Source: Patescibacteria group bacterium
GTDB lineage: Bacteria > Patescibacteriota > Minisyncoccia > JAHIHE01 > JAGLIN01
Direction: 5' to 3'
NCBI GenBank assembly: GCA_029210775.1
Contig: JARGGI010000005.1
Location: forward strand, 1-52,771
Length of the DNA: 52,771 nucleotides
Shown here: positions 1 to 52,771 of the stretch, piece after piece
Layout of the letters: each line of letters starts with the position of its first letter
Numbering within the stretch: position 1 is the first letter of the stretch
Notes under the pieces: generated by a model
The model's input: the letters and a program-made list of their open reading frames with translations, nothing else
What the model was told of the DNA's origin: nothing
The model's database searches: none
Translations under genes and position numbers: made by a program

Positions 1-1271
1 AACTTATCTTTTATCTGCAAATCAAAACTCTCTTTTGTAGCGCTACTATCAATTTCAATATTTTTTATCACTTTATCAAATTCGTCAATAATTTCTGAGT
101 ATCCCAATTCTTTCGCAAGATTTTTATCAATTGAAGACAAGTCCGCTCCCGTATCAATTTTCGCCTTTAATTCTTTTTCTTCAATTTTTTCTTCTTCCTC
201 TTTTTGTTCGAGAATATTAATTTTAGTATTTCCGGTTTCTTTATTCTTTATTCCTAATTCTTGATTCTTAATTCTAATTTTAATCGTTTCAATAATTCCC
301 AAAACCTGTTTCCCGGAAATTTCTTCAATTTCTTCTTCAATTTCACCACCAAAAAGATCTTGCGCAATTCTGATTCCATGTGCTTTATTTTGCACTTTTA
401 AGCCATTTACTTTTTGAAGCCTATATTTTAATGGTGACAGATTTGCAATTTGAATAGAGAGCCCTGCGTGAGCGTTTATTTCTAAAACAACTGGACCTCT
501 TTCTTTGTCAATCGCAATATCAACTCCAATATATCCAACTTTTGATACTTGTTGACATTTAATTGCGATTTCCAACATTTCCCTCCAATAAGGAATTCTA
601 ATTCCGCTTAATTTAAGTTTTGAATCTGGATGCTTTTCAATCAATTGATCTCTCTGAACGGCATGTGTTGTAATTCCTTTTGCAATATCAACTCCGAGTC
701 CAATTCCACCCAAGTGAAGATTGGCTTTTCCTCCGGATTCTTTTGTCGGCAGACGAAGCATGGCCATTACTGGCACACTATTATAAACAATAATTCTTAT
801 GTCTGGTATGCCCTTGTATGAATATGGCTTTAGTGTTTTTGAAATTTGGATTCTTTCTTCAAAAAAAGCAATGTCTGACACCCCAGAAAGAGAATAGAAT
901 CCTTCAAAAATATCCATTATATGGTTTTGCAAATCTTTTAAAGTAACTTTTCTTCCTTCAGTTGAAACCCAGCTTTGATCTTTTTTCTGTCCAAATATAA
1001 TCTTTATTCCTTCTCCTCCTCTGCCATGATTCGGTTTGAGAACAAAACTTTTTGGCAAATCTGCCCACTTGAATAATTCTAAATCTTGTCTGTTTTTTAC
1101 AATTCCATAAATTTTTGGAACAGGTATTCCAAAATTAAAAAGCAGCTCCTTGCTGCGAAGTTTATTGTCTGCAAGACGAATTGCATTTTTGAGATTATGC
1201 GGTCGAATGTATGTTAGGTTTCTTGAATTCATTCCAAGAAGCCCTTTGCTTTTTTTAATTAGAGTCAACAT
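1..1271 (-). CDS. ATP-grasp ligase (alpha-L-glutamate ligase-like) fused to retropepsin-like domain; C-terminus cut by window
   Basis: Translation from 1271 downward is open to the window edge. The N-terminus (MLTLIKKSKGLLGMN followed by NSRNLTYIRPHN) resembles stand-alone alpha-L-glutamate-ligase-like / sugar-transfer ATP-grasp proteins. Visible ATP-grasp elements are VLKPNHGRGGEGI (lysine and glycine loop), a central RIIVYNSVPVMAMLRLPT strand, and GVDIAIDKERGPVVLEINAHAG near the metal site (D, E and N). After a Glu/Lys-rich linker, a second domain begins AKIDTGADLSSID, the D-T-G signature of retropepsin-like RimK-associated proteases (PF05618 type), normally a separate gene. The start at 1271 overlaps the 7TM gene by 17 nt and recovers the conserved GLLGMN segment; ATG at 1232 is an alternative. 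The substrate is unknown; peptide or polymer amidation is inferred from family. Confidence 0.8.
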   Translation of the reverse strand, partial: MLTLIKKSKGLLGMNSRNLTYIRPHNLKNAIRLADNKLRSKELLFNFGIPVPKIYGIVKNRQDLELFKWADLPKSFVLKPNHGRGGEGIKIIFGQKKDQSWVSTEGRKVTLKDLQNHIMDIFEGFYSLSGVSDIAFFEERIQISKTLKPYSYKGIPDIRIIVYNSVPVMAMLRLPTKESGGKANLHLGGIGLGVDIAKGITTHAVQRDQLIEKHPDSKLKLSGIRIPYWREMLEIAIKCQQVSKVGYIGVDIAIDKERGPVVLEINAHAGLSIQIANLSPLKYRLQKVNGLKVQNKAHGIRIAQDLFGGEIEEEIEEISGKQVLGIIETIKIRIKNQELGIKNKETGNTKINILEQKEEEEKIEEKELKAKIDTGADLSSIDKNLAKELGYSEIIDEFDKVIKNIEIDSSATKESFDLQIKDK

Positions 1272-1905
1272 GTTTTATAACATCTTTAAATCTAAAATAT
1301 TCTCTTAATCGCAATCCTGTCCATCTTCCAAGAATGATATTTATTATAAATAATAATATTATATATTCTGGATGATCTAAAATTAAATTTTTGAAATTAT
1401 CCCAAACGATGAGATAATATCCAGCACTTGAGATGATTATTGTCTCTATTGATAAAATTGTTGCGGTTCTTATTCCCTTTTCAACTTGTGTTGAAATGAA
1501 TTTTTCAATTAGTGTTATCATAATCAATATCGGCAAAATCGAAGTTGAAGCAAGAGCAAACTTCCCAAAATATCCAGCCAAAGCAAGAAGTGCTAAAATC
1601 GCAACGCTTATAACAGTAAGCACAATTGCAATTCGAGGCAAATATAATAACCTAAAGTTTTTCAAAAAATATCGCATTACAGTTCCTGAAACAAGAATAA
1701 CTATAAATATTGCCAACCCATATCTGATTCCAACTGCCCAAAATGCAAATGTGAGAACAAGAGGGGTATAAACTCCAAACGACCTAACTCCAATTATCTG
1801 TCTTAAAACGGCGATTAATGTTGCAATGAAAGGAAGTGCAAGAATCAGATAAACAGTCTCAATGTCTAATCCCTGACTTAATATTAAGTTAATTATTTCT
1901 GACAT
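1255..1905 (-). CDS. 7TM membrane protein of the transglutaminase-associated type
   Basis: A 216-aa, almost entirely hydrophobic protein with about six or seven membrane segments. The motif RSFGVYTPLVLTFAF near residue 41 and the end LGRWTGLRLREYFRFKDV match the 7TM module (PF14402 type) that is usually fused to an inactive transglutaminase domain and encoded beside an ATP-grasp ligase and a RimK-type protease. Here the transglutaminase part is absent. Its end overlaps the downstream ATP-grasp gene, so the two are probably translationally coupled. It likely provides the membrane platform for that ligase; this is inference from conserved neighbourhood. Confidence 0.75.
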   Translation of the reverse strand: MSEIINLILSQGLDIETVYLILALPFIATLIAVLRQIIGVRSFGVYTPLVLTFAFWAVGIRYGLAIFIVILVSGTVMRYFLKNFRLLYLPRIAIVLTVISVAILALLALAGYFGKFALASTSILPILIMITLIEKFISTQVEKGIRTATILSIETIIISSAGYYLIVWDNFKNLILDHPEYIILLFIINIILGRWTGLRLREYFRFKDVIKHVDSN

Positions 1906-1929
1906 AATTTTAAATTATGAATTATGAAT

Positions 1930-2075
1930 TATGAAATACAAAATAAAATGTCATTACGAAAAATGAAATAAAACTATCGCGAAATGAGATCGAAGCAACT
2001 TTATAATTAAATTTCTCATACATAGTCTCAAGATTGCTTCGGTCTTTTCAGCTCCATCACAATAACAGTTTATAG
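1930..2075. repeat. Degenerate REP-like inverted repeat between the 7TM gene and ruvC
   Basis: The segments GAGATCGAAGCAAC (about 1987-2000) and GATTGCTTCGGTC (about 2032-2044) are inverted relative to each other. They resemble similar pieces near 15485, 16425 and 35495 (cattgcgag... gaagcaat type). No coding potential is seen. It probably belongs to a dispersed palindromic repeat family of this genome. Confidence 0.5.
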
Positions 2076-2084
2076 TCAAAGTAT

Positions 2085-2582
2085 TTATATTTTTTTATTT
2101 ACTGCTTTTTCAAACTTCATACTACTTTCACAACAAAGCGCAACTGCAAGTGCGTCGGCCGCGTCATCAGGCTTTGGAACCTCATTTAAGCCAAAAATCG
2201 CTTTTACCATCTGTTGTACCTGTTTTTTCTCTGCGCGCCCATATCCTACCACTGCTTGCTTGACTTGTAAAGGAGTGTATTCATGAATTTCCAAACCTTG
2301 ATTTTTGCCAACAAATAAAATAACCCCTCTTGCCTGACCAACAGTTATCACAGTCTTCGCATTCTTAAAAAAGAATAACTCTTCAACGGCCATTATTTGG
2401 GGTTTATATTTTTTTATGATTTTTTTAAGTTCCTTTGCAATCAAATCAAGTCGTTCTGGAATAGCAAGATTTTTATTAGTTTTTATACAACCAACATCTA
2501 AAACTTCTAATTTATTTTTTTGGCTCTTTAACACTCCATAACCAGTCGTTGCAGTCCCAGGATCAATGCCAAGGATAATCAT
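2085..2582 (-). CDS. ruvC: Holliday junction resolvase RuvC
   Basis: At 165 aa this is the normal size for RuvC, the dimeric endonuclease that cuts Holliday junctions in recombinational repair. The four acidic catalytic residues are visible: D7 in GIDPG, E67/E68 in VEELFF, and D140 and D143 in DDAADALAVAL. The DNA-binding lysine-rich loop (GYGRAEKKQVQQMV) is intact. It follows yebC on the same strand by about 40 nt, the common yebC-ruvC order. No ruvA or ruvB is in the window. Confidence 0.95.
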   Translation of the reverse strand: MIILGIDPGTATTGYGVLKSQKNKLEVLDVGCIKTNKNLAIPERLDLIAKELKKIIKKYKPQIMAVEELFFFKNAKTVITVGQARGVILFVGKNQGLEIHEYTPLQVKQAVVGYGRAEKKQVQQMVKAIFGLNEVPKPDDAADALAVALCCESSMKFEKAVNKKI

Positions 2583-2622
2583 ATAATAAATTTAAAAATA
2601 AATACTCTTTGAACAAATGTTA

Positions 2623-3348
2623 TTATTCTTCCAAATTTGAACTAACATCATTTACATCTTCTTGCTCATCAAGAGCTTCAAAAAGCTTTTCTATTCTATT
2701 ATTAATTTTTTCATCTTCAATTTTGATGGTATTTTTTGCCTTCCACTCAAAGCCAAAATCTCCAATTACAATATTATCTTTTTCTAAGTTATCTTTTACT
2801 TTATATAAATTTTCAGGTTTTGTATAAACAACAATAATATCATTATGGGTTTTAAAATCTTCTGCCTCAGAATCAATTATCATCATTTCAATTTCTTCTT
2901 CGTTTATCTGTAATTCTTTTTTATTTATTTCAAGATAGCCGAATTTATCAAACATCCATTTTACACTTCCTACCTCGCCAAGTCTTCCACTATTTTTGGA
3001 AAGTATATGTTTTATTTCAGCAACAGTACGATTTGTATTGTCAGTCGTTCCTTCAATTATCAAAGCAATTCCTTCTGGACCATAAGCTTCATATAAAACT
3101 TCCTCAATTGTTCCACCGGCCAGTTCTCCTGTTCCTTTTTTTATCGCTTTTTCAATATTATCAGAAGGCATATTTGCCTGCTTTGCTTTTTCAATTGCAA
3201 GCTTCAAAGCAGGATTCATTGCAGGATCTCCGCCATTTTTAGCAGTCAAAGTTATTGCCTTTGAAAGTTGAGAAAAGATCTTCCCCTTTTTTACATCAGC
3301 AACCCCTTTTTGTCTTTTAATTTTTGACCACTTATTATGTCCAGACAT
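2623..3348 (-). CDS. yebC: YebC/TACO1-family protein (PmpR-like)
   Basis: A 241-aa protein with the diagnostic start MSGHNKWSKIKRQKG and the conserved segment GGDPAMNPALKLAIEKAKQANMP at about residues 40-62. The family was first described as DNA-binding regulators, and more recent work places members on the ribosome as translation factors; which applies here cannot be told from sequence. The C-terminus carries an acidic tail. An extended -10 (TGC then TATACT on the minus strand, positions 3408-3416) could drive it with a leader of about 60 nt. Confidence 0.93.
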   Translation of the reverse strand: MSGHNKWSKIKRQKGVADVKKGKIFSQLSKAITLTAKNGGDPAMNPALKLAIEKAKQANMPSDNIEKAIKKGTGELAGGTIEEVLYEAYGPEGIALIIEGTTDNTNRTVAEIKHILSKNSGRLGEVGSVKWMFDKFGYLEINKKELQINEEEIEMMIIDSEAEDFKTHNDIIVVYTKPENLYKVKDNLEKDNIVIGDFGFEWKAKNTIKIEDEKINNRIEKLFEALDEQEDVNDVSSNLEE

Positions 3349-3407
3349 AAGATTAAAGTATTTCTAATAAAAAAAGAGTATCATTTAACAACACTCAAGC
3401 TTATTTT

Positions 3408-3416
3408 AGTATAGCA
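3408..3416 (-). promoter_or_regulatory. Extended -10 promoter upstream of yebC-ruvC
   Basis: On the minus strand the bases read TGCTATACT, an extended -10 element with 5/6 match in the hexamer. The predicted start lies about 55 nt upstream of the yebC ATG. No good -35 is needed with TGn. Inferred by inspection only. Confidence 0.4.
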
Positions 3417-3450
3417 AAAAAAAGAGGTTTAGTCAATGAAAGAAACAACT

Positions 3451-3876
3451 TTATTCTACTGCGTAAACACAATCGACTGAATTTTTATTAAGTCCATTTT
3501 CATTATTTTTTCCATTACCATCATCGCTATTACCACTACTATCAATATCGTCATCATCTGGTAAAACTTCTTCTTTAGGAATCAAAACAAACTCTTCGTC
3601 TTTAATCTCTTCTCCTTCGTCTTCATTGTCTGAATCGCCAGAACTTTCTGTTTTAGATTTATCATTGTTAACTTCATTCTCCTTAGTGAAATTACTTGTG
3701 CTATTCTCGCTTTCTTTATTATTATCCACATTATTTATTTCTTCAACGTCTTCATCGATTTCTATTTCCTCCTATTTTCGCATCCGATTTAATTGAAACT
3801 TTATCTGACCAAATTTCCCCATTCAATAGTTCTATGATTATAGTTATTTGGACAGTGTTTTTTTAAAATTTTGCAT
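3451..3876 (-). pseudogene. Acidic low-complexity ORF, probably a frameshifted gene
   Basis: The 92-codon open part (3451-3729, GTG start) encodes a Ser/Asp/Glu/Asn-rich protein with no ribosome-binding site at a sensible distance. Upstream, another frame reads TVQITIIIELLNGEIWSDK..., a beta-strand-like segment, which ends at a TGA near 3753 after the sequence GGAGGAAATAG; an ATG at 3876 reaches that frame only across a run of seven A. Restoring one base in each place would join all three pieces into one protein of about 140 aa: short start, beta-like segment, acidic tail. Either two real frameshifts (decay) or assembly errors in homopolymers explain this. Function unknown. Confidence 0.45.
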
Positions 3877-4013
3877 AATTGTTAAACTAGTTTAATAATT
3901 AACTCTGATTATATTTAACCTTAAACTAAATCTAACCTTTTTACCAACTATTTTTAATCATTAAACCTAAAATTAAGTTTAAAAAAATAAGGCTAATTTG
4001 AAATTCAAACTGC

Positions 4014-4205
4014 CTATAAATTATTAATTCTTTTATATTGCCATTCGGCAACTTTTCCAAAGGGAATAAAAATAGTTCCTATTCCTCCCACCACAGTCAA
4101 CCAAAAACTCTCAGTAAAACATATTATCGTCAACATAAATATAATAAAAATTATTGTTGCTATAATGCCTACTGCTTCAATATAATTTATTTCCATCAAG
4201 CTCAT
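4014..4205 (-). CDS. Small two-helix membrane protein, unknown function
   Basis: The reading frame is open from 4262, but the ATG at 4205 has a strong Shine-Dalgarno (GGAGG, 7 nt spacing) and gives a 63-aa protein starting MSLMEINYIEAVGIIATI. Two hydrophobic segments follow (about residues 8-28 and 34-50), then a basic tail (WQYKRINNL). It lies downstream of the DUF192 gene on the same strand. No family recognised. Confidence 0.55.
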   Translation of the reverse strand: MSLMEINYIEAVGIIATIIFIIFMLTIICFTESFWLTVVGGIGTIFIPFGKVAEWQYKRINNL

Positions 4206-4273
4206 TAAAAGTCCTCCATTTGACATAAGCTTAATTCTAAATAATAAAGCTGTCAATATCATTGATATATATT

Positions 4274-4774
4274 CTATCTCAACTCAATTTCATCTCCAAC
4301 CTTTATCCCATTTTTTTCCGCCAAGCCGCCATTTATTTCCAAAACATATTTTGCTTTTTCATTAGGTCCAAAAAGTTCACACTTTTCAACTTTGCATGGT
4401 TGAGTATTTTTTTCTATATATATTATTTTTTTATCACTATCTACCCAAATCATATCCAAGGGAATTAAAGTATTTTTCATCCAAAATTTATAAACACCCA
4501 TTTTTTCAAAAATAAAAAGCATTCCAGTTTCTGGTCCCAAATAATTTCTGTTCATCAATCCTATTTTTCTTTTTTTGGGATCATCCGCAATTTCAATATT
4601 AAAACAATTTTCCCTAATACATACTTGGAAATTTATATCTTCATTTTCAAGCTCGTCAACAGATGATTGATTTTCAAGATATAAAAAAAATAATACTATG
4701 AAGAATAATGTTACTAAAATTAATATTTTATTTGTTTTAAAAAAGTTTAACATCACATATATTCTATTAAACAT
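4274..4774 (-). CDS. DUF192 family protein, membrane anchored
   Basis: A 166-aa protein. One N-terminal membrane segment (about residues 15-33) is followed by an extracytoplasmic DUF192 domain (PF02643) recognised by RKIGLMNRNYLGPETGMLF, YKFWMKNTLIPLDMIWVD and the end GLAEKNGIKVGDEIEL. The molecular role of DUF192 is not established. Its ATG overlaps the stop of the upstream gene (TAATG type), so it is translationally coupled to the small paralogous pair. Confidence 0.85.
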   Translation of the reverse strand: MFNRIYVMLNFFKTNKILILVTLFFIVLFFLYLENQSSVDELENEDINFQVCIRENCFNIEIADDPKKRKIGLMNRNYLGPETGMLFIFEKMGVYKFWMKNTLIPLDMIWVDSDKKIIYIEKNTQPCKVEKCELFGPNEKAKYVLEINGGLAEKNGIKVGDEIELR

Positions 4775-5037
4775 TAAATATCGCCCATAAGTATTTTTTC
4801 AATAATATCAAAATCTTTGCTTGATATTGAACATTGCGAGCGAACTTTTGAGATCAAACCCTTCACTTCATATTTTGCAATTTGAAATTTTCCCTCAGAA
4901 GCTTCTTGAAATGCCTCTGAAAAACTTCTGATTTTTGAGTAATCAATAGAAAAAATCCCTTCCTTTTTTGCGTCTTGCAATCCTCTTTCAACTTGATCTA
5001 TTCTAATGTTATTCCCATTAAATATTTTACTATTCAT
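4774..5037 (-). CDS. Small soluble protein, paralogue of the next gene
   Basis: An 87-aa protein of unknown family. Its core (NGNNIRIDQVERGLQDAKKEGIF, then a mostly helical region ending DFDIIEKILMGDI) aligns along its whole length with the 98-aa protein encoded just upstream (ANGNIKLDLIGDALQNAKKEG ... ELQVIGKILLDTD). They therefore arose by tandem duplication. The stop codon overlaps the start of the DUF192 gene. No catalytic motif is visible; a small helical binding or regulatory protein is possible but unproven. Confidence 0.65.
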   Translation of the reverse strand: MNSKIFNGNNIRIDQVERGLQDAKKEGIFSIDYSKIRSFSEAFQEASEGKFQIAKYEVKGLISKVRSQCSISSKDFDIIEKILMGDI

Positions 5038-5079
5038 ATTTTCATTTAGTCTTAATATTATTATATTATTGCTTTTTTA

Positions 5080-5376
5080 TTATTCAATATCAAAATCAGT
5101 GTCTAACAGTATTTTTCCAATAACTTGAAGCTCTTTGTCTGTTATTTTATCATGTTTATTGCGAATCATCTGTTTTAATAAAAATTCCATTTCGTGCTTA
5201 TTTATTTTTTCTCCAACCTTTGGAAATTTTTCAATCTCTTGTTCAAGACTTTCTATAAAATATTTTATATCAGAAAAAGGAACATTTGGAAGATTTCCTT
5301 CTTTTTTTGCATTTTGCAAGGCATCTCCAATTAAATCTAACTTAATATTTCCATTTGCATTATAAAGTTTTTTCAT
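5080..5376 (-). CDS. Small soluble protein, tandem paralogue
   Basis: A 98-aa protein homologous to its downstream neighbour (see 4774-5037): the shared pattern is NGN-(I)-x-(L/I)-D ... (A/G)LQ(N/D)AKKEG near the N-terminus and I(G/E)KIL near the C-terminus. Charged, predicted helical, no signal peptide or membrane segment. The gap to the next gene is about 40 nt, so the three genes 5376-4274 probably form one operon. Not recognised as any known family. Confidence 0.65.
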   Translation of the reverse strand: MKKLYNANGNIKLDLIGDALQNAKKEGNLPNVPFSDIKYFIESLEQEIEKFPKVGEKINKHEMEFLLKQMIRNKHDKITDKELQVIGKILLDTDFDIE

Positions 5377-5448
5377 AATTATTTATTAGTTATTTATACT
5401 CTTATTATTATTGAATTATATAATTTATGCAAATTTCAGAAAAATTGA

Positions 5449-7953
5449 TTATCTTTTAATCCGCATTCTTCCCCAATCAATCAAAACAAGAGTTGTCATT
5501 GCAAAAAATATAAATCCCCAAACTGAGCTTTCTTCTTTCACAGAATTTTGCCAATTTGTTTCTTTGTCAATTTGATTTCTTTCTTCAATCACTAAAGAAG
5601 CTTGTGCAGTTGAAATTCCTGTTGCTCTGGCAAGCTTGATGTCATTTTGAAATCTCGGAAGAATTCGATAGCCAAGAGATGTTCTGCTTACTTGTCCTAT
5701 CACAACCATCCAATCGCCCTTTTTTATTTTCGGAATTTTAATTTTTGTCTGAGGTTTTACATAAATTTTAATTTCTCCGCTTCCGTCATTAATATAGAAA
5801 GTATCGCTTTTAATTTGAGACACTTTTCCTTCAATCATAACAAGATATCCCTCAACTGATTCATTCACATTACCAGTAGAAATTAACTTCGGTTCAACTA
5901 AATTGTCGTGGCTTAGAATTTTTAGATCTTCCTTATTTTCTAACAAAATCCTTTTTTCTCCTCCAATCTCAGAAACTTTTCCAATAATTTCCACTTCATC
6001 ACCAAGATTTAGTTTCGGCAGATTTTCCTCATAACTATAAACTTGAATTCCGCTTCCAAATAAATAAAAAACATTATCTGAAAATATTTCTGGTGGCGTA
6101 GAAATAATTCCAGAAATTTTTACTTTTGAATATTTTTCAAAATGTCTTATATCTCCTATCTCAGCATTTACATAGTTAAAATTAAAACCTTCACTTCCTC
6201 CATATCCCCATTCTTCATCTTCAACTTCTTCGGTAAAATCGCTTTCTGACTTTACAATAGGATTATTAATCTTATTTTCAATATTGAAATTTTCTTTCCC
6301 TGGAGTTTTATATGAATTCCACATCCAAGAGTCATCATAGAATAAACTATATGACCATTCTTCAGTTGTCTTTTTATATTGTACGCTGTCAACAACCGTT
6401 CCATCTGGCCAAAGAATATTTACTTCATCACCAGAATTATTCAAAATTATCTTTGTCTCAGCATTAATAAATAACTTATACTCTCTTGCTTTTATAATAT
6501 TATCTTTTTTTATAATATATAGTTTACTACCTTTGTTTAAAATATCATCAATCTGCCAACCCCTGAGATTTACATCTCTGTCAGAGTTATTATATAATTC
6601 TATCCATTCATAATTTCCACTCTCGTTGTCTCTTCCATTTGGATTTGGATAAATTTCTGAAATAATAATCCTGTCTGAATAATCATATTCAATTTTTTTA
6701 TTTGTTTCTAATTTTTCAAAACTGCTCTTTTCTTCTTGTTCATTTTTATTTATAATTTCTTTTTCAATAACTTTTTTATCTTCTTGTTTAATTATATTTT
6801 TTCTTCCTGGTGTGGGTCTTAATGTCAAAGTCCAATCCTTATTTTCATTTAAGGCATAAGATTGTCCCTCTTTTGCTAAACCGCTTATTGGTGTTTCATC
6901 TGCAATATTGTTTTTATTATCTTTCAAAATCACACCATCTCCTGAATTGTTTAGGGTTATTTTTGTTTCGTCGCTATAAAATACCAAATATTTCCCAACT
7001 CCTATTTTGATATTATTCAGAATTGTAAATTTTTTTACAGAACCAATTTTGTCTTCCAACGTCCAATCGCCCAAATTAACTTCCTTGTCACCATTATTAT
7101 ATATCTCAATAAATTCATTGTCCCTGTCGCTGTCTTCCGGATCAGGCAAAAATTCTGTGATTATGATCTTCGGAATAACATAATTATCTTCAATTTCTTG
7201 TTCATACTCTGAATTCTCTATGTTGTTTGTTTCATTTTCAAAAGCGGAGTCTTCTTGCTCGTCGTTATTATTTTGACTATCATTAGATTCCGAGTTATCT
7301 GGGAAATTGTAATTTTCACTTTCTTGATTATTATTAACAGTACTTGAATTCTGTGGCTTTGGATTAGCTTTTAAAATAAAATCATTTTTATTATTATCCG
7401 TGTCTTGAATGGCGCTGTTAATATTTATCCTTTTCAAACTCTGCCCGTTTTCTGGATTTATATTTATTTTTTCTCCTTCAAAGTCAACCGCCTCTCCCCA
7501 GCCAATTTTATCAATTAAATTTCTGTTATTATCATAAAGTAAAATCGTATTATCATTTGCAAGAAAACTATCAGTTGTATATTCATCATCTGCTAAAACT
7601 GCTCCCTTATAACAAGGCTCGTTGTTGTTCTCGCCACAATTTATTCTCGGAGTAACTAAAAAATATCCATAAGATGAAATTTTTCCTTCTATATTATTTA
7701 AAATATTGCTCACATTTCCACTTTTTGTCTTTCTCTTTATATCCCAATTTTCTAAATTAATTTCACTGCCAGTCGGATTATAAATTTCAATGAATTCATC
7801 GTAAACACCATTTCCACCAATTTGAACCTCACTTATTACAACATGATTAACTTCACTTGCAAAAAGAAAATTATTATATACAAAAAAACTCCCAAAAATA
7901 AAAATGAAAGTCAAAATAAATATATTATATTTGTTTTTCTTAATTCTATTCAT
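5449..7953 (-). CDS. Surface protein with three lamin-tail domains and two OB-folds
   Basis: An 834-aa protein. The N-terminal hydrophobic segment (about residues 11-32) is a signal peptide or anchor. Three lamin-tail domains (LTD, PF00932 type) follow at about 37-155, 262-375 and 428-550, each with the strand pattern (V/I)IISE(x)...EFIEIYN...(V/I)NL.(G/N)W. Linkers are acidic and Asn/Gln rich. Two OB-fold-like modules come next (about 610-680 and 698-772, the latter with FYINDGSGEIKIYV). A C-terminal membrane helix with basic end (about 811-834) suggests a protein exposed outside and anchored at the end. LTDs in bacteria occur in secreted proteins and nucleases; no nuclease domain is seen here. 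Binding of extracellular DNA is possible but inferred. Confidence 0.85.
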   Translation of the reverse strand: MNRIKKNKYNIFILTFIFIFGSFFVYNNFLFASEVNHVVISEVQIGGNGVYDEFIEIYNPTGSEINLENWDIKRKTKSGNVSNILNNIEGKISSYGYFLVTPRINCGENNNEPCYKGAVLADDEYTTDSFLANDNTILLYDNNRNLIDKIGWGEAVDFEGEKININPENGQSLKRININSAIQDTDNNKNDFILKANPKPQNSSTVNNNQESENYNFPDNSESNDSQNNNDEQEDSAFENETNNIENSEYEQEIEDNYVIPKIIITEFLPDPEDSDRDNEFIEIYNNGDKEVNLGDWTLEDKIGSVKKFTILNNIKIGVGKYLVFYSDETKITLNNSGDGVILKDNKNNIADETPISGLAKEGQSYALNENKDWTLTLRPTPGRKNIIKQEDKKVIEKEIINKNEQEEKSSFEKLETNKKIEYDYSDRIIISEIYPNPNGRDNESGNYEWIELYNNSDRDVNLRGWQIDDILNKGSKLYIIKKDNIIKAREYKLFINAETKIILNNSGDEVNILWPDGTVVDSVQYKKTTEEWSYSLFYDDSWMWNSYKTPGKENFNIENKINNPIVKSESDFTEEVEDEEWGYGGSEGFNFNYVNAEIGDIRHFEKYSKVKISGIISTPPEIFSDNVFYLFGSGIQVYSYEENLPKLNLGDEVEIIGKVSEIGGEKRILLENKEDLKILSHDNLVEPKLISTGNVNESVEGYLVMIEGKVSQIKSDTFYINDGSGEIKIYVKPQTKIKIPKIKKGDWMVVIGQVSRTSLGYRILPRFQNDIKLARATGISTAQASLVIEERNQIDKETNWQNSVKEESSVWGFIFFAMTTLVLIDWGRMRIKR

Positions 7954-8018
7954 ATCTAAACTTCAAAGTTAATATCCTCCAGAATTTTAATGATATTTAT
8001 ATAATTGAAATATAAATT

Positions 8019-8312
8019 TTATATTTCAAACCTAATTTTTCTCACTGCGTTATATCTTGCTTTTTTATTCAACTTTTCTTTTATTTCTTCTTCTTTAAAT
8101 TTAAATTCTTGCGATATAACAGAACTTAAAACAGCAACTGTGAGAACGCCATTTTTAAACTTAATCGCTTGTGACTTTTCTGAAATTTCTTTGGTAAAAA
8201 TATTTTCAATAATTTCTTTCCAAAATTCACAAAGCTGATATGCCTCAATTTCCCTTCCTATTCCTGCCTTATTAATAGATTTTTTTATGTCCTTGCTTAT
8301 TGATTGAAGCAT
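8019..8312 (-). CDS. DciA-like / DUF721 protein
   Basis: A 97-aa protein with the DUF721/DciA pattern: an amphipathic start, CEFWKEIIENIF, AIKFKNGVLTVAVLSSVISQEFKFKEEEIKEKLN and a final VRKIRFEI strand. DciA proteins load the replicative helicase in most bacteria lacking DnaC/DnaI. Position directly downstream of dnaN and dnaA supports that role. The protein is short, essentially only the KH-like core. Confidence 0.7.
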   Translation of the reverse strand: MLQSISKDIKKSINKAGIGREIEAYQLCEFWKEIIENIFTKEISEKSQAIKFKNGVLTVAVLSSVISQEFKFKEEEIKEKLNKKARYNAVRKIRFEI

Positions 8313-8339
8313 ATTTATATTATAAATAAAACAAATTTT

Positions 8340-9479
8340 TTACGCTCTTGTAGGCATAATTACATAAATGAAATCTTTGTCCGTGGCAGACACCAAAACT
8401 GTCGGCAGTGTTTCGTTATTTACTTGCAATAAAACTTCATCTCCATCAAGACCACTAAACCCGTCAATTAAAAATTTATAATTATATGATATGTTTAAAT
8501 TTTTATTGATATTTTCAGCTGAAAGTTTTGTATTATTATTTCCTATGTCACTTGTTTCTGCACTTATTTCCAAGCTTTTAGACCCTTCTGACAATTTTAA
8601 CTCAATGCTATTGTTTGAAATGTTTGAAAATAAGCTTGCAACCTTTATCCCCTTTATTATTCCATTTTTATTTATGGTTATTATTGACTCAAATTTATCT
8701 GGAATAATTTGTTTATAATCTGGATATTTTCCTTCTATTAAACGCGAAATCATATTTGCATTTCCAAAGCTAAATAATATTTGATTTTCTGAAATTGTAA
8801 CTTCAAGCAATTCTTCATCATCTTCTAAATTTCTTGCTAATTCTTGAACTGTATCTTTCGGTATAATTATAGAATTAACATTACCTAATATATTTTTAAA
8901 TTCTTTATTCACATTTGCGCCTTCTAAATATATAACTTTTTCTGCAAGTCTATAACTGTCTGTTGTTACTATTGTAATTTTGTTTTTATTTAAATCTTCC
9001 AATTTCATAAAAACACCTGTGATTTCAACTCTTGATTCGCTATTTGATATGGCGGGCAAAACTTGGGTTAAAGCTTTTTTAAACTCATTGCTTTTAATTT
9101 TAAAAATAGGCTTTACTTCAATTTTTGGAGTGAGTGGATATTCTTTAGCGTCTAATCCTTTTATATTTGTTTTATATCCATTACATTTCACATTTAAAAC
9201 ATCATCTCTTAATTTTATCTCAACATTCCCATCTGGTAAATTGGAAATAAAATTTGAAAATAGTTTTGTTGGAACTGTAATTTCACCATTTTCTTCAACT
9301 TTACCTCCTACCCAATAATTAATTCCAATTTCTAAATTTGTAGAAGTTAATTTTAGTCTTCCTTTTTCTGTTTTTAATAAAACATTATTTAATATTGGTA
9401 AGGTAGAATTTTTATTAATAATTCTACTTACAATATTAAGAGCTTTATTTAGATTTGCTTGAGTGCATATAAATTTCAT
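8340..9479 (-). CDS. dnaN: DNA polymerase III beta sliding clamp
   Basis: At 379 aa this is the usual size. The start MKFICTQANLNKALNIVSRI, the segment GINYWVGGKVEENGEITVPTKLFSNFI, and the C-terminal end DFIYVIMPTRA (family end: YVVMPMR) identify the clamp. It consists of three clamp domains of about 120 residues. It lies downstream of dnaA with an unusually long 299-nt gap that carries DnaA-box-like sites (see oriC entry). Confidence 0.96.
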   Translation of the reverse strand: MKFICTQANLNKALNIVSRIINKNSTLPILNNVLLKTEKGRLKLTSTNLEIGINYWVGGKVEENGEITVPTKLFSNFISNLPDGNVEIKLRDDVLNVKCNGYKTNIKGLDAKEYPLTPKIEVKPIFKIKSNEFKKALTQVLPAISNSESRVEITGVFMKLEDLNKNKITIVTTDSYRLAEKVIYLEGANVNKEFKNILGNVNSIIIPKDTVQELARNLEDDEELLEVTISENQILFSFGNANMISRLIEGKYPDYKQIIPDKFESIITINKNGIIKGIKVASLFSNISNNSIELKLSEGSKSLEISAETSDIGNNNTKLSAENINKNLNISYNYKFLIDGFSGLDGDEVLLQVNNETLPTVLVSATDKDFIYVIMPTRA

Positions 9480-9778
9480 ATTATTTATTTTATATAATTA
9501 TTTAAAATAGTTGTAATTGTAGGGAAATTAAAATCTGTGGAAAAGTAAAAATAATCTTTATGTGTAGAAAAAAATTTCTTTGTTAAGTTGTTAATAAATA
9601 TTGTGTATAGTTGTTGATAAAAATTGTATAACTTTGTTTATTTTAATTTTAATTATTTTATTAATTTTTATCCAAAGTTTATAAACAATTTTTATCCAAA
9701 GTTATACTATTTAAATGTTATGGTTATCTATAGTTTATTAACATATTATATACATTTCTTATTTTTTGGTTTTTAAAT
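9480..9778. other. Probable replication origin (oriC) between dnaA and dnaN
   Basis: The 299-nt gap is very AT rich and holds several 9-mers close to the DnaA box TTATCCACA: TTATCCAAA twice (about 9668-9676 and 9692-9700), TTATCAACA on the minus strand (9612-9620), TTATTAACA on both strands (about 9590 and 9735), TTTTCCACA on the minus strand (about 9536) and TTATAAACA (about 9679). Gene orientation switches between dnaA (minus) and rpmH (plus), as at a bidirectional origin. No ORF of any size is credible here. GC-skew was not computed. Confidence 0.65.
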
Positions 9779-11137
9779 TTAATTATAAAGTCGCTCAATA
9801 ATTAAGTGTATTTCTTGTTCAATGACTTTGTCATTTTCAATTTCTTTGCAAATTTTATCATATGCATGCATTGCGGTTGTGTGATCTCTTCCTCCAAGCC
9901 AATTACCAATAGAAGGAAAAGAGCTTTTTATTTCGCTTCTCATTAAATACATAGCAATTTGTCTTGGTTTTACAATTTCCTTTTTTCTGTTTTTTTCAAT
10001 TAATTCATCAATTGAAACATCATAAAAATCACTTACAATTTTCAAAATATCTTTTGATGTTGTTGCCTTTTTAATTGGTTGAGATATAATATTTGCTAAA
10101 ATGTTGGTTGTTTTTTTTATGTCGGGATAACTATTATCAAGTTCACAAACAGCTATAACTCTATTTAAGGCGCCCTGAAGCTCTCTTATATTTTTTTGAA
10201 TATGTAGGGCAATATAATTTAAAGATTCATTTGGTATTTCAAATTTCTTTTCCTTTGCTTTTGTTTTTAATATTGCAAGTCTAGTTTCATAATCTGGTGC
10301 TCCAACATCGGCTATCATTCCTCCTTCAAATCTTGATCTTAATCGTTCTTCAAGAGCTGGAATGGCTTTTGGGGGTCTGTCACTTGAGAGAACGACTTGT
10401 TTATTATTTTCGTATAATGTGTTAAAAGTATGAAAAAATTCTTCTTGAGTTTTTTCTTTACCCGCAAGGAATTGAATATCGTCAATAATTAATATATCAA
10501 TTTTTCTATACATCTCTTTAAATGATTTTGTATTCTTTCCAGAGATAGCACCGATGAGTTCGTTTGTAAATTTTTCAGAAGAAGCATATTTAACTTTTTT
10601 TGTCGGATCTTTTTTTAAAATTTCATTTCCAATAGATTGAAGCATATGAGTTTTTCCAAGCCCTACTCCTCCATAAATAAAAAGAGGATTATAGGCAGAT
10701 CCTAATTTTTTACTAACAGCTAAACAGGCAGCATATGCTAGTTCATTATTTGATCCAACAACAAAATTTTCAAATGTATATTGAGGATTTAGGGTTGGAT
10801 TTATATTGTTATATAGGTCATTTTTTTCAATGCTATATTCCTTAGCACTTTTTTCTTCTATATTACTTTTTTCTTCTCTTTCTGGACTTTTTTCTTTACC
10901 GATCTTATAGGTCACTTTTTTTATAGATGGGCAAATATCTTGAAGCGTTTTAATAATTGATTTGTGATATTTGTTTTCAAGCCATTCTTTTGTAAACCCA
11001 TTAGGAACACTCACAACAATCCCTTCTTTATCTTTTGAGACAATTCCAGTACCCTTAAACCATGTAGTAAAATTTGCCTTACTTATAGTTAGTTCAAGTT
11101 CACCGAGAACGGTTTGCCATAGTTGTTCGTTTGTCAT
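9779..11137 (-). CDS. dnaA: Chromosomal replication initiator DnaA
   Basis: A 452-aa protein with all four domains. Domain I is at about 1-75 (LWQTVLGELELTISKANFTTWF). A short linker follows. The AAA+ domain has Walker A GGVGLGKT (156-163), Walker B ILIIDDIQFL and sensor ERLRSRFEGG. The C-terminal DNA-binding domain carries the signature GGRDHTTAMHAYDKI. It binds DnaA boxes and unwinds oriC. An extended -10 promoter lies at 11184-11192. Confidence 0.97.
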   Translation of the reverse strand: MTNEQLWQTVLGELELTISKANFTTWFKGTGIVSKDKEGIVVSVPNGFTKEWLENKYHKSIIKTLQDICPSIKKVTYKIGKEKSPEREEKSNIEEKSAKEYSIEKNDLYNNINPTLNPQYTFENFVVGSNNELAYAACLAVSKKLGSAYNPLFIYGGVGLGKTHMLQSIGNEILKKDPTKKVKYASSEKFTNELIGAISGKNTKSFKEMYRKIDILIIDDIQFLAGKEKTQEEFFHTFNTLYENNKQVVLSSDRPPKAIPALEERLRSRFEGGMIADVGAPDYETRLAILKTKAKEKKFEIPNESLNYIALHIQKNIRELQGALNRVIAVCELDNSYPDIKKTTNILANIISQPIKKATTSKDILKIVSDFYDVSIDELIEKNRKKEIVKPRQIAMYLMRSEIKSSFPSIGNWLGGRDHTTAMHAYDKICKEIENDKVIEQEIHLIIERLYN

Positions 11138-11183
11138 AAATTTGATTTTGATTGTTTAGAGCACTAAAACAATAGATAAAAAC

Positions 11184-11192
11184 ATTATAGCA
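11184..11192 (-). promoter_or_regulatory. Extended -10 promoter of dnaA
   Basis: The minus strand reads TGCTATAAT, a perfect extended -10. The predicted transcription start is about 40 nt upstream of the dnaA ATG. A hairpin (ACACCCT ... AGGGTAT then T-run, minus strand, 11211-11234) lies just upstream and may stop transcription entering from outside. A TGTGGATGA site at about 11245 is a near-match DnaA box and could mediate autoregulation. Confidence 0.5.
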
Positions 11193-11385
11193 TATTTTTG
11201 AAATGATAAAAAATACCCTGTATTAAACAAGGGTGTTTATAAGTTGTGGATGAAATGGGGAAAAGAGAAAAAACTTAACATATTAAACTTTGAGTTTTTT
11301 ATTATAGAAAGCATTGTTTTATTTTTAGGTATTTATTATTAATTATTCTCATTTTTTGTTAATATGATTATTATAGTATTTCCCA
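11193..11385. other. Upstream part of the dnaA-rpmH divergent intergenic region
   Basis: No ORF. Contains a hairpin at 11211-11234, a near-match DnaA box on the minus strand (about 11243-11251, TCATCCACA), and otherwise AT-rich sequence up to the rpmH promoter. It could contribute to the origin together with the dnaA-dnaN gap. Confidence 0.4.
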
Positions 11386-11414
11386 TTGACTAACTTAAAA
11401 AACCATACTATACT
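11386..11414 (+). promoter_or_regulatory. Sigma70-type promoter of rpmH operon
   Basis: TTGACT (11386-11391), 17-nt spacer, TATACT (11409-11414). Both hexamers match consensus at 5/6. The expected start is near 11421, giving a leader of about 35 nt before the rpmH ATG. Confidence 0.6.
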
Positions 11415-11455
11415 ACTCATAGTTTAAATAATTATCAATAATAGTATTTATAACG

Positions 11456-11590
11456 ATGAAAAGAACATATCAACCGAAAAAAAAGAAAAGAAAACGAGAG
11501 CACGGATTTAAAGCAAGAATGCAGACTGTTGGTGGCAGAAATGTTTTGGCTGCCCGAAGAAAAAAAGGAAGAAAAAGCTTAACCGTTTAG
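11456..11590 (+). CDS. rpmH: 50S ribosomal protein L34
   Basis: A 44-aa protein starting [20 protein letters not shown] and ending in [11 protein letters not shown]. This is the typical L34 length and the conserved GF.AR..T.GGR..L..RR..GR pattern is complete. It is followed by rnpA, the near-universal order at bacterial origins. Confidence 0.97.
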
Positions 11591-11644
11591 ACATATGCAA
11601 CAAAATGTTGCTTTTGTTGATTTTTGAAAGCTTATAATAATAAA

Positions 11645-11989
11645 ATGCTTAAAAAAGAATTTAGGCTAAGGAAGCAAAGGGATATCGAAAATGTGTTTGA
11701 CAAAGGAGCATATTTTTCAGAGAGATTTCTGGCAATAAAGATAGTCAAAAACGATATGTCCTTTTCCAGGTTTGGATTTGTGGTAAGTAATAAGATTTCC
11801 AAAAAAGCAGTAGAGAGAAATAGGACAAAAAGGCTCTTGAGAGAGTCTATAAGATTGTTTCAAAAAAAGATAAAATTAGGATACGATGTAATGTTTGTTT
11901 CAAAAAATGGAATAATAAATAAGGATTTTAAGGAAGTTAAAGGGTCTGTGGAAAAGGTGTTGAAAAGCTCTGGATTGCTTGAAAAATAA
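11645..11989 (+). CDS. rnpA: Ribonuclease P protein component
   Basis: A 114-aa protein from the ATG at 11645 ([21 protein letters not shown]); an upstream TTG at 11624 is open but lacks family similarity. The RNA-binding RNR motif is present ([17 protein letters not shown]) with the N-terminal F-type cleft and the strand [13 protein letters not shown]. It assists the P RNA in trimming tRNA 5' ends. No P RNA gene was recognised in the window. Confidence 0.94.
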
Positions 11990-12254
11990 GTTTATTTATA
12001 TATTTAGAATTGTGCTAAAAAAAATTGTTTTAAAAATCATTAGATTTTATCAGAAAACCTTGTCAATTGATCACGGTTTATTTTATTATTTCAATAAATT
12101 ATTCTTTATCGGATGTAGGTTTCAGCCAACTTGCAGTGAATATACATATAAAGCAGTGGAAAAATATGGAATTTTTAAAGGAATTATTTTAGGAACAAAA
12201 CGAATTTTAAGGTGTCATCCCCTTTCAAAGGGAGGATATGACCCCGTTAAATAG
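11979..12254 (+). CDS. yidD: Membrane protein insertion efficiency factor YidD
   Basis: The signature is clear: [50 protein letters not shown]. The cysteine/proline-rich core is complete. The frame opens with TTG at 11979, overlapping rnpA by 11 nt; GTG at 12012 ([14 protein letters not shown]) is an equally plausible start by family comparison. It works with YidC in membrane-protein insertion, and yidC follows. Confidence 0.92.
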
Positions 12255-12298
12255 AACAAGTATCTGCTTATTAAATTAAAAAATAAAACAAAAAAACA

Positions 12299-13081
12299 AT
12301 GAATGCCCTATCTTTTTTATTCAACTCAATATATGAAATATTTTTTAATATATTGGTGTTCTTATATAATATTGTTCCAGGACAAGATATTGGAATTGCC
12401 ATTATACTTTTAACTTTGTTAGTAAGGCTCGCTCTTTATCCTATAAATACAAAAGCGATTAAAAGTCAAAAACAATTGCAGGAAATTCAACCTGAAATGA
12501 AAGAAATTCAAAATAAATATAAAGAAGACAAGGAAAAACAAGCTAAAGCTTTAATGGAGCTTTATCAAAAAAGAAAAGTAAATCCAATGTCAGGATGTTT
12601 TCCTCTTTTGATACAATTTCCGCTTCTTATAGCTCTTTATTGGGTGTTTTTAAATGGATTTAAAGATGAAAGCCTTTCAATCGTATATTCATTTATTTCA
12701 AATCCTGGTCACATAGATCCAATGTTTTTGGGTTTTGTTAATCTTTCAGAGAAAAATATTGTTTTAGCTTTTATCGCTGGAGCATTGCAGTATTATCAGA
12801 CTAAAATGATAATGGGAACTAAGAAGAAAAAAGATGAAGTCAAGGATGAAATCAAAAAAGAAAAGACTCCAGAAGAAAAAACACAAGATTTTGCTCAGTC
12901 AATGTCCAAACAGATGATCTATCTGATGCCCATAATGACCTTTTTCTTTGCGATGAGTTTTCCTTCGGGACTAGCCTTATATTGGGCAGTAACCACACTA
13001 TTTGCAATTATTCAACAATCTTTTATAATTAAAAAGCAGAATAGAGAAAAAGAAGATACTCAAGAAATAATTAATAAGTAA
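12299..13081 (+). CDS. yidC: Membrane protein insertase YidC/Oxa1
   Basis: A 260-aa protein of the short type without the large periplasmic domain of enterobacterial YidC. It has five membrane segments. The conserved groove arginine sits in TLLVRLALYPI (about residue 43), followed by the cytoplasmic coiled hairpin QKQLQEIQPEMKEIQNKYKEDKEKQ, then NPMSGCFPLLIQFPLLIALYW and FPSGLALYWAVTTLFAIIQQ. A lysine-rich loop (about 180-200) is cytoplasmic. It sits between yidD and jag. Confidence 0.95.
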   Translation: MNALSFLFNSIYEIFFNILVFLYNIVPGQDIGIAIILLTLLVRLALYPINTKAIKSQKQLQEIQPEMKEIQNKYKEDKEKQAKALMELYQKRKVNPMSGCFPLLIQFPLLIALYWVFLNGFKDESLSIVYSFISNPGHIDPMFLGFVNLSEKNIVLAFIAGALQYYQTKMIMGTKKKKDEVKDEIKKEKTPEEKTQDFAQSMSKQMIYLMPIMTFFFAMSFPSGLALYWAVTTLFAIIQQSFIIKKQNREKEDTQEIINK

Positions 13082-13091
13082 ATTATATATT

Positions 13092-13595
13092 ATGAAAGAA
13101 GAAAACCAACAGCTCGCAAAAGAATCAATAATAGAACTCATTGAAGTTATGGGGATAGAAGCAGAAATTGAAGAAGAAAGAATTGAAGATATTGGAGGAG
13201 ACAAAGAAATTTACACAGTAAATCTTAAAACAGAATTTCCGAATCTGCTAATTGGACAATATGGCTCTAATTTACAGTCTTTTCAGCATTTAGCAGGAAT
13301 GTTAACAAGAAAAAAATATATAGACAAAGAAAATCAAGAGCCAGAGGGAGAAGATTTAAAATTTAATGTTGATATTAATAATTATAAAAAACAGAAAAAA
13401 GAATCATTAATAAAACTTGCAGATACGATAGCAAGTCAAGTTATTTATAATAAAAATTCTGTTGCTTTGCGACCAATGTCTGCTTATGAGAGAAAAGTTG
13501 TTCACATGGAAATATCTAGTAGAAAAAATTTAATTACAGAAAGTGTTGGAGAAGATACTACAAGAAGAATTATTATAAAATATATAGAAGAATAA
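13092..13595 (+). CDS. jag: Jag/KhpB RNA-binding protein (KH-R3H)
   Basis: A 167-aa protein. An N-terminal Jag-like segment is followed by a KH domain with GxxG (LIGQYGSNLQSFQHL, about 54-68) and a C-terminal R3H domain (LRPMSAYERKVVHMEIS ... TTRRIIIKY). It is an RNA-binding protein that in other bacteria acts with KhpA. It follows yidC by 10 nt, the usual order. Confidence 0.92.
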   Translation: MKEENQQLAKESIIELIEVMGIEAEIEEERIEDIGGDKEIYTVNLKTEFPNLLIGQYGSNLQSFQHLAGMLTRKKYIDKENQEPEGEDLKFNVDINNYKKQKKESLIKLADTIASQVIYNKNSVALRPMSAYERKVVHMEISSRKNLITESVGEDTTRRIIIKYIEE

Positions 13596-13640
13596 AAATG
13601 TGGTTTGAAAATATTTTATAAGTGTTGTGTTTTGAACATT

Positions 13641-13742
13641 ATATTTTAAATTACGAAATTCAATATACTTATAATTCTGATCCTGTCTGCTGACAGGTAG
13701 GATTACTATGACAAATTTAGCTATTTCATAATTTAAAGTTAT
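13641..13742. repeat. Truncated copy of a TIR element, with nested palindrome
   Basis: The ends (AAATTACGAAATTC and the segment 13709-13739 containing CAAATTTAGCTATTTCATAA) match the ends of the element at 49449-49599. The middle is missing and is replaced by a 20-nt palindromic insert at 13682-13701 (CCTGTC...GACAGG type). Same family as 15197-15328. Confidence 0.7.
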
Positions 13743-13745
13743 ATA

Positions 13746-13754
13746 TGTTATATT
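13746..13754 (+). promoter_or_regulatory. Extended -10 just upstream of the flippase ATG
   Basis: TGTTATATT (TG-n-TATATT) ends 6 nt before the ATG at 13761, so the predicted start coincides with the start codon: a leaderless transcript. The uvrD gene has the same arrangement. Confidence 0.4.
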
Positions 13755-13760
13755 ATCCAA

Positions 13761-15188
13761 ATGAAATTTAATCTGACACAAAAAATTGCTTATAATGCAG
13801 TTTTTTCTGCGGTTTCTCGAATTATTGAAGTAACTATTGCGTTAGTAATTATTGGACTTACAACAAGGTATTTAGGTGAAAGCGGTTTTGGTGATTATAT
13901 TATTGTTGTCACATTTATATATATATTTTCTGTAGTTGCTGATCTTGGTCTTTATTCCATCGTGGTTAGGGAAATATCGCGCGAAGGAGCTAATGAGGAA
14001 GAAATTATAAACAATGCTTTTACATTTAGAACTGTTGCAGGACTATTTATTTTAGGTTCTGCTTTTTTTATTTCTTTAATATTTCCATATTCTGAAGTTG
14101 TAAAATACGGTATTGCAGTAGCTGCGCTTGGATTTTGGATTCTCTCAAATACACAAGTTTTAATGGGACTATTTCAAAAACACTTGGCGATGGACAAAGT
14201 TGCGCTTGCTGAAATCACAGGAAGAATTGTTCAGCTATTCTTTATTATTTTATTTATACATTTTGATTTAGGTTTTTTGTATATTATTTTTACAATATTT
14301 TTAGGTTCTATTGTTAATCTTGCATTAGTCTTAAAATTTTTATCTAAATATGTCAAAATTAGATTCAGATTTGATTTTAAATTATGGAAAAAGCTATTAA
14401 GTCAATCATATCACCTTGCTGTAGCGGCGGTTTTGGTTTTGATATATTTTAAACTTGATACAATTTTTCTTTCGGTTATGAAATCAAGCGAGGCAGTTGG
14501 GGTTTATGGTTTATCTTATAAAATTTTAGAAAATCTTATATTTTTTCCAGCAATGATTGTTGGACTTACCATGCCGATTATGAGCAGATATATTTTTACA
14601 GATAGAGAAAAATTTAAGTCAGTCGTGCAAAGAACTTTAAATTTTTTACTTATTGCTGTTGTGCCAATGATAGTTGGAATGGTTTTAATTTCAGAAAAAG
14701 TTATAAAGTTAATTATTGGTGGAGAATTTGGATTTGCTGATTCTCCTTTTGTTTTGAATATTTTAATGATAGCGCTTGGTTTTATATTTCTTGGAGCATT
14801 ATTCTCAAATATTTTGATTGCCGCAAACAAACAAAAGCAATTAGCTCAAATCTATTTTGTCGGGATGGTTTTTAATATTATTACTAATTTTATTTTTATT
14901 CCTCAGTATTCATATTTTGGTGCAGCAGCTACAACTGTGGCAACTGAATTAATGGTTACTGCATTGATGATTATTATTGTATATCGCACGTTGAAATTTA
15001 TTCCTTCTTTTATTATATTATTTAAAGTTATTATTGCTTCACTTTTGATGTATTTTGTTCTTCAATATTTTTCTTATTTAAATATTTTTTATCTTATCTG
15101 TCTTGGAGGACTTGTATATTTATTAACAATATATAATCTTGGAGGGATATCTAAAGAAGAAATAAAAAAGCTTATAAATCGGAGTTGA
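13761..15188 (+). CDS. Polysaccharide flippase (Wzx/MATE-like)
   Basis: A 475-aa protein with about 12-14 membrane segments. The start FNLTQKIAYNAVFSAVSRIIEVTIALVI and the segment YLGESGFGDYIIVVTFIYIFSVVADLGL are typical of the polysaccharide-biosynthesis flippase family, which moves lipid-linked oligosaccharide across the membrane. Two O-antigen-ligase-like genes follow, consistent with a surface glycan pathway. It stops with TGA. Confidence 0.88.
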   Translation: MKFNLTQKIAYNAVFSAVSRIIEVTIALVIIGLTTRYLGESGFGDYIIVVTFIYIFSVVADLGLYSIVVREISREGANEEEIINNAFTFRTVAGLFILGSAFFISLIFPYSEVVKYGIAVAALGFWILSNTQVLMGLFQKHLAMDKVALAEITGRIVQLFFIILFIHFDLGFLYIIFTIFLGSIVNLALVLKFLSKYVKIRFRFDFKLWKKLLSQSYHLAVAAVLVLIYFKLDTIFLSVMKSSEAVGVYGLSYKILENLIFFPAMIVGLTMPIMSRYIFTDREKFKSVVQRTLNFLLIAVVPMIVGMVLISEKVIKLIIGGEFGFADSPFVLNILMIALGFIFLGALFSNILIAANKQKQLAQIYFVGMVFNIITNFIFIPQYSYFGAAATTVATELMVTALMIIIVYRTLKFIPSFIILFKVIIASLLMYFVLQYFSYLNIFYLICLGGLVYLLTIYNLGGISKEEIKKLINRS

Positions 15189-15196
15189 AATAATAT

Positions 15197-15328
15197 AAAT
15201 CCTTTGAGTTATGAAATATCTAAATTTGTTATAGTGAGCTTGTCGAACTATGATAAATTTGATGCATTTTTCACCCTTCGACAAGCTTAGGGTGACAAGT
15301 ATATTGAATTTCGTAATTCAAAGTAATT
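15197..15328. repeat. Inverted-repeat element (MITE-like), intact copy
   Basis: About 132 nt with 21-nt imperfect terminal inverted repeats (left 15197-15217, right 15308-15328). The interior holds complementary segments (GAGCTTGTCGAACTATGATAAATT and CACCCTTCGACAAGC). Aligned in reverse orientation it matches 49449-49599 almost throughout, but lacks the 20-nt palindrome inserted there. Confidence 0.8.
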
Positions 15329-15616
15329 CATAAAAATTTACATTGAAAACTAAATAAAGGCATTTATTTTTAATGAAAGAGTAAATTGTTTTATATTGGT
15401 TTTTTACGGTTGATATTAATTAACCTTTTTTATTTGCCTCAAATTAAATAATATTTCATAATGATTGTATAGTTATTATTCTGAGGAGGGACGACGAAGA
15501 ATATAGTTTTTATATAAATAAAATTGTAATATAGAGTTTCATTTATATGGCTTTGATATTTTTCTTCGTCAATTGGCATATCATCATGACATTGTTTGGT
15601 ATAATAAAATAATTAT
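15329..15616. other. Gene-free gap before first ligase
   Basis: AT-rich, no credible ORF. A REP-like piece lies at about 15480-15600 (GAGGGACGACGAAGAA ... TTCTTCGTC, inverted). An extended -10 (TGGTATAAT, 15597-15605) ends 11 nt before the ligase ATG, predicting a leader of only about 5 nt. Confidence 0.5.
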
Positions 15617-17200
15617 ATGTTTTTAAAAATCAGAAATATTTATCTTGAATATTCAACCATTTTTATCTTGGCTTTTTTAGCTGGGGCTTTTATTTCTTTT
15701 TATAATTTGTCAGTATTATTCATCTTAATTTTAGTTTTGTTTGTAATAATGTCTTTTAAATATTTTAATCAGATGTTATTATTGTTAATTTTATATATTC
15801 CCTTTCAACTTGCTTTAAACATTACTTCTGGAGTTGATCTTGCTTCTTCAAGGGTTTTTATTTTATATCTCTTTGCAGTCTGGGTTCTAAAGTCGCTTGC
15901 TGAAAAAAAATTTGTAATTAGATTGAATTTACAAACGATTTTAATTTACGCCTTTTTGGTTTTAGCACTTTTTTCAATGTTTCAAGCATGGGATACAGAA
16001 AGAGCAGTTAGAAAAATACTAGTTTTTTTGTCTATATTTCCTCTTTATTTTATATTGTCTTCAGTTGAAATCTCAAAACATAATCTTTACAAGATAATTA
16101 AAATGCTTGTGATCGGAGGAATATTAATTTCTTTAATTGGAATTATTCAATTTATTTCACAATTTATTTTAGGAATTGATTTAGTTGCAGAATTTTGGAG
16201 TAAATATATTGCATTTATTTTTTATGGAAAAACATTTGGATCTGAAGTTATTTCAAATCCAAGCTGGCTAGTTAATGTGTCAGGAATGACAATTTTTCGA
16301 GGAATTTCTCTTTTTCCTGACCCTCATATGTTGTCATTTTATTTAGGACTCATTATTCCGATTATTTTAGCTATTGCGTTGGTTGGCAAGAAAAATATAA
16401 ATATTAATAGTTTTGTTATTGCGAGAAGGAACGACGAAACAATTTCGGGACTATGTGCACGAATTGTAATGATGCATATAATTAAAATAAAAACGAGATT
16501 ATTGCACTTCTTTGAGTTTCATAATGATAAACATACTTTTTTTAGTAATAAATTAATATATATTATTCTCTTTATAATGTTTTTAGCAGAATTTCTCACC
16601 TTTTCCAGAGGAGGATATATTGGTATGATTGCAGGTATTGGAATATTAATAATTCTAAGTTGGAAATATTTAAGTGCTAATAAAAAGATTTTAATTGGAA
16701 TGTTTTTTTCTTTGTTCTTATTTATTATATTATTTACTAATCAATCAATTGTAAATAGGTTTTTTTCTTCATTTGATCTTTCAGAAGGTTCAAATGCAGA
16801 AAGAATAAAGAATTGGCATCAGGGTTGGGAAGTTTTTTCTGAAAATATTTTGACAGGGGTTGGTATTGGAAATTACTCAATTTATCTATATCCTACAATT
16901 GAATATCGCACACCAGTTTATGCGCATAATTTATATTTAGACATTGGAGCAGAAATGGGTATTTTTGCTTTAATTGTTTGGCTTTTGCTTATTGGAGTTA
17001 CAATTTGGCAATTATATAAAACAAGCAAGAGTGCAGAAGATAATTTTTTTAGAGCCCTATCTCTTGGCTTAATTGGTTCAATTGTTTGGTTTTCTTTTCA
17101 TGGTATTTTTGATACACCAATATATTCGCCGACGATTTTAGCAATATTTATGGTTATTATTTCACTTGCGTCAATGATTCTTTCTAAAGAAAAAATATAA
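15617..17200 (+). CDS. O-antigen ligase family membrane protein with in-frame repeat insertion
   Basis: A 527-aa protein with about 12 membrane segments. The Wzy/WaaL-type region includes FLTFSRGGYIGMIAGI, the conserved loop SNAERIKNWHQGWEVFSENILTGVGIGNY, and YRTPVYAHNLYLDIGAEMGI with the catalytic-type His. These enzymes polymerise or transfer lipid-linked glycan outside the membrane. Between two membrane segments (about residues 267-300) the sequence FVIARRNDETISG... is encoded by a REP-like repeat (16412-16480) and looks inserted in frame; the rest of the protein is intact. Likely partner of the flippase upstream. Confidence 0.83.
   Translation: MFLKIRNIYLEYSTIFILAFLAGAFISFYNLSVLFILILVLFVIMSFKYFNQMLLLLILYIPFQLALNITSGVDLASSRVFILYLFAVWVLKSLAEKKFVIRLNLQTILIYAFLVLALFSMFQAWDTERAVRKILVFLSIFPLYFILSSVEISKHNLYKIIKMLVIGGILISLIGIIQFISQFILGIDLVAEFWSKYIAFIFYGKTFGSEVISNPSWLVNVSGMTIFRGISLFPDPHMLSFYLGLIIPIILAIALVGKKNININSFVIARRNDETISGLCARIVMMHIIKIKTRLLHFFEFHNDKHTFFSNKLIYIILFIMFLAEFLTFSRGGYIGMIAGIGILIILSWKYLSANKKILIGMFFSLFLFIILFTNQSIVNRFFSSFDLSEGSNAERIKNWHQGWEVFSENILTGVGIGNYSIYLYPTIEYRTPVYAHNLYLDIGAEMGIFALIVWLLLIGVTIWQLYKTSKSAEDNFFRALSLGLIGSIVWFSFHGIFDTPIYSPTILAIFMVIISLASMILSKEKI
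16412..16480. repeat. REP-like palindromic element inside a coding sequence
   Basis: Contains ATTGCGAGAAGGAACGACGA and an internal stem ACAATTTCG (16439-16447) / CGAATTGT (16460-16467). It resembles intergenic repeats near 1987, 15485 and 35495, but here it is read through in frame as VIARRNDETISG within the ligase. Confidence 0.7.
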
Positions 17201-17235
17201 ATAAGTAATTTAATTATAATTTTGAACTTTCATTT

Positions 17236-18495
17236 ATGATAAATTTAAGAAGCATTGTATATCTCATAATTTTTATAATGCCACTATATCTTTGGCGGTT
17301 TTCAATCGTTGGAATCCCGATGAATATTTTGGAAATGATGATTTATATTTTATTTTTTGTTTGGACTCTTAATAAAATTAAAAATGTAATTTCTTCTAAG
17401 AATGGTAAATCAAATATAGTTTCTGTTTTTAAAAAATATATTTTTTTAAAACAATTTTATTTACTTCATATTGGAATTGTTTTATTGTTATTGGGAGCTA
17501 TTGTTTCAACCGCATTTTCTTCTGACATCAGAACTAGTCTTGGAATATTTAAGGGATGGTTTGTCAGTCCGTTTTTATTTTTTATTGTTTTTATAAATAT
17601 AATAAAAAAAAGAGAACATATTTATTGGTCTTTAAAAAGTTGGATTGTTTCTGGAATTTGTGTTTCTCTTATTAGTTTTTATTATTTATTAAGTGGCAAT
17701 ATTACTTTTGATGGTCGATTAAAAGCATTTTATCTTTCACCAAATCATTTAGCAATGTATTTGGCTCCGATCATAATAATATTGATATATTTTTTATTAA
17801 ATGAAAAAAAAGAAAATAAATTATTTAATTTAATTTTGTTAATTATAGTTTCAATTCCATTATATTTTACATATTCTTACGGAGCATTTTTAGGAATTTT
17901 GGCAGGAATTTTCTATCTATTATTCAAAAGTAAAAAGTTTACATACAAGAATATTTTTATATCAATTATCTCTGTTTTTTTATTTTTTCTTTTGATATTT
18001 ATGTCTGCTAATAAAGTTGAGCAAATAGCAAATTCACAAAGCCGTTCGTCGTTTCATTCAAGAATGATGATTTGGAATTCTGCTGGAAAAATAATTAAAG
18101 ACAATCCCCTTTTTGGGATTGGTCCAGGAACATTCCAAGAAACTTATCTTTCTTATTCAATAAAATTTGATGAATCCTACCTTGAGTGGGCAGTTCCTCA
18201 ACCTCATAATATTTTTCTTGCTTTCTATTTACAAACAGGATTTATTGGTTTAATTGGTTTTATATTGATATTAATCTGGTTATTTTCTTATAAGAATATG
18301 GTTCAATTTGTTTTTTTTATAAAAGCTTTGATGATATATACTTTAGTTCATGGTCTTGTTGATACAACTTATTGGAAAAATGATTTAGCTCTTATTTTTT
18401 GGATTATAATTGGATTAAATTTTGTAAACAGTAGAAATATATTGAAAAATAATGATAAAACTGTTTATTCCTTCCCTCTTGACAACATTGAATAA
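17236..18495 (+). CDS. O-antigen ligase family membrane protein
   Basis: A 419-aa protein with about 10-12 membrane segments. The family features are SPNHLAMYLAPIIIIL, YSYGAFLGILAGI, and the loop SFHSRMMIWNSAGKIIKDNPLFGIGPGTFQETY, then VPQPHNIFLAFYLQTGFIGL with the conserved PHN His. It is distinct from the preceding ligase-like protein. The 35-nt gap and same strand suggest one operon. Confidence 0.82.
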   Translation: MINLRSIVYLIIFIMPLYLWRFSIVGIPMNILEMMIYILFFVWTLNKIKNVISSKNGKSNIVSVFKKYIFLKQFYLLHIGIVLLLLGAIVSTAFSSDIRTSLGIFKGWFVSPFLFFIVFINIIKKREHIYWSLKSWIVSGICVSLISFYYLLSGNITFDGRLKAFYLSPNHLAMYLAPIIIILIYFLLNEKKENKLFNLILLIIVSIPLYFTYSYGAFLGILAGIFYLLFKSKKFTYKNIFISIISVFLFFLLIFMSANKVEQIANSQSRSSFHSRMMIWNSAGKIIKDNPLFGIGPGTFQETYLSYSIKFDESYLEWAVPQPHNIFLAFYLQTGFIGLIGFILILIWLFSYKNMVQFVFFIKALMIYTLVHGLVDTTYWKNDLALIFWIIIGLNFVNSRNILKNNDKTVYSFPLDNIE

Positions 18496-18507
18496 GTATG
18501 ATATCAT
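18479..18507 (+). promoter_or_regulatory. Sigma70-type promoter at the end of the ligase gene
   Basis: TTGACA (18479-18484), 17-nt spacer, TATCAT (18502-18507). The -35 is perfect and lies in the last codons of the ligase. No protein gene follows for over 1.2 kb, so it probably drives a non-coding transcript. Confidence 0.55.
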
Positions 18508-18513
18508 ATACAG

Positions 18514-18693
18514 TTATAATAAGAATTAAAGTAATTTGAAAACTTCATATTTATTGATTCTTTGAGGAGAGAGTCATTAAGTTCTATTAAATGATATCAA
18601 TAGGACTAATGATAATGTGCCAGCCAGCTTTTTATATATAAAAAAACGGTTAGGAATACTCTTTTTTCAAAGAAACATTTCTAACTGTTTTTT
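18514..18693 (+). ncRNA. Candidate small RNA, about 180 nt, ending in a terminator
   Basis: Defined by a promoter (18479-18507), a long hairpin (18573-18613: about 13-14 bp with one bulge, loop AATGATATC type) and a terminator (18645-18693). The size is like 6S RNA, but 5' and 3' ends do not obviously pair, and no tmRNA, SRP RNA or RNase P consensus was recognised. The motif TTGAGGAGAGAG just 5' of the hairpin recurs on the minus strand at 19370-19381, also just 5' of a hairpin. Confidence 0.45.
18645..18693 (+). terminator. Rho-independent terminator
   Basis: Stem AACGGTTAGGAA (18645-18656) with TTTCTAACTGTT (18678-18689), one mismatch and one G-U, followed by T residues to 18693. Confidence 0.65.
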
Positions 18694-19725
18694 GTTTATT
18701 TATATGTCGTTTCGAGATTTTTATGAGACATGGCAATCTCAATATTATAAGCAAAGATTCTGAATCAAGTCTGCCTGATCGGTAGGCAAGTTCAGAAAGA
18801 TAACAAAAAGCATATAGATTGATGTAAAAGAGCCTGCCCGCCGCAGGTGGGGAGAGAGTTGAGGCCGCGGTCGAAATCATAAATTTAAGTACCGCCTTGC
18901 CAATATTACCCGTACTCATTTACATCAATCTCTATGTTTATATATGAGAGGTGTGCGGAGGTTAGTTTATATTAGCCTTTCGCACATTAAATTTTTTAAA
19001 TTCATCTTAAATAAATATTTTTTAAGTTTAGTTAAGAATCTATTAAGTTTTAACACTAAAATATTATATGAAACAGAAAATAGATTCCGTATTAAACATG
19101 AAATCATAAATTGCAAGGTGGGTTTAAAAAAGAGAGATAAAATATAATTCAAAACAAAAGTAATTATGCTAAAAATTTTAGAAATTAATTTTAAATTAAG
19201 ATAGCAAGGATATCCTTTTTTTAAAGGACCGTTTTTTGAGCGAGTTAATTACTATATTTCTTGAAATTCAAAAGAATAATTATTTTTTGAAAAGGGCGGC
19301 TGAAACAATCCTAATCAGGTCTAAAAATAGCGTTTTTCGTTGATTATAATAAAAAAAACGAAAAATCTCTCTCCTCAATGCTATATTTAGATTTGTATAA
19401 CTTAGGACGTTTGGCCGTCTTTTTTGAATGCAGATTGTATATATAAACATTTGTATTTGGGGTTTTGTAGCACTGATTGGATTATGGAAACTTCGCAAGT
19501 TTATGTTTGTGTTACGGGCGAACAAAGGTTGTAAATTAGATAAGTTAAGATGTAAAGTCTGAAAGATTCTGAAATAACCCTTCTATTATACCCAGGATGA
19601 TATTATTTAGAATGACAAAAAAGAAAAAGATCACACATTATTATCATTGACTTATAGGAATACAAAAGCTATTATAGTTATAGTAAATAATAGTTTTTTT
19701 GTTTTATTCTTAATAAATTTCAACA
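18694..19725. other. Gene-free repeat and structure-rich region
   Basis: No credible protein gene. Visible: palindromes at 18771-18790 and 18833-18850; a 13-bp perfect inverted repeat AGATTGATGTAAA (18816-18828) / its complement (18919-18931) framing about 90 nt; a hairpin TGTGCGGAGG ... CCTTTCGCACA (18950-18988); a stem around 19330-19367 (GTTTTTCGTT / AACGAAAAA); and a terminator at 19404-19425. A plus-strand RNA ending at 19425 is possible, but its start is not evident. Confidence 0.5.
19404..19425 (+). terminator. Rho-independent terminator
   Basis: Stem AGGACG (19404-19409) / CGTCTT (19416-19421), six-nt loop, T-run to 19425. No protein gene precedes it on the plus strand, which suggests an unrecognised RNA upstream. 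Confidence 0.5.
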
Positions 19726-20223
19726 ATGACAGACATAATAAATTTTATAAATCAGAATCAAAAAACTGCATTAATACTGGCGGGAATTCTTTTGCTTTGG
19801 TTTTTTATCTGGAATATATATCTCAGTTATAGCTTGTTGAAAATCAAACAAAAATCGAGAAGTTTTTTTGCTGGAAAGGATGCTAAGGACCTTGAAGAAA
19901 TCATATATAAGCAGATTGAAAAATCTGGTGAAATTGATAAAAATATAAAAAAAATATTTGATGAAAATAAAAAAATAAGAAAAAATGCAGAAAAATGTGT
20001 TCAAAAAGTAGGAGTTGTGAGATTTAATCCATTTGGGGATATGGGCGGAAATCAAAGTTTTGCTATAGCTCTTCTTGACAATTTCCTTAGTGGTGTTATA
20101 ATACTTAGTCTTTATTCAAGAGATGGAGTTAAAATATATTCAAAACAGATAGTAAATGGAAAATCTGAGTATAAGCTTAGTGAAGAAGAACAAGAGGCTA
20201 TAAAGATCGCAAGTAGTAAATAA
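19726..20223 (+). CDS. DUF4446 family protein
   Basis: A 165-aa protein. One N-terminal membrane helix (about 14-35), a coiled-coil-like segment (about 55-95), then the family-typical C-terminal stretch VGVVRFNPFGDMGGNQSFAIALLD ... DGVKIYSKQIVNGKSEYKLSEEEQEAIKIA. The biochemical function of DUF4446 is not known. infB follows after 29 nt. Confidence 0.88.
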   Translation: MTDIINFINQNQKTALILAGILLLWFFIWNIYLSYSLLKIKQKSRSFFAGKDAKDLEEIIYKQIEKSGEIDKNIKKIFDENKKIRKNAEKCVQKVGVVRFNPFGDMGGNQSFAIALLDNFLSGVIILSLYSRDGVKIYSKQIVNGKSEYKLSEEEQEAIKIASSK

Positions 20224-20252
20224 AACATAATAATTTATTCACAAAAATATTA

Positions 20253-22067
20253 ATGACAAATAATATTATCGAAAACAAAACACCAAAGCAAGAGAAAGAA
20301 AAAAAAGTACTCGAAGTTCCCGAGAGAATTGTAGTAAAAACTTTAGCAGAAAAGATGGGTATTAAAGTGACGGATCTCATCGCTGAGCTTATAAAAAATA
20401 GGATATTCGCTAATATAAATGAAGCGTTAGACTTTGAAACTGCAGAAATTGTTGCTGATTATTTTGGTTTTGAGCTCATAAGAGTTGATACAATTGCAGA
20501 AAAAAGAAAACAACAATTAAGAAATAATATTGGACCAGGAGCAAAAAAAAGACCTCCTGTCGTTGTTATAATGGGGCATGTTGATCACGGAAAGACAACT
20601 TTGCTTGATAAGATTTTAGAAACTAATGTCGCATCTGGAGAGTCTGGAGGAATTACACAAAATGTAAGTGCCTATCAAGTAAAGAAAAAAGGAGAAACCA
20701 TTACTTTTATAGATACTCCAGGGCATGAAGCATTTCACTCAATGAGAGAAAGAGGAGCATATATTACAGATTTGGCGGTTATTGTAGTTGCGGCAGATGA
20801 TGGAGTCAAACCTCAGACAATTGAAGCTGTGAATTTTGCGAAAGAAGCGGGAGTGCCGATTTTAGTTGCAATTAACAAAATTGATAAATCTGAAAAAAAT
20901 GTTGAAAAAGTGAAAAAAGAATTAGCAGAAATTGATTTAACTTCTGAAGACTGGGGTGGAAAGACGGTTTGTGTAAATATATCCGCAAAAACAGGAGAAG
21001 GAATTGATGAGCTTTTAGATATGATTATTCTTGCAGCTGATATGGAAGAAATTAAATCAAATCCAAACTGTCCAGCAGAAGGATTTGTTATTGAATCTCA
21101 TATTGATGCTCAAATTGGTCCAGTTGTAGTAGTTTTAATTCAAAATGGTACATTAAAAGAGGGAGATTATGTAAGTATTGGTTCTACTTGGGGAAGGGTT
21201 AAAAGAATGGATAATTTTTTAGGAAAGAGATTATATAAGGCTTTTCCTTCAATGCCAGTTACTATAACGGGATTAAATGAAGTTCCAAAAGTAGGCGCTT
21301 TTTTGATTGGAGAAACAAGTCGCTTAACAGCTGAAAAACGTGTAAGTGAGTATAAAAAGATTTCAGAAGAAGGTGGTGGAGAGGAAAATAAAATAATTAG
21401 TACAGCCAAGATAAAAGAATTGGTAAAATCTCATAAAGTTAAAAAATTTAATATTATTTTAAAAGCTGATACAAAAGGATCTCTTGAAGCGATTATTCAA
21501 ATTTTAGAAACAATTGACTCTGAAGATGTAGCAGTTCAGATATTAAAAATGGGTGTTGGGAATATCACAGAAACTGATGTTAAAATGGCACATTCCTCAA
21601 GTGCAAAAATCATCGGTTTTAATGTTGGTGTAAGTCTTGTGGTTGAAAAGTTCGCAGAGAAAGAAAAAATTGATGTGAAAATATATAAAGTAATTTATGA
21701 ATTAGTAAATGATATTAAAAAGGGACTTGTTTCAATTCTTGAGCCAGAAACTGTAAGAACCGATCTTGGAATTTTGAAAGTAATTGCGTTGTTTAAGCTT
21801 CCGAAGAAATCAGTAAAAAAGGTTGATATGATATTTGGAGCTAAGGTTGAAAGTGGTTTAGTAGAAAAAGTGTCATTGTTAGAAATTATAAGAGACAAAG
21901 AAAAAGTTGGTGATGGAATTGTCAAAGAATTACAATGTAATAAAAAATCAGTAAAAGAGGTTAAAAAAGGGAATGATGCGGGAATAACTTTTGAGGGTGA
22001 TATAATTATTCAGGAAGGTGATAAAATTGTTGTATATAAAAATGAAGAAAAAATGAGAGTGCTTTAA
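20253..22067 (+). CDS. infB: Translation initiation factor IF-2
   Basis: A 604-aa protein, shorter than enterobacterial IF-2 because the long N-terminal extension is missing. A short IF2N-like domain (about 25-80) precedes the G domain with GHVDHGKTT (108-116), DTPGHE and NKID motifs, then the beta-barrel, the C1 domain and the fMet-tRNA-binding C2 domain ending GDKIVVYKNEEKMRVL. It joins initiator tRNA to the 30S subunit. Next is rbfA, the common order. Confidence 0.97.
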   Translation: MTNNIIENKTPKQEKEKKVLEVPERIVVKTLAEKMGIKVTDLIAELIKNRIFANINEALDFETAEIVADYFGFELIRVDTIAEKRKQQLRNNIGPGAKKRPPVVVIMGHVDHGKTTLLDKILETNVASGESGGITQNVSAYQVKKKGETITFIDTPGHEAFHSMRERGAYITDLAVIVVAADDGVKPQTIEAVNFAKEAGVPILVAINKIDKSEKNVEKVKKELAEIDLTSEDWGGKTVCVNISAKTGEGIDELLDMIILAADMEEIKSNPNCPAEGFVIESHIDAQIGPVVVVLIQNGTLKEGDYVSIGSTWGRVKRMDNFLGKRLYKAFPSMPVTITGLNEVPKVGAFLIGETSRLTAEKRVSEYKKISEEGGGEENKIISTAKIKELVKSHKVKKFNIILKADTKGSLEAIIQILETIDSEDVAVQILKMGVGNITETDVKMAHSSSAKIIGFNVGVSLVVEKFAEKEKIDVKIYKVIYELVNDIKKGLVSILEPETVRTDLGILKVIALFKLPKKSVKKVDMIFGAKVESGLVEKVSLLEIIRDKEKVGDGIVKELQCNKKSVKEVKKGNDAGITFEGDIIIQEGDKIVVYKNEEKMRVL

Positions 22068-22105
22068 TAATGTCAAATAAAAATTAATAAATTAGGATAA
22101 ATATT

Positions 22106-22441
22106 GTGAGTTTGAGAATAGAAAAAATTAATAAGCTGATAAAAAAAGAAGTTGGAAATATAATTTTAGAGGAAGTTAATTTTTCACCAAGTGTTATGGT
22201 GACTGTTAAAGATGTTAGTGTTTCAAAAGACCTCCGTTATGCGGATGTTTTTGTTAGTGTTTTTCCTTTTGAAAAAAATGAAGAAGTGCAGGCATTATTA
22301 AAAGAAAATATATATGAAATGCAAAGAATACTTAATAAAAAACTTGTAATGAAACCTTTGCCAAGAATTGTTTTTAAAATTGATGATACTGGAGAATATG
22401 TGGGGAGAATTGATAAGTTGATAAATGAAAATAAATTATAA
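22106..22441 (+). CDS. rbfA: Ribosome-binding factor A
   Basis: A 111-aa protein with GTG start (SLRIEKINKLIKKEVGNII). The KH-like RbfA core is clear: VTVKDVSVSKDLRYADVFVSVFPF and the C-terminal RIVFKIDDTGEYVGRIDKLI. It acts in 16S rRNA 5'-end and 30S maturation. It is 38 nt from infB and 11 nt from the DHH gene, in one operon. Confidence 0.93.
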   Translation: MSLRIEKINKLIKKEVGNIILEEVNFSPSVMVTVKDVSVSKDLRYADVFVSVFPFEKNEEVQALLKENIYEMQRILNKKLVMKPLPRIVFKIDDTGEYVGRIDKLINENKL

Positions 22442-22452
22442 CAAGAAATGTA

Positions 22453-23436
22453 ATGCAAAGAGCACATGGATTGATAAAATCTAGTAATCATATTTTGATT
22501 TTAACTCATAAAAATCCTGACGGAGATGCCGTTGGTTCAATGTTGGGTTTGGCACTTGCTTTAACAAGCGTTGGAAAAAATGTTGAATGTTTTTCAAAAG
22601 ATGCTGTTCCGAGATATTTTGATTTTCTGCCAGAAATATCAATAATTAAAGGACAAACATCAAGAGAAAAATATGATTTAGTTATTTTGTTAGATTGTGC
22701 TTTATTTCAAAGAACTGGTCTTGAGAATATCAAAGAAATATTATCTTACTACGATGGGTTATTGATTTTAGACCATCATCCTAAAACTCAAACAGAATGC
22801 GATAATGTCAAAAATTGTGTTGATATTATAGATCATAAGACTTCTTCAACTGCTGTGTTAGTTTATAATCTCTTAAAAGAGATGAACATAAATATCACAA
22901 AGGATATTTCAAATTGCTTATTGACTGGGATATTTACAGATACTGGAGGTTTTCAACATAAAAATACTGATCCACAATCACTTGAGGCGGCAGCAGAATT
23001 TATGAAAAAAGGATCAAGAATTGAAAAAATTGCAAAAAATATTTTTAGCAACAAAAGAATGGCAGCGATAAGATTGTGGGGATTGGCTTTGAGCAGAATT
23101 AGGACAGATGAACAAACTGGAATGGCAGTTTCATATGTGTCAAAAAAAGACATGGATGATCTCGGGACAAAAGAAGATGATTTGGCTGGGCTTGTTAATG
23201 TTATAAACACAATTAGCGATGCAAAATTTTCATTACTATTAACTGAATATGAAGATCACAAAATAAAAGGAAGTCTGCGAAGTGAAGAATATAAAGGAAT
23301 TGATGTTTCGCGCATTGCCAGAAGCCTTGGAGGAGGAGGACATAAACTTGCTTCAGGATTTGAAATTGACGGTGAAATTGAAGATAGTATATTGAAAATA
23401 AGCAAGATGATAAACGAAGTGAAAAATAACAAATAG
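22453..23436 (+). CDS. DHH/DHHA1 phosphoesterase (NrnA-like)
   Basis: A 327-aa protein. The DHH domain has motifs HKNPDGDAVGS (about 20-30), VILLDCA, DHHP and the metal site near FTDTGGF; the DHHA1 domain has the GGGGHKLASGF motif near residue 290. The closest known roles are nanoRNase/pAp phosphatase (NrnA) or cyclic-dinucleotide hydrolysis; position after infB-rbfA matches the Firmicutes-type nrnA neighbourhood. Confidence 0.9.
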   Translation: MQRAHGLIKSSNHILILTHKNPDGDAVGSMLGLALALTSVGKNVECFSKDAVPRYFDFLPEISIIKGQTSREKYDLVILLDCALFQRTGLENIKEILSYYDGLLILDHHPKTQTECDNVKNCVDIIDHKTSSTAVLVYNLLKEMNINITKDISNCLLTGIFTDTGGFQHKNTDPQSLEAAAEFMKKGSRIEKIAKNIFSNKRMAAIRLWGLALSRIRTDEQTGMAVSYVSKKDMDDLGTKEDDLAGLVNVINTISDAKFSLLLTEYEDHKIKGSLRSEEYKGIDVSRIARSLGGGGHKLASGFEIDGEIEDSILKISKMINEVKNNK

Positions 23437-23463
23437 AAATTAACCATTAAAATAATCAAAATA

Positions 23464-24006
23464 ATGGATAGAATTTTAAAAGATTGTTTAGAAGTAGTAA
23501 CAAGTGTTTCAATTACTTTTGGAGTTATATTCTCATATTTTCAGATTAGAAAGATTTCAAAATCAATTGAAACTGGACAGCAAGCGAATACAATTAATGT
23601 TTTAAATTCTTTCACAAAAGAATATGATGAAATTATGATTAAGGCAATAGAGTGCAATGTTCCCAAAAAAGTTACTACATGGTATTTTAGATATTGGAAT
23701 TTAATGACGAATGAATTTTTATTTTTTAGCAAAGGATTGTTAGACCCTCTCGTTTTTGAATTTTGGGTTTTTAAAATGTGTTTATATTATAACGAAAAAC
23801 CATCTGGAATTCCATATAAAAGAGTGCGTACTTATAAAAAAAGTCATTTAAAATATATAGAAAATCACAACGGTAATTATCCAAAATCAGATGCTTTTTT
23901 TATAGAGCTTATGAAAATTTCTGATGAAGAAAAAGGCAAAACAGAGTTGAGAAATCGAGTTCATAAACTTGTGAAAAAATACAATAAAGTAAATTGTAAA
24001 AGATGA
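23464..24006 (+). CDS. Membrane-anchored protein of unknown function
   Basis: A 180-aa protein. One hydrophobic segment near the N-terminus (about 9-26, VVTSVSITFGVIFSYFQI) and a helical, aromatic-rich body (WYFRYWNLMTNEFLFF, LVFEFWVFKMCLYY). No known motif was recognised. Its last four bases (ATGA) overlap the start of nfo, so the two are coupled, which may place it in a DNA-repair context; this is weak inference. Confidence 0.6.
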   Translation: MDRILKDCLEVVTSVSITFGVIFSYFQIRKISKSIETGQQANTINVLNSFTKEYDEIMIKAIECNVPKKVTTWYFRYWNLMTNEFLFFSKGLLDPLVFEFWVFKMCLYYNEKPSGIPYKRVRTYKKSHLKYIENHNGNYPKSDAFFIELMKISDEEKGKTELRNRVHKLVKKYNKVNCKR

Positions 24007-24869
24007 AATTTGGCGCTCATGTTTCAATTGCAGGGAGTATTGAAAAGGCTCCTCAGAGAGCTCACGAGATTGGTTGTGAGTGTTTTCAGTTTTTTTCTAA
24101 ATCTCCCCATGGCGGAAAATCGCTGGAAATTACGGAGAAAATAGCGTATAATTTTAGAAAGCAGTGTGAAAAATATAATCTAAAAAATTATTATATCCAC
24201 ACGCCGTATTATATAAATTTAGCATCGGCAAACAATAGAATTTATTATGGATCTGTTTCGGCCATAAAAGAAGAATTAATTAAAGCGGATTTAATCGGCG
24301 CCAGGGCGGTTGTCACCCATTTAGGAAGCGCGAAAGATTTGGGCGCAAAAGAAGCAGAAAAAAAATTAATTAAGGGGCTTGTAAAAATATTTTCAGATAA
24401 TACTTCCTCCTCAAGTGATTTTAAAGAAAGAAAATTTAATGCTAAACTTCTTCTTGAAATTACAGCAGGAGCAGGAAAAATTATGGGAGACAATTTTGAG
24501 GAAATTGCACATTTTATCAAAGAAGCTGAAAAAGTGATTAAAAAAAGTGAGTTAGGAGTGTGTTTTGATACAGCTCATGCTTTTGCATCGGGATATGATT
24601 TGCGAAATAAAAAAACAGTCAAAAAAACTTTTGATGAGTTTGATCGTATAATTGGCATTGAAAGATTGGGTCTCATTCATCTCAACGATTCGATAGCTGA
24701 ATTTAACTCACATAAAGATAGGCATGATAATATTGGTTGTGGTAAAATTGGGATAGAAGGCATTGAAGCGATTTTGGAAGACAAAAGACTGAAAAATTTG
24801 GACTTTATTTTAGAAACACCGAATGGAAAAGAAGTGGAGGATTTGGAGATTTTGAAAGGGATGAGATAA
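24003..24869 (+). CDS. nfo: Endonuclease IV (AP endonuclease)
   Basis: A 288-aa protein, TIM-barrel family. Start MKFGAHVSIAGSIEKAPQRA and metal-binding motifs IHTPYYINLAS, VTHLGS, LLEITAG, CFDTAHAFASGYD, LIHLNDS, HKDRHDNIGCGKIG and a final ILETPNGKE are all present. It cuts DNA at abasic sites; a uracil-DNA glycosylase that creates such sites is encoded 4.5 kb downstream. Confidence 0.95.
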   Translation: MKFGAHVSIAGSIEKAPQRAHEIGCECFQFFSKSPHGGKSLEITEKIAYNFRKQCEKYNLKNYYIHTPYYINLASANNRIYYGSVSAIKEELIKADLIGARAVVTHLGSAKDLGAKEAEKKLIKGLVKIFSDNTSSSSDFKERKFNAKLLLEITAGAGKIMGDNFEEIAHFIKEAEKVIKKSELGVCFDTAHAFASGYDLRNKKTVKKTFDEFDRIIGIERLGLIHLNDSIAEFNSHKDRHDNIGCGKIGIEGIEAILEDKRLKNLDFILETPNGKEVEDLEILKGMR

Positions 24870-25151
24870 ATTGCTGTATTGTTGTATTGCTACACTACCG
24901 CACCGCGGGAGTCTCCGCGTTGGGACTCCCGCGAGATTGCAATTCAGACGCGCTTTATCGCTACTTTTTATAAGAAACCTTGATTTTCTATCAACGGTGT
25001 GATAGAAATCTCTTGATTTTATATCAATAGTATTTTTATCTGCCAGCGGTTTTACTGCCGTTTGCGGAGGTGTTAGAAACGATCTTTGCCTATCAACGGA
25101 ATTATTATTATTTATAGAGATATAAACTAATTAATAATTTAAATAAACAAT
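24870..25151. repeat. Non-coding region with GC-rich hairpin and degenerate tandem units
   Basis: A perfect GC-rich stem GCGGGAGTC / GACTCCCGC lies at about 24905-24934. Three degenerate units of about 31 nt follow (consensus around TAGAAACCTTGATTTTCTATCAACGG) near 24971-25001, 25002-25032 and 25073-25103, with a 40-nt palindrome-rich insert between units 2 and 3. No ORF. It may be the leader of the broken gene downstream. Confidence 0.5.
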
Positions 25152-25953
25152 ATGACTATGGAAAATTTTAAACCAACAAAAGATGGTTTAGATAGTGGCA
25201 ATAAAGGACAAGAAGAAATGTCACCAGTAAAAGACAATAGAATTGTAATAGAAAAAAATGAAGATTTAGCATATTTAAGGGTCTGCTGATTTTCTCCAAT
25301 TTCTCCGCCCCTTAGATAAGGGGAGGTTGGGAAAAGTTTGAAAAACCAGCTAAAACCAGCTAAATTATTTTTTAAAGCATTTCTGAATTTATCTAGTTTT
25401 ATAAAAAATAGATGAAAATCAGCAGACCCTATTTAGGGCTGGCAGAGGAATGTTTTAAAGGAAATTCTTTTGACAAAGCTATTGTTATTATAGAAAGCGT
25501 GGACAAAAATATTATAGAACAAAGAATAAAATATTTGCGATCAGGCAGCAATGAAGAAAAAAATTGGCGGATAATATGTATATTAACAAAGAATGGCAAA
25601 TTGGCGCTAAAGAAAAGGCCGCAGAAGTAAGGGAAAAAATAGAAGAAAAAAATGATTGGAAAGTAAAAGTTGTCATTAACGAAGAGTCAAATAGTGGCAT
25701 AGCATTTAAAGCTGAAAATCCTAGATTTATTCTTTCTAAAGCAGAGGTAGATTTCAAATCCGGAAAATTATTTGATGCATGGTGGAAAACGAATTATGTT
25801 GAAAATAAAGACATAGAAGAAAGGGAAAAAGAGCTTATGCAAGGAAGCGATGAAGACAAAAAGTTGGCCAAAATAATGTATGCAGATCGTACTTGGATGG
25901 AAGAAGAAAAAAATAAGTGGAGAAACTCTGATCAGTCCAAACGAGAAAAATAA
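25152..25953 (+). pseudogene. Gene interrupted by a MITE and a frameshift; unknown family
   Basis: Three pieces read as one protein once two lesions are repaired. Piece 1 (25152-25277) begins MTMENFKPTKDGL and ends ...KNEDLAYL. The MITE (25278-25430) follows. Piece 2 continues GLAEECFKGNSFDKAIVIIE, then loses frame near 25556 in a run of seven A where eight would be expected. Piece 3 (to 25953) reads LADNMYINKEWQIGAKEKAAEV... The frame repair is supported by an internal duplication: GSNEEKKLADNMYINKEW resembles GSDEDKKLAKIMYADRTW later in the protein. The ancestral product was about 215 aa, charged, soluble; function unknown. Confidence 0.75.
25278..25430. mobile_element. MITE-like element with 17-bp perfect TIRs and 5-bp target duplication
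   Basis: Left TIR 25278-25294 (AGGGTCTGCTGATTTTC), right TIR 25414-25430 is its exact complement. ATTTA flanks both sides (25273-25277 and 25431-25435). Removing the element plus one ATTTA restores the host reading frame (GCA TAT TTA GGG CTG). The interior has a hairpin CCCCTTA/TAAGGGG (25308-25323) and a short tandem repeat (aaaccagct twice). No transposase; mobilised in trans if at all. Confidence 0.88.
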
Positions 25954-26013
25954 TAGTACAAGAATAGTTATCACAAAAAATGCTTATATATTTAAAAAAT
26001 TAACATAAAAAAT

Positions 26014-27984
26014 ATGGAATTATTTAAAAAAACAGATGAAGATTTGTTAAAAAATAATGAAGAGATTGAAACGATAGAGAGTGGAAGAGAGAAATTTGTT
26101 ACCAAAGAAGAGCTCATTGAAGTTGCAAGAGAAATAAAAGCTAAACTAAATACAAAAAAGACAGAACTTGAAAAATATGGACTTACTATGAAAGATATTA
26201 TTGAAGAATCCGGATTGGACTATGATTTTTTATCAAAATTGGAAAATCCGGAAGATTTTACCAAAGAGCTTGAAGGCATGGATTACAATGGTCTTGAAGA
26301 ATGGAAAAAAACATTTTATGAAAGCATTAGAGATATTGGAAAAGTTGAAACACCTAAAGATAAAAATGAGATATTAAATATCATTAAGAAATACGGGAAA
26401 AAAGGCATAAAGCCCGTCACGCTAGCATTATATTTTGGAGCTGGAGGAGCTTTGGTTGATCTTGCCGGACATGGAGTAACTATGGCCAGCGCTGGCGAGA
26501 ACATACCGATTGATGATTTAGCCGAAAATCCTGAATTTAAAGAAGCAATTAATTCAAATCGAGATATTCCAATTGATGTTTTACAGAGATTTGCAACAAC
26601 TCCATTGTCAAACAAAGAAGGATTCACTATAAATTTTGCCATAACGGAAAATCAAAAAGGAGAAACGGTTATTGGAGCAAATCTTATGGGGACTTATGAT
26701 GTACAAAATAATGCAAAAGAAATTCAAGATGAATTCAGTAAAATTAACGATTTATTGTTAGGTATAACAGAAGGACACAATTTTTCAAACGACGCTGTAG
26801 CGAACAAGATGACAATGGAAGAATTTGAGAATAATAAAGAAAAAATTGTAAATGAACTATCTTCTATCATGAATATACCCAAAGAGCAAGTATCGGAACA
26901 TTTTGAAAAATTATTTGAAGCTGTACAGAATCCGAATGAGAAGGTATCAGTTGTCTCAATGGAAGATTTTGAAATTGACAAAGATTTTCAAGGAAAAGGA
27001 GAAGTTCAGATAAAATTAGAAGAAATTGAAAGAAAATATGATATGAATAATCCAGAAGAAAAAACAAAAGCGATAAAAGAATTTGAAAACTGGGGAAAGG
27101 AAAATGGACATGATAATGTCTATAGCGATCTAAGCAAAGAAAAACTTGATAATCCTTTTGCTTATTTGGAAACAAAAGAAACTCCCGGAGTTATGAGCCA
27201 AGAAATATATGGAAAATTTATCACAAACGAGCTAGAAGAAAAAGGTTATAATATTGATGAGTTAAAAAATAATAAGGAAAAAGCAATTGATGCGATTTTT
27301 GAATTTTGCGTTGAAAGATATGGGCTTGAAGATAATGAGGGAACAAAAGAAGCTTTAATGATCAGTCTTGAAGGTTGGGATAAAAATGGTGACAATGTGA
27401 ATAAAGCTCTCAATGGGAAAGCGTTGGACTATCTTCCATTCGCAATTGAAAACAAGGAGAACGAAAAATATGATATGGAAAATCGTAATCCGAATAATTC
27501 TGATGAGAATCAAAAATCTTTAATGAGCGAGCTTATAGAAAAAAGCTTGGAAAAAAGAGGGCTTGATTTTGAAAAATTAAATGAGATAACAAAAGAAAAT
27601 CCAAAAAATATAATTCCTATTATTTCAGATTTAGTTGAAGAAGAATTCAGCAGAGAAAATGGGTTTAATACCGAGGATCAGGCTAGATTATTTATAGGCA
27701 TAAAAAATGCTTTAACAAATATGGGCATTGAGGGTCTTGATAAATTTGTAGCGATTGATAGTGTTAATGAAAAAGGAGAAATAATTAGTAAAATAATAGC
27801 AGTAAAAGACGGCAAGTTGCTTGTAACATCTATTGAGTTCGGTTCTTTGACAGATGGTCATGGAGGAGAAACGCAGACAGAAGACAACGGGGAACAATCT
27901 GATATATTGAGAGAGGTCCATAAATCAGTTTTAGACAAAATAAAGGAAATAAACATAAAAAAGAGAGTTTCAAAATTTTTTTAA
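26014..27984 (+). CDS. Large acidic protein of unknown function with internal repeat
   Basis: A 656-aa, Glu/Lys/Asn-rich protein. No signal peptide; one moderately hydrophobic segment at about residues 135-155 (VTLALYFGAGGALVDLAGHG). Two related blocks in the C-terminal half (about 395-460 and 505-575) share a pattern of I.N.LEEKG.(N/D)...L.(N)...(A/I)I..I...VE..(Y/F)..E(D/N)...(T)(K/Q)(E)A, which suggests an internal duplication. It lies 61 nt after the broken gene; both are highly charged. No known family recognised. Confidence 0.6.
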   Translation: MELFKKTDEDLLKNNEEIETIESGREKFVTKEELIEVAREIKAKLNTKKTELEKYGLTMKDIIEESGLDYDFLSKLENPEDFTKELEGMDYNGLEEWKKTFYESIRDIGKVETPKDKNEILNIIKKYGKKGIKPVTLALYFGAGGALVDLAGHGVTMASAGENIPIDDLAENPEFKEAINSNRDIPIDVLQRFATTPLSNKEGFTINFAITENQKGETVIGANLMGTYDVQNNAKEIQDEFSKINDLLLGITEGHNFSNDAVANKMTMEEFENNKEKIVNELSSIMNIPKEQVSEHFEKLFEAVQNPNEKVSVVSMEDFEIDKDFQGKGEVQIKLEEIERKYDMNNPEEKTKAIKEFENWGKENGHDNVYSDLSKEKLDNPFAYLETKETPGVMSQEIYGKFITNELEEKGYNIDELKNNKEKAIDAIFEFCVERYGLEDNEGTKEALMISLEGWDKNGDNVNKALNGKALDYLPFAIENKENEKYDMENRNPNNSDENQKSLMSELIEKSLEKRGLDFEKLNEITKENPKNIIPIISDLVEEEFSRENGFNTEDQARLFIGIKNALTNMGIEGLDKFVAIDSVNEKGEIISKIIAVKDGKLLVTSIEFGSLTDGHGGETQTEDNGEQSDILREVHKSVLDKIKEINIKKRVSKFF

Positions 27985-28011
27985 AACTAGAAATCAGTTG
28001 AAAATATTAAA

Positions 28012-29361
28012 ATGACAACAAAAACAAATAAAAAAATAATATTAATCACAATTTTGTTTCTGCTGATTTTAAGCGGGGCTGTTTTTGCTTTTCAACAAAA
28101 TAAAGATATTAAGATTATTAGCAAGGAAAATCAAAACGAGATAAGCGATGAAGTTGTTGTTGAAAATATTGTTTATGTTGGTGAGGAAAAATTAGACTCC
28201 TCTGTTTCAACAAATTTTACCGAAGGAGAAAATATTAAAAATGAAAATGAATCGAAAACGTCAAATTGGGTTCTTGATTTTATTAATATAATATCAGAAA
28301 AACAAAAACCAAAAATTATAAAAGTTCCTGAGGAATATAAATCAATTCAGTTGGCGATAGATAGTGCCAAATTTGGAGATAGGGTTGAAGTTTCGCCGGG
28401 AGAATATAAAGAAAATATAATAATGAAAGAGGGAGTAAGTGTGATTGGGGCTGGACTTTTAACTCTTGAATCACAAGATTCTTCAGTGGCGCAAGATGAT
28501 ATAATAATAAGTAATCAAGTAGAGGGAAATGGATTGACTTTAGTCTTGATGGAAGATGAGCAAACTGAGAACGAAGATGTTAACGAAGAAGGCGTGGAAG
28601 TTGAGATTAAAATTGATTTTTCTCAAGACAAATTAGTTTCTTCAATAATAGATGGTGGCGGTTTTGGTAACGTTGTGACTTTCAAAAATGAAATCACAAG
28701 CAAAACTGAGCTTGGAGGGTTTACAATAATCAATTCAGGAAAAAGTTTAAGCGGGGTTTTTATAGAAGATTCATCTCCGTGGATTCATGACAATGTTCTT
28801 GTTAATAATGAATATAATATATATGTTAAGGGGAAATCATCTCCTATAATTCAGAAAAACCGAATACAGCTGGCAAATAAAGGAATTCAAATTTATGCTT
28901 TTGAAAAAGATGATGAGTATGAATTGAAATCCAATATTATTGATAATCTTATCACTGATAACAAAATAGGAATTGATGTGTATCAATCTTCGGCTGAAAT
29001 TAATCACAATACCATAAGTTATAACAATCATTATAAAACATATTTGGGGGCAACTTATGGAATCTATCTTAGTAAGTCTTCAGCTGAAATTAAAAATAAC
29101 ATAATAACTGATAATGGCATTTGTGAATTGTGTGCTGGCGTGAGTGCAGACAAGGAAAGCAAAAAAGTCGTTTTAAAGTTTAATAATATCTGGAATAATA
29201 AAAATAATTTTGTATGTTTCGGCGATTGCACTATGGAATACAATAATCTTTCTGAAGAACCGCTGTTTATTGATTATATAAATGGTGATTACAAATTAAG
29301 TGAAGAGTCTACCATAGTTGGAAAGTCTGAAGATGAGCTTGATATTGGGATTAGGTGGTAA
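28012..29361 (+). CDS. Exported right-handed beta-helix protein
   Basis: A 449-aa protein with an N-terminal signal or anchor (about residues 9-27). From about 103 on it shows IIKVPEEYKSIQLAIDSAKFGDRVEVSPGEYKENI, the DUF1565/NosD-type start of a parallel beta-helix, followed by repeats of the kind NxIxxNxxGIxVxxSSAEIxxNxI (about 270-400). Two cysteine pairs near 373-410 (ICELCAG, CFGDC) are unusual for the family. Probably a surface carbohydrate-binding or -cleaving protein; no catalytic residues are assigned. Confidence 0.75.
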   Translation: MTTKTNKKIILITILFLLILSGAVFAFQQNKDIKIISKENQNEISDEVVVENIVYVGEEKLDSSVSTNFTEGENIKNENESKTSNWVLDFINIISEKQKPKIIKVPEEYKSIQLAIDSAKFGDRVEVSPGEYKENIIMKEGVSVIGAGLLTLESQDSSVAQDDIIISNQVEGNGLTLVLMEDEQTENEDVNEEGVEVEIKIDFSQDKLVSSIIDGGGFGNVVTFKNEITSKTELGGFTIINSGKSLSGVFIEDSSPWIHDNVLVNNEYNIYVKGKSSPIIQKNRIQLANKGIQIYAFEKDDEYELKSNIIDNLITDNKIGIDVYQSSAEINHNTISYNNHYKTYLGATYGIYLSKSSAEIKNNIITDNGICELCAGVSADKESKKVVLKFNNIWNNKNNFVCFGDCTMEYNNLSEEPLFIDYINGDYKLSEESTIVGKSEDELDIGIRW

Positions 29362-29398
29362 TAATTATTTTAGCATACTAACATTTTAACAATTTTAT

Positions 29399-29956
29399 AT
29401 GACCTTAGAAGAATTAAACAATAGAATGTTGAAGTGTAAAAAATGTAAGCTTCATAAAACTCGGATTAATATTGTTTGTGGATCAGGAAAAAATGAAGCT
29501 GATATTATGTTTATTGGAGAAGCTCCTGGAAAAAATGAAGATGAAGCAGGGCTTCCTTTTATAGGAACGGCAGGAAAAATTTTAGATGAATTGCTTTTGT
29601 CCATTGGAGTTAAAAGAAGTGATGTATATATTGCAAATGTTGTAAAATGTCGTCCTCCCAAAAACCGCGATCCTCTTCCAGAAGAGGTTGATTCTTGTAG
29701 GGAGTGGCTTGATTTGCAAGTTGAAATTATTAAGCCTAAAATGATTGTTCTCTTGGGAAGACATTCAATGGCAAGATTTTTGCCAAATCGAAAAATTTCA
29801 ATTGACCATGGAAAACCAAAAAGATTAGAAGGGCAAGTATATTATCCAGTTTATCATCCAGCAGCTACTGTTTACCGAAAACAAGTGTTGGAAGATTTGA
29901 AAAAAGACTTTTTAAAAATTCCTAAAATATTGGAAAAAATTGACGAGGTAAATTGA
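29399..29956 (+). CDS. Uracil-DNA glycosylase, family 4 (Fe-S type)
   Basis: A 185-aa protein. Four cysteines expected to bind a 4Fe-4S cluster are seen at C13, C16, C84 and C100 (CKKC; KCRPPKNRDPLPEEVDSC). Catalytic motif GEAPGKNEDEAGLPFIGTAG (about 40-59) and the C-terminal VYHPAATVYRK motif match family 4. It removes uracil from DNA and may feed endonuclease IV. Confidence 0.93.
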   Translation: MTLEELNNRMLKCKKCKLHKTRINIVCGSGKNEADIMFIGEAPGKNEDEAGLPFIGTAGKILDELLLSIGVKRSDVYIANVVKCRPPKNRDPLPEEVDSCREWLDLQVEIIKPKMIVLLGRHSMARFLPNRKISIDHGKPKRLEGQVYYPVYHPAATVYRKQVLEDLKKDFLKIPKILEKIDEVN

Positions 29957-30056
29957 TGTTAATTTTAATATTTATTGTTTATTATAGTTGACCTTTGGCT
30001 TGAATTATGATAATTTAGGTATGTTGTATTAAACTGTTTGGTAAATAAAGTTTTAT

Positions 30057-30127
30057 GGCCTGGTGACCGAGTGGTTAGGTAGCGGTCTGCAAAACCGCGT
30101 ACGCCGGTTCAAATCCGACCCAGGCCT
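30057..30127 (+). tRNA. tRNA-Cys(GCA)
   Basis: Acceptor GGCCTGG / CCAGGCC (perfect), discriminator T (normal for Cys), anticodon loop CTGCAAA in stem GCGGT/ACCGC. The T-stem GCCGG/CCGAC contains one C-A mismatch (30104-30118). CCA is not encoded. Confidence 0.93.
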
Positions 30128-30224
30128 CAAAAATTAGTGGTTTATATATGTCGGGGTGACGAAATTAGTAGATGTAATGAACAGTTGTGTTATGTGTGTC
30201 ATTATGATATATTTCAGATACGAA

Positions 30225-30689
30225 AAAGAGAACTTGGACACAAAAAAATTTTATAAAAGCTGTTGAAAAATCAACTAGCATTCGGCAGGTTCTTTTTTTG
30301 GCTCAATCTAAAGCAAGCAGGAGGAAATTATTATCAAATTAAAAAATATTTAAAACTATACAAGATAAATACAAAACATTTCACAGGAAGAGCTTGGAAT
30401 AAGGGAATTACTGGATTTAGAAATCCAAGAATATTACTATACGAGATGCTGGTAATAAATAGAGAATATCAAAGTTTTAAATTAAAAAAAGATTATTTAT
30501 TTCAGGATTAAAATTTCCAAAATGTGAAGAGTGCGAATAGGCATAAATTTCAAACGAAGGAAGAATTCCTTTGGAACTTGATCATATAAATGGAAATAAT
30601 AAAGATAATAGATTAAAAATTTACGCATTTTTTGTCCTAATTGTCGTAGTTTAAAATCAACACATAGAGTTAAAAACAATAAAAAATAA
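30225..30689 (+). pseudogene. Decayed HNH endonuclease
   Basis: Pieces of an HNH endonuclease lie in three frames: an N-terminal segment (WTQKNFIKAVEKSTSIRQVL), then GGNYYQIKKYLKLYKINTKHFTGRAWNKG, then KCEEC, PLELDHINGNNKDNRL and finally LRIFCPNCRSLKSTHRV. The HNH core (DHINGNN) and zinc cysteines are there, but at least three frameshifts and two stop codons break it. It lies between tRNA-Cys and tRNA-Leu. The start is approximate. Confidence 0.8.
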
Positions 30690-30691
30690 AT

Positions 30692-30774
30692 GGTCCAGTG
30701 GTGAAACTGGTATACACGCGACACTTAAAATGTCGTGCCTAACCGGCGTGTGGGTTCGAATCCCACCTGGACCA
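30692..30774 (+). tRNA. tRNA-Leu(UAA)
   Basis: Acceptor GGTCCAG / CTGGACC (perfect), discriminator A, anticodon loop CTTAAAA, long variable arm, T-stem GTGGG/CCCAC. CCA not encoded. Confidence 0.95.
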
Positions 30775-30828
30775 CAAAAAATAATGAGGGTTTGAGTCTC
30801 CTCTTAGCAATAGATTTATATTATAAAA

Positions 30829-31914
30829 ATGAAAAAAGTCTTTTTTTTATTATCCTCTCTTTCAGTTGGATTGTTATTGCTTATTTTAGCAATCCAACAA
30901 GCGGGAATTAAAGAAGTGTTTAATATACTTTTTTTGTTTCCGTTTTCTGTTATATTATTTGTTTTTCTAATCAATTCTGTTGCTGTTTGTATTGTTGGGT
31001 CTTTGAGATGGAAAATAATTATTGATTCTCAAAATAGCCATAAAATAGCTTTTATTAAGGTGTTGAGAGCGAAACTTGCTGGATTCGCTGTAAGTTACAT
31101 CACTCCATCTGTTTTAGTTGGAGGAGAGCCTGTTCGGGCTTATATGATTAAAGAAGAGGCAGGATATGATTGGGAAAGATCATTTGCGTCAGTGATTATT
31201 GATCAAGCTATCTTTTTTTTCGCCGTATTATTATTTATGATAATGGGGTTTATTTTTTTATTTGATCATTTTAACCTTCCTGTAAGCATCTTTTATGGGT
31301 TTGGAATTATTATTTTCTTCACATTTATTATTTTCTACCTTTTTTATTCAAGGTTAATAAATGACAATTCTGATGGGCATGGGTTTTTTATGTTTATTAT
31401 AAAAACCACAAGATTGGATAAATTTAGACTTGTAAAAAATATTGAAAAAAATATTGAAAAAATGGAGAAGATTATAGCAATGTTTTTTAAAAAAGAAAGT
31501 GGAGCATTCGTTAAAGCTTTTGCTCTCTCAGTATTTGAAATTTTGATATATTCAATTTTGATATGGATTATAATTTCATACCTTGGAGAGACTGTTGATT
31601 TTGCTTATTCAATCTCGATATTCTTTATATTAACTCTGGCTAATTTTGTTCCAATTCCAGGATCATTAGGAAGCTTTGAGGCTGGTTTGACTTTTATTTT
31701 TAATCTTTTGGATTTTGGAAAAAGCAATGGATTTACTTTTAGTTTGATTTATAGATTTGTTAATGTGGCTCTTGTTTCTGTTGGTTTTTTTGCTCTTGTT
31801 CACTTTGAATTGAAAACGATTTCTCACAGTTTTAGTGTAGAGGCTCCAAGACCTGTTTTGAAATTACATAGATTTGTGAAAAAACTTTTTTGTAAAAAAC
31901 GAAGAAAAAAATAG
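30829..31914 (+). CDS. Lysylphosphatidylglycerol synthase-like flippase domain protein
   Basis: A 361-aa protein with about eight membrane segments. The LPG_synthase_TM/UPF0104 pattern is visible: LRWKIII, YITPSVLVGGEPVRAYMIKEEAGYDWERSFASVIIDQ (about 86-123) and FVPIPGSLGSFEAGLTFIF (about 273-291). It lacks any aminoacyl-transferase domain, so it is a lipid-translocating or glycan-related membrane protein rather than an MprF. A terminator follows at 31933. Confidence 0.87.
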   Translation: MKKVFFLLSSLSVGLLLLILAIQQAGIKEVFNILFLFPFSVILFVFLINSVAVCIVGSLRWKIIIDSQNSHKIAFIKVLRAKLAGFAVSYITPSVLVGGEPVRAYMIKEEAGYDWERSFASVIIDQAIFFFAVLLFMIMGFIFLFDHFNLPVSIFYGFGIIIFFTFIIFYLFYSRLINDNSDGHGFFMFIIKTTRLDKFRLVKNIEKNIEKMEKIIAMFFKKESGAFVKAFALSVFEILIYSILIWIIISYLGETVDFAYSISIFFILTLANFVPIPGSLGSFEAGLTFIFNLLDFGKSNGFTFSLIYRFVNVALVSVGFFALVHFELKTISHSFSVEAPRPVLKLHRFVKKLFCKKRRKK

Positions 31915-31930
31915 CTTAACTTGAGCAAAA

Positions 31931-31962
31931 CAAAACAGTCCCAAATATTTAGGACTGTTTTT
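31931..31962. terminator. Bidirectional terminator
   Basis: Stem AAACAGTCC (31933-31941) / GGACTGTTT (31952-31960), with T-run on the plus strand and A-run on the left, so it can end both the convergent flippase-like gene and the 3D-domain gene. Confidence 0.8.
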
Positions 31963-31974
31963 GAATTAAAGAAG

Positions 31975-32601
31975 TTATGGTAGTATTTCCATTTCTAATC
32001 TTTTGGCTCCAAAATTGAGTGCTTCCTGTCTGGTTGGGAACCAGATATCAACTTTATAGTTACTTTTCATTCTATCTTCTACTGTGAATATTTTATCTCC
32101 ATATAAAGAGGGAAATTTTACTTTTGTTCCAAATTTCAGAAAGTTAGCAGCGATTGTTCCATCATGAACATGTGTGCCACTTGCTGTGATAAATGGAGTA
32201 GAATCAGTTTGGTCAACTGTTGACGAAAATGCCGTTACTAATACTAATTTTTTTGTATTTGCATTTGATTTTTCATTTTGATTCGTAATAATATCTTCTT
32301 TGTCAATTTTTACGGCCAAAACTTTGCCATTTTCTTTTTTATCCGTTAAGATGTCTTCTTTAGCGTTTGCTGTATTTATTTTATTTTCAAAATTAAATTT
32401 CGTTGTTTCATCAAAAACTGAAGAAGTTTTTATGTCACACGAATTTGCTTGATTTTTAATAATTTTTGCGTTTTTGTTTGTTTTTGCTACAATTGAATGA
32501 TCTGGGAATGATAGGTGTAAAATTATGCTTATTATAGCTAAAATTGCTATAGTAATAAGTGAATACCTATCAAAACGGACATTGGAATAGCATTTACTCA
32601 T
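31975..32601 (-). CDS. Exported 3D-domain protein
   Basis: A 208-aa protein. One N-terminal membrane helix (about 15-33), a charged linker, then a double-psi beta-barrel 3D domain (about 130-205): TAFSSTVDQTDSTPFITASGTHV, GTIAANFLKFGTKVKFPSL and FTVEDRMKSNYKVDIWFPTRQEALNFG. The three Asp of the 3D motif are in the TVDQTDST and VEDR/KVD positions. Related domains occur in Rpf/MltA-type cell-wall enzymes. Likely acts on or binds peptidoglycan. Confidence 0.87.
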   Translation of the reverse strand: MSKCYSNVRFDRYSLITIAILAIISIILHLSFPDHSIVAKTNKNAKIIKNQANSCDIKTSSVFDETTKFNFENKINTANAKEDILTDKKENGKVLAVKIDKEDIITNQNEKSNANTKKLVLVTAFSSTVDQTDSTPFITASGTHVHDGTIAANFLKFGTKVKFPSLYGDKIFTVEDRMKSNYKVDIWFPTRQEALNFGAKRLEMEILP

Positions 32602-32777
32602 AGATTATCTTAGTCAATTAAAAAAGCCTTTAAAAGACTTTTACATTTGAGTCTAACATAATTTAAAATCTTTGTCAAGAGCTGGGTTTGGAAAAGAAAA
32701 GAGCAAAGATTTTGCATATTGTAAGAGATTTTAATCTTGCAAAATATTAAAATTATGCTATTGTGTATAGGTAATTT

Positions 32778-32850
32778 GCGGATGTAGTTCAGTGGCTAGA
32801 ACGTCTCCTTGCCAAGGAGAAGGTCGCCGGTTCGACTCCGGTCATCCGCT
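32778..32850 (+). tRNA. tRNA-Gly(GCC)
   Basis: Acceptor GCGGATG / CATCCGC, discriminator T, anticodon loop TTGCCAA in stem CTCCT... /AGGAG, T-arm CGCCGG TTCGACT CCGGTC. Followed by a strong terminator. Confidence 0.94.
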
Positions 32851-32857
32851 CAAAATT

Positions 32858-32886
32858 AAAAAACACTATCTCGTATAGTGTTTTTT
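32858..32886 (+). terminator. Terminator of tRNA-Gly
   Basis: Twelve-bp stem AAAAAACACTAT / ATAGTGTTTTTT with a five-nt loop (32858-32886). Confidence 0.85.
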
Positions 32887-33064
32887 GTTTGAATTGAGAG
32901 GCGGACTTTTACTGTTCGTCTTTACGGACTGTGCTTTGAAACCTCTCGGTTCCAATACCTCCATCACGAAAAAACTCCCGTTTTCTCGACCCCTTTCCCA
33001 TTCAAATACTATCTGTGCTTATGTTACAAAATTTGTTGTGTTCTATTTTCAAACTAATTTTTTG

Positions 33065-33137
33065 TGCCGAGAGGCGGACTTGAACCGCCGACACAAGGAT
33101 TTTCAGTCCTTTGCTCTACCAACTGAGCTACCTCGGC
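33065..33137 (-). tRNA. tRNA-Phe(GAA)
   Basis: On the minus strand acceptor GCCGAGG / TCTCGGC (one G-U), discriminator A, anticodon loop CTGAAAA, T-loop TTCAAGT. CCA not encoded. Confidence 0.94.
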
Positions 33138-33200
33138 ATATAAAATTTAAAGTTCACTAAAATATTCGTAAACTTTAAAGCGGTATTAAATTGTAGAAAT

Positions 33201-33274
33201 GTGGGCGCTGAGGGATTCGAACCCCCGACCCTCTCGGTGTAAATCCCGAGCACTCGGGACTCTAGCCAATTGAG
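33201..33274 (-). pseudogene. Truncated tRNA-Val copy
   Basis: Positions 33201-33243 are identical over 43 bp to the 3' half of the intact tRNA-Val (33539-33581). Then a 16-nt palindrome (TCCCGAG CA CTCGGGA, 33244-33259) replaces the anticodon stem, and CTCTAGCCAATTGAG matches the D-arm with one change. The 5' acceptor strand is missing: that place is taken by the 3' end of the GIY-YIG gene. It cannot fold into a tRNA. Confidence 0.88.
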
Positions 33275-33537
33275 TCGTTCTTATTAAGGTTCATTTCACA
33301 AAGTTTTCTATAAAATTTCTTGCTTTTTTGTTTTTTAAGAAACCTTTCTCTTCGCATTGCTTCTGATCTATTATCAAAGATTTCATAATAGGCTATCTCC
33401 CATTTTCCATCGTACTTTGAAGTATAATTTGAAAGCCCTAAATTATGTTCTGTAATTCTTTTAAATGAATTATTTGTTTGGCCTATATAAAATTTATCAT
33501 ATTTGGAATTATAGGCAATGTAAGTGTAAAAATTCAT
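33262..33537 (-). CDS. GIY-YIG endonuclease-domain protein lodged in tRNA-Val
   Basis: A 91-aa, single-domain protein (MNFYTYIAYNSKYDKFYIGQ: the GIY-YIG-like pair is YTYIAY...FYIGQT, with R/H/E residues at SFKRITEHN and YEIFDNRSEAMRRERFLKK). Its ATG shares the terminal A of an encoded CCA of the upstream tRNA-Val, and its last codons (DSIG, stop TAG) lie in the truncated tRNA-Val copy. Such small GIY-YIG proteins are probably homing-type nucleases. Position suggests a mobile cassette that rebuilds the tRNA on insertion. Confidence 0.85.
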   Translation of the reverse strand: MNFYTYIAYNSKYDKFYIGQTNNSFKRITEHNLGLSNYTSKYDGKWEIAYYEIFDNRSEAMRRERFLKKQKSKKFYRKLCEMNLNKNDSIG

Positions 33538-33539
33538 GG

Positions 33540-33613
33540 TGGGCGCTGAGGGATTCGAACCCCCGACCCTCTCGGTGTAAACGAGATGCTCTAGCCAACT
33601 GAGCTAAGCGCCC
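33540..33613 (-). tRNA. tRNA-Val(UAC)
   Basis: On the minus strand: GGGCGCT acceptor paired with AGCGCCC, discriminator A, anticodon loop TTTACAC in stem TCTCG/CGAGA, T-loop TTCGAAT. Unlike the other tRNAs in the window it is followed by CCA (33539-33537), whose A begins the GIY-YIG start codon. Confidence 0.95.
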
Positions 33614-33692
33614 AATAATAACTCATAATTTATAACTCATAACCAATAACGTTTGTCATAAGTTATGTGTTATAAGTTATCGGTTAATCATG

Positions 33693-33775
33693 TGCCGAGA
33701 GAGGGACTTGAACCCTCACGCCCTAATGGGCACAGGCCCTCAACCTGCCGCGTATACCAATTCCGCCACCTCGGC
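33693..33775 (-). tRNA. tRNA-Leu(GAG)
   Basis: On the minus strand: acceptor GCCGAGG / TCTCGGC, discriminator A, anticodon loop TTGAGGG, long variable arm, T-loop TTCAAGT. Confidence 0.94.
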
Positions 33776-33817
33776 TAATCAAAGCTTTTTAAGGCTTTAA
33801 TTTATAGGAAAATAAAA

Positions 33818-34375
33818 TTACTTTTTTGTTTTCTCGGCAATAACTTCTTTTTGCTTTTCTTCAATTTTCTCAGCAACAATTTCCTCTTTTTTGCTGTCAT
33901 CTTGAGAATTTAAATCTTTATTTTCTTTTATATCTTCTTCTTCTATCTTCTCAGTAACAACCTCTTCTTTCATTTCTTTTTTCGGTATATTATCTTCTGG
34001 TTTAACAAGTTCTCCTTTTGGTCTTGTGGCTTTTCCAATTCTTTCTCTCATATAATTCAATTTTGCTCTTCTTGCTTTTGTGATTTTTATAAGTTCAATT
34101 TTTTCAATTGTTGGAGTATTTAACGGAAAAACTCTTTCAACGCCAATTCCTCCAGAAAGTTTTCTAACTGTTATTGTGGCATTTATTCCTGTTCCTCCTT
34201 TTCTTCCAATTACAAGACCTTCAAAAATTTGAATTCTTTCTTTTGTTTCAATTTTTTTTCCGCTACTTTTTGTTTCAGTAATTTTTTGATAAACTTTAAC
34301 GACATGGCCAGGTTTGATATTCGGCAGATCGCTTCTTGTATTGCTGTGGTTAAATTCTTGTAGTGTTACAGTCAT
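33818..34375 (-). CDS. rplS: 50S ribosomal protein L19 with charged C-terminal extension
   Basis: From ATG at 34375 the protein is 185 aa (MTVTLQEFNHSNTRSDLPNIKPGHVVKVYQKI). L19 motifs: RIQIFEGLVIGRKGGTGINATITVRKLSGGIGVERVFPLNTPTIEKIELI and RRAKLNYMRERIGKATRPK. Normal L19 is about 115 aa; here about 65 extra residues, mainly Glu/Lys with EEIVAEKIEEK-like repetition, follow. An in-frame ATG at 34405 lies in a hairpin and is less likely. A leader hairpin is at 34406-34444. Confidence 0.94.
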   Translation of the reverse strand: MTVTLQEFNHSNTRSDLPNIKPGHVVKVYQKITETKSSGKKIETKERIQIFEGLVIGRKGGTGINATITVRKLSGGIGVERVFPLNTPTIEKIELIKITKARRAKLNYMRERIGKATRPKGELVKPEDNIPKKEMKEEVVTEKIEEEDIKENKDLNSQDDSKKEEIVAEKIEEKQKEVIAEKTKK

Positions 34376-34405
34376 AGTTTTGGTTATTTTTAAATATAAA
34401 ATCAA

Positions 34406-34444
34406 ATACCCTTTAGTTTGAGATAATAATTTTTAAAAGGGTAT
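34406..34444 (-). promoter_or_regulatory. Hairpin in the rplS leader
   Basis: Perfect 9-bp stem ATACCCTTT (34406-34414) / AAAGGGTAT (34436-34444), 21-nt loop, 31 nt upstream of the rplS start. It is not followed by a T-run, so not a simple terminator. It could regulate L19 autogenously, as leaders do in other phyla. Confidence 0.45.
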
Positions 34445-34492
34445 AAACTAACTAATTATTTAGACTACTTTATACTACATTATAAGCTTAAA

Positions 34493-35470
34493 TTAGTCAA
34501 GATGGTCAATTCCAAGAAGAAAATTTTTCAAATCTTTAGGAAGCTTTGATTCAAAAGTGCTAACATTGCCATCTATTAGACTTATTTTCAATTTATTAGC
34601 ATGTAAAAATTGTCTTTCTGGCTCTATCTTTGAGTTACGATATTTTTTGAAGAAATATTTTTTATCACCAACAACAGGAAATCCAAGTGATTTTAAGTGA
34701 ACTCTGATTTGATGCATTCTTCCTGTTTTTGGTGAAACTTCAAGCAAGGAATAATTTTTAAAAGATTCAATTGTTTTATAGTTTGTGATGGCTTCTCTTG
34801 ATTTTATGTCTTCTTTTTTTTTGCTGTCAATCACTGTCTGCATTAAAGGATTGGTTTTTGATCTACCTATTTTTAAATTTATAGTCCCCTCTTTTGGTGC
34901 AACAATTCCATAAACTAATGTTATATATTTTTTTTGAGTTTTTCTATTTTTAAATTGCTCTTTCAAAAATTCAAAACTCTCATTATTTTTGGCAACAATC
35001 ATCACGCCAGAAGTGTCTTTGTCTAGCCTATGAACAATCCCATATCGCTGTTCATTTTCTCCAACTTTTTCAATCTTTGGAAAATATTTAATTAAAAAAT
35101 CAGTAATACAAGGCGTTTTACTTGAAGATGCTTTTTGAGAAAGAATTCCCGCTGGTTTATCTATAACTATGACATTATCGTCTTCATAAATTATTTTTAT
35201 TTCAGGGACTTTATTTTCTATGTTTTTTTCAGGGAGCATTGGCTGGATTTCTAAAATGTTTATCTTGTCTCCTTTTTTCAATATATAATCTGGTTTTAAT
35301 TTTCTATCATTAACTAAAATTTCCTCATTCTTAATTCTTTTTTGCCAAGATGCCCTTGAAGTTTTGGAATAAAAATCAGCCAAAAATTTATCAATTCTTT
35401 GGTTCGATTGTGCATTGTTAACTCTGATTATATTTGTTGTTTTCATATATTTTTTTGTCGTTTTATCCAC
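34493..35470 (-). CDS. RluA/RluD-family pseudouridine synthase
   Basis: A 325-aa protein. An S4 RNA-binding domain (about 15-80; QRIDKFLADFYSKTSRASWQKRIKNEEILVNDRKLK) precedes the catalytic domain with GIVHRLDKDTSGVMIVAKN (catalytic Asp, about 151), the RSKTNP region and SPKTGRMHQIRVHL. It modifies uridines in 23S rRNA or tRNA; exact target not determined. Confidence 0.93.
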   Translation of the reverse strand: MDKTTKKYMKTTNIIRVNNAQSNQRIDKFLADFYSKTSRASWQKRIKNEEILVNDRKLKPDYILKKGDKINILEIQPMLPEKNIENKVPEIKIIYEDDNVIVIDKPAGILSQKASSSKTPCITDFLIKYFPKIEKVGENEQRYGIVHRLDKDTSGVMIVAKNNESFEFLKEQFKNRKTQKKYITLVYGIVAPKEGTINLKIGRSKTNPLMQTVIDSKKKEDIKSREAITNYKTIESFKNYSLLEVSPKTGRMHQIRVHLKSLGFPVVGDKKYFFKKYRNSKIEPERQFLHANKLKISLIDGNVSTFESKLPKDLKNFLLGIDHLD

Positions 35471-35489
35471 AGTCTATTCTCAAAACAAT

Positions 35490-35550
35490 TGTCATTGCGA
35501 GGGCGAGAAATCCGTGGCAATCTTGAAATGAATTTCACAGAATTTGATAA
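35490..35550. repeat. REP-like fragment upstream of rluD-type gene
   Basis: TCATTGCGAGGGCGAGAAATCC and GGCAATCTTG resemble the REP-like repeats at 1987, 15485 and 16425. Confidence 0.45.
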
Positions 35551-35668
35551 TAAGGAAAATAAATATTAACATGATTTTATTTGCTAATTAACTTCAATAT
35601 ATATACAATATAATAAAACAGGAAGAAAAACAACTTTATTATTCGTGTTTATATAATTGTTATTTATT

Positions 35669-35986
35669 ATGAATCTATCTATGTTATACACTGTTATGAT
35701 AACAACAGCAGAAATTGTTGGGATAGTAGTTGCTAAAAAGTGGAACTTGAATGATAATCCAGCCTATCTTTTAGCAGTTATATCTCTTTTTGGTTTGGTT
35801 GGCCTTTTATTTGCAAATTCTTTAAAATATGAAGGAATGGCAATTATGAACATTTTATGGATATCTTTTTCGATTATCATAATCACTTTTGTTGGTTATT
35901 TTATTTTTAAGGAAAATATTTCCCTTGTGCAATTAGCCGGTATTGGTATAATTGTAATTGGATTGTTTTTATCAAATTTTAGATAA
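35669..35986 (+). CDS. Small multidrug resistance / EamA-like transporter
   Basis: A 105-aa protein from the ATG at 35669 (MNLSMLYTVMITTAEIVGIVVAKKW). It has four membrane helices and the family features E in helix 1 (TAEIVG) and a final GIGIIVIGLFLSNF helix. SMR proteins work as antiparallel dimers exporting cationic compounds or guanidinium. The SMR glutamate position is present; substrate unknown. Confidence 0.75.
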   Translation: MNLSMLYTVMITTAEIVGIVVAKKWNLNDNPAYLLAVISLFGLVGLLFANSLKYEGMAIMNILWISFSIIIITFVGYFIFKENISLVQLAGIGIIVIGLFLSNFR

Positions 35987-36000
35987 CTTATAAAAAATAA

Positions 36001-36750
36001 ATGTACGAATTTTATTATGCAATTTTAAGTGTTGTTTTGCTAAGCCTCGTGTCTCTTATAGGTATTTTTACGATATTTTTAAAGCGGGAATTAACAGATC
36101 GGATTATTCATATTTTGGTTGCTTTTGCAATCGGATCACTTCTTGGTGCAGCATTTTTTGATATTTTGCCAGAGATTGCACAAAGTGGAAATGAAAATAT
36201 TTTTGCTTATGTTCTGTTTGGTTTGTTGATGTTTTTTGTGATGGAAAGATATATATATTGGCACCATTGTCATAGTGGAAATTGTAAAAACTCTCATCAT
36301 CATCCTGTGACATATCTGAATTTGATTGGGGATGCTTTTCATAATTTTGTTGACGGAGCTTTGATTGCAGCAAGTTTTTTAGTCAGCGTTCCCATTGGGA
36401 TTGTCACCATCTTTGCAATTGCAACTCACGAAATTCCGCAAGAGCTTAGTGATTTTGCTATTTTGGTTCATGGTGGGTTTAGCAAAAAGAGGGCTATGAT
36501 ATTTAATTTTCTCTCATCGCTAACAGCGATTTTGGGAGTGGTTATTACCTTTTTATTCGCGAAAAAAATTGAAGGATTGATACCAATTATCCTTGCTGTT
36601 GCGGCCGGAGGATTTATATATATAGCCACTGCAGATTTGATTCCAGAAATCCATAAAGAAAAAAAATCTGAGAATATTGTTATTCAATCTGTGGTATTGA
36701 TGATTGGAGTGCTGGTTGTTTTTGCAATCACAACATTGTTTGAATATTGA
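36001..36750 (+). CDS. ZIP family metal transporter
   Basis: A 249-aa, eight-helix protein. A histidine-rich loop (YWHHCHSGNCKNSHHHP, about 85-101) precedes helix 4 with LIGDAFHNFVDGALIAASF and helix 5 with ATHEIPQELSDFAILV, the paired metal-site motifs (HN..D, HE..QE). It imports or exports Zn2+/divalent metal. A winged-helix gene follows and could regulate it. Confidence 0.92.
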   Translation: MYEFYYAILSVVLLSLVSLIGIFTIFLKRELTDRIIHILVAFAIGSLLGAAFFDILPEIAQSGNENIFAYVLFGLLMFFVMERYIYWHHCHSGNCKNSHHHPVTYLNLIGDAFHNFVDGALIAASFLVSVPIGIVTIFAIATHEIPQELSDFAILVHGGFSKKRAMIFNFLSSLTAILGVVITFLFAKKIEGLIPIILAVAAGGFIYIATADLIPEIHKEKKSENIVIQSVVLMIGVLVVFAITTLFEY

Positions 36751-36786
36751 TATAAACAAAAATTTAAATATAATGGAGGGATTTAA

Positions 36787-37092
36787 ACGAAAAGTAAAAT
36801 TTTAGAATTATTAAGTAGGTCGGAAAATGCAAAGAAAATATTAATTGTATTGTCAAAATGGGATGGTTTAACTTTACGTTGGATAGCAAAAAAAATAAAT
36901 GTTCATGAAAATTCTGTAAAAATAGTTTTAAAAAAGTTGAAAATAGAGGGAATTGTATATAGCACACCTACAAAAGTCGCAAAAAAGAAAAAAATTGTTG
37001 AAAAATATTTTTTGACAAATAGCGCAAGAAAGATTCTTATGAGAGATTTTTTCATACTTTTTTCTTCGTATGAATTTCAAAACCGCCCTTAA
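36787..37092 (+). CDS. Winged-helix protein with apparent ACG start
   Basis: The family-like body (LSRSENAKKILIVLSKWDGLTLRWIAKKINVHENSVKIVLKKLKIEGIV, about 9-58) is a wHTH. A good Shine-Dalgarno GGAGGG at 36775-36780 sits 7 nt from ACG at 36787; an in-frame TAA is directly before, and the next start, TTG at 36850, would cut off helix 1. So ACG (mutated ATG) seems the best start, giving 101 aa. It may repress the ZIP gene or itself. A terminator follows. Confidence 0.55.
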   Translation, partial: TKSKILELLSRSENAKKILIVLSKWDGLTLRWIAKKINVHENSVKIVLKKLKIEGIVYSTPTKVAKKKKIVEKYFLTNSARKILMRDFFILFSSYEFQNRP

Positions 37093-37109
37093 AAAAAGCG
37101 GATTTTTTT
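37083..37109 (+). terminator. Terminator after wHTH gene
   Basis: Stem CCGC (37083-37086) / GCGG (37098-37101), then seven T. Confidence 0.5.
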
Positions 37110-37113
37110 ATTG

Positions 37114-37187
37114 TGGGCCCGAGAAGATTCGAACTTCTGACCTCTACCGTGTCGAGGTAGCGCTCTAACCAACTGAGCTACGAGCCC
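37114..37187 (-). tRNA. tRNA-Val(GAC) with C33
   Basis: On the minus strand: acceptor GGGCTCG / CGGGCCC, discriminator A, stem CTACC/GGTAG, loop TCGACAC, T-loop TTCGAAT. The anticodon is GAC, but the base before it (position 33) is C in place of the nearly invariant U. All other arms look sound. Confidence 0.85.
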
Positions 37188-37328
37188 ATAATAATTATTT
37201 GAAGATGATATATAACTTATAACAAAAAATTCAAAAAAGAGCAAGATGATATTAATTACAAGATATTGATGAATGTTTCTATTCTTACATAATATAAAAA
37301 AAGGGACTACATTTAGAGGAAAGATTAA

Positions 37329-37466
37329 ATGAATATAATGGACATATTAAAAAGTTTTGGGATTGAAATCATAATAATTCTATGTCTATGTGAGTTGGTT
37401 GTTGATTATTTAGGATTTAAGGTTAATTTTAGTATATTATCTTTGTTTCTAATTATTATTGAATAA
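37329..37466 (+). CDS. Short membrane peptide, 45 aa, unknown
   Basis: Starts MNIMDILKSFGIEIIIILCL with an AGAGGA Shine-Dalgarno about 10 nt upstream and has two hydrophobic stretches. The gap around it (37188-37588) otherwise lacks genes. It has no known family; possible toxin-like or regulatory small protein, but the call rests only on RBS and composition. Confidence 0.35.
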   Translation: MNIMDILKSFGIEIIIILCLCELVVDYLGFKVNFSILSLFLIIIE

Positions 37467-37588
37467 TTAATTTCGAGGATATATCAGTATATTAATATTT
37501 CACAAAATATATAATATTATTGAGAAATAAAATAACAAAAAAGGGCAAAAAATAATAAGCCCTTCATTTCTGTTAAATTTGTTTGAGT

Positions 37589-38728
37589 TTAGTTCATATA
37601 AATATAACCTCTAATCACACTACTATTTGTTGAAAGAACTCTCACGCTTTTTCTGTTCCACCCAACATAATTCATTTCTGAAATTGTAATAGTATTACCG
37701 CTTACTGCTTCAACATAGGCTACATGTCCATACCATCTGTTTTCAGTCGTAACCACAATTGATCCGACAACCGGAGTTCCACCAGTTCGGTACCCATAAG
37801 CCCTAGAATTTGCAAGCCAAGATTTAGCATGTCCGCTCCATGGAACATAAACTCTGCTTGCTACATAATATGTGCAGTGTCCATATGCAAATCTGTGACT
37901 ATTCAATGGGTTATGAAATTTAGAAGTCGTATATTTTGATGATGAAACAATTGTTCCGCTTGTTGTCCGAGGAACAGGTTTTGGAGCATAGACAGGTGCT
38001 TCATTTTCTCCACTCGGTATAATTAAAACTTTTCCATCTGTACCATCTGGGAATATTCCATCAAGAGGAAGGCTATTATATATGATTATTTCTTCTGCAT
38101 CGGCTTTATATTTTTTGGCAATTATTTCAACTGTGTCGCCAGCCTTCACAGTATGTTTTACACCTGACACTGGTAGAATTTCTAATTCTTGACCTGGCTT
38201 AATATAATCCCCAACTTTTATATTATTTGCCCAAAGGATAGTATATGTTGAAATTCCAAAAGATGTTGCAATTGAGCTAGGAGTGTCTCCTAATCTTACT
38301 GTGTATTTTACTATTCCATATTTTAGATCATCTGCAACAGATTCATCGTAATATACCCCATAAGAAAGGAGCGAACTTCCTCCTGCAAAAGAAATAAGCC
38401 CTGGCATATATTCATTATTTAAATCTGAATTATTCTCACTTTCTGTTGTTTGTTTTAGAAAATCAAACACAATATTTTGGTCTGTTGTTGCAATTTTTGC
38501 TAAAGGAACATCGTTGTTGTTTTGTATTTCATCTTCAATTTTTTTTACTATGGTTGTGTTTTCTTCATTCCCACCCTTATCTTTCAAGTGTGCGAATAAT
38601 ATGCTTCCAGTTTGAAAATCACGGTTTGAGGCGGTGTTTGAGATTGAAACCACAGATAATAAAAAAATCACTGTGAATACAGTAACATGACTTCTGATAA
38701 ATAAGAGAAGTCTACAAATAAGCCTCAT
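37589..38728 (-). CDS. Exported LysM-CHAP peptidoglycan hydrolase
   Basis: A 379-aa protein. Signal/anchor at about 8-31; two LysM domains (about 140-186, KYTVRLGDTPSSIATSFG; and 190-238, KHTVKAGDTVEIIAKKY); proline linker; CHAP domain at about 275-378 with catalytic C285 (FAYGHCTYYVASR), H335 (WYGHVAYVE) and E351/N353 (EMNY). It likely cleaves peptide cross-links of its own or a host wall. A TATAAT (minus strand, 38778-38783) lies about 50 nt upstream. Confidence 0.92.
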   Translation of the reverse strand: MRLICRLLLFIRSHVTVFTVIFLLSVVSISNTASNRDFQTGSILFAHLKDKGGNEENTTIVKKIEDEIQNNNDVPLAKIATTDQNIVFDFLKQTTESENNSDLNNEYMPGLISFAGGSSLLSYGVYYDESVADDLKYGIVKYTVRLGDTPSSIATSFGISTYTILWANNIKVGDYIKPGQELEILPVSGVKHTVKAGDTVEIIAKKYKADAEEIIIYNSLPLDGIFPDGTDGKVLIIPSGENEAPVYAPKPVPRTTSGTIVSSSKYTTSKFHNPLNSHRFAYGHCTYYVASRVYVPWSGHAKSWLANSRAYGYRTGGTPVVGSIVVTTENRWYGHVAYVEAVSGNTITISEMNYVGWNRKSVRVLSTNSSVIRGYIYMN

Positions 38729-39077
38729 TTTTCTTTTTTGAGCAACAACTGATAGATCTTTATTTTTTAGACTCGTTATTATAGTACTAATTTTTCTTTT
38801 TCCTTCAAACTTTATGCTTTATAATCCCCCTTTCATCAAAAACTGCTATTCTTAGCCAATAATCAAAGATTCATCCGCAAAAAGTCTAAAAATTAATTTG
38901 TTATAGGTTACGTATAACAATTTATCATGTCTTGATGTTTGTGTCAATACACTATAACTTATTTATATTATATACTCAATTAATCACTTTGTCAAATCAT
39001 TATTGTGAATTTTTAAAGGGTTGCTTAGTTTTATTTATTGATTTAAAAAACATTCATTAAGTATAATATTTTTTATA
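38729..39077. other. Divergent intergenic region (LysM-CHAP / uvrD)
   Basis: No ORF. It holds a minus-strand -10 (38778-38783, TATAAT), a hairpin TTGTTATA / TATAACAA (38899-38922) and AT-rich sequence up to the uvrD extended -10. Confidence 0.45.
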
Positions 39078-39086
39078 TGTTATAAT
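39078..39086 (+). promoter_or_regulatory. Extended -10 immediately before uvrD
   Basis: TGTTATAAT ends 6 nt before the ATG at 39093, so the predicted start is the A of the ATG: leaderless mRNA. Confidence 0.45.
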
Positions 39087-39092
39087 GATTTT

Positions 39093-41138
39093 ATGATTGA
39101 TATTTTGGAAAATCTTAATGAGCAACAAAAAAGTGCCGTCTTAACTACAGATGGTCCTGTTTTGGTAATTGCAGGTCCAGGTTCTGGTAAAACTCGAGTT
39201 TTGACTCATAGAATTGTTCATATTATATCAATAGAAAAAACTAAACCTGAAAATATTCTTGCTGTAACTTTCACAAATAAAGCTGCAAGTGAAATGAAAA
39301 ACAGAGTAACCGAACTTATTAATAAAATGTCTTTATTAGATGTTTTTATGGGTAATAGAAGCAAAAATTATAATTCATACGTCACTTCGTTTCCAGCAGA
39401 TTTTCCTACAATTTGCACATTTCATAGTCTTTGCGTGAAAATTCTTAGAAAGGATGCCCAAGTTATTGGTTATAAAAATGACTTTGTAATTTTTGATACA
39501 GATGATCAGAAAGCGCTTGTTAAAAAAATAATGAAAAGACTTGAGATTAGTGATGACCAATTTAATCCAAAAGCAGTTCTTGCAGAAATCTCAAATGCAA
39601 AAAATGAGCTTGTAACGCCTCAAAAATATGAAAATATTGTAAATGGCTATTTTCAAGAAACTGTGAGCAAAATTTATACTGAATATCAGAAGGAGCTCAA
39701 ACAAACAAGTTCATTTGATTTTGATGATTTGATAATGCAAACCATAGTGCTTTTTTTGAATCACAAAGATATATTGGAAAAATATCAAAACAAATTTAAA
39801 TATATAATGGTTGATGAATATCAAGATACAAATCATGCTCAATATAAACTTGTAAATTTGCTTAGTAGTAGGCATAAAAACATTTTTGTTGTAGGTGATG
39901 ATTGGCAGAGTATTTATAAATGGCGTGGAGCTGATATCAAAAACATTCTTGAGTTTGAAAAAAATTACCCAGGAGCAAAGACAATTCTGCTTGAACAAAA
40001 CTATAGATCAACTCAAGAAATTTTAGATGTTTCGTATGGAATAATCTCAAAAAATATTAATCGAAAAGAAAAAAATCTTTTTTCAAGCAAAAAATCAGGA
40101 CAAAGAGTTGTTGTTTATGAAGCAGCGGATGAAAAAGGAGAAGCTGAGTATATCGTTACGCAAATCGCAAAACTAAATACACAAAAAAATCTGAAGCTAA
40201 AAGATATTGCAATTTTGTATAGAACAAATGCTCAATCAAGATCAATTGAAGAAACATTTTTGAGATATAATGTTCCTTATAAAATTGTGGGAGGCATTAA
40301 ATTTTATATGAGAAAAGAAATAAAGGATCTAATCGCTTATTTTAGGTTGATACAAAATAATGGCGATGTTTTAAGTTTTGAGAGAATTATCAATGTACCT
40401 AAAAGAGGCATTGGAAAGTCGACTTATGAAAAAATTGTTAACCAAGCGAGAAAAAACAGGAAGGATATAATTGAAACTATAATAAATTATGACGAGAAAG
40501 ATATAACTTCTAAAAGAATGGAAAGTTTGATGTTATTTGCTGACATAATTAAAAAAAGTAAAGAGAAATGCAAAAAAATGACTATTGTTCAGCTTTTGAA
40601 TTATATCTTAAAAGAAATAAATTATGAAAATTATATAGTTGATGGAACAGAAGAAGGAGATATCAGATGGGAAAATGTGAAAGAACTTTTTACGGCGGTT
40701 GAAAAATATAATAAGATGAAAGCTGATGAAGCGATAAATTTGTTTATTGAAGAAGTTGCGCTTGCAACTGATTTAGATAATGTTGATGACAATCAAGATA
40801 CGGTTACGTTGATGACCCTTCATTCTGCCAAGGGACTTGAATATGACACAGTTTTTATTATAGGGCTTGAAGAAGGACTTTTGCCTCACTCAATGAGCAT
40901 TGATAATCCAGTTGAAATGGAGGAAGAAAGAAGACTGTGTTATGTTGGAATTACAAGAGCAAAAAACAGAGTGAATTTGATATTTGCAAGAGTGAGAAGA
41001 ATTTTTGGATCTTCTCAAGCTAACTATCCATCAAGATTTATTTCTGATATCCCTGCTCATTTAGTTGATATGCAAAATCAAGGTTATAGCTATTTGAAAG
41101 AAGATAGCTTTGATGAAAATGATATTTTTTATGATTAG
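39093..41138 (+). CDS. UvrD/PcrA-type 3'-5' DNA helicase
   Basis: A 681-aa superfamily 1 helicase. Motifs: Q-motif LNEQQKSAV, Walker A GPGSGKTR (about 28-35), Ia TFTNKAA, II DEYQDTN, III GDDWQSIYKWRGAD, IV LEQNYRST, V TLHSAKGLEYDTV, VI CYVGITRAKN. Usual PcrA/UvrD is about 720-740 aa; the C-terminal tail here is short. It acts in repair and replication restart. Confidence 0.95.
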   Translation: MIDILENLNEQQKSAVLTTDGPVLVIAGPGSGKTRVLTHRIVHIISIEKTKPENILAVTFTNKAASEMKNRVTELINKMSLLDVFMGNRSKNYNSYVTSFPADFPTICTFHSLCVKILRKDAQVIGYKNDFVIFDTDDQKALVKKIMKRLEISDDQFNPKAVLAEISNAKNELVTPQKYENIVNGYFQETVSKIYTEYQKELKQTSSFDFDDLIMQTIVLFLNHKDILEKYQNKFKYIMVDEYQDTNHAQYKLVNLLSSRHKNIFVVGDDWQSIYKWRGADIKNILEFEKNYPGAKTILLEQNYRSTQEILDVSYGIISKNINRKEKNLFSSKKSGQRVVVYEAADEKGEAEYIVTQIAKLNTQKNLKLKDIAILYRTNAQSRSIEETFLRYNVPYKIVGGIKFYMRKEIKDLIAYFRLIQNNGDVLSFERIINVPKRGIGKSTYEKIVNQARKNRKDIIETIINYDEKDITSKRMESLMLFADIIKKSKEKCKKMTIVQLLNYILKEINYENYIVDGTEEGDIRWENVKELFTAVEKYNKMKADEAINLFIEEVALATDLDNVDDNQDTVTLMTLHSAKGLEYDTVFIIGLEEGLLPHSMSIDNPVEMEEERRLCYVGITRAKNRVNLIFARVRRIFGSSQANYPSRFISDIPAHLVDMQNQGYSYLKEDSFDENDIFYD

Positions 41139-41393
41139 AAGACTATTGTAGTGTTATCTTTTGACAAGATCAGGATGACATTTTAGTTAAGCTTTGTTTG
41201 GTATTATTTAACATAAAATTAAATATCAATGGTAAATTTTCGAAGGATAATTTTGTCTTAGGACGATAAGATTTAATATAATATATGTTAATGTGATCTT
41301 TTTAAGTCATAATTTTGTATGTCAAAAAATTATTAGTTTTGTGTGAGCTCAAGAGAACAAATTTTCACTAATTAACAATTAAATAATAAATAC

Positions 41394-41421
41394 AACTTTT
41401 CTCACGGCCGTGAGAAAAGTT
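41394..41421. repeat. Perfect 28-bp palindrome
   Basis: Left half AACTTTTCTCACGG (41394-41407), right half its exact complement (41408-41421). GC-rich centre in an AT-rich gap, 30 bp upstream of rsmA. It may be an operator, a cruciform or a factor-independent terminator without a T-run. Confidence 0.7.
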
Positions 41422-41450
41422 ATATAGTTGTAATTTTTAAATTTTTAAAT

Positions 41451-42281
41451 ATGTTGTCGAAAGAAGAAGTTCAAAAAATATTCAAAAATTCAGATTTAGC
41501 GATTTTCAAAAGTATGGGGCAGAATTTTTTGATTGACGAAAAAGTTCTTTCTAAAATCATTGCTTGTTCTGATTTAAGCAGTGAAGATGTTGTCATTGAA
41601 ATTGGTCCAGGTCTTGGAACTTTGACCGAGGAACTTTCAAAAAGATGTAAAAAAGTTATTGCAATTGAGAAGGATGATAAGATTTCTCAAATGCTTGAAG
41701 GTAAATTTGAAAATGTGGAAGTGATTAATGGTGATATCTTGCAAATAAATCTAAGCGAGATTGCTCAAAAATATTATCAAAATAAAAAATATAAACTCAT
41801 TTCTAATATCCCCTACTATATTACTTCTCCAATTATAAAATTGTTTTTAGAAAATGATGTTCAGCCTGAAGTTATAGTATTGCTTATGCAAAAAGAAGTT
41901 GCTCAGAGAATTTGTGAAAAAAAAGGAAAATTAAGTATGATTGCGCTGGGAGTTCAAGTTTATGGGGAGCCTAAAATTATAGATTTTGTAAAAAATACTT
42001 CTTTTTATCCTGTTCCAAAAGTTGATTCAGCAATTTTAAGAATTAAAAATATCAATCGGGAATTTACTGATAAATATTATCTAAATTTGTTTCGCATTAT
42101 GAAAATTGGATTTGTAGCTAAGCGTAAAAAATTGGTTAATAATCTTTCTGCTGGATTACAAATTGATAAAACGCAATGCGAGAAACTTCTTGTAAAAGCA
42201 GAAATAGATTTGAAAGCTCGAGCACAGGAATTAGGATTGGAAGATTGGAAGAAACTGGTAGAGATAATTTCGCAAATGTAG
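41451..42281 (+). CDS. rsmA: 16S rRNA dimethyladenosine transferase
   Basis: A 276-aa protein. SAM-binding GPGLGTLTEELS (about 53-64), VIAIEKDDK, and the catalytic NIPYYITSPI motif (about 119-128) are seen. The C-terminal helical domain has PKVDSAILRIK and RKKLVNNLSAG. It dimethylates two adenines in helix 45 of 16S rRNA. Confidence 0.95.
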   Translation: MLSKEEVQKIFKNSDLAIFKSMGQNFLIDEKVLSKIIACSDLSSEDVVIEIGPGLGTLTEELSKRCKKVIAIEKDDKISQMLEGKFENVEVINGDILQINLSEIAQKYYQNKKYKLISNIPYYITSPIIKLFLENDVQPEVIVLLMQKEVAQRICEKKGKLSMIALGVQVYGEPKIIDFVKNTSFYPVPKVDSAILRIKNINREFTDKYYLNLFRIMKIGFVAKRKKLVNNLSAGLQIDKTQCEKLLVKAEIDLKARAQELGLEDWKKLVEIISQM

Positions 42282-42449
42282 AGATGTGACATTTAAAAAA
42301 AATATAGATAATTTAATTGTTCAACAATATTTTATATTAAAGAGCAACCAAACTATTCTCTAGTTTTTAAGGAGGGGCAGGGGTGGTTCTGAATTTGAAA
42401 TGATTCACAAATGAGAGAAAAATTAGAAATAAAAATACAAAAATAAGGC

Positions 42450-42478
42450 TTGACAAGTCCTGTTTTTTTGTATAGAAT
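42450..42478 (+). promoter_or_regulatory. Sigma70-type promoter upstream of SPFH operon
   Basis: TTGACA (42450-42455), exactly 17-nt spacer, TAGAAT (42473-42478). Expected start is about 42485, leaving a leader of more than 230 nt. Confidence 0.65.
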
Positions 42479-42484
42479 GTAAAG

Positions 42485-42717
42485 TTCCGATGATGGAGGA
42501 TTGTGTTTAAAAAATGAATCGTTATTATTGGAATCTGTTGGTTTATGAAAAAATAAACAAACAGGTGTTGCCAGTATTTTGGCAAAGTATCGTTCGTTAA
42601 AAAATAGTCATTAAATTTCATAAAGCATTAAAGATGCGGAATGATTTTTAAATGGCTCAGAATTAAAATAAAAATAAAATAGAAAATTAAGATAAATAAT
42701 AGAGGAGTTGAAGAACT
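42485..42717 (+). promoter_or_regulatory. Structured leader of the SPFH operon
   Basis: Two strong hairpins: CTGTTGGTTTAT (42535-42546) / ATAAACAAACAG (42553-42564), one mismatch; and TTGCCA (42568-42573) / TGGCAA (42580-42585). A 28-codon ORF (42514-42600) overlaps them, but its SD spacing is long (about 14 nt). No known riboswitch class is recognised. It could be a leader-peptide or cis-regulatory RNA. Confidence 0.45.
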
Positions 42718-43872
42718 ATGACAGATAATATAGAGATAGAAAATAGTCCAAAACCATTGAGTAGCTTTGAAGTAATATTACTTGGTTTAAATAAAATTAT
42801 TTTACTTTATTTGTTTCCAATAGTGGCGATATTTTCTTTTCTTTTCGCAATATTTATATATAAAGGAAATAACAATTTGATTGGTATGGGAATAATTGCC
42901 ACTGGAATAACAGGATATTTTCTATATAATATATATAAAGAGACTCCTGAAAAAGAAAGATGGCTTATTTCGATATTCAAAAGATATTATATTACATGGT
43001 TACCTGGACTACATTTACTTATATATCCAATTATGAGAGTAGATCATAGAATAACCGTAGATGCAACAAAAGTTTTTGATATATTTATGGAAGAAGGTTC
43101 TCACAAATTGGAATTTAAACGAGGTTCTGCGGGGTTGAGCATAAAAATATTTGCTAGGGTAAAGAATCCATATAAGGCAGCATATGAAATTAACATAACA
43201 GAAGAGGAAATTGAAGGTATAGAACTTAAGGAGAGAGATAAGGGAATCACAAGACTACCCGAAAGATGGATGTACTTTTTAGCAGTTAAGGTTGAAGCTG
43301 CAGTAAGAGGAGTTTGTGGAAAATATACGATTGATGATGCTATTCAAGCAAAAGCGGAAGGTATTGAGTTAAAGGATGGCATTGTAAAAGAAGCCAAGGA
43401 AATTGCAAAAAATTCGACCAAGGATCTTGAAATAGAAATAGAGCAAATCGCATTTTCTGCAATTATATTGAGTCCAGATTTAGAAAAAGCAAGAGATGCT
43501 GTTTATATCGAAGAACAAGCCGTTGAAAAACAAAAACAGACTCTTGAAAAACAGAGAATAGAAGCTGATGGAGAAGAGATTCGTCAGGATGGCGTAAAGA
43601 GAGGGTTATATAAACTGATAAGCGACTTAACCGACAAGAATGGAAATGTTGTAAAGGAAAGCGATATGACTCTTGGTGATGCAATGCAGTTTGAAATCAC
43701 TCGAAAAACAGTGGATAAAATAGATGGAGTCACCATAATTAATACAGGAGAAGATGGAATTCCTGATAAAACAGCAGCTTCTTTCGGAGCTAAATTCGGG
43801 GTTGGATTTGGTGCAACAGCTGAGCAAAAAAAACATAAACAAGAAAGAAGCAAAGGAGAGGATAAAGAATGA
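42718..43872 (+). CDS. SPFH/band-7 domain membrane protein
   Basis: A 384-aa protein. Two N-terminal membrane segments (about 22-50 and 56-75), then an SPFH-like domain (about 98-255: WLPGLHLLIYPIMRVDHRI, SIKIFARVKNPYKAAYEI, VEAAVRGVCGKYTIDDAI) and a coiled-coil (about 258-290, EEQAVEKQKQTLEKQRIE). Such proteins form membrane scaffolds. A Shine-Dalgarno (GAGGAG) is upstream. Its stop overlaps the next gene by 4 nt. Confidence 0.78.
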   Translation: MTDNIEIENSPKPLSSFEVILLGLNKIILLYLFPIVAIFSFLFAIFIYKGNNNLIGMGIIATGITGYFLYNIYKETPEKERWLISIFKRYYITWLPGLHLLIYPIMRVDHRITVDATKVFDIFMEEGSHKLEFKRGSAGLSIKIFARVKNPYKAAYEINITEEEIEGIELKERDKGITRLPERWMYFLAVKVEAAVRGVCGKYTIDDAIQAKAEGIELKDGIVKEAKEIAKNSTKDLEIEIEQIAFSAIILSPDLEKARDAVYIEEQAVEKQKQTLEKQRIEADGEEIRQDGVKRGLYKLISDLTDKNGNVVKESDMTLGDAMQFEITRKTVDKIDGVTIINTGEDGIPDKTAASFGAKFGVGFGATAEQKKHKQERSKGEDKE

Positions 43873-44624
43873 CAACTAGCGGTTTCTCAAAAGATAAAAT
43901 CATACTGCTGGTCTTTATTGTCGTGGGCCTGTTAAAAGTCTTTGGTGTGCCAATCTGGATCTCAATAGTATTTATTTTTGCTACTGTATTTTTGTTTTGG
44001 ATATATACTAAGAGATCAGTTATTTTTCCAACCCCAGAAATATCGGCGAATCCTATAAGATCAAGAGTAGTTTCATGGATAAAAATTCTTTGGAAGAAGT
44101 CTGAAACGACGCTATATTTTTTAGCGATTGTTGCCGTGTTTCTCGTAATTGTAATGGGGTTTTATTCTGTTTTTGACGTAAAGCATAATACGAAAGGAAT
44201 GGAAAAGTTTACTGATAACAGGATTGAGTCTTGGCGAGGTTATAATTACGAGGGTAATTGTGCAATAAAGAATAATGCTTTATATATTCTTGGTGATTGT
44301 ACAATAACAAGAAAGACAAATAAGATATATCCCTGGATTGCCTTTGATGCTGAAGGTACAGGGTTCTTCAATGTTGACATTTTGGATAATAATCTACCAG
44401 ATTATGGATACGATAATTTTACGTCTGGGCAAATAGCGCCTAAAACATATAAAAGAAATTATCTATTCCGGGTGGATGGTGATTACTATCATATGGCGAT
44501 AGATGGAGTTTTAACAGAAAATTTTGGTATTGCCAAGGGAGGAAGAGAAAGAAGAGAAAGAACATATAGAATTAAAGTCAATTCCGCAACAGGTATGTGG
44601 ATTGACAATATAGATTCAAAGTAA
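43869..44624 (+). CDS. Membrane protein with exported domain, SPFH partner
   Basis: A 251-aa protein. Three hydrophobic segments (about 10-45 as two, and 78-100), then an extracytoplasmic domain of about 150 residues rich in aromatic and Asn/Gly positions (RIESWRGYNYEGNCAIKNNALYILGDCTITRK with two Cys, likely a disulfide). Coupled by ATGA overlap to the SPFH gene. NfeD-like partners of SPFH proteins have an OB fold after their helices, but I do not recognise one here. Function unknown. Confidence 0.6.
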   Translation: MTTSGFSKDKIILLVFIVVGLLKVFGVPIWISIVFIFATVFLFWIYTKRSVIFPTPEISANPIRSRVVSWIKILWKKSETTLYFLAIVAVFLVIVMGFYSVFDVKHNTKGMEKFTDNRIESWRGYNYEGNCAIKNNALYILGDCTITRKTNKIYPWIAFDAEGTGFFNVDILDNNLPDYGYDNFTSGQIAPKTYKRNYLFRVDGDYYHMAIDGVLTENFGIAKGGRERRERTYRIKVNSATGMWIDNIDSK

Positions 44625-44651
44625 ATGGCAGGAAAACCCCGCCATTTTTTT
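44624..44651 (+). terminator. Terminator of SPFH operon
   Basis: Stem AATGGC (44624-44629) / GCCATT (44641-44646) followed by T-run. Confidence 0.75.
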
Positions 44652-44663
44652 ATTAATTTTATA

Positions 44664-44691
44664 TTGTATATATTTTGTTTTGTGATATAAT
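44664..44691 (+). promoter_or_regulatory. Promoter of the type IV secretion-like operon
   Basis: TTGTAT (44664-44669), 16-nt spacer, extended -10 TGATATAAT with hexamer 44686-44691. The leader to the first ATG is about 95 nt. Confidence 0.55.
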
Positions 44692-44793
44692 AAAAACAAA
44701 ATTGATGATTTATAACTAATTTATAAATTATCAATAAATTTGCTTTTATTTTTACTTTTTCAAAAAATATAATTTTATCTTTCATCATTAAAT

Positions 44794-47259
44794 ATGAGAA
44801 CAAAAAATAGAAATTTTATAGAAAAAATATTATCATTTTTAAAAGTAAAACAAATTACAAAGCAAAAACAAAAATTCTTGTCATTTTTGTTTTTAATAAT
44901 AATGTTTATAAGCATCCCATTGCATAATGTGAGTGCTAAATTTCCAAATATGAAATGGCCTGAGATGGATTTTTTAAGTTGGAATCCCATGGATGCTATA
45001 TTAAATAGCATATATGCAGTTGTTTATGTACTTTCTGCTATTGTCTTGTATATAAGTTATTATTTAGTGTGGTTCGGAGCTTGGCTTATTGATATTATGA
45101 TTTCTCCCAGTATTTATACTTCTGTTTTGGACATTTCTTCAGGTCCGCTTATGATTGGTTGGGGAGTTGTTCGGGATTTTTCTAATACATTTTTTGTTTT
45201 TATACTTCTTTTAATCGCTTTTTCAACAATTCTTCGTGTTCAAAAATATAGCGCGAAGAATTTCCTCCCAAAGTTTGTAATAGCTATGTTTTTAATAAAT
45301 TTTAGTGCTGTCATTGCAGCTGTTGTGATTGATTTTGGACAAGTTTTTATGTATGAAATAATTTCTTGGATGGGATCTTTTGCTGGAAATAATGGTGCAA
45401 TGGGCAATTTAACTTCTATTGTGGATAAAATGATTATTAATTTTCCAGCGATGGAGAAACCGGTTGGAGGTTATAGCTTGGAAAATATGGTTGGTGTAAC
45501 TTTCGCATTAGTTTTCACAATTATTTTGGGATTTGTTTATATTATGCTGGCAATTTTTCTTTTGATTCGGTTGGTTGTTCTTGCAATTTTGATTGTCCTT
45601 TCGCCCGTTGCTTTTATAGGTGTAATATTGCCAGGACTTAGTTCTCAAGTTAGTATGTGGTGGAAAAAATTGTTTGAATATTCTCTTTTTGGTCCAATTT
45701 TTGTATTTTTTGTATTTTTAGCAAGTTCAATGGCAAATGGACTAACATCATATCCAACTCCGCTGATCCCAGATGAGCTAAATGGTATAAAATATCTTAT
45801 TCCTTTTGTCGTTCCCTATTGTATTTCTATCGGAATGCTTTTAGCAGTGATTCCAGTAACTAAAACACTTGGCATGGCTGGTTCCGGTGCCATTATTGGA
45901 GGAACAACTGGACTTGGAAAGATTGCCATGGGAACTTATGCTGGTTATAAATTGGCAAAAGGGCTTGGAAAGAGGGCTGGAGGAATTGCGAAAGAAAGAA
46001 GTGAGAAGGCAAGAAAATCTGCTGATGTTTTGCAGACTGGGAAAGAATGGCTTAAGAAAAAATTGCCTGGGGGAAAGGTGAGAAATGTTAAGAATAAAGC
46101 AGAACAAGAAAAGAATAAAGAGGATAAAATGAAAAAAACAAGAGAGAAGTTGGGTCGTGAAGAAGATAGAGAATTGAGTGTAATGTTTGATATTACCAAA
46201 GGTGCAATATTAAAATTTGGACTGCCAGCAACTCCAGAAGAAAAGGCTGCAACCGCAGAAACTGCAATATTTAATGGAAAGGTATTAGACAATAAATCTG
46301 ATTTGCAAAAAATGATGCCAGCAATAGAGTCTGCTTTGAGTAAAAAAGAATTAAAAGATAATACACATAAAGATTTAAATTTTGCATTAATGACCAGTAA
46401 ATCGCAAAAAAGAATAAATAATGTAGATAATGAGGATAAAGATAAAATGGACAAAGATATAAAGGAACAGTTTGTAGATGGAATAAGTGACGATAAGAAA
46501 AGAGAACTTGTTGAAGAACAAATAATGAGAGAAACTGTTAGGGAAATGAAAGAAGATGGCAAAGATATAAGCAAATTAAATAATCTTGACGACAAGAGAG
46601 TTTCAAGAGTAATTAATGATACTTTGGATTCCGAAGATAAAAGATCATTTGAAAACCGATTAACCAAGAAACAACAAAAAGAATTTGCGACAGGATTGGC
46701 AGAAAATGGAAAAACAAAAGAAGAAATTGATGAACTTGAAGCTCTGGTAGATACAGGTTCTGATGAAGAAAAAGAAGCAGCAAAAGAAGAACTGAAAAAA
46801 GACGAGGATTTAAAAATTGATGCGGTTAATTTTGGTGCAGACTTAAAAGAAGTATTTGCAAAATCAGGCCCTGACATGGAGAAACATATCAAAAAGGCGT
46901 TTCCTAAATTTAATTCAGATGTCGTTGCAAAACTAAGTGATACTGATCTATTGAAATTTGGGGCTGAAGCAACTTCGTCTCAGGTTCATCACTTAAATAG
47001 AAATGGTAAAGAAGACAAACTTAAGGTGATTAGAGAGGCAAAAGATAATAAGATAAATACATTAAAATCTTTAACTCCAAATTATAATTATCTTGAGAGT
47101 AAGAGAAGGGCACTAGAAAAAGAAGAAGATCCAGACAAAAAAATCATAATCAAAAAAAATATAGAATATATTTTAAATCTGCCAGATGTTAAAAAGATTG
47201 TTAGTCTAGAAAAAGTAAAAGACAACATAGACAGTATATTAACAGGTGATAAATATTAG
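44794..47259 (+). CDS. VirB6/TrbL-like multi-pass membrane protein with long cytoplasmic tail
   Basis: An 821-aa protein. The N-terminal helix is followed by about seven more membrane segments up to about residue 375, in the TrbL/VirB6-type arrangement (LIRLVVLAILIVLSPVAFIGVILPGL ... WWKKLFEYSLFGPIFVFFVFL). A glycine-rich piece (GSGAIIGGTTGLGKIAMGTYAGYKLAKGLG) precedes an extremely charged, helical tail of about 430 residues. VirB6-type proteins form the inner-membrane channel. The identification rests on topology and neighbours (PrgI, VirB4, pilin). Confidence 0.75.
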   Translation: MRTKNRNFIEKILSFLKVKQITKQKQKFLSFLFLIIMFISIPLHNVSAKFPNMKWPEMDFLSWNPMDAILNSIYAVVYVLSAIVLYISYYLVWFGAWLIDIMISPSIYTSVLDISSGPLMIGWGVVRDFSNTFFVFILLLIAFSTILRVQKYSAKNFLPKFVIAMFLINFSAVIAAVVIDFGQVFMYEIISWMGSFAGNNGAMGNLTSIVDKMIINFPAMEKPVGGYSLENMVGVTFALVFTIILGFVYIMLAIFLLIRLVVLAILIVLSPVAFIGVILPGLSSQVSMWWKKLFEYSLFGPIFVFFVFLASSMANGLTSYPTPLIPDELNGIKYLIPFVVPYCISIGMLLAVIPVTKTLGMAGSGAIIGGTTGLGKIAMGTYAGYKLAKGLGKRAGGIAKERSEKARKSADVLQTGKEWLKKKLPGGKVRNVKNKAEQEKNKEDKMKKTREKLGREEDRELSVMFDITKGAILKFGLPATPEEKAATAETAIFNGKVLDNKSDLQKMMPAIESALSKKELKDNTHKDLNFALMTSKSQKRINNVDNEDKDKMDKDIKEQFVDGISDDKKRELVEEQIMRETVREMKEDGKDISKLNNLDDKRVSRVINDTLDSEDKRSFENRLTKKQQKEFATGLAENGKTKEEIDELEALVDTGSDEEKEAAKEELKKDEDLKIDAVNFGADLKEVFAKSGPDMEKHIKKAFPKFNSDVVAKLSDTDLLKFGAEATSSQVHHLNRNGKEDKLKVIREAKDNKINTLKSLTPNYNYLESKRRALEKEEDPDKKIIIKKNIEYILNLPDVKKIVSLEKVKDNIDSILTGDKY

Positions 47260-47279
47260 ATTTTAAATAATCCAAAAAT

Positions 47280-48065
47280 ATGGATAATCAAAAACCAAAC
47301 AGATTTCAATCGCTCCCGTCTTTTGTTTTAGATAGTATTTACGAAGACTATTCTTTAGATGCAATTACAAGAATTAGAAAAGAATATCTTGAAAACGATT
47401 TGGATAGAAATGAAATTTTAAAAGGCATTATTGGATATGCAATTTTAAAAGATATAAAAATTGAAAAACTTGTTGAGGCTATTAAAGAGGGATTAAAATT
47501 GAATGATAATAAATCTATTGAAGTAGTGCTTATAATCCTCACTGAAATTTTTTATCCTATCAAGGATTATTTTCCTGGAATTGAAGATGAGATTTTGAAA
47601 TTGGGTGGGGAAATTCCAAAAGAAAAACCAAAGCAATTTCAGGAGCAACTTTTGAAAAGAGAAGAAGAAATGGAGACAATGCAAAAACAGGAAGAAGACG
47701 AAGAAAAAGAAAGAATGGCAGATACGATTATTTCAGGAAAGATTGAAGATCTTATAAAGAAATATCCAATTGTCGGAGAGCAAATAATTGGATCTCAGGA
47801 TTCAATTGAGCTTAAAAGCAAGCCAGTTTCTATGAAACCCATTATAAAGTTTTGGCTAGAAGATTATCGTGAAAAAATGGGATATTATCAGCATTCAAAT
47901 ATTGAAAGAGCTCAGTATGTCTATCATGATAAAAACACGAAGAATATGAACGAAGAAGAAAGAAGGCAATTGAATTTGATTTTGAAATCTGTTGACGAAG
48001 GAATGCTTCTCCCCTATTCAACAAGAATAAAAAAGATTGATTTTTCAAAAACAAATGAGGAATAA
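47280..48065 (+). CDS. Cytoplasmic helical protein within secretion operon, unknown
   Basis: A 261-aa, charged, mostly helical protein; a middle acidic coiled-coil-like part (about 118-145, EEEMETMQKQEEDEEKERM). No signal or membrane segment. Encoded 20 nt after the VirB6-like gene and 16 nt before PrgI. It may be an accessory or adaptor for the secretion machinery. No family recognised. Confidence 0.6.
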   Translation: MDNQKPNRFQSLPSFVLDSIYEDYSLDAITRIRKEYLENDLDRNEILKGIIGYAILKDIKIEKLVEAIKEGLKLNDNKSIEVVLIILTEIFYPIKDYFPGIEDEILKLGGEIPKEKPKQFQEQLLKREEEMETMQKQEEDEEKERMADTIISGKIEDLIKKYPIVGEQIIGSQDSIELKSKPVSMKPIIKFWLEDYREKMGYYQHSNIERAQYVYHDKNTKNMNEEERRQLNLILKSVDEGMLLPYSTRIKKIDFSKTNEE

Positions 48066-48081
48066 TGTTTAATAAAAAATT

Positions 48082-48525
48082 ATGCAATACAGTGTTCCAC
48101 AATTTATAAATGTTGAAGACAAAGTTGTTGGTCCTTTTACTGGAAAACAGGCTCTATTTCTCGTGGGAGGATTTATGGTTTTGATATTATTGTTTACTTT
48201 TTTAGATTTTATTATTTTTATTGTCATTGCAATTCCAATTATTATAATTACTATACTCTTTGCTTTTTGGAAGCCGAAGGGAATAACAGTTTCAAGGTGG
48301 ATTGCAAATTTTTTAAATTTTTATACTGCCCCACATTTATATATTTGGCGAAGAGAGCCGGAAATTAGAATGTTTAAACCTGCGCAGAAGAAAAAGTCGG
48401 TTCATGATTTTCAAGCAATACCAGTTTCAAGAAACAGGATAAAAGAATTGGCTTGGCTTCTTGATACCAGTACTTCTATTAGTATGTCCTATGAGACAGA
48501 AACAAGGCCAGGAAAGAAGATATAA
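48082..48525 (+). CDS. PrgI family protein (VirB3-like)
   Basis: A 147-aa protein. N-terminal motif YSVPQFINVEDKVVGPFTGKQALFLVGG (about 3-30) is diagnostic for PrgI (PF12666). Two membrane segments (about 24-44, 48-68) are followed by a soluble tail with RWIANFLNFYTAPHLYIWRRE. PrgI is the VirB3-like partner of the VirB4 ATPase in Gram-positive and CPR-type systems. Confidence 0.88.
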   Translation: MQYSVPQFINVEDKVVGPFTGKQALFLVGGFMVLILLFTFLDFIIFIVIAIPIIIITILFAFWKPKGITVSRWIANFLNFYTAPHLYIWRREPEIRMFKPAQKKKSVHDFQAIPVSRNRIKELAWLLDTSTSISMSYETETRPGKKI

Positions 48526-48552
48526 TAATTTATCAATTTAACAATATAATTT

Positions 48553-49224
48553 ATGTCTACTCCAGATAAACAACATAAAAAAGGCTTAAGTTCTCAAAAA
48601 TATCTTGAGATTGCTGAAATAAAAGATGGTGTTGTTATCATGAAAAATGGAAGTATGAAGGCTGTTTTGATGGTTTCATCAATAAATTTTGCCCTTAAGT
48701 CCATTGATGAACAAGATGCAATTATCTATCACTATCAAAGTTTTTTGAATTCTCTTGATTTTTCAATTCAAATTGTGGTTAATTCGAGACAGTTAAATCT
48801 TGACAACTACTTGCAAATTTTAAAGGATCAGGAGAAAAAACAAATGAATGAATTGCTACGAATGCAAATTTCAAGTTATATAGATTATATTCAAGGTCTT
48901 GTTAAAATGGCAAATATTGTAAGCAAGATGTTTTATGTTGTGGTTCCGTTTTCTGTTATGGATGTAGCAGGAGGAGTTTCTAGAGTTATGGGTGGAAAGG
49001 GAAGTTCTTCAAAGCTTATGACAAGTAGGTCAACTTTTGAAAAATATAAAGATCAGCTTTTTCAAAGAGTTGATCATGTTATAGAAAATTTATCAGGAAC
49101 AGGACTTCGAATGACGATGCTTAATACCCAAGAATTAATAGAGCTTTATTATAATCTATATAATCCTGAACTATCTGAAAAAAAAGGATTAGCCGACATG
49201 AATGATCTTGATTTAGCAAATTAA
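48553..49224 (+). CDS. Separate VirB4/TraC N-terminal-like domain protein
   Basis: A 223-aa, soluble protein without Walker motifs. It starts STPDKQHKKGLSSQKYLEIAEIKDGVVIMKNG and includes LNSLDFSIQIVVNSRQLNLDNYL and FYVVVPFSV, a pattern resembling the N-terminal CagE/TrbE/VirB4 domain. The full ATPase gene follows, after a 393-nt gap carrying an inverted-repeat element. It seems that the VirB4 N-domain is split off or duplicated here. Confidence 0.6.
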   Translation: MSTPDKQHKKGLSSQKYLEIAEIKDGVVIMKNGSMKAVLMVSSINFALKSIDEQDAIIYHYQSFLNSLDFSIQIVVNSRQLNLDNYLQILKDQEKKQMNELLRMQISSYIDYIQGLVKMANIVSKMFYVVVPFSVMDVAGGVSRVMGGKGSSSKLMTSRSTFEKYKDQLFQRVDHVIENLSGTGLRMTMLNTQELIELYYNLYNPELSEKKGLADMNDLDLAN

Positions 49225-49617
49225 CATAGGATTTCAAATTTTGTTATTTTTTTATTTCTTTTTTAATGACTGATTTTTAGACAATTGCAAAAAAAATATA
49301 AGTTTGAAAGTTGAAAATTATTAATAAATTTTATATTTAGAGGAGACTAATTAGTGTGTTAATGCTGAAATAAAAAAGGATTGAGTAATACATATTAAGC
49401 ATTAAATATTGGGAATTATAATTTGATGTTTAATGCTAATTATTTAATAATTACTTTGAATTACGAAATTCATATATTTGTCACCCTGAGCCTGCCTGTC
49501 GACAGACAGGCTTGTCGAAGGGTGGAAAATGCGTCAAATTTATCATAGTTCTACAAGCTCACTATGACAAATTTAGCTATTTCATAATTCAAAGTAATTA
49601 ATAATTAATAATTATTC
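49225..49617. other. Gap inside secretion operon, containing repeat element
   Basis: No ORF. The second half is the TIR element at 49449-49599. The first half is AT-rich with no recognisable structure. Confidence 0.5.
49449..49599. repeat. Inverted-repeat element (MITE-like) with nested 20-nt palindrome
   Basis: 151 nt, 21-nt TIRs (49449-49469 and 49579-49599) with one mismatch. The interior holds CACCCTGAGC...GCTTGTCGAAGGGTG and, nested at 49491-49510, a palindrome of the CCTGCC...CAGG family. It is the same element as 15197-15328 (opposite orientation, palindrome absent there). Confidence 0.85.
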
Positions 49618-51453
49618 ATGTCTATTTTTAGTAAACAATCTTCTCTTGAAAAACAAGTGCAGAAAAAAGAAAGTGCATCTGAAAAAGCATCTTTATTGGA
49701 GTCTGAAAAAATATATCAAAAAGGTCTATCAACAGTGAAAGACATTATTGCTCCAGCTGCCTTTAAGATTGAATCAGATTATGTAATGATTAATAGGAAA
49801 TTTGCTTCCACTCTTTTTATATATGCCTATCCGAGATTTCTTCAAACAAATTGGTTTTCTCCAATCATAAATCTTGATACAACTTTTGATATTGCCATGT
49901 TTATACATCCTCAAAGCACCGCTGATATACTGAAAAGTTTGAAAAAGGTTGTGACCCAGGTTCAGTCTCAGATATCAATGAATGAGGAAAAGGGATTAGT
50001 GAGAGACCCGATTCTTGAAACTGCATATCAAGATGTTGAAGGTTTGAGAGATGATCTTCAACAAGGAATTGAACATTTTTTTCAATTTGCAATATATATA
50101 ACAATATATGGTGATACAAAAGAAGAACTGTTGAAAATTGAAACTCAAATAGAATCTATTTTAGAAGCAAAGCTCATATATCTCAAACCTGCTGTAATGC
50201 AAATGGAAGATGGCTTTAACTCAACACTACCTTTTGGTAGTGATAAATTGATGATAGGAAATAATATGAACACTTCTCCCCTATCAACCACTTTTCCTTT
50301 CGTTTCAAGTGATTTGACATCTAATCAAGGAATTTTATATGGAATAAATAGACATAATAATAGTTTGATTTTGTTTGACAGATTTTCGATGGAAAATGCG
50401 AATATGGTTATTTTTGCCAAATCTGGTGCTGGAAAAAGTTATGCAATTAAACTTGAAATTCTCAGAAGCCTTATGATGGAAACTGATATTATTGTTATTG
50501 ATCCTGAAGATGAATATAGACATCTTTGTGAAACGGTTGGAGGGACATTTATGAGAATATCGCTTTCTTCAAAACATCACATTAATCCATTTGATTTGCC
50601 TACTGCGATTGGAGATGAAACGCCAACTGATGTTCTTCGAAAGGCCATCTCTGATGTGGCAGGACTTATCAAGGTTATGCTTGGAAAAATTACTCCTGAT
50701 GAAGATTCTCTTTTGGATAAAGCTATTGCTGAAACTTATGCCATTAAAGACATAACTGCTGACGCTGATTTTTCAAATCTTGAACCTCCGACAATGGGAG
50801 ACTTGCAAATGGTTTTGGACAATATGACAGGAACGGAAAGTATTGCGACAAGAATAAAAAAATATACAGAAGGAACTTTTGCAGGATTTTTGAATAATAA
50901 AACAAACATAGACATTGAATCAGGAATGGTTGTGTTTAATATTCGAGATATGGAAGAAGAATTGAGACCAGTGGCTATGTATTTGATTTTGCACTTCATT
51001 TGGACATTGATCAGGTCAAAGACAAAAAGAAGAGCTATGATTATTGATGAAGCCTGGGTTATGATGCAACATGAAGACGCAGCATCGTTTCTGTTTGGAA
51101 TTGCAAAAAGATGCAGAAAATATTATTTGGGACTGACAACGATTACGCAAGATGTAACTGATTTTATGACATCAAGATATGGAAAGCCGATTGTGACAAA
51201 TTCATCCATTCAACTTCTCTTGAAACAATCCCCTGCTGCGATCAAGGTTATTGTCGATACATTCTATCTCACTGACGAGGAAAAGTTTTTACTCTTGGAA
51301 AGTAATGTCGGAGAAGGAATTTTCTTTGCAGGTTCAAAGCGTGCTGCGATTAAAATTGTTGCATCTTACAGTGAAGATCAAATCATAACATCAGATCCAG
51401 AACAACTTCTTGAAATTGAAAAAGCAAAGAAAGAAATTGAAGAAATGGCATAG
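49618..51453 (+). CDS. VirB4-family secretion ATPase
   Basis: A 611-aa protein. An N-terminal domain (about 40-240) precedes a RecA-like domain with Walker A AKSGAGKS (about 267-274), IVIDPEDEYRHL, Walker B RRAMIIDEAWVMM (about 469-481), and the motif RKYYLGLTTITQDVTDF. It is the energising ATPase of a type IV secretion or pilus system, working with the PrgI-like protein and VirB6. Confidence 0.93.
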   Translation: MSIFSKQSSLEKQVQKKESASEKASLLESEKIYQKGLSTVKDIIAPAAFKIESDYVMINRKFASTLFIYAYPRFLQTNWFSPIINLDTTFDIAMFIHPQSTADILKSLKKVVTQVQSQISMNEEKGLVRDPILETAYQDVEGLRDDLQQGIEHFFQFAIYITIYGDTKEELLKIETQIESILEAKLIYLKPAVMQMEDGFNSTLPFGSDKLMIGNNMNTSPLSTTFPFVSSDLTSNQGILYGINRHNNSLILFDRFSMENANMVIFAKSGAGKSYAIKLEILRSLMMETDIIVIDPEDEYRHLCETVGGTFMRISLSSKHHINPFDLPTAIGDETPTDVLRKAISDVAGLIKVMLGKITPDEDSLLDKAIAETYAIKDITADADFSNLEPPTMGDLQMVLDNMTGTESIATRIKKYTEGTFAGFLNNKTNIDIESGMVVFNIRDMEEELRPVAMYLILHFIWTLIRSKTKRRAMIIDEAWVMMQHEDAASFLFGIAKRCRKYYLGLTTITQDVTDFMTSRYGKPIVTNSSIQLLLKQSPAAIKVIVDTFYLTDEEKFLLLESNVGEGIFFAGSKRAAIKIVASYSEDQIITSDPEQLLEIEKAKKEIEEMA

Positions 51454-51521
51454 GGGTGTATTTTGGGATGATTATTATGTTTTTGCGAAAAAAATTGAAA
51501 TTATTAATAAATTGAATTATT

Positions 51522-52241
51522 ATGAGCGCTGATTTCAGAAAATCTGCACCAAACAAAAAGGAAGATCTGAGTCGATTAGAGCCTTCTTCTTTTGGAGGCT
51601 CTCGAAGTGAAGAAGGTAAGGAAAAGATAAAGAAAATTCTTAGTAACAGAAAAAAAATATTTAAGGGTCAAAATTCAAGTAATAATTATAATGAAGAAAA
51701 ATTTAATACATCAAATTTAACAAATGAAATGTCTGATGTCAGAGGGATTGGTGGGCATAGAAAGCAGGAAGGTCTTCGTGATAATGTGAACAATGACTCC
51801 AGATTGTTAACTGATGTTTCTAATAAAAAAAAGATGTCTTATAATACAGGAGATGTTGGACTTGCACAACGAGAACAAGACAATAAGAAATATGATAATA
51901 TAAGAAGAAATGCATTAAGACAAAGCACGATACCAGAAAGGAAAAGAGCAAAGATAGATCAAATAAAAGAACAAGCAGAAAAATATCCAAGAGGAAAAAG
52001 AAAACACCCGTACAAAGAAATGGTAAAAAATGAAGCAAAAAAGATGGCAAAGAAAGCAGCTACAAATGCAGCAAAAAAAGTTACTGCTCAAGCTTTAAAA
52101 CAAGTTGTGGCGCAAGCTGTGAGAATGATAATTGTTGAACTCACAGCTATTATAGCTAGTGCGATTGTAGCTTTTGGATGGTGGTTAGTTGTAATAATAG
52201 TTGTAATTATTGTAGTCGTTATGTATTTTATTGGTAATTAA
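51522..52241 (+). CDS. Basic protein with C-terminal membrane helix, unknown
   Basis: A 239-aa, very Lys/Asn/Ser-rich protein. Residues 1-190 are hydrophilic with an Ala/Lys helix (about 165-195, KKMAKKAATNAAKKVTAQALKQ); residues about 200-238 are strongly hydrophobic. It would be tail-anchored or a channel component of the secretion system. No known family recognised. Confidence 0.6.
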   Translation: MSADFRKSAPNKKEDLSRLEPSSFGGSRSEEGKEKIKKILSNRKKIFKGQNSSNNYNEEKFNTSNLTNEMSDVRGIGGHRKQEGLRDNVNNDSRLLTDVSNKKKMSYNTGDVGLAQREQDNKKYDNIRRNALRQSTIPERKRAKIDQIKEQAEKYPRGKRKHPYKEMVKNEAKKMAKKAATNAAKKVTAQALKQVVAQAVRMIIVELTAIIASAIVAFGWWLVVIIVVIIVVVMYFIGN

Positions 52242-52278
52242 TAATTTTAAAATATAATTTAAAATTTAATTAAAATAT

Positions 52279-52771
52279 ATGAATATAAAAAAAATAACTA
52301 AAATAGCTATCTTTGTGTTTGCAGTGATTTATGCAAATTCTGCAATTGCTCAACAATGGACCCCTCTTGTCAGAATTCCAGGACTTCCTGCAACTGGAGG
52401 AGTGAGTTTGTCTGCTTATATGGTTGGTTTATATGATTTTCTTATTAGTATTGTTGGAATTGTGGCAGTGATGATGTTGATTATAGGTGGGATGAGATAT
52501 ATAACCTCTGCAGGAAATCAAGCTGCAGCTTCTGATGCAAAAGATATAATCAACAATGCCATTATTGGACTGATTTTAGCCGTTCTTTCGTGGGTTTTTA
52601 TCAAGACAATAAATCCTGATGTTTTGTATATAAAAAGTCCTGTTTTAACAAGCACGCCAATGGATAATTCAAAATGTACAAATTCTGTTTTTGATGCTGA
52701 TCCTTGTGTGTGTATCGATGGTACAAATACTCCTCGCGTGGCACTGGGATATACTACTTGTGACGAAGCTT
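52279..52771 (+). CDS. Pilin-like (VirB2-type) subunit; C-terminus cut by window
   Basis: Signal peptide MNIKKITKIAIFVFAVIYA ... AIAQQ, then two membrane helices (YDFLISIVGIVAVMMLIIGGMRYITSAG and DIINNAIIGLILAVLSWVFI) in the arrangement of VirB2/T4SS-pilin-like proteins (CPR-type). A cysteine-containing tail follows (CTNSVFDADPCVCIDG) and runs beyond the window. It likely forms the pilus or channel of the system encoded upstream. Confidence 0.8.
   Translation, partial: MNIKKITKIAIFVFAVIYANSAIAQQWTPLVRIPGLPATGGVSLSAYMVGLYDFLISIVGIVAVMMLIIGGMRYITSAGNQAAASDAKDIINNAIIGLILAVLSWVFIKTINPDVLYIKSPVLTSTPMDNSKCTNSVFDADPCVCIDGTNTPRVALGYTTCDEA

Follow-up and report, generated by a model that had tools for sequence, protein, structure and literature searches.

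The window analyzed here is a 52,771-nucleotide stretch of a contig from a Patescibacteria group bacterium. On its minus strand, a complete tRNA-Val(UAC) gene is followed with no gap by a 91-codon open reading frame (ORF) encoding a GIY-YIG nuclease, and this is followed by a broken tRNA-Val (Table 1). The initial annotation had described this order, with the ATG of the ORF using the A of a CCA triplet, and ARAGORN, Rfam, and Pfam bear it out. A mechanical repeat search also recovered the exact 43-bp direct repeat that had been reported, with a spacing of 338 bp; judged from the sequence, chance is ruled out as the source of an exact repeat of this tRNA half. The broken copy had been recorded as a truncated tRNA-Val, which it is, but the hairpin at its break and its D-arm went unmentioned. 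It is thus more than a 3' fragment and consists of a diverged D-arm, a perfect hairpin, and the identical 3' half. The TAG stop codon of the ORF, correctly placed within the remnant by the initial annotation, falls in the D-loop. The 43-bp identity starts with the anticodon loop, and the hairpin ends precisely there. The ORF lies after the complete tRNA-Val and outside it, and Rfam intron matches in the window number zero, so the locus does not qualify as a group I intron. There is no integrase between the two tRNA-Val copies, where the space is taken up by the 91-amino-acid ORF alone.

Table 1. Features of the tRNA-Val locus and its flanking anchors (positions in the window)
Feature	Position	Strand	Basis
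tRNA-Leu(GAG), upstream syntenic anchor for locating empty sites	33692..33775	-	ARAGORN for the call
Intact tRNA-Val(UAC), rebuilt functional copy	33540..33613	-	ARAGORN; Rfam RF00005, 70.4 bits (limits as called by ARAGORN and Rfam, 33613-33537/33540)
CCA-like triplet, incidental; shares its A with the ATG of the ORF	33537..33539	-	Sequence
GIY-YIG nuclease ORF, 91 aa	33262..33537	-	Pfam PF01541, E=1.5e-14
D-arm (diverged) of broken tRNA-Val copy, containing the TAG stop of the ORF	33260..33276	-	Sequence and alignment
Perfect hairpin TCCCGAGTGCTCGGGA, 16 nt, where the 5' strand of the anticodon stem would be	33244..33259	-	Sequence and alignment
3' half of tRNA-Val, displaced; 43 bp, same sequence as 33539-33581	33201..33243	-	Repeat search
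tRNA-Phe(GAA), downstream syntenic anchor for locating empty sites	33064..33137	-	ARAGORN for the call

The tRNA-Leu(GAG)-tRNA-Val(UAC) pair is syntenic across the family, and the empty tRNA-Val sites for which the initial annotation had advised a search are present in syntenic relatives. In five of these (G016, G001, G006, G008, and G007), the site has no ORF, hairpin, or tRNA fragment; tRNA-Val is followed by a spacer and then by the next tRNA gene, which is tRNA-Phe in four of the genomes and tRNA-Gly in G016. The site is occupied in two genomes, that of the window (G000) and G004, in which the arrangement is identical and the protein is 73% identical at the amino acid level. This comparison of occupied and empty alleles is one between different species, not strains. 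The arrangement in the window is a genuine insertion. These empty sites, together with recurrence at many tRNA genes (see below), support the initial proposal that the insertion entered tRNA-Val, restored the gene, and displaced its old end.

The further proposal, that the element had brought the intact tRNA along, was based on this tRNA being the only one of seven in the window with an encoded CCA. It is literally the sole such tRNA, but the import drawn from this does not stand. The CCA is accidental, since it results from the joining of CAC and CATG; the tRNA-Val end reads CAC-TATG in the occupied G004 and CAC-A at the empty sites. The triplet is unconserved in this occupied relative, and we therefore rejected it as a sign of a foreign tRNA. 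The 3' half of tRNA-Val is identical in the empty relatives, which also argues against a foreign tRNA brought by the element.

In a tree of ribosomal protein L19, which is one short gene and has long outgroup branches, sisterhood of G000 and G004 is rejected (p-AU 0.0002). Because L19 is a single short marker, we grade independent gain or transfer at the two occupied sites as likely, and the pattern may alternatively reflect loss in their relatives. The distribution is patchy and departs from the species phylogeny, as seen in the L19 tree (one short marker) and in the ORF tree, which mixes phyla. The protein encoded at 44794-47259 was considered as a second species marker and dropped, since it is not a conserved housekeeping gene; in this protein the empty G006 (56%) is nearer to the window than the occupied G004 (42%). 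In two other genomes, G005 and G002 (L078:1705-2079 and L079:1702-1974), the same tRNA-Val site holds another type of insertion, which is non-coding, is roughly 110 bp long, and terminates in 18 bp copied from the 3' end of the tRNA. It is present twice in tandem in G005 and once in G002.

The Pfam match (Table 1) places the window protein in the GIY-YIG superfamily, and its catalytic residues Y17, G19, R27, H31, and E64 are all intact. These five residues and K68 are invariant in all 78 of the 78 aligned tRNA-linked relatives. Between the window ORF and that of G004, dN is 0.12 and dS is 0.67, which indicates purifying selection. We infer that the protein cuts or nicks tRNA-gene DNA. An NCBIfam search with the window ORF gave no match. 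The ORF also has no match in 50,697 phage records and no relative among viral contigs, and a viral origin of the cassette was dropped for this reason. To our knowledge, UPF0213/YhbQ-like and SLX1 GIY-YIG domains are not known as tRNA-gene mobile elements. These domains (PDB 1ywl, 1zg2, and 4xlg) are the nearest solved relatives of the single-domain fold, and the matches are weak (best E value, 1.6e-4).

We assembled 155 loci with related ORFs. A scan of 84,980 species supplied 39 of them, and genomes of the window's class supplied the remainder. An intact tRNA gene lies within 100 bp of 83 of the 155 ORFs, in every case on the same strand and never on the opposite one, where a rough estimate from tRNA density gives an expectation of about 1%; the other 72 have no tRNA within that distance. 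For remnants, we used a set of 88 loci with a nearest tRNA, in which more overlap was allowed and a remnant had to outscore 30 tRNAs of other isotypes. A partial copy of the same tRNA is found across the ORF in 62 of these 88 loci (including two duplicate records, L033=L004 and L132=L038), and in 26 no remnant exceeds the threshold. The recurrence at different tRNAs with a displaced fragment that the initial annotation had suggested looking for is therefore present. Loci with remnants involve 15 isotypes (Val, Ser, Met, Gly, Lys, Tyr, Cys, Gln, Leu, Ala, His, Thr, Pro, Asn, and Ile) and occur in the window's class, Moranbacteria, Gracilibacteria, Bacteroidota, Ignavibacteriota, Chlorobiota, and Nitrospirota. 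Isolate assemblies of Algoriphagus vanfongensis (L055) and Aureibaculum flavum (L060) also have members of the family next to tRNAs, which rules out an artifact of metagenome-assembled genomes.

On the ORF tree, the tRNA isotype label changes at least 37 times, and a single Gln-associated group of ORFs covers Bacteroidota, Ignavibacteriota, Gracilibacteria, and Moranbacteria. Among ORF pairs that are at least 70% identical, 16 share the same isotype versus 2 with different isotypes. As read from these comparisons, the isotype pattern is one of site fidelity with occasional switching. The window genome itself has two further relatives of the ORF. One adjoins tRNA-Ser(GGA) and has a remnant; the other, next to tRNA-Ser(GCU), is degraded and contains stops. 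Among the tRNA-less relatives checked, two, L014 (G030:C1) and L016 (G007:C7), lie inside stretches called by Rfam as 23S and 16S rRNA, respectively, so the wider ORF family is not restricted to tRNA and is also found in insertions of rRNA genes. An Rfam scan for other RNA targets near the tRNA-less relatives found only these rRNAs and a LOOT RNA (L032). At L122 (G215:C20), a tRNA-Asn-like gene at the ORF, which has no ARAGORN call, seems to have an interruption, perhaps a group I intron, close to the anticodon.

The loci fall into two arrangements. In the 3p arrangement, which is that of the window, the order is tRNA, ORF, and a broken copy with the 3' half, or A-B-[ORF-a-hairpin]-B. The 5p arrangement is the mirror image, with a broken copy carrying the 5' half, then the ORF, and then the tRNA, or [A-hairpin-b-ORF]-A-B. 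Of the two isolate loci, L055 is a 3p and L060 a 5p cassette. The remnants are mostly 3' halves at 3p loci and 5' halves at 5p loci, and the 3p/5p label changes at least 16 times on the ORF tree. Most loci are broken in the anticodon arm; breaks in the D-loop or T-arm also occur. The ORF is tightly packed between the tRNA copies, and its start and stop codons are often borrowed from tRNA letters: the stop is inside the tRNA in 26 of 55 5p loci, and in 12 of those 26 it is 10 nt into the tRNA, where tRNA positions 8 to 10 are TAG (sequence viewed in L114). Displaced and rebuilt halves have 0 differences in most 3p loci, the exceptions being L009, L034, L038/L039, L064, and L125. This identity also speaks against import of a foreign half, as does the duplication at L050 and L055, which continues beyond the tRNA through a hairpin that is terminator-like in appearance and fits duplication of the target. 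Pieces bearing a hairpin flank both sides at L009, L022, L048, L066, L119, and L142.

The hairpin is a recurrent feature of the break. Of the 62 remnant loci, 37 have a GC hairpin with a stem of at least 6 bp within -2 to +4 nt of the repeat end, compared with 0.52 expected from the same-side distal flank, and in 25 the hairpin is exactly at the repeat end (expected, 0.07). Its position is downstream of the ORF in 3p loci and upstream in 5p loci, while the ORF is always on the strand of the tRNA. Since the hairpin changes sides relative to an ORF of constant orientation, what it marks is the break, and it cannot be a set terminus of the unit containing the ORF. Models of simple transposition fail on this point. 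The G004 locus has a 16-nt hairpin of its own, TCCCGAGGTCTCGGGA. Elsewhere in the window genome, the TCCCGAGTGCTCGGGA 16-mer is found in only two places, both of which are tRNA-Lys(CUU) tandem repeats. These are two tandem 80-bp units on contig C44 (42790-42885; L108 and L222), with the 5' half of tRNA-Lys(CUU) and the exact 16-nt TCCCGAGTGCTCGGGA, and they precede an intact tRNA-Lys with no ORF. This array is an ORF-less version of the window event. In two Moranbacteria with the same locus (L038 and L039), tRNA-Gln and the ORF are nearly identical and the outer tRNA halves differ coherently; unlike L039, L038 has an additional 20-bp hairpin cleanly inside the T-loop of the remnant. At L151 and L223 (G205:C35), at least four hairpin-bearing tRNA-like units of about 84 bp each run to the contig end and adjoin a GIY-YIG ORF.

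One possible explanation is local amplification without homing, in which the GIY-YIG nuclease cuts its own tRNA neighborhood, recombination yields tandem [tRNA-ORF] units, and the broken tRNA is a decayed copy. Arrays with a repeated unit do occur, at L037, L040, L047, and L151 and in the tRNA-Lys array of the window genome, and such a process would leave duplicated halves that match exactly, as they do at most loci. There is also a precedent in phage T6: SegB of phages T4/T6 is a GIY-YIG homing endonuclease that cleaves inside tRNA genes and causes a unit of tRNA plus segB to be amplified in tandem (PMC13096335, citing Brok-Volchanskaya 2008). However, empty and occupied sites in one family and the spread of the ORF tree over many isotypes and phyla require movement as well, and simple tandem decay does not predict a consistent hairpin at the break. 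We therefore consider amplification alone unlikely.

A second explanation, which we regard as improbable to a somewhat greater degree, makes the short palindrome the true mobile element, inserting in tRNA loops with the nuclease ORF as a passenger or mobilizing helper. This would account for one 16-mer hairpin at both the tRNA-Val and the tRNA-Lys remnants of the window genome, for the same hairpins scattered away from tRNAs in G004 and G215, and for the T-loop hairpin present in L038 and absent in L039. Across 286 genomes of the window's class, TCCSS..SSGGA palindromes number 27,666 versus 8,064 for the reversed control pattern, a 3.4-fold excess. But this excess shows no association with nuclease presence within families over the same 286 genomes (13 of 35 families positive), and adjacency of ORF and tRNA is also seen where there is no detectable hairpin. 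Genome-wide mobilization of these palindromes by the nuclease was rejected on the same within-family result.

In the classic picture of tRNA-integrating elements, attL and attR appear as a restored tRNA and a displaced half, and the window matches that picture. A relic of a larger island or phage, integrated site specifically at the tRNA and retaining the GIY-YIG gene as its sole surviving cargo, is nevertheless very improbable, given that the room between the tRNA copies suffices for a small ORF only, the same ORF family is the common content over many independent sites, both 5' and 3' halves are used, and hairpins lie at the inner junction. Least credible of all is a host-benefit system fixed in place, in which the ORF and hairpin-bearing tRNA-like RNAs have a decoy or regulatory role (against toxins that target tRNAs, for example): the constant co-orientation of ORF and tRNA, remnants that could still fold into a tRNA-like form, and purifying selection on the ORF agree with it, but patchy presence with empty sites, truncations that differ per locus, and degraded copies with stops (L003) do not.

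Based on the empty sites, the geometry of the duplicated halves, and the hairpins at the breaks, we think it probable that the locus is a homing-type cassette, free-standing, chromosomal, and about 300 bp long, that specializes in tRNA genes and was copied in with a duplicated tRNA half. The GIY-YIG nuclease would nick or cut the tRNA gene within a stem-loop (in the window, at the 5' border of the anticodon loop). Repair would then copy in the nuclease gene and duplicate the tRNA stretch from the break to the gene end, so that the host would never lose the tRNA. One complete tRNA would remain beside the ORF, and the other copy would be a broken half with a GC hairpin at the cut edge; insertion downstream (3p) would duplicate the 3' half and insertion upstream (5p) the 5' half. 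The insertion would spread horizontally, by gene conversion. Since the halves are usually identical, copying from the target is favored over import of a foreign half, and the paired changes at L034 and L039 leave room for possible exchange. In its behavior, the cassette appears to act like a homing element with restoration of the gene end, and its membership in that class is provisional.

SegB is one of the closest known systems. Like the window ORF, it is a free-standing GIY-YIG protein encoded in a tRNA cluster, and T4 segB is on the same strand as a tRNA gene 5 bp away. T4 SegB, however, has 221 amino acids compared with 91 for the window ORF, and it is phage borne, while the cassettes described here are chromosomal. 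The likeness is confined to the GIY-YIG motif, with no SegB-family homology beyond the catalytic motif: BLASTP aligns the window ORF with T4 SegB over 19 amino acids (E value, 0.035), and the family profile matches residues 3 to 27 only. No copy of the neighboring tRNA was found beside T4 segB.

The restoration of a gene end has its nearest parallel in the mobile ORFs (mORFs) of fungal mitochondria, where carboxy-terminal duplication is described for Allomyces atp6 and Glomus atp6, atp9, cox2, and nad3 (PMC3630166). There, an endonuclease ORF (GIY-YIG in atp9) sits at the end of an essential gene, a new end is supplied, and the old one is displaced downstream. The same signature, an end that is duplicated with one copy fused and the other displaced, is found in the window and in 62 of the 88 tRNA-adjacent loci. 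For the mORFs, the targets are mitochondrial protein genes and the supplied ends are divergent and deemed foreign (PMC3630166), whereas here the targets are bacterial tRNA genes, both the 5' and 3' sides are used, and the halves are mostly identical, with 43 of 43 positions identical in the window. Neither SegB nor the mORFs, as far as the latter are described in PMC3630166, have a hairpin-capped remnant. LAGLIDADG homing endonucleases occur in rRNA insertions of CPR bacteria (PMC11270868) and share with the present cassette the same bacterial radiation, an RNA-gene target, and a small homing-type nuclease. They differ in being inside intron-like rRNA insertions (PMC11270868); the GIY-YIG ORF here is beside a tRNA, without an intron, and the rebuilding is at the DNA level.

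No description of a tRNA half combined with a GIY-YIG ORF and a hairpin was found in the literature searched, which excluded most subscription journals and all bioRxiv preprints, and the cassette apparently belongs to an undescribed and widespread kind of tRNA-gene parasite. We raise tentatively, as a reading that is possible but still doubtful, that these loci form a new class of bacterial tRNA-gene parasites in which a GIY-YIG nuclease of one domain would break tRNA genes within their stem-loops and the repaired target would keep a long duplication with a GC hairpin at the intragenic break. This would occur both with copying in of the ORF and in trans, the latter producing the ORF-less arrays of hairpin-marked halves.

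The tRNA genes are classic landing sites of mobile DNA, and the familiar integrants rely on integrases. If the interpretation of the locus as a homing-type cassette is correct, a mobile unit of about 300 bp would be among the smallest with an enzyme of its own, and an essential RNA gene would be attacked and repaired in one act, on either side of the gene. The cassette would be a bacterial counterpart to SegB and the mitochondrial mobile ORFs, and the many natural sites are available for reading repair junctions. It would also offer a testable source for tRNA halves that lie displaced, or stand in tandem arrays, in bacterial genomes.
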